Source: Chrysochromulina tobinii
Lineage: Eukaryota > Haptophyta > Prymnesiales > Chrysochromulinaceae
Assembly: GCA_001275005.1 (NCBI GenBank)
Contig: JWZX01001816.1
Location: 1-24,393 of the forward strand
DNA length: 24,393 bases
Reading direction: 5' to 3'
Below the pieces are notes generated by a model. It was not told the DNA's origin and made no database searches. It saw only the letters and a program-made list of their open reading frames with translations. Each line of letters opens with the position of its first letter. Position 1 is the stretch's first letter. The translations under genes and the position numbers were made by a program. Shown here one piece after another: positions 1 to 24,393 of this stretch.

Positions 1-708
1 GTGCCGATCTCACTCGGCTCGGTCGAACAGGAAGGCCTCGTCTTTGTGTACGAGGCCTTCCCCACCCCGGTAACGCCAGTAGAGATGGACTCGCTGCTAC
101 GCCTCGTGTGGGGTGCCGACGCGCCGGCCATCCGTGACGCCTACCCGGTGCCGGCCGCGCAGCAGGCGGCACACGATGCGCGGAATGTCACGAGCCTCGT
201 CGCGACCGATGGGCTCTTCCACTGTGCCATCCGCGCGGCCGGCCTCGCCCTAGCCGATCAGTACGCCAAGGGCAGCCGGACGCACCCCACGTACGTATAC
301 AACTTCGACCACCTCATCTCTTTCGGGGCGTCGTTTTGGCTGCCGACGAACCCGGTCTGCGTCGAGGCCGTGTGCCACGGCGAGGAGCTGCCGTTCGTCT
401 TCCAACCGGACGTGTCCATCATCAACGTCTCCTTCACCTCCGAGGAGGTTGTACTCTCGGATCTCATGCAGACGCACTGGGCCGCCTTTGCCAGCACCGG
501 CCATGCCGCCGCCTCGGTGGCCTCGGTGGTCCGCAAGCTTGCTCCCCAAGCGGTGACACAAGCGGCGGCGCTCGACTGGCCGCTCTTCGAGCCGGCCAAT
601 GAGAGCTACGCTCTCTTCAGAGCGCCTGACTCGCACATCGTGCCGCATCCCTTTCGCGCCAAGTGCGCCGTCTGGGACTCGATCGGATGGGACTGGATCG
701 TCGACTGA
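1..708 (+). CDS. Carboxylesterase type B (cholinesterase-like), C-terminal part
   Basis: This is the last 235 residues of an alpha/beta-hydrolase of the type-B carboxylesterase family; the 5' part, with the nucleophilic serine and the oxyanion hole, lies outside the window. The frame is open from base 1, so the first codon is not a real start. Two family landmarks are visible: the block around residue 70 (VATDGLFHCAIR), matching the conserved segment before the last core strands, and VCHGEELPFVF, in which His126 (codon at 376) fits the catalytic histidine. A C-terminal helix typical of the family follows (DLMQTHWAAFASTG). Family members hydrolyse carboxylic esters and are often secreted or in the endomembrane system. 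The natural substrate cannot be told from this fragment. The stop is TGA at 706-708. Confidence 0.85.
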   Translation: MPISLGSVEQEGLVFVYEAFPTPVTPVEMDSLLRLVWGADAPAIRDAYPVPAAQQAAHDARNVTSLVATDGLFHCAIRAAGLALADQYAKGSRTHPTYVYNFDHLISFGASFWLPTNPVCVEAVCHGEELPFVFQPDVSIINVSFTSEEVVLSDLMQTHWAAFASTGHAAASVASVVRKLAPQAVTQAAALDWPLFEPANESYALFRAPDSHIVPHPFRAKCAVWDSIGWDWIVD

Positions 709-1114
709 CACAGGGGCGGGGAGGGCGTGGGGCTTTCGACACTGTGCCAAGCCTTGGAGACCGGAGGCGGAGGGTCGGAGGCCGGTGACGGAGGGGGTAG
801 AGCGCAGAGGCCTTGTGAGAGTGTGATCTATCTGATCAGTTCGGTCGTACAGGGGCGAGTGTTACTCGATCTTGTTTTCACATCTTCCATTCATTGTAAC
901 ATCGAGTCCAGTGTTGTCCGCGTCGCTGACTCGCGCTCTGTACGAGCCCTCCACAGACCCCGCCGCGCCGGGGTTGTTCAGAGCACAGAGACGAGGTGCT
1001 GGGTGGGCTACTGGGCTTGGGTGGGCACCGCGGGCGGGCGGGTAAGCGAACGGGTGTGCGCTTAGTGTGCGCGAGGGGTTTCGTGAACAAACGTGTTTTG
1101 TTTTGCTAATCCTG

Positions 1115-1181
1115 GAAGTCTCTCAAACGGAACTGGTGAAGTCTCACAACCGGAATTGGTGAAGTCTCACAACCGGAACTA
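1115..1181. repeat. 23-bp tandem repeat, about three copies
   Basis: Three head-to-tail units starting at 1115, 1138 and 1161 share the core GAAGTCTCACAACCGGAA. The first unit differs slightly (CTCTCAAACGG). A lone partial relative (GAGTCTCACAAACGG) occurs at about 1260. The array is non-coding and lies upstream of the membrane-protein gene. Confidence 0.85.
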
Positions 1182-1199
1182 AACAACTAATAGGTTGTA

Positions 1200-1250
1200 G
1201 AAGAAGGTCGGAATCCGGAAACGGGGCAAAGTATTAGAGAGACGAAGCGG
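1200..1250 (+). pseudogene. Fossil copy of a coding segment of the downstream gene
   Basis: Bases 1200-1246 match bases 1682-1728, which lie inside the downstream membrane-protein gene, at roughly 80 percent identity. Both contain GGAATCCGGAAACGGG followed by CAAARTATTRAGRAGACGA. Within the gene this segment encodes residues around KVGIRKRVKILRRR, just before the first membrane helix. The upstream copy is not in an extended open frame, so it looks like a decayed partial duplication. It could instead mark an older 5' exon. Confidence 0.6.
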
Positions 1251-1559
1251 TCGTAATGGGGAGTCTCACAAACGGTAGGATTAGGAGTTTGAAGACATAA
1301 ATTGATGAGGCGAACTCAAGACACACAACCGGGCGAACGAAACTCGTCTCGTCTCGCGCACCCTGTGGGAAATCGTCGCCCGTTCCCTGGTTCAGTACAG
1401 ACCTGTACAGTACTGTTGAGAACGAGGTCGAAGCGTGCGCGCGTGCTCAGGTATGCGGCGCCGCTTGCGACGCCGCCTGCGCATGCCTCGTATCTGTAGC
1501 GCAAGCGTGTGGTCACTTTCGCGAGTTTCGAGTCTCGCAGGCTCCGGTGGGCTCCTCTC

Positions 1560-4508
1560 ATGTCAACGAAATGGCTGTGGCGAGCGAACGAAGCACTCGC
1601 CGCGGAGACAGGGGCTGATGGCAGCGACGAGCGTAAACCAATACTCTTGAAAAGCGATTCGTTTGGTCGAAAGCTGGATAAGGAGAAGGTTGGAATCCGG
1701 AAACGGGTCAAAATATTGAGGAGACGACACCGGGTCTTGATATTGGCACGCATCCTTCTGGCAGTGCCAGGACCCGTCTTCTTGGTGTACTCAGCCATTC
1801 AACACTTTGAGGTCACTACCGCGGGGTGGTCTATCACGCAGGTTGAGACTGGGCGAAGTTTGGCGTTGGCTGTCGGGCTGATTTTAGCTCCGGTGTGGAT
1901 TCTTTCGCTTCTCATTGCGCAGATCGATAGGAAACCTGCCCAGAAGTTCGCCATAGGCAGCCGCGTGTGCGTGAAGCGCAGCAACGGAGATAAGAGCTTT
2001 GGCTATGTGAAGGAGTACAATGAGAAGACGCGAGTCTACAAGTTGGAGCTCGCTACTGGTACGCTCGATAAATTCGATGAGGCGGCGATCGAAAAGAAAC
2101 CGGCTCAAAGGTTCGCGAATGGCAGCCGCGTGTTGTTCGTGGAGCGTGGCAGCGAAGATAAGAGCTTTGGCTATGTGAAGGAGTACAATGAGGAGACGCA
2201 AGTCTACAAGGTGGAGCTCGATATTCCTACTGGTACGTTCAAGCAGTGTGGAGAAGACTCCATGCGAGATGCAAGTCCTGTGATCTCTCGGGAGCGTCTC
2301 GTGCGTCTCTGGAAATACTTCCTGAGTCTCTGGAAATGGGACCAACGGATCTGGACATGGCCAAAGGCCTTTGAGGCTGCTTTGTTTTGGGGCTGTGTCT
2401 ATGGGTACGTAGTGCTCTACCAATCCAATGCTGCACCTAACTATTTGCTCGGCGCACTCATCTTCTGGGTTGTGTTAGGCCCGCCCGTGATCGCACTGAT
2501 TTTGTACACGGTCACAAATATTGTGCGATCCATCATCGACTACCAGGACAACCAAAACGCCGAGTACCATACTTTTGTGAACTTGCAAGCTGCTCGGCTC
2601 AGCATCCTGACCATCTTCGGCGCCTTCCTGACCGTCTATGCTCTGTCGGCAATGTCGCGGGTGGTCATTCCATACAATCTGGTGGTACCCTTTGTCGAGC
2701 TCGCATACAGAGACATCACCTGTACGGACCGGGACGCGTTCTGGACTGCGTTTAACGCTTCGTTCAAGAGCTTCAATGCTAGCTGCCATGCCCTGCCCAA
2801 TTGCGGTTACGCTTCGTTCGAGAGCCTGTGCCAGGCCGTGCAGTACGCACCAATGGTGCAAGCTGAGAGCGTCGACATTTTCAAAGTTCTCCTCTTCAAT
2901 TGCGTAGCGTGGGTGCTCGGCTCGCTGCTCGTCTTTGGCACTGGCCGTGCAAGCCTAAAGAACGGCTACGCGCAACTACTCTCCAAACACATGCTCGTCG
3001 CCATGGTGCTGGGCCTTGGGCAATCGATGAGTGCGTTCTACTCACTCATGCGCCTTTCTCTTCTCGTGCCAAAGCTGGGGCTGCCGCGCCCGGCTGCCTA
3101 CTTTGACAAAACGGGGTTGATGTCTCTGGAGCTACCATTGTACTGCTATGGAAACACGTGCACGTACTACGATTTTGGCGGCACCATCATTGTGCACGTG
3201 CTCATCGTCGTTGCGTTCAACTTTGACTTCCTCAAAAAGTATGCGTCGGCCATCGGCGCCGGAGACCAAGCAGCCATCAAGAAGCTCAAAGAGAAGATGA
3301 GGAAGGAGAAGATTTGGAATGAGGAGATACAGAAGTACGAGTGCAAGTGGAGCGACGAGGCTCCTTATTTCTATTTCATTCCAGCAACTTTTGTGAAAGA
3401 GTGCGATGACAAAAGGTTGCCTCCCATGCAGGTGCTCGACGACGACGAAATCCTGGAAAAGATACAAATCCGTCTCGTCGACGCGTTCGAACAGGCGGAG
3501 AAGGAGGCACGGATGGCGAAGGAGAAGGTGGCGGCCGAGAAGGCGGCGGCCGAGAAGGTGGCGGCCGAGAAGGTGGCGGCCGAGAAGGTGGCGGTCGAGA
3601 AGGCGGTCAAGGGCATTGACATTGGCAAGGGCATCGACGAGTCGACTCAATCGGACGAGAAGGAAGCGGCCGAGAAGGCGCCGGCCGAGGTGGCGGTGGC
3701 CAAGAAGGAAAATCAAGGCATTAACAAGGCATTGACAGGGCGAGGCATCACGTTCAAAATCAAGGACATCCTCGTCGTGAGCCATCGTTGGGAAGAGAAT
3801 GGTCGGCCCGATGTCAACGGGGCGCAGCTGCAGGCCATCAAGGAGTATCTGAAGGAACACCCCGAGATCAAATGGGTCTGGTTCGACTATTCATCGATGC
3901 CCCAGAAAATCGGCCGCATCGACACTCGGTCTAAAGAGGAGAGGGCCGAGTTCCAACTGATGCTCGAATGCATCACCAACCTCTACCTGACCGCGCAGGT
4001 CCTCATTCTCCTCGATGGGTCGTACGCGTCCAGGTTCTGGACGCTGACGGAGGCATGGTGCTCGATGCAGACGGCCACAAAAGACGGGCTTAAGAATTCT
4101 ATTTCCTCAACGGAGGATGCTGACTTCACGGGCTCGGATGTAAAAGTCGGGTCGAGATGCACGATTAAACACATCCACACCGCTGACGACAAGCATGATG
4201 TCCATGGGCTCATCGATAAGGTGTCCAAGAAGACGGCCGCGGAAATGGTAAGTCACCTCGAGAAACCGGACGTTCTCGTCACCAACGCCAAGGACAAGGA
4301 AACCATGCTGCCCAAGATCCTTAAGTACGATGAAGAAGTCACTCAGCGCTTTAAGAAGCCGCAGAGCGATCAGAGCCCTTCACAGCCAAACTCGGGAAAG
4401 CCTTCTCCCAAAAAGGCTCAGGTGGCTCCTTCGGACTCGGGAAAAAAGTCTCGGGTGGCTCCTTCGGAGGACTCCACCGGTGATGTCACTGCCTTCAATG
4501 ACCAGTGA
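1560..4508 (+). CDS. Multi-pass membrane protein with twin 55-aa repeats and C-terminal SHRW (HET/TIR-like) module
   Basis: The frame is open from 1509, but the first ATG is at 1560 and gives 982 residues. Hydrophobic helices are visible at about 58-81, 99-121, 271-289, 296-318, 347-366, 440-460, 477-500 and 541-558. Between helices 2 and 3 a segment of about 55 residues is repeated (from K125 and K180); each copy has GSRV and DKSFGYVKEYNE and looks like a small beta barrel of SH3/Tudor type. Residues 645-683 form a charged heptad-like stretch with KVAAE repeats, likely a coiled coil. Residues 737-835 form the module with VVSHRWEE, WVWFDYSSMPQK and SRFWTLTEAW, a pattern found in many algal proteins and related in style to HET/TIR domains. 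The tail is Lys/Ser/Pro-rich. A role as a membrane receptor or sensor is inference. Codon use is less GC-biased than in the neighbouring genes. Confidence 0.85.
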   Translation: MSTKWLWRANEALAAETGADGSDERKPILLKSDSFGRKLDKEKVGIRKRVKILRRRHRVLILARILLAVPGPVFLVYSAIQHFEVTTAGWSITQVETGRSLALAVGLILAPVWILSLLIAQIDRKPAQKFAIGSRVCVKRSNGDKSFGYVKEYNEKTRVYKLELATGTLDKFDEAAIEKKPAQRFANGSRVLFVERGSEDKSFGYVKEYNEETQVYKVELDIPTGTFKQCGEDSMRDASPVISRERLVRLWKYFLSLWKWDQRIWTWPKAFEAALFWGCVYGYVVLYQSNAAPNYLLGALIFWVVLGPPVIALILYTVTNIVRSIIDYQDNQNAEYHTFVNLQAARLSILTIFGAFLTVYALSAMSRVVIPYNLVVPFVELAYRDITCTDRDAFWTAFNASFKSFNASCHALPNCGYASFESLCQAVQYAPMVQAESVDIFKVLLFNCVAWVLGSLLVFGTGRASLKNGYAQLLSKHMLVAMVLGLGQSMSAFYSLMRLSLLVPKLGLPRPAAYFDKTGLMSLELPLYCYGNTCTYYDFGGTIIVHVLIVVAFNFDFLKKYASAIGAGDQAAIKKLKEKMRKEKIWNEEIQKYECKWSDEAPYFYFIPATFVKECDDKRLPPMQVLDDDEILEKIQIRLVDAFEQAEKEARMAKEKVAAEKAAAEKVAAEKVAAEKVAVEKAVKGIDIGKGIDESTQSDEKEAAEKAPAEVAVAKKENQGINKALTGRGITFKIKDILVVSHRWEENGRPDVNGAQLQAIKEYLKEHPEIKWVWFDYSSMPQKIGRIDTRSKEERAEFQLMLECITNLYLTAQVLILLDGSYASRFWTLTEAWCSMQTATKDGLKNSISSTEDADFTGSDVKVGSRCTIKHIHTADDKHDVHGLIDKVSKKTAAEMVSHLEKPDVLVTNAKDKETMLPKILKYDEEVTQRFKKPQSDQSPSQPNSGKPSPKKAQVAPSDSGKKSRVAPSEDSTGDVTAFNDQ
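1932..2250 (+). repeat. Tandem 165-bp coding duplication (two 55-aa units)
   Basis: The two units start at 1932 and 2097. Their core, beginning GATAAGAGCTTTGGCTATGT, is almost unchanged over about 55 bases. This conservation at DNA level suggests a recent duplication or gene conversion inside the membrane-protein gene. Confidence 0.85.
3526..3606 (+). repeat. 15-bp coding minisatellite (KVAAE repeats)
   Basis: About five units of GAAGGTGGCGGCCGA encode successive KVAAE/KAAAE pentapeptides in the predicted coiled coil of the membrane protein. A related but broken stretch follows at about 3660-3705. Confidence 0.85.
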
Positions 4509-5165
4509 GTCATACGCAGTGTATGGCCCACACACACCGGTCACCGCGAATGCGCGGCGGACCAAGCGGGTAAATGCGAGGATGCGAGACGGGTGACGCA
4601 TGACGGGTGACGCGTGACGGCCCAGCCCAAATTGCTCTCGTCATCGAGTGGGCGTCCGTAAAGCGGGGTGCGGGCGCTCGGCGACGGACGGCCCGTCGAG
4701 GACGACAGCAACTGGGCCTGGTGACGGCCCAGCGGTGGCGCGGGGTCCGTTTGCTCCGTTGGTGCTTGATTTCCGGGCCGGGCGAACAGAGAGAGACGGA
4801 CGGGACCGGGCCGCGGGCGTGAGACGGGCAGAGTGGGCTTCGCTAAGGACTTTATCTTCAGTCGCGGTGCCGTGCTGGGCGGAATTCCGGAAACAAGGGC
4901 TAACCGTAAGTCAACGCCGCGCACGGCATGCTCGTGCAGAGCAAAAGCACGCATTTCGAGCGCTCGGCATCGCATGAATCGCATGACCTGTGCCGCCGTT
5001 AGCTCGGCGTCTCAAGAGACGATGGTTTTGTGTTTTGATTCGTCTTTCTAACTCAACAGTTAATGTCCGCGATAGCACCGGCATGCCGACGTCACATGCA
5101 CCCAATGAATAGCCGACGCATGTAAAGTACCCGAATCCCGATAGCACACATGCTGACGCACGAAA
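4509..5165. other. Intergenic region, no gene seen
   Basis: This is the interval after the membrane-protein gene. Small frames on both strands lack recognisable features. The only structure noticed is a short direct repeat at 4585-4619 (GACGGGTGACGCATGACGGG, then GTGACGCGTGACGG). Confidence 0.5.
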
Positions 5166-5269
5166 CTAGGACGGCCCCTTTCCTCGCTCCCGCCCCCGAG
5201 CTGTCGTCAAAGAGATCATGCTCCTCAGACCCTCGGAGCTCCCACCTCTGAAAACCTGGCGCGGGAGTC

Positions 5270-5889
5270 TGGCGCGCCTCCGAAGAGGCCGCCGCCAGCA
5301 GCAGCCGGCGCGCCGGGTCACATGCAAGAAATCGTCGAGCGCATTGCCTCGTGCGCTTACTTGTACTTCTCCCTCACGGGCTTCTTGCCGCCCCGAAGAG
5401 GCCGCCGCCAGCAGCAGTTGCCGCAGCGCCGCCGCCAGCGCCGAACGCTGGCGTCGCACCAGAGCCAGCGCCAAACCCAAAGCCGTTGCTTGCCGCAGCG
5501 CCGCCGCCGCCAAAGCCGTTGCTTGCCGCAGCGCCGCCGCCAAAGCCGTTGCTCGTCTTAGCGGCACAAACAGAGTCACTCGAGCCCAGGACGGCGCTCG
5601 TGCCTGTGGCACCAAACCCACCTGCCGCCGCCGTCGAGGCTGCTGGCGCACCGAAGCTATTGCTCGCGGCGAAAGCTATCGAAGTTGCCTTTGGCGGTCT
5701 AGCTTTATAGAGTCGTCGAGAAGACTCAGGCATTCCGAAAGGCATTTCAGGCATTCCAGGCATTCCCATAGCTTCGTTGAGGCTCGCCGGCGCGCCAGTT
5801 CCGGAGCCCGCGCCAAAGCTGAAGCCGGGCGGCGCTCCTGCCGGGGCAGAGGCTGAGGCTGCCGTTGCCGCCAGACTCATCGCTGGCAC
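5270..5889 (-). pseudogene. Degenerate duplicate of the FG-repeat tail
   Basis: Directly after the stop of the large fusion gene, the minus strand continues with an FG-rich open frame (in-frame ATG at 5880, stop TGA at 5374-5376). It has GFSFGAG, SNSFGAP, three SNGFGGG/SNGFGFG units, PAFGAG and a final GGGLFG. At the end, a one-base change of frame would replace the stop with a basic tail (GKKPVREKYK then TAA), similar in style to the PPKYKSYNKARR end of the main gene. At 5271-5314 a single orphan unit identical to the 36-bp GLFG repeat of the main gene remains. I read this as a duplicated and decaying tail. An alternative 3' exon or a separate small FG gene is possible. Confidence 0.45.
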
Positions 5890-8800
5890 TTAGCGCCTCG
5901 CCTTATTATACGACTTATATTTGGGTGGCGCGGCGGACGCACCAAAGCCGCCGAAGCCGCCAGGGGCCACCGATGCGGGCGCAGGAGCGGCTCCGAAACC
6001 GAAGACCGTCGCTGGTGCGGGCGCGGGCGCGGGCGCAGGCGCAGTGCCAAAGCCAAAGTGAGAGCTCGCTGCGGTCGCAGCCGGCGCGCCCCCGAAGAGG
6101 CCGCAAGCAGCAGCCGGCGCGCCCCCGAAGAGGCCGCCGCCAGCAGCAGCCGGCGCGCCCCCGAAGAGGCCGCCGCCAGCAGTAGCCGGCGCGCCTCCGA
6201 AGAGGCCGCCGCCAGCAGTAGCCGGCGCGCCTCCGAAGAGGCCGCCGCCAGCAGCAGCCGGCGCGCCCCCGAAGAGGCCGCCGCCAGCAGCAGCCGGCGC
6301 GCCTCCGAAGAGGCCGCCGCCAGCAGCAGCCGGCGCGCCCCCGAAGAGGCCGCCGCCAGCAGCAGCCGGCGCGCCCCCGAAGAGGCCGGCAGCTAGCGCC
6401 CGGGCGCCTCCGAAGATGGGCGTCGCGGCCGCAAGAGCTGGTGCGGCAGCAAACGTAGGTCCCGAGGGCGACGAGGAGCTGCCCATCAAGGACCCCATCA
6501 AGGACGGCTGGCGGCCACAGGCAGGTGTGCTGGCCCCCATCCCGATAGATCCCATCCCCTTTACGAGAGTGTCCCTATCTTTCGATGTCAGCTGGCCGCA
6601 GTCCTCGATGGTCATGCGCATCTTGGTGGTGGGCGTGCCAGTGGCGGCCAACGCGGCCATCGCCTCGACGAGAGGCAGGCCCTCGACGACGCGCCCGAAG
6701 ACAACGTGCTTGCCGTTGAGGTGTGGCAGCGCGTCGAGCGTGATGAAGAACTGCGAGCCGTTGCCATCGCGCCCGCTATTGGCCATCGAGAGCAGCCCTT
6801 TGCGGTCATGCGGGATCGCAAACGACTCATCTTCAAACGTCTTGCCGTAAATGGACTCGCCGCCGCGCCCGTCGCCATAGGTGATGTCGCCGCCTTGCAC
6901 AATCTGGCCGGGAACGATCCGATGCATGCGGCTCCCCTTGAAGTGCAACGGCGGGTTCCCAAAATGGAACTTGCATGCGCCGGCCTCGCCCGTGCACAGG
7001 GCGCGGAAGTTGTCCGCGGTGCGCGGCACCGCATCGGCAAAGAGCTCGATGATGACTCGAGGGGAGGGCGGCCCCCACGGCCCCTCTTCCGCCCACGGCC
7101 GCCCCGCCTCCGCCGGTGCATCAACGGCGAGGCACGAGAATCGCAGCCAGACTTTTGGATTGGCCGCGCGCACGCGGCTGTGGCGCAGGCAGCGCGCACG
7201 CACACCCTCCCAAAACGGTCCGCCCACGTCGCGCCCGACACTCAGATCCGCCTCCCCCTCCCTCCACGCCACTTCCGCAAGCACGGGGAGCCTTGCCTCC
7301 TTCCCCGGCGATAAGAACCCGATCCCTGGCGGCGTCGCCGGAATTGCATCGCCGCGCTCCCGCGCCTCCCACGCCGCCGTTGCATGCCGCAGCAGTGCCA
7401 CGAGCGCCTCGGCGGCGGCGGCACCGTCGCCTGCCTTCTTCGCAGCGTCCGTCGCGACACTCAGCGCCGTCGAACCCTTGGCGGTGGTGCGCGTGGGGTC
7501 GGCACGGGCGTGGAGCAAAGCGGCCACGATTGGTGCGCTGCCCTGCCGCGCGGCCAAGATGAGCGGCGCTGCACCCTGCGGCTGTGTCGCGAGCACGTCC
7601 ACCGCGGCGCCCGCCTCCAAGAGGCGCACAACCGCCTCGCCTTCGGCTGCGTCCGCCGCCCAATGCAGCGCCGTCCAGCCCTTGCGATCCGCATGCGTGA
7701 GCGCGGCGCCCTCGGCGAGCGATCGCGTGATGGAGACCGCGTCGCCGCGCGCTGCCGCATCGAGTAGCCGATCGTCCGCCGTCGCCACCACCTGCTCGAC
7801 CGTTAGCTCGAAGCACAGCGTCGCGTTGGGGGCAATCTTGGGCGGCTTGCCTTTGGTGCCATACGCGAGCGCCGGCGGGATGGTTACGAAGGCCGTCTGG
7901 CCGAGCGCCACGTGAGGGAGGACAATGTCCCAAGCGCTGATCACCTGCCCTCGCCCCACGCGCACGTAGAGGGGCTCCCCCGCCGGCGACGCGTCGAAGA
8001 CAGCCCCAGAGCGATCCACCGCGCCGCCCTCGCCGCCGCCGCCGCCCTTGCCGCCGCCACTGCTCGTGCCAGGCAGCCGGCCGACGAATTGGACGGCCAC
8101 CGTCTGCCCCTCTGCCGCGTACACGGGCGGCGTGGTTGATGGTGCTGAGAGCAGCTGCACCCGCAGCCCGAGCGCTTCCCACGAGGCCACCGGGAATCTC
8201 TGAGCTAGGTTGGCGGCCATGAAGACCGCGGCGGCGGGCGCAGCGTCGGCGGTGGCGGCGGGCGCAGCGTCGGCGGCGGCGGGTGGCGCAGCGGCTTGGG
8301 CCACTGTGGAGGCCGCTGTGGAGGAGGCGGCAGCAGAGGTGGCCGCGACGGCCACCTTTGGTGCAGGCAGCTTGGCTGCCGCCTCGGTGAGCTGCTTGAT
8401 GACGCGCGCGAAGCGTAGCTTTTCTTCGGCGTCAACCTTCGGCTCCTTCTCCTGCGCCGCCTTGAGGGCAGTGTTCCCCTTGGCCGTCGTCCGGCGCACA
8501 TCCGCACCACCCGCGAGGAGGAGGGGCACGCAATCATCCCACCCAAAGCTCGCGGCAAAGATGAGCGGCGTGATGCCAGTCTTCTCCATGGCGGCGTCCA
8601 CGGGTGCGCCCGCCTTGATCAGTTCCTTGACATCATCGGGGCGGCCGCACTTGGCCGCCCAGTGCAGCGCCGTGTGATTCTTCTCGTCCTTGGCGGCCAC
8701 GTCAGCCCCCTCGCGCAGCGCCTTGAGCAGCACGTCGTGGTCACCTAACTCCGCCGCCGAGAGCAAATCGTCCGTGGCCTTCTTCACGGCTGCCGCCGAA

Positions 8801-10803
8801 GGCTTGGCCGATTCTGCAGGCTTGGCAGCCGCGGCCGGTGCGGACGCTGGAGGAGGCGCCGCGGCGGGCGCAGGCGGCGGGGAGGCCGCAACCGGCGTGG
8901 GCGATGAAATGGTGGGCTTTGGCGCGTGCGCGGCTCCGAAGGAGAACGGAGCTGCGGTCTGGGCGGGAGCGGCGGGAGCAGAGGCCGCGAGGCCAAAGCT
9001 GAATCCGACTTCCGCTGGGGCGAGCGAAGGGCCAGCGGGAGGCTTGCTTGCCTCTCCGCCTGCGGCCTCCTCCTCGTCGTCCTCCTCGTCGTCGCCTAGC
9101 TTGATGGCGTTTGCCTTGCCCATCGCTCCAAGCGCCTTGCGCACCGGTTCGAGATCCTTGTCGAGGTCCTCGTCGAGCATGACGCGCTCGACCTGCGCCT
9201 TGCCCGTGAGCGAAGCGCCGAGCGCCGCCGCTGAGCCCGCCTCCATGTCGTTGTTGCGTAGGTCGAGCTCCTTGAGGCCGGCGACGCTGCCGAGCGCCTT
9301 GGCGACCGCCATGCAGCCCTCCTCCTCGAGCTCGTTGCCGCTCAGACTGAGGCGCGCGAGCGTCGCGTGGCCGGCGATCGCCTTCCCGAGCACCTTCCCG
9401 CCCTCGAGCCCGAGCTCACAGTCCTCGAGGCGCAGCGTGTGCAGCGGGCAGCCGCGCACGAGCGCCACGAGCGCGTCGTTGTCGCCGAGCGCAGCGAGCG
9501 ACGAGTTCGTCAGGTCGACTTCCTCGAGCTTTGCGCAGCCGCGCAGGCTCCCGAGCACACTCGCGATCGCCTCGGCGCTTTCGAAGCGGTGGTTGACGAG
9601 CGAGATGGCCTTAAGCGAGGCGCCACACTTGCGCAGCGCCGCGCCGAGCGCCTCGGCCGCCGCGTCGCTCACCGTCGGCGTCTCGTCGCAGTCAACGGGC
9701 GCCCCGCGCAGCTCGACCTTCTCGAACGCGCGTAACGCGAGACCGGTCGAGATGCGCTCCACGTCCTTGGGCTCCCGCAGAGATAGGTCGTCGAGCTTGA
9801 AGACGGCCGCCTTGTTGGCCGCGCCAAAGGCCGCTGGCGCCGCGCTGCCTTTGGCGCCGCCGAAGGCGAACCCGGCAGCCGGCGCCGTGGGCATTGAGAA
9901 GCCGGCGGCAGTAGGTGTGGCGCCCGCACCAAAAGCAGCGGGAACGCCCGTGCCGAGAGCCGTAGCGGGCTTTGCGAATGAAAAGCCCCCTGTCGACGGC
10001 GCAGCGGGCGCAGCGGGCGCGGCGAATGAAAAGCCACTTGTTGCAGGCGCTGCGGCAGGTGCGGTGGGCGGCGCGGCGGCCGGTGCTGCAGGTGTTGCGA
10101 ATGAAAAGCCCCCTGTCGACGGCGCAGCGGGCGCGGCGAATGAAAAGCCACTTGTTGCAGGCGCGGCGGCAGGTGCGGTGGGCGGCGCGGCGGCCGGTGC
10201 TGCAGGTGTTGCGAATGAAAAGCCCCCTGTCGACGGCGCAGCGGGCGCAGCGGGCGCGGCGAATGAAAAGCCACTTGTTGCAGGCGCGGCGGCAGGTGCG
10301 GCGGGCGGCGCAGCAGAAGACGGGGCGGCGGATGACGCGGTGGCCTGAGTGGGAGTGACGACGGCGGCAGGAGCGGCAGTACGGGCTGCGACCGGTGAGG
10401 CTAGCGCTCTGATCGTCTTATCGAAGCGCAGCCGTTCCTCCGCATCGGCTTTAGCCGCCTTCTCCTGCGCAGCCTGCAGCGCCGTACGGCCCTTGTTGGT
10501 CGACATCGCAATGTCCGCACCAGCCTGAAGGAGGATCGGCACACAGTCGTCCCATCCTTCGGACGCGGCGTAAATGAGCGCTGTGACGCCCGCCTTAGTG
10601 GCCGTATTCACCGAGGCGCCCGCCTCGAGCAGTGCTTTCAAATCGTCAGGGCGCCCGCACCTGGCGGCCCAGTGCAGCGCAGTCATCGACTTGTCGTCCG
10701 TCGCACTCACATCGCCGCCCTCCTTCAACGCCTTGAGCAGCGCCTCGTGGTCGCCCATCTCCGCGGCGGAGAGCAGATCGAGGGTGGACTTTGAGTGCGG
10801 CAT
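5890..10803 (-). CDS. Ankyrin-FG-LRR-FKBP-cyclophilin-GLFG fusion, nucleoporin-like
   Basis: This is a 1637-residue protein in one uninterrupted frame; the open frame begins upstream at 10914 but the first ATG is at 10803. Order of parts: ankyrin block 5-135; Ala/Pro-rich segment with six FSFA motifs and a few FG motifs, 170-335; RNI-type leucine-rich repeats about 355-560 (e.g. LKELDLRNNDM), followed by an acidic run 570-579 as in RanGAP; FG segment 598-625; second ankyrin block 675-808, closely similar to the first; FKBP domain 893-1006 with FKBP12-equivalent Phe936, Asp937, Val954-Ile955, Trp958, Tyr981 and Phe998 and a Gly-rich insert; third ankyrin block 1008-1140; cyclophilin 1215-1405 with catalytic-type Arg1295 (HRI) and NGSQFF; nine GLFG repeats 1472-1572; basic tail. 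GLFG repeats are typical of nuclear-pore proteins. A role at the nuclear pore, coupling a Ran-GAP-like fold and prolyl isomerases, is inference. Confidence 0.85.
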   Translation of the reverse strand: MPHSKSTLDLLSAAEMGDHEALLKALKEGGDVSATDDKSMTALHWAARCGRPDDLKALLEAGASVNTATKAGVTALIYAASEGWDDCVPILLQAGADIAMSTNKGRTALQAAQEKAAKADAEERLRFDKTIRALASPVAARTAAPAAVVTPTQATASSAAPSSAAPPAAPAAAPATSGFSFAAPAAPAAPSTGGFSFATPAAPAAAPPTAPAAAPATSGFSFAAPAAPSTGGFSFATPAAPAAAPPTAPAAAPATSGFSFAAPAAPAAPSTGGFSFAKPATALGTGVPAAFGAGATPTAAGFSMPTAPAAGFAFGGAKGSAAPAAFGAANKAAVFKLDDLSLREPKDVERISTGLALRAFEKVELRGAPVDCDETPTVSDAAAEALGAALRKCGASLKAISLVNHRFESAEAIASVLGSLRGCAKLEEVDLTNSSLAALGDNDALVALVRGCPLHTLRLEDCELGLEGGKVLGKAIAGHATLARLSLSGNELEEEGCMAVAKALGSVAGLKELDLRNNDMEAGSAAALGASLTGKAQVERVMLDEDLDKDLEPVRKALGAMGKANAIKLGDDEEDDEEEAAGGEASKPPAGPSLAPAEVGFSFGLAASAPAAPAQTAAPFSFGAAHAPKPTISSPTPVAASPPPAPAAAPPPASAPAAAAKPAESAKPSAAAVKKATDDLLSAAELGDHDVLLKALREGADVAAKDEKNHTALHWAAKCGRPDDVKELIKAGAPVDAAMEKTGITPLIFAASFGWDDCVPLLLAGGADVRRTTAKGNTALKAAQEKEPKVDAEEKLRFARVIKQLTEAAAKLPAPKVAVAATSAAASSTAASTVAQAAAPPAAADAAPAATADAAPAAAVFMAANLAQRFPVASWEALGLRVQLLSAPSTTPPVYAAEGQTVAVQFVGRLPGTSSGGGKGGGGGEGGAVDRSGAVFDASPAGEPLYVRVGRGQVISAWDIVLPHVALGQTAFVTIPPALAYGTKGKPPKIAPNATLCFELTVEQVVATADDRLLDAAARGDAVSITRSLAEGAALTHADRKGWTALHWAADAAEGEAVVRLLEAGAAVDVLATQPQGAAPLILAARQGSAPIVAALLHARADPTRTTAKGSTALSVATDAAKKAGDGAAAAEALVALLRHATAAWEARERGDAIPATPPGIGFLSPGKEARLPVLAEVAWREGEADLSVGRDVGGPFWEGVRARCLRHSRVRAANPKVWLRFSCLAVDAPAEAGRPWAEEGPWGPPSPRVIIELFADAVPRTADNFRALCTGEAGACKFHFGNPPLHFKGSRMHRIVPGQIVQGGDITYGDGRGGESIYGKTFEDESFAIPHDRKGLLSMANSGRDGNGSQFFITLDALPHLNGKHVVFGRVVEGLPLVEAMAALAATGTPTTKMRMTIEDCGQLTSKDRDTLVKGMGSIGMGASTPACGRQPSLMGSLMGSSSSPSGPTFAAAPALAAATPIFGGARALAAGLFGGAPAAAGGGLFGGAPAAAGGGLFGGAPAAAGGGLFGGAPAAAGGGLFGGAPATAGGGLFGGAPATAGGGLFGGAPAAAGGGLFGGAPAAACGLFGGAPAATAASSHFGFGTAPAPAPAPAPATVFGFGAAPAPASVAPGGFGGFGASAAPPKYKSYNKARR
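6070..6405 (-). repeat. 36-bp minisatellite encoding GLFG repeats
   Basis: About nine head-to-tail units of 36 bp (12 residues, GLFGGAPAAAGG) make up the GLFG domain. Copies differ by only a few bases (GCC/ACC and CTC/CCC variants), which suggests recent expansion or concerted evolution. The array is frame-neutral, since each unit is a multiple of three. Confidence 0.9.
9974..10313 (-). repeat. 114/123-bp minisatellite encoding FSFA repeats
   Basis: Units begin at 9974, 10097 and 10211 (plus-strand GCGAATGAAAAGCCCCCTGT), giving periods of 123 and 114 bp. They encode 41- and 38-residue units containing GGFSFA and SGFSFA. The 9-bp difference is one in-frame loss of three residues (AAP). Confidence 0.9.
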
Positions 10804-11607
10804 GGCCGCGCGCGCGGCGCGAGAGCACAAGTGACGAACACGAGCGAGGTGAGCAAGATAACACGTGTCGCGCGCGCGTCGTGAGAACCCTTTTTTTCTC
10901 ACCGCGCTCACCACACCGCTAGACGTTTTTCCTCATACCGAAACACACAGCCAGTGACGTCGCACACCGTGCGCTCCTTATTGGAGCGGCGCCTTGATCG
11001 GAATTATTTTACCCAAGAAAGTGCAAGGGCAAGTTGGCTGAGTGTTGAGCGCTGCTCGCTGCATCGTGCCACCCTCGAGGGTGAGGACCAATGGTAAGGA
11101 CCTGCGCGACACGGCGTGCAACGAACTTGCCCGGATTAACACCTTTGGCCCCAGCCACTGTGCCACTCGCACTTGCCCTGGGTCACTGCGGTGGCGGCCA
11201 TGATGACGGGATGAGGTAGGATGAGGAAACGCCCATCAGCAGTGCCGATTCAAGCGCCGACCAGCCACTCGGCAAGTCAAGCATTCAGCCATCAACCGAA
11301 CAGCCAAAGGTCAGCTTGACAGCAGCCAGCCAGCCAGCCAGCAGCCAGGAGAGCAGCCAGGAGAGCAGCCAGGAGAGCAGCAGTGTGCAATGCCAAGCCA
11401 AGCAAGCCATCGTCCCTCGCGGCGGCCAGGCTCCCCGCATCCGAGCCACTTGCAGCCAAGCCACCTTAAGTGCTACTTTGATGGGCTGGAGCTTGACACT
11501 GGTGAATACCACTGTAATTGACCGCAGATCGCGTCGAAGATGCGGCTCTGCTGCGCCACAAACTGCATGGAAGGCCCCAGCAAATGTTTGCCTGCAGCTT
11601 TTCACCT
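10804..11607. other. Intergenic region with simple repeats
   Basis: This interval holds the presumed promoter of the minus-strand fusion gene (10804 onward) and then sequence without a clear gene. At 11324-11378 there is an (AGCC)n run followed by three copies of the 12-mer AGCCAGGAGAGC. Frames crossing this repeat are low-complexity and not believable as genes. No clear core-promoter motif was identified. Confidence 0.5.
11324..11378. repeat. AGCC microsatellite plus 12-bp tandem repeat
   Basis: A run of AGCC tetranucleotides leads directly into three perfect AGCCAGGAGAGC units. The second array probably grew from the first by slippage. Confidence 0.85.
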
Positions 11608-11775
11608 TCACTGACGCAGGGCCGCCTGCTGAGGCGTGGAAAAGCCGCCAAGGCAGCTCCGAACGCCCCCCTCCGTGATCTGAGGCTGGAACCGTTTGCC
11701 ATGCTTCCTCACGTTCTGGAAGCCCGTCGCATCGTCGGCAGGTACGAGCGTGAGAGCCTCGTCGTCGCTGAATGC
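11608..11775 (-). pseudogene. Truncated AP2/ERF-like DNA-binding domain
   Basis: On the minus strand the translation includes ALTLVPADDATGFQNV, then RKHGKRFQPQITEGG, then SCLGGFSTPQQAALRQ and a TGA. This aligns along its length with the first AP2 domain of the gene at the right end of the window (LEFVPSSSNETGFKGV, GGKYEAKICVKG, RYLGTFATPEEAALCYARH), including the residues just before the domain. It is cut off after AAL, short of the end of the last helix, and no ATG is in frame nearby. It may be a relic, or an exon with a splice donor near CTGC|GTCAGTG. AP2 domains bind DNA in algal and plant transcription factors. Confidence 0.55.
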
Positions 11776-12835
11776 GAGTGCGCGCCAAGGACGCTCGGTA
11801 TGCGCAGCTGCTAGACGAGGCGTTGGAGCGCTTCGAGCGCACAAGGGCGAAGGGGCAGGCCGGCGAGGGTGGCGTGGGAAGCGGTGGTGACTCCGACGAC
11901 GGCGACGACAGTGATGAAGAGAGCACCACTAGCGAAGGGCGAAGAACAGGGCAGGGTGTCCATCCGTCTCCAGAAGGAGGCCCTGCGTAAAGCGCGCCTC
12001 GCCGGCCTCCGCGGCTACTGGCGCAGCCCGTCGCGGAGCAGGCGATGAGCGGCCGACCGCTTGCCTTGCCGAGTGCCACGGGAGCAAGGCCTCGCTCTGG
12101 CAGGCGAGCACCGCTGCGGGCGCACAGAGGTCACCCTGCCCCTGCATGACGAGGCGATGGTGCACAGAGGTCACCCTGCCCCTGCATGACGAGGCGATGG
12201 TGTCGCCGATCTCCGCAGTGCCGTGGGCGGTCACGCTGTGGCGCGATCTGCCGGAGGAGGTGCTGCGAAGGGCGAAGAACAGGGCAGGGTGTCCATCCGT
12301 CTCCAGAAGGAGGCCCTGCGTAAAGCGCGCCTCGCCGGCCTCCGCGGCTACCGGCGCAGCCCGTCGCGGAGCAGGCGATGAGCGGCCGACTGCTTGCCGA
12401 GTGCCACGGGAGCAAGGCCTCGCTCTGGCAGGCGAGCACCGCTGCGGGCGCACGGAGGTCACCCTGCCCCTGCATGACGAGGCGATGGTGTCGCCGATCT
12501 CCGCAGTGCCGTGGGCGGTCACGCTGTGGCGCGATCTGCCGGAGGAGGTGCTGCTTGCTGCAACGGAGCACCTGCACAGCTGTGTCGTGCACGCGGGAGT
12601 GAGCAAGGAGGGGCACGTTGCATGGTTCGCAACGTGGGGCGAGGGCGAGCAGGCGGCCGCGTTCGATGCCGAACATTGCGCACTGAAGCCACTCTTTGAC
12701 GAGCTGCGCGCGCAGGGCTTGGAGATCCACGTGATCTCGGGCGTCGGCTATCCGACGCCTGTCTTCACGCTGGCGGAGGTGGAGGCGCTCGCTACGGACC
12801 TCTCGTGCGTAGTTGAGCCTCCCGCGTCCCTCTGA
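11772..12835 (+). CDS. Unknown protein, probably multi-exon, disrupted by a tandem duplication
   Basis: I do not recognise this gene. Three plus-strand segments look coding by composition but are in different frames: an acidic segment from an ATG at 11772 (DARYAQLLDEALERFERTRA, then a D/E/S/G-rich run); a basic segment at about 11938-12048 (GRVSIRLQKEALRKARLAGL); and the terminal segment to the TGA at 12833-12835 (EVTLPLHDEAMVSPIS, DLPEEVL, then AWFATWGEGEQ and LEIHVISGVGYPTPVFTLAE). Introns may join them, but I could not place the splice sites. The middle part is duplicated in tandem, keeping the frame (offset 333), and reading straight through gives unnatural sequence. The last 280 bases or so are the most trustworthy part. 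The gene could be functional with introns, or broken. Confidence 0.35.
11933..12553. repeat. 333/288-bp direct tandem duplication with nested 40-bp duplication
   Basis: Copy 1 (11933-12265) and copy 2 (12266-12553) are nearly identical apart from a few substitutions. Copy 1 is 45 bases longer because of a 5-base insertion near 12065 and a nested 40-bp duplication (12121-12160 repeated at 12161-12200, beginning GCACAGAGGTCACCCTGCCC). High identity suggests a recent event. Confidence 0.9.
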
Positions 12836-12850
12836 GGTTTCGCACAGCAA

Positions 12851-13037
12851 AAGGATACAGCGGCGCAGTTCGCTTGGTGCACATGGCGATTCACCTCCGT
12901 GCTCTGCCCCGGTGGTCAGAAGAGAGCACGGGAGGAGGTGTGAGAATGAGAGCTACTGGTAACGTCTGGTTCGTCGCATGAGTGTGGAAGGACAGAGCGG
13001 CGCATCTCGCTTGGTGCACATGGCGCTCAACCTTCGT
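12851..13037. repeat. Dispersed direct repeat pair of about 50 bp
   Basis: Bases 12851-12900 resemble 12988-13037 at about 80 percent identity, sharing TCGCTTGGTGCACATGGCG. Both lie in the gap between the unknown gene and the lipase gene. A C-rich tract at 13091-13112 follows, just upstream of the lipase start. No other feature was seen in this gap. Confidence 0.75.
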
Positions 13038-13125
13038 CCACAACCCACACGACCCGTAGAACCAGTCCTGCTTTCAAACCACAATCCCCGGGACACCCCC
13101 CCTCCCCCCCCTTACGGTGCATTGC

Positions 13126-15036
13126 ATGCCCGAACCCGATACAACGCGTCGCCTGAAGAGGCACGACCACGACATGAGAAGTGCCGTCGTCTCCACCGAG
13201 CGTGAGTCTGTCTCAGCCGGGACGATAGCGCTTGCGGCGGCTCGCGACACCATCCCGGTCGCAAGCAGCGCTGCGAGCTGGCTATTTGATACGTCCGAGT
13301 CCGTCGCTTCCTTTGGCTTCCGCGCCGGCGACACGCTGACCGGCCTTTGGCAAGCGTCGTCTGCTGCGGGCGTGGTCGGCACTGCGGCACTCGGCGCTGC
13401 GGGCGTGTTCAGCGCACCCGTCGCCATTGGTGTGGGTGCCCTTGCCGCGTCCGGCGTCGCTGCAGCAACGGTCACACGCTGGGGCCTGGCACGGGCTTCG
13501 GACGCGACGCGGGCGGGGTTGAGCATCGGGCGCAGTGCGACCCATGCGGCGCTCGAGACGAGCGAAGCGCTGCTCGAGGCGTACGGTATTGAGGCGGGCG
13601 CGACGCTGCGGCTAGCCTTCGGGCGTGACGCGGCCGCTGCGCTCGTCTTCGTGCAAGCTCTCCTCCTCGATGTGGGCGTGAGCCCACCGGCCGGCATGTC
13701 GTGGCAGCAGACGGCGGAGGCCGCACGTGCTCTCGCGTGGCTGCAGGCAGCCGCCGGCGCCGCCGAGGGCCTGCAGCGGCCGTTGCCATCGGCGGCCCCG
13801 GCGTGCCCAGGCAACGTGGACCGCGCCCCCAGCGACGTCGACTGGGCGCGGCTGCGGCGCTTCATGCGGCTGAGCCTCGGTTGCTACGGCCACGTGGTGC
13901 TGAGGGTGCTGCGTATCTTGCCTGCGTGGCCCAGCGAGGGCGACGAGGGTTGGACCGATCTGAGGGCTCTGGCGGCGCTGAGCGGTGGTACGCTCGACAC
14001 GGCGCGCGACGTAGTGCTCGCGGACTGGAAGTCAGATCTGTACAAGCCCGGCCATCTGCTCCTCGTGGACCGTCCAAGTGCCTGCCTAGTCCTGGCCGTG
14101 CGTGGCACGGTGCGGCTGCAGGACGCGCTCACCGATCTCGTCTGCGAGCACGCGCGCTTCGAGACGGCCACGCACGGGCCGTGCACTCAGGGGGAAGGTA
14201 CCAGGGTGGACGAGGGCGAAGGTGCCACCATAGGCGCGACAATGGAGGGCCAGCCTATGGTGGGCGAGGCGCACGCTGGCATGCTCAAGGCCGCCGAGCG
14301 GCTGCTGGCGGCGCTGCGACCGACCATCGAGAAGACACTGCTCGAACTGCCCACCGTACACGAGCTGTGCCTGTGCGGCCACAGCCTCGGCGGTGGCCTC
14401 GCCGCACTGATGGCGGTGCTCATCGGGCCTACGCTACGGGTGGCGCGGCCTGATGGACTCACGACACGAGACGTGCGCGTCCGAGCGTACGCCTTCGGAC
14501 CGCCCGCGGTGCTCTCCCTCGAGCTGGCGCGTGCAGCCGCGCCTCTGGTCACCTCAGTGGTCGAGGGTGTGGACCTCGTGCCTCGCTTCGGGCTCACCAC
14601 CACACGAGACCTGAGGGAAGCCTTGGGCTGGCTTCATGACGAGGATGGCCTCCTCGAGCGCATCGCCGCCAAACGCAATGCCCTTGCGGACGGGGGCAGT
14701 GAGACGGGCTCGGCTGCCGGCGTGGGCGCCGTGGTGGGTGCCGAGGAACGCGCGTGGGCGCGCTCGCTCCTTGACTGGCTGCGAGCCCAAGCGCATGCAG
14801 CGCGGCCCAGCCGCCTCTACCCTCCGGGACGCATCCTGTGGCGGCCTGCTGCGGTGGGCGGGGCGCCAGGCCTTGCGTGGTGCGTAGCAGATCCTTCCGA
14901 ATTCGACAGCATCTTGTTGGTGGGCTCACAGATGCTCACGTCGCACGTGCCGAGCGCGTATGCACGCGCCTTGCTCGGAGAGCTGCCGCTGCAGACCAGC
15001 CCCACCGCAGACCCAGACGCCAGCGGTCTCTTTTGA
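13126..15036 (+). CDS. Class-3 lipase, diacylglycerol-lipase-like
   Basis: A 636-residue protein from the ATG at 13126; an alternative in-frame ATG lies 16 codons on. Residues 79-117 are Ala/Gly/Val-rich and could enter a membrane. The catalytic alpha/beta-hydrolase region runs from about 290 to 615. It shows the usual class-3 landmarks: VRGT at 325-328 (oxyanion region), GHSLGG with Ser420 as nucleophile, DLVPRFG with Asp483, and SHVPSAY with His607. The AYAFGPP block at 455-460 and the VP-R motif are typical of sn-1-specific diacylglycerol lipases and related acylglycerol lipases. The likely reaction is hydrolysis of an acyl ester of a neutral glycerolipid. A poorly conserved, Gly/Glu-rich insert (about 350-378) lies between the oxyanion strand and the nucleophile. 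The gene is convergent with the EGF gene, 237 bases apart. The exact substrate is unknown. Confidence 0.88.
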   Translation: MPEPDTTRRLKRHDHDMRSAVVSTERESVSAGTIALAAARDTIPVASSAASWLFDTSESVASFGFRAGDTLTGLWQASSAAGVVGTAALGAAGVFSAPVAIGVGALAASGVAAATVTRWGLARASDATRAGLSIGRSATHAALETSEALLEAYGIEAGATLRLAFGRDAAAALVFVQALLLDVGVSPPAGMSWQQTAEAARALAWLQAAAGAAEGLQRPLPSAAPACPGNVDRAPSDVDWARLRRFMRLSLGCYGHVVLRVLRILPAWPSEGDEGWTDLRALAALSGGTLDTARDVVLADWKSDLYKPGHLLLVDRPSACLVLAVRGTVRLQDALTDLVCEHARFETATHGPCTQGEGTRVDEGEGATIGATMEGQPMVGEAHAGMLKAAERLLAALRPTIEKTLLELPTVHELCLCGHSLGGGLAALMAVLIGPTLRVARPDGLTTRDVRVRAYAFGPPAVLSLELARAAAPLVTSVVEGVDLVPRFGLTTTRDLREALGWLHDEDGLLERIAAKRNALADGGSETGSAAGVGAVVGAEERAWARSLLDWLRAQAHAARPSRLYPPGRILWRPAAVGGAPGLAWCVADPSEFDSILLVGSQMLTSHVPSAYARALLGELPLQTSPTADPDASGLF

Positions 15037-15273
15037 TTTTGTAATTTGCCACGTCTATTGACTCTGGCGGTAGTGCGTGTGGAGTCTGAAGAGCAGTTGA
15101 CCATTGTACCCAGTGCTGTAACTATGTTTAGTGAGCTTCCGTCGAATTTTCGTCCGTGCGGTGTTGGGGCACACACTCACACTCGCAGTTTTCACTCGCA
15201 CCGTTCCGAGACGTTCAGTTGTGCGTAACGGTGCTCGACGGACAACGCTGGTCAGTGGCAGCAGAGTTGCTCT

Positions 15274-17403
15274 TCAGCCGCTCGCGCACACCTGCAGGCA
15301 CTGGATCGCGCAAGCGGCCTCGCACTTGAGCTGTCGCTCATCCCCATCCACCATCTCCTCCACCACGCCGACTCCCATGCCCTTACGCAGGCCGCTGTCG
15401 GCGCCCGGGACGGCGCTCTTTGCGCACACGTCGGCGCACCCGTTGACGCACCGCATCGAGCAAGGGAGCGAGAGGTGCCGCGCCGCCGCCGCCGCCGAGC
15501 AACTGCCGTCGCTCTGCTCGGCGCCTGGAAAGCAAGCACATGTGCCATTATGGCACCAGCCAGCTCCATGGCATTCGTCGGCGCATTGACGAAGAGAGCA
15601 GTCGTCGCCCTCCCATCCGGCCTCGCACAGGCAGGCATGCTCACCGGGCGCGCCCGCAGGCACGCACTGCCCGTGCGCCCCGCAGCCCGTCGGCCCACAG
15701 CCGAAGCGCTCGCATGCATCGCCCGACCACGGCACGGCGCATGCACACCTACCATCGTCTTGGCAACGGCCGTGGCCAGAGCACTCGACACAGCCCGAGG
15801 GACCGCATATGCGCCCGCCATCGGCGCTCGTCGAGCCTGGGCAGGAGCGCAGCTCGCAGCCGACGCCGCGCCAACCGCTCTCACACCGACAGAGCGCCTG
15901 AGGCTGCGCGCCCGTCGCGGCGGCACCGATTGGGGATGAGAGGCTTGCCTTCTCACACGAGCCGTGGCCGGAGCAGTTGTGCAAGCATGCCGGCAGCGCG
16001 CAGTCGACGCCAAACCAGCCGGGCGCGCACGTGCACGTGCCATCGGCACCGCAGTGCCCGTGCCCCGAGCATGCGCTCTCGCACGCACGACTCGAGCAGT
16101 CGAAGCTGCGCCAGCCGTCCGCACAGACGCACCGCCCGTTGAGGCATTCGCCGTGGCCGCTGCAGACGAGACCCGCGCTCACCGGCTTGACGGCGAAGAG
16201 GCGCTCGCGATCCGACCAGACCGAGGCGTCCTCGTCCACGCCCGCGTCGCCCACTGGACACTCGCGCTCCGCGCAGTGCGCGCCGCCCCAGCCAGCGTCG
16301 CACGTGCAGGTACCGTTGGCGCACCGGCCGTGCGAGCCGCACCCACCAGGGCACGAGAGGAGGGTGCAGCCGAGGGCAAGGCCGGTGCGCCCAGGGGCGC
16401 ACGCGCACGCGCCATCGTAGCACACCTGGTGCTCCCCACAGCCGCCGATGCACCCTCGCTCGGAGCAGTCGGAACCACCCCACCCGTCGTCGCACAGGCA
16501 TTCGTGTGCCGAGCATCGCCCATGCCCCGAGCAGCCCGCTGCGCAGTGGGCAACCTCACAGAGAAGCCCATCGAAGCCGTCGGCGCAGTAGCATGCGCCA
16601 TCGACGCACACGCCGTGCAGCCCGCAGCCGGGCGGCGCGCACGTACGCGTCGCGCAGTCGTCGCCACCCCAGCCCTCTTCGCACTGGCACCGGCGGCCGG
16701 GACTTCCATAGCCCAAGCACCGGCCGTGGCCGCTGCAGCCGCCAGGGCACGCGAGCTCCGAGCAGTCGACGCCGCCGTAGCCCGGCGCACACGTGCACGT
16801 GCCGTTCTCGCCGCATCGGCCACGCCCGAAGCAGTCGCGTGCGCACGCGCGCTGCTCGCAGGCGACGCCCTGCCAGCCGCCCGCGCACTGGCATGTGCCG
16901 TTGACGCACATGCCGTTGCCGGAGCAGTCGGCCGCAGGCGAGCACACGCGCTGCTCACAGCCGTCACCATTCCAACCAGGATCGCACTGGCACGTGTGAT
17001 CCGGTTTGCACACGCCGCGCCCGGAGCATCCCGCCGGGCACACGATCTCGCCGCAGTCGGCACCGCCAAAGCCAGCGTCGCAATGGCACCGCTTGGCACC
17101 GGCGCCGGCATCGACGCACACGCCGTGGCCGTTGCAATCGTGCGGGCAGGTGGGCACGGAGCACCTCGCGCCGCTCCAGGCCGGCTCGCACAGGCAGACG
17201 GCGGTCACATTGGGCGAGCACGGCAGCGCCTGCGGCCGACTGAGCGTCGCAGCGTCACGGCAGGCGCCATGGCCATTGCAGCGATCGACTTCGTCGCATG
17301 CCCTAGCGAGCGCCTTCTCAGTGGGCTTCGCACATGGGAATAGCGGGCGGATGGCCGCGGCGGTGTGGATGAGCAGGGAGAAGACCCTCATCCGCAACTC
17401 CAT
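15274..17403 (-). CDS. Secreted multi-EGF (tenascin/teneurin-type) protein
   Basis: A 709-residue protein starting at the ATG at 17403. The N-terminus (MRVFSLLIHTAAAIRPLFPC from Met5) looks like a signal peptide. It is followed by 16 cysteine-rich EGF-like units, about residues 30-640, most with the pattern C-x-GHG-x-C-x-C-x-GW-x-G-x-C seen in tenascin-type EGF repeats (e.g. CSGHGRC, CQCEEGWGGDDC). Units 11, 13 and 14 contain longer inserts. The last 70 residues hold extra cysteines (LPCSMRCVNGCADVC, CEAACAIQCLQVC) that do not fit an EGF pattern. No transmembrane helix or GPI-type end was seen, so secretion to the surface or cell wall is the simplest reading. Partner and function are unknown; adhesion or matrix roles are only inferred from the family. 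Confidence 0.85.
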   Translation of the reverse strand: MELRMRVFSLLIHTAAAIRPLFPCAKPTEKALARACDEVDRCNGHGACRDAATLSRPQALPCSPNVTAVCLCEPAWSGARCSVPTCPHDCNGHGVCVDAGAGAKRCHCDAGFGGADCGEIVCPAGCSGRGVCKPDHTCQCDPGWNGDGCEQRVCSPAADCSGNGMCVNGTCQCAGGWQGVACEQRACARDCFGRGRCGENGTCTCAPGYGGVDCSELACPGGCSGHGRCLGYGSPGRRCQCEEGWGGDDCATRTCAPPGCGLHGVCVDGACYCADGFDGLLCEVAHCAAGCSGHGRCSAHECLCDDGWGGSDCSERGCIGGCGEHQVCYDGACACAPGRTGLALGCTLLSCPGGCGSHGRCANGTCTCDAGWGGAHCAERECPVGDAGVDEDASVWSDRERLFAVKPVSAGLVCSGHGECLNGRCVCADGWRSFDCSSRACESACSGHGHCGADGTCTCAPGWFGVDCALPACLHNCSGHGSCEKASLSSPIGAAATGAQPQALCRCESGWRGVGCELRSCPGSTSADGGRICGPSGCVECSGHGRCQDDGRCACAVPWSGDACERFGCGPTGCGAHGQCVPAGAPGEHACLCEAGWEGDDCSLRQCADECHGAGWCHNGTCACFPGAEQSDGSCSAAAAARHLSLPCSMRCVNGCADVCAKSAVPGADSGLRKGMGVGVVEEMVDGDERQLKCEAACAIQCLQVCASG

Positions 17404-17603
17404 ATGGGCGCTTATCACGGCGCGCTGGATCTACGGCGCGAAAGTTCTCCTCACAGCTGAGCAGCCGAGGCGCGATGTCGGCGTTAATGAATCATTTCGG
17501 TAACTTTCTTGGACGTCTCCCGAGCTCGTAGGCCAGCTCCGTCTCCGTCGGGCTGCCCCTGTGCGCGTTCTTGACGGAGCGGCTGCCCAAACCGAGAGCA
17601 ACG
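17404..17603. promoter_or_regulatory. Divergent promoter region between EGF and SecA genes
   Basis: The two genes are transcribed away from each other from this 200-base gap, so it must hold both promoters unless transcription starts are far away. I see no TATA box. GCGCGAAA at 17436-17443 fits an E2F-like consensus on the opposite strand, but such 8-mers are expected by chance in GC-rich DNA. Confidence 0.35.
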
Positions 17604-19702
17604 ATGATCAACGTCCTGCTGACTGTGCTCAGCTACCAGCTGCCACGGCTGCTAGTGCCGACGCCGCACTTCTGCCGGACCGCCAGCTCCACGGCTGCCA
17701 CCGTCGCTGCTGTCGGCCCCCGCTGCGAGCCGCCGGCCATGGCGCTGCTGGACACGCTGATGCGCCGTGGGGTGGAGGATGAGACGGAGGTGAACAATGC
17801 GTACTTCAACACCAAGGCCAATAACGCGCGCATCGCAAAGTACAAGGAGCGCGTCGAGCGCATCAACGCGCTCGAGGACTCTATCGAGGCGCTCGACGAC
17901 GAGGAGCTCGCGGCCAAGACAGCCGAGTTCCGCAAGCGGCTCGCAAGCGGCGCAAGCGAGGAGGAGCTGCTCGAGGAGGCCTTCGCCGTCGTGCGCGAGG
18001 CCGCATGGCGCACGCTCGAGCTGCGCCATTACGACGTGCAACTGATCGGTGCGATGGCGCTGCACGACGGCACGCTCGCGCAGATGGGGACGGGTGAGGG
18101 TAAGACGCTCGCGAACACGTGCGCCGTGTACCTGAACGCGCTGCGCGGCAAGGGTGCGCACCTGGTGACCGTCAACGACTACCTCGCGCGCCGCGACGCC
18201 GAGCAGATGGGCCAGGTGTATGCCTTCCTCGGCCTGAGCGTCGGTCTGGTCCAGAGTGGCCTCTCGCCCGAGCAGGTAGGATCGCCTTGATGACCTCTGA
18301 TGACCTCTGAGGACCTCTGATGACCGAGCAGGTAAGAGCAGGTAAGAGTGCCTCTCCTCCACCATGATGACCTCTGATGACCAGGTGAGATCGCCTTCCT
18401 CATGCCTCGCGCGCGCATGCCTCTCGCACGAGCAGCGGCGCGCCGCGTACGCGTGCGACGTCACGTACGTGACGAACTCGGAGCTGGGCTTCGACTACCT
18501 TCGTGACCACCTCGCGATGACGCCGGCGGAGGTGGTGCTGCGACCGGAGGGCCTCGGCTACTGCGTGATCGACGAGGGTGATTCGGTCCTCATTGACGAG
18601 GCGCGCGTGCCGCTCATCATCAGCGGCAAGACCGATGCCTCCGTCGCACAGTACGTGATCTAGTGTGACCGAGTGCGACCGAGTGGGCCTGCTTGCCACT
18701 GAATTCGACTGCTTGCCACGCAGGTACGCGACCGCCTCTAAGCTAGCGAACTCGCTGCTGCCCACGGAGCACTACACTGCCGACGAGAAAATGATGACTG
18801 TCGCTCTGACCGAGAAGGGCACCGCCTATGCCGAGGCAGCGCTACAGGTCAAGGATCTCTTCAACCCGCAGCAGCCGTGGGCGGCGTACGTGACGAACGC
18901 CATCAAGGCGCGAGAGCTCTTCGCCAAAGACAAGGCATACATCGTCAAGGACGGCGAGGCGCTCATCATTGACGAATTCTCGGGGCGCGTCATGGCGGGT
19001 CGCCGCTGGGGCGATGGGCTCCATCAGGCCATCGAGGCCAAGGAAGGGCTCACTGTGCAGGCTGAGACGGAGGTGATCGCCTCGATTACCTATCAGAGCC
19101 TCTTCCGTCGCTACGCGAAGCTCAGCGCCATGTCGGGCACTGCCTTGACCGAGGCTGAGGAGTTCTCGACCATCTATGGGCTGAGCGTCGTCGCGGTGCC
19201 TCCGGTGCTGCCACGTCAGCGGGTGGACCTGCCTAACGCTGTGTACAAGTCCGTAAAAGGCAAGTCGAGCGCGGCACTCAATGAGCTGATGGGCATGCAC
19301 CGGTCGGGTCGGCCCGTGCTCGTAGGCACTACCTCAGTCGACGCGTCGCAGGCCTTCTCGGACAAGCTCACGGCGCTCGGGGTCAAGCACGAGGTCCTGA
19401 ACGCCAAGCCCGAGTCGATTGCTCGCGAAGCTGAGATTATCGCCCAAGCGGGGCGCAAGGGTGCCGTCACCATCGCCACCAATATGGCCGGGCGCGGCAC
19501 GGATATCCTTCTGGGCGGCTCACCGAGTGCCATGGCGCGTCTGCGTGTGCGTGAGGCTCTCGCTGCCGCCGCGGGTATCGCTGTGCCGCCGGTGTCGCCC
19601 GATTTCTACCCATGCGCTCTCGATGAGGACACACTCGGATGGATTGCGGACGCGGCCAAGGCATACGTAGCCGACGCACCACCGCCCGCCGCTGCCACCA
19701 GT

Positions 19703-19748
<46 letters not shown>

Positions 19749-20776
19749 CCCTCTCAATCGCCAATGACCCGCGCCTGCAGAGCCTGGACGAGAAGCTCGC
19801 GGTGGCAGCGTCAGCGGCGGCCGTGGAAGAGGGAAGCGTGGAGGATCTCGCGCGGGAAGCCTTCGAGGCGGTACGCCAAGCCTTTGACGAGGTGCTCTCG
19901 CCCGAGCGTCAGGAGGTCGCCGAGCTGGGTGGGCTCCACGTCATCGGCACGAACCTGCACGAATCGCGCCGTATCGACGACCAGCTGCGCGGACGCTCTG
20001 GCCGGCAAGGCGACCCAGGGTCCACTCACTTCTTCCTCTCACTCGAGGATCGCATCTTCCGACTCTTTGGCGCCGATAAGGTCAAGGGGGTGCTCGACTT
20101 CCTGCGCGTCGCCGAGGACCAGCCTCTAGAGTCCGAGAAGGTGACGGAGACCGTTCAGTCAGTCCAGGACGGCGTCGAGCGCTACTACTACGAGCTGCGC
20201 AAGGGGCTCTTCGACTTCGATGAGGTGATCGCCGCGCAGCGCGAGGCGGTCTACGCGCAGCGCGACCGCGCGCTCCGGACCGACGCAGCCGCGACACTCA
20301 AGGCGCTACACGTGGCGACGGCGGCGGTGGTGAGAGACATCTTCGAGGCGAATTGGAAGGGCCGTGCCTCCGCTGATGGCGCGCTCGCCATGACGCTCGC
20401 GACGAAGCTCGGCCAGTTCTTTCCCGCGCTTGCCACTCTCGATGGGCTCGAAGGTAAGCAGCGCGCCGAGGCGGAGGCGATCGCCACCACGGCGGCCGCG
20501 GCGGCGCTCGATGCCAAGGTGGCCCAGCTGGACGGCGTACGTGCCGGTCTCGCGTACGAGTCGGCACGCTATCTCACGCTGCTCCAGACGGACAACCTGT
20601 GGAAGGCGCACATGAAGGCGATGAATTTTGTCAAGGACTTTGCCGGCCTCAAGGTGTACAACCAGCAGAAGCCGATCGACGTCTACCGCGAGGAGGGACT
20701 CAGGCTGTACGAGCGCATGCAGGTCGCCATGCGCCAGAATGTTGTCTTCTCCTTCTTTGCGTACAAGCCCAGATGA
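17604..20776 (+). CDS. secA: SecA preprotein translocase ATPase, probably plastid, three exons
   Basis: Joining exons 17604-18275, 18436-18650 and 18724-20776 gives 979 residues in frame. SecA drives proteins through the SecYE channel by ATP hydrolysis; in algae it acts at the thylakoid. Visible motifs: GTGEGKT (Walker A, about residue 162), [32 protein letters not shown] (DEAD-type motif; Gly where Val is usual), [45 protein letters not shown] and [10 protein letters not shown] near the end. The splice joins restore [13 protein letters not shown] and [12 protein letters not shown], as expected for SecA. The protein ends soon after FSFFAYKPR, without the bacterial zinc-binding tail, as in plastid forms. 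About 50 N-terminal residues, hydrophobic then Ser/Thr/Ala-rich, may be a bipartite plastid leader. An Ala/Pro and poly-Ser stretch interrupts the second half. Start at 17604 is the first ATG in the open frame. Confidence 0.93.
18276..18435 (+). other. SecA intron 1 (GT-AG), built of short repeats
   Basis: The donor is GAGCAG|GTAGGA and the acceptor is ACGAGCAG|CGG; phase 0. The intron contains a 10-bp repeat (TGATGACCTC, four or more copies) and three further donor-like sites: CAG|GTAAGA starting at 18332 and at 18342, and CAG|GTGAGA at 18385. The boundaries are supported by the restored SecA sequence across the join. Confidence 0.85.
18651..18723 (+). other. SecA intron 2 (GT-AG), 73 bp
   Basis: The donor is GCACA|GTACGTGA and the acceptor is CCACGCAG|GTACGCG. 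The interrupted codon becomes CAG, giving SVAQYATASK. Without splicing the frame meets TAG at 18661. The intron contains two internal duplications: GACCGAGTG twice and TGCTTGCCAC twice. Confidence 0.85.
19703..19747 (+). repeat. (AGC)15 microsatellite encoding poly-serine in SecA
   Basis: Fifteen AGC triplets, preceded by AGT, encode about 16 serines within an Ala/Pro-rich insert in the second ATPase half of SecA. It sits between [14 protein letters not shown] and GGLHVIGTN, where many SecA proteins have a variable loop. Confidence 0.9.
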
Positions 20777-21307
20777 AGGTGATGTGCACCAGCGCAGATA
20801 CGAGAGAATGGCGAGCCGCGCAGATACGAGGTGGCGAGCCGAGAAGACACGTCCACCCTCCATGATTTGCATCTCGTTGTGTACGTGTGGCTCGCGCCGT
20901 GCGCGAGCAAGAGGTTGGAAAAGCGTAGCCCAACCCATTCTAAGAACTATTTCGGGGCGCCGGGGGGAGCATTGACAACGCAAAATTTATGGTCTACGTC
21001 ATCGAACGCCTGGTGATGTCGAATCATCCGGATCGAGGTGCGCTTTTTTGGCGCGGCTTTCGTTTGTGCAACTGTGAACTGATCGCTGCCGACTGCAACC
21101 TGTGCAACACTTTCGGCTCGGCTAGTACTCGGCTAGGATCAATCGTGCGGAAGGAAGAAGATTGCGCTGTTCGACCGGGGTCCAACGGGCCCTCAATGCA
21201 TGCATGCACTAAGACACACTGTCCGGTCAGTGACTCAACTTCATAAGTCAGCATCGATTTCTGCATCACTTGTTTCCGTGTAGGAATCCTACAAGAGACG
21301 CGCAAGC
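20777..21307. other. Intergenic region, no gene seen
   Basis: The gap between SecA and the SP-RING/AP2 gene contains a short tandem repeat right after the SecA stop (20792-20817 and 20818-20840, both starting GCGCAGATACGAG and ending GGCGAGCC). A small frame at 20989-21246 has no features that support it. The promoter of the next gene is expected near the right end. Confidence 0.5.
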
Positions 21308-24300
21308 ATGAGCATGGTACATGTAGACGAGGAAGTGGAGGAGGATGTGGTGGATGTGGTGGAGGACGTTGAGGTGGGAGATGAGGTGGAGATGAATGTG
21401 GAGGTCGTGGTCCTCGGAGACAAGTCCGAGGCGGATTGGTCTTTCAACGGGGCCAATAAGCGGCAGACGTCAGGGCGAGTTGAGGGTGGTGGTGGTGGTG
21501 GTCAGGGCAGTAGCAGCAACGTTGGGGGCAAACCGTCGACGGCTGGCGTGGAGGCAAGTGGCGAGGCGCCGCCGCCGACGCTCGCTCGCGACATGTTGCA
21601 CCACCGAGGACGCAGGCGGCTTGAGCCGGGACTCACACTCAATGACGACTCGTCTGGTGAAGACGACGGCTATCCACTTCACACGCCGATTCTCAACGGC
21701 GCCGTGGCATCTTCTAGCGCCACGCCGCTTGACGAACTCAGTGCGCTCAACGGAATTGGCGGCCTGAAGCCGCAGCAACATGCCGCCGCCCATGCCGCCG
21801 CTCATTCCCCTGCCGATGCCGCCGCCGATGCCGCCACCCATGCCGCCGCCGCCCATGCCGCCGCCCATGCCGCCGCCCACCATCCCATCCCAGCCCTCGC
21901 CGCCGCCGCCCGCCCCTCCACTACCTCCTTCGCAATGGGAGCGGCGGCCGCCGCCTCTACTGTCACTGCGAACCTGCCGCGGCCCTTAGCGTGCGCCCGT
22001 GATGGCGCCTCAAGCATCGTCGTGCACAAGGTGCGGCTGCCCCGCGAGGCGCAGGTTGGCACACGTCTTGCTCTAGACTGGGACGGTGACTGGCATGAAG
22101 GATATCTGGCAGAAACGTTCACAGAACTCGCGAGAAACGGGTCGTCCATCGACCTTTTCCGCGTGATGTATGATGACGGCCTCTCGCAAGTGCACGGCAG
22201 ACCCAACGACCCTGCTTGCTCTGTCCGCCTTGTCCTCGCCGCCGAGAGCTCTGCTGACGTCGTGGCTGAGGATTGGAGGCAGCTTCACCTCAAGTGCGTG
22301 CTCACGCATGAACGACTCGTGGAGCCAGCAAAAGGGACTTTTTGCCAGCATGTCGCCCAGTGCAATCTCGGTGCCCTGCGCTCGTACGCTGGAAAGACAT
22401 GCCCATGCTGCGGCGAACGCATACCGCGTTCCCGAGATGTGAAGCTCGACAAGAATCTGCAGATGCTACTCGAAACGCTACCCGAGAGCGTCCATGTCGT
22501 CTGGATCCGTGGCAGCTCGGAGTTCCAGCTCGAGCCACCCAGCGTGGCAGATCACCCAAGGCAGCAAGGGCAGTCCAGCTTTGACGTTGTCGATCTTGAT
22601 GAGATGGACGAGGATATGCTGTTCGGATCCAGCAACGGAACGACGGTGGTTCGCGCTGTGGATGGGCCATTGCGGCGGGGGGGCGCCGTCACGAGCACTC
22701 TGGACGAGCCAATGCGGCGTGGGACGCGCAAGCGGCCCATCACAGATCGGCTGGCGATGAATCCGTTGTTTGCCCAGCCAGTGAAGCCAGTGAAACGGAA
22801 GAAAAGCTCGCAAGCAGCACCCGCTGCTCGGCCCGCTAGCAAGGAGGTGGTCGTGCTTTCCGAGGACGGCGAGGACGAGGTCAAGGCCAAGGTCAAGGCC
22901 AAGGGTAAGGCCGAGGTTGTTGACCGTAGGGCTGCCGAGGAGGATGCTGTGCTCGCAGAGGCGCAGGAGGGAGAGGAGCGAGAGGAGGAGGTGATGGCCG
23001 CAGAGTCGCAGCCGCTCACGGCGGACGAGGCCAGGGTGGCCGCGGCGGCCGAGGGGCTCGAGTTTGTGCCATCGTCTAGCAATGAGACGGGCTTCAAGGG
23101 CGTGAGCAAGACTGGGGGCAAGTACGAGGCGAAGATTTGTGTGAAAGGCAAGAAACGCTACCTCGGCACCTTTGCGACGCCGGAGGAGGCGGCCTTGTGC
23201 TACGCGAGGCACATAAAATATGGGGCGGAACGAGCGGCGGCAGAGCCGGGCGAGGAGGATGTGCTGCAAGCCGAAGAGGACTCCCTGAAGCAGATAGTTG
23301 AGCCATCGGCTGAGCCATCGAGGACCGAGGGCGCCGTTTGCACCCCACCCGGGGAGCACTCAGACGCGCAAGAGTGCGTGACAGCGAGCGAGGCCTTCGA
23401 CCTAGGAGCGGATCTTGGATGCGTCCACGGGCTGCAGACCGACGGTGATGGCTGGATCGGCTCCGTGGTGAGCGTACCGAACAGTTTCTGGCCAGGGTTT
23501 ACTGCAGGGCGCACCCCAGCCACGGTGGTGGCGATCACTCGTGAGCCCATCACCTTTGCAGACGGTGGCAGCAGTAGCGCCTACATCATCGAAGCAGAAG
23601 GACATCACTATCCAATCAAGGCAGATACACTCAGCAAGCTGCCGGTCTGCCATGAGCGGCCGTCGCAGCAGCAGCGTCTTTCGACAAACGCTCCAGCTAT
23701 ACCAGCTATACCAGCGATTAGGAGCCGAATCGAAGTCTACTGGCCTTCTCTGAACCGCTGGCAGCCGGGTCGCGTCGAAGGCTTTGATTGGCATCACCTC
23801 GTCCTGTACGACGACGGCGAATGCAGGTGGCACACACTGCATAAGAACGAGTGTTCGGATGCGTGTGGTACGAGTGCGGGCACGACTTATGATGCTGGCG
23901 GAGACGAGGTGTATAAGTGGCGAAACCAAAGCTTCTATGGCTGCTTCTGTGGCCAATCTCACGACGAGCTTCCAGAAGGATCAGGCGTTTGGGTGCAATG
24001 CGAGAGTTGCTCACGCTGGTGCCACGGCGAGTGCGCTGGCGTGGTCAGCGCAGCTGCAGCAGAGGCGCTCGAAAACTTCTCATGCCCAGTGTGTTTAGCT
24101 CGGAAGGCCGCTCCGGCTGCCAAACACCAGGGAGTCCAGCTTCACCTCTGCTCTCACGAGGCCTCGGGGTACAAGAATGTACGAGCGGTTCCCAATCGGA
24201 GTACCTTCTATGCGCTGGGCGTTCGCGGCAGCTATCTTGGATCATTCCCGACGGCAGAGGCCGCTGCGATCGCATATGCCATGCATGTCGAGGCTTGCAG

Positions 24301-24393
24301 CGAGAAGGAGCGGATGTACGCGCTCGGGTACGAGACCGTATGGATGCCAGGCGAAACCAAGACGCGCGTGAGCGACAAGCAGAAGCCCATGTA
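21308..24393 (+). CDS. SP-RING (SUMO E3-like) protein with Tudor-like, AP2 and PHD domains, 3' incomplete
   Basis: A single open frame of 1028 codons runs from the first ATG after an in-frame stop (TAG at 21281) to the window end. Parts: acidic N-terminus 7-36; Ala/His run 158-192; Tudor/agenet-like segment about 248-297 (LDWDGDWHEGYL, VMYDDG); SP-RING/Miz finger about 326-390 with Cys330, Cys346-x-His348, Cys352 and Cys365/Cys368 (CPCC); SIM-like VVDLDEMDED 427-436 and VVVLSEDGEDE 514-524; basic nuclear-localisation-like runs 470-477 and 494-499; AP2 domain 595-640 (GFKGVSKTGGKYEAKI, YLGTFATPEEAALCYARH); second Tudor/agenet-like segment 807-843 (IEVYWPSLNRWQPG, LVLYDDGE); PHD finger 878-930 (CFC, CESC, CHGEC, CPVC); second AP2 955-995 (YKNVRAVPNRSTFYAL, SYLGSFPTAEAAAIAYA). 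SP-RING proteins (Siz/PIAS) are SUMO E3 ligases; plant Siz also has a PHD. Likely a nuclear, chromatin-linked regulator. Confidence 0.88.
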   Translation, partial: MSMVHVDEEVEEDVVDVVEDVEVGDEVEMNVEVVVLGDKSEADWSFNGANKRQTSGRVEGGGGGGQGSSSNVGGKPSTAGVEASGEAPPPTLARDMLHHRGRRRLEPGLTLNDDSSGEDDGYPLHTPILNGAVASSSATPLDELSALNGIGGLKPQQHAAAHAAAHSPADAAADAATHAAAAHAAAHAAAHHPIPALAAAARPSTTSFAMGAAAAASTVTANLPRPLACARDGASSIVVHKVRLPREAQVGTRLALDWDGDWHEGYLAETFTELARNGSSIDLFRVMYDDGLSQVHGRPNDPACSVRLVLAAESSADVVAEDWRQLHLKCVLTHERLVEPAKGTFCQHVAQCNLGALRSYAGKTCPCCGERIPRSRDVKLDKNLQMLLETLPESVHVVWIRGSSEFQLEPPSVADHPRQQGQSSFDVVDLDEMDEDMLFGSSNGTTVVRAVDGPLRRGGAVTSTLDEPMRRGTRKRPITDRLAMNPLFAQPVKPVKRKKSSQAAPAARPASKEVVVLSEDGEDEVKAKVKAKGKAEVVDRRAAEEDAVLAEAQEGEEREEEVMAAESQPLTADEARVAAAAEGLEFVPSSSNETGFKGVSKTGGKYEAKICVKGKKRYLGTFATPEEAALCYARHIKYGAERAAAEPGEEDVLQAEEDSLKQIVEPSAEPSRTEGAVCTPPGEHSDAQECVTASEAFDLGADLGCVHGLQTDGDGWIGSVVSVPNSFWPGFTAGRTPATVVAITREPITFADGGSSSAYIIEAEGHHYPIKADTLSKLPVCHERPSQQQRLSTNAPAIPAIPAIRSRIEVYWPSLNRWQPGRVEGFDWHHLVLYDDGECRWHTLHKNECSDACGTSAGTTYDAGGDEVYKWRNQSFYGCFCGQSHDELPEGSGVWVQCESCSRWCHGECAGVVSAAAAEALENFSCPVCLARKAAPAAKHQGVQLHLCSHEASGYKNVRAVPNRSTFYALGVRGSYLGSFPTAEAAAIAYAMHVEACSEKERMYALGYETVWMPGETKTRVSDKQKPM
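21778..21890 (+). repeat. GCCGCCGCCCAT-type repeat encoding an Ala/His run
   Basis: A degenerate repeat of GCCGCC(GCC)CAT/GAT units. In the frame of the surrounding gene it reads Ala/His/Asp; in another frame it reads Met/Pro and on the other strand Met/Gly. The flanking conserved domains fix the Ala/His frame as the coding one. Confidence 0.8.

Follow-up and report, generated by a model that had tools for sequence, protein, structure and literature searches.

Dual-family immunophilins of the FCBP type (FKBP-3TPR-CYN) occur in apicomplexans, oomycetes, ciliates, diatoms and dinoflagellates. In the available parts of a review of these proteins, a TPR linker is present in essentially all FCBPs, and the word "ankyrin" is absent from the main text (PMC6316441). 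Another cyclophilin is found at the nuclear pore of animals in Nup358 (RanBP2), which is termed metazoan-specific in the extract of one source (PMC4758718), and an older table, available in part, marks some Nup358 matches, perhaps outside animals (PMC1257468). The anchoring of RanGAP at the pore is lineage-specific, relying on SUMO and Nup358 in animals and on a WPP domain in plants, and in two yeasts RanGAP lacks pore localisation (PMC11825100, extract). RanGAP also works without an arginine finger, by gripping switch II of Ran (PMC12246119, extract).

Here, we describe a protein that joins, in one chain, parts reminiscent of these systems. It is encoded in a stretch of 24,393 nucleotides (the window), which is contig C820 of the 53-Mb assembly (2253 contigs) that was searched for host proteins. 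The host is an alga, and 58 places in its genome match light-harvesting proteins; the light-harvesting protein that was compared with structures matched only chains of a single PDB entry (E up to 1e-30). On balance, we consider it somewhat probable that the product is a nuclear-pore-associated algal FG protein, which would have arisen by fusion of an FKBP-ankyrin-cyclophilin dual immunophilin with an FG-LRR module.

A long reading frame and its surroundings

The stop-free frame extends from 10914 to 5890 on the reverse strand (1674 codons, 1637 counted from the ATG at 10803), and the parts follow one another, from N to C terminus, as Ank - FSFA/FG - LRR with acidic tail - FG - Ank - FKBP - Ank - cyclophilin - GLFG tail. 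In the 1674-aa frame, Pfam recognised Ank_2 (E 9e-43, five stretches), Pro_isomerase (E 3e-38) and FKBP_C (E 1e-16), all clearly past the cut-off, with LRR_6 (E 4e-4) and Nucleoporin_FG (E 0.008) falling short of it; it recognised no NPC-anchoring domain in the protein. The features are as follows.

5890..10803 (-), single open reading frame of 1637 aa, likely start ATG 10803, stop TAA 5892-5890
10393..10788 (-), ankyrin block 1, residues 6-137, identical to block 2 at 84/130 positions
9829..10383 (-), Ala/Pro-rich linker containing GFSFA/GFSFT and a few FG, residues 141-325
9043..9828 (-), LRR of the RNI/RanGAP class with acidic tail, residues 326-587, acidic run 571-579
8779..9042 (-), linker 2, containing two FSFG, residues 588-675
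8377..8778 (-), ankyrin block 2, residues 676-809 (Pfam)
7798..8118 (-), FKBP domain, residues 896-1002 (Pfam)
7363..7782 (-), ankyrin block 3, residues 1008-1147 (Pfam)
6595..7059 (-), cyclophilin domain, residues 1249-1403 (Pfam)
5893..6567 (-), GLFG/FG tail, residues 1413-1637
6077..6388 (-), 36-bp tandem repeat coding GLFGGAPAAAGG, 8.8 copies, 96% match
5374..5889 (-), open, FG-rich continuation of the frame beyond the stop, resembling the longer tail of the relative P0002

Ankyrin block 3 is more distant from blocks 1 and 2 (49/112 and 52/115 identical), so the FG-LRR part has a copy of the same ankyrin block on either side.

The initial annotation had read the locus as a one-chain fusion of LRR, FG/GLFG repeats, FKBP, cyclophilin and three ankyrin blocks, and had suggested looking for the same architecture in algal proteomes. 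That observation holds, and the protein search recovered the whole order in two proteins, P0001 and P0002, among the best 120 of at least 283 matches to the FKBP-Ank-cyclophilin region. P0001 (26901-bp contig) is also 1637 aa long, has the same order and differs from the window by a single residue. P0002 (1837 aa, 15139-bp metagenome contig) follows the window's order from end to end and is 98% identical over the searched region. Because the differences of both proteins from the window preserve the frame, linkers included, the locus reads as a single gene rather than several. No published protein with this architecture was found in the literature searched, in which subscription journals are thinly covered.

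The 3' end of the gene is variable. In P0002 the FG tail is longer, and the stretch beyond the window's stop is like it, so the C-terminus varies, and both forms are FG-rich; the differing ends may reflect strain variation. An intron linking the downstream FG stretch was considered and rejected, since P0163 (963-base contig), which shares the window's C-terminal residues, ends at the same place. One GT[AG]NG match (5942) lies within 200 bases upstream of the stop.

Elsewhere in the window, a SecA gene (17571-20776, +) consists of two open stretches, the second recognised by Pfam and the first by eye; the break lies near a 10-bp tandem repeat (18288-18325) and is perhaps an intron. A 714-aa frame (15274-17418, -) is made up largely of teneurin-type EGF repeats (Pfam), and an open frame at 21308-24391 (+) weakly matches PHD, MIZ zinc-finger and AP2-like domains (Pfam). 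There is also an exact 40-bp tandem duplication at 12122-12202, where neighbouring frames look repeated by eye.

FG repeats and the leucine-rich repeat domain

The whole protein contains 24 FG dipeptides against 7.5 expected (the highest of 2000 shuffles gave 16), and the clear excess is confined to the C-terminal tail, with 16 against 4.4 expected (highest of 500 shuffles, 10) and nine GLFG; P0002 has 11 GLFG. The middle linker has two FG against 0.2 expected, a count also attained in some shuffles. With two against 1.6 expected, the N-terminal "FG" stretch is not above chance; it consists largely of GFSFA/GFSFT, a degenerate form of FxFG. The tail displays the FG nucleoporin feature of FG/GLFG set in low-charge spacers: together with FG pieces of the host's Nup98 and RanBP1-type proteins (picked by eye), it is 73-83% AGPST and 3-4% charged. 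GC-rich genomes commonly contain repeats rich in Ala, Pro and Gly. As the GLFG array is a 36-bp tandem repeat in the DNA, its copy number may be of recent date.

Genes of the host's own transport machinery were found in the assembly. One Nup98-type domain is preceded by FG repeats, for example SLFGGAPSPTT and GGLFGSAPAPAPA. There is a RanBP1 domain (E 3e-43), and a second, weaker RanBP1-type domain (1e-5) lies downstream of FG repeats, a layout like that of Nup50.

The LRR (residues 326-587) is predicted by AlphaFold (pLDDT 87.4) to form an RNI-like solenoid of about seven repeats. Its C-cap and the acidic tail that follows (residues 571-579) align to rna1p, the hhalign alignment extending to rna1p residue 343. 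Asn433 is aligned to rna1p Asn131 at a probability of 55%, Asn being common at that LRR position, and the position of rna1p Arg74 is occupied by Thr377, so that the arginine is absent. Comparisons of fold and score do not separate RanGAP from ribonuclease-inhibitor LRRs, NLR LRRs or generic LRRs of the host.

The LRR search yielded 17 proteins. Best single-domain scores against rna1p (bits) were 39.3 for P0245, 33.8 for P0243, 33.7 for P0244, 28.4 for P0242 and 27.1 for P0246, followed by 16.7 (P0247), 16.1 (P0241), 15.5 (P0252), 5.5 (P0002), 4.5 (P0250), 3.8 (P0001), 3.6 (P0249), 2.9 (P0251) and 2.7 (P0248). The window LRR reaches only 4-6 bits, and the controls 12-24 (five generic LRR proteins) and 30-38 (eight own-genome LRR loci, frames excised by script). 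Identification of a RanGAP by score was therefore abandoned, since the score does not decide. The ends of the best-domain alignments differ: those of the thirteen controls stop at rna1p residue 319 or earlier, and those of P0242-P0245 reach 349-366, that of P0248 366 and that of P0059 343. The difference is smaller with hhalign, which matches family columns up to 189-190 in the five generic proteins, 218 in rna1p and 175-207 in six own-genome loci; the two other loci had no real match in their longest frame.

A search of the host genome with rna1p gave 26 places, the window not among them. None of the eight loci examined has an FTGR-type loop and acidic tail in the RanGAP layout; one of them (L013) has an acidic run before the LRR and TGR at the very end. 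The LRR had initially been described as RanGAP-like, with a profile comparison between RanGAP and generic RNI repeats proposed as a check. The RNI fold and the acidic tail agree with that description, but the missing Arg74 and the tied scores do not, and the profile comparison found equal similarity, favouring neither side. The RanGAP link of this LRR is suggestive only.

Immunophilin domains, separate modules and origin

The FKBP is nearest to multi-FKBP proteins of plants and animals (2e-19) and the cyclophilin to 6lxp (2e-53). In CypA numbering (Arg55, Phe60, Trp121), Arg1295 of the cyclophilin occupies the Arg55 position, with Gln at the Phe60 position and His at the Trp121 position. Of the 21 alignment rows that cover the Phe60 position, 20 have Gln or Asn there, and P0165 has Phe. 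Activity is plausible, and sensitivity to cyclosporin is probably low. The AlphaFold model of the FKBP-Ank-CYP part is of moderate quality (pLDDT 74.5, with the cyclophilin partly below 50), and the fold matches listed for it concern chiefly the ankyrin part. P0129 has a cyclophilin 82% identical to the window's, and after it a tail of another kind that carries MORN repeats.

Two modules of the protein were also found in other proteins. The FKBP-Ank-cyclophilin search gave 19 proteins with all three domains (precomputed Pfam) among the best 120 of 437 matches, including P0121 and P0122, near copies of the window's region on short contigs. Most of the 18 that were read start near the FKBP and stop soon after the cyclophilin; as the search accepted proteins of 0.55-1.75 times the query length and many contigs are short, this apparent separateness may partly reflect cut or filtered sequence. 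On the LRR side, FG repeats in P0249-P0251 precede the beginning of the LRR, inside which the predictions break off, and FG exceeds all shuffles only in P0250 and P0251. P0244 lacks FG upstream of its LRR and acidic tail. P0242 begins with the end of a cyclophilin of the window's type, followed by FxF repeats, the LRR and the acidic tail, which is the reverse of the window's module order; it has three FG dipeptides against 2.8 expected, not above chance, and its first 34 residues match best the FKBP-Ank-cyclophilin clade (the nine best of 47). The window protein thus reads as a combination of two modules, FKBP-Ank-cyclophilin and FG-LRR, seen apart elsewhere. Modules that cooperate in one process would be expected to occur apart and in two orders, as these do, and the two may be such partners. 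A scan of viral contigs with P0132 gave seven pattern matches and no relative.

We then placed the cyclophilins in phylogenetic context. In a tree of 47 of the 49 sequences chosen (P0012 and P0021 were dropped because the anchor motif was not found), with a bootstrap not fully settled, the FKBP-Ank-cyclophilin rows form one group of 16, window included (100/97 support), the RanBP2 rows form their own (100/100), and other FG-cyclophilin proteins form a third (88/92). The groups tested were named once the tree was seen. A clade uniting the cyclophilins of the window and P0002 with RanBP2 was rejected (p 3e-121), as was their union with the third group (AU p 0.0014); a single clade of all FKBP-cyclophilin types was rejected weakly (p 0.026). 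Three arrangements were not rejected: RanBP2 with the third group (p 0.35), and the entire FKBP-Ank-cyclophilin clade as sister to the third group (p 0.33) or to RanBP2 (p 0.27). Besides the window and P0002, 20 FKBP-Ank-CYP relatives have one to four FG each and no array. Together with the tree tests, this makes it most likely that the window protein acquired its FG tail within the FKBP-Ank-cyclophilin clade, separately from RanBP2; assembly of the algal chain seems to have been independent of animal RanBP2/RanGAP1. The independent origin suggested in the initial annotation is partly supported: kinship with RanBP2 was rejected for the window's own cyclophilin, but not for its whole clade.

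Within the third group, P0044 and P0059 are arranged as FG - cyclophilin - FG - LRR - acidic stretches and suggest that a similar combination may have arisen in other lineages. The P0044 LRR matches NOD2 (4e-6), RNI (1e-5) and RanGAP1 (5e-5) in the PDB, again without a decision between them. This FG-cyclophilin-LRR-acidic set on another cyclophilin branch is possibly the same functional combination. Separately, P0040, P0046, P0106 and P0109 combine a cyclophilin, FG and RanBP2-type zinc fingers (precomputed Pfam), seemingly outside animals; P0040 also lists EF-hand matches.

Possible roles and comparison with known systems

Our best reading is that an LRR of Ran-binding type and two prolyl isomerases would be carried by a pore-associated FG protein. 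Its FG parts may insert the protein into the pore or dock transport receptors there. The LRR solenoid and acidic tail would bind Ran or a Ran complex at the pore, and the two isomerases, held by the ankyrin adaptors, could work on cargo, on receptors or on the proline-rich FG mesh. Such a working mode would be like that of the animal RanBP2/RanGAP1 assembly, without the protein being RanBP2.

A lesser but genuine possibility is a cytosolic or nuclear scaffold chaperone, in which a dual immunophilin would use ankyrin, LRR and low-complexity parts to bind clients, and the FG-like repeats would stem from expansion and have no pore role. The low FG counts of the 20 relatives, the coincidence of the GLFG array with a DNA tandem repeat and the equally good match of generic RNI/NLR LRRs fit this account, but FG or FxF(A/G) repeats adjoin the same LRR in the diverged P0242 and P0249-P0251, and the tail has the composition of the host's Nup98. 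It is highly improbable that the chain is an artefact of misassembly or of two neighbouring genes taken as one. Although the assembly is of metagenome type, the locus contains repeats and the 3' end varies, the P0001 and P0002 contigs have the identical order with the frame intact, the LRR-acid-Ank junction recurs in P0248 (84% over the aligned part) and the FG-LRR junction in P0241 (92% over the aligned part).

Whether the LRR could itself be the lineage's RanGAP, as a covalent part of a pore FG protein that anchors Ran-GTP hydrolysis without SUMO or a WPP domain, is a separate matter, and we regard it as doubtful. The aligned C-cap and acidic tail, the tentative alignment of an Asn with Asn131, the presence of RanBP1 in the genome, the published RanGAP that holds Ran switch II without an arginine finger (PMC12246119, extract) and the lack of a RanGAP layout in the eight loci examined speak for it. 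Against it stand the Thr at the Arg74 position, the low number of repeats and scores that give RanGAP no edge over generic LRRs; moreover, the genome is incomplete and was scanned exon by exon, with eight of the 26 matches viewed, so an ordinary RanGAP may be missed. Slightly less likely again is the fuller scenario, in which the algal lineage would have fused its RanGAP with a pore FG protein that also carries a dual immunophilin, giving a one-chain counterpart of RanBP2/RanGAP1 and another way of anchoring.

If a pore-associated chain with FG repeats, a RanGAP-like LRR and two isomerases is real, it would represent a further route for RanGAP to the pore and would let the role of a cyclophilin at the pore be tested by comparison. 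More broadly, the analysis reveals an ankyrin-linked class of dual immunophilin that is combined with an FG-LRR module in either order.

Like the FCBPs, the protein belongs to a unicellular eukaryote and has an N-terminal FKBP, a C-terminal cyclophilin and a helical-repeat adaptor between them; unlike them, it has an ankyrin linker in place of 3TPR, and the FG and LRR parts are extra. As in the FG-cyclophilin proteins of other lineages (among them P0044, P0059 and, from the diatom Attheya, P0054), the cyclophilin is flanked by FG repeats; neither FKBP nor ankyrin is among the Pfam matches listed for those proteins (precomputed for P0059). GLFG in low-charge spacers is shared with Nup98-type nucleoporins, from which the protein differs in its Ala/Pro/Gly spacers, its other folded domains and the lack of an autoproteolytic domain (Pfam). 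The RNI-type fold, C-cap and acidic tail are likenesses to rna1p/RanGAP1, and an Asn at the Asn131 position may be another; the differences are about seven repeats, where rna1p has 11, Thr at the Arg74 position and the fusion to FG and immunophilin parts. Pfam found no Ran-binding domain (PF00638), RanBP2-type zinc finger or TPR match in the protein, and Ran-binding domains (PF00638) lie elsewhere in the host genome. Unlike RanBP2, the protein has the LRR in the same chain, plus FKBP and ankyrin. The initial comparison with RanBP2/Nup358 is nevertheless apt as an analogy: FG repeats and a cyclophilin share one chain in both, and the LRR carries an acidic tail, as in RanGAP1, the partner of RanBP2.
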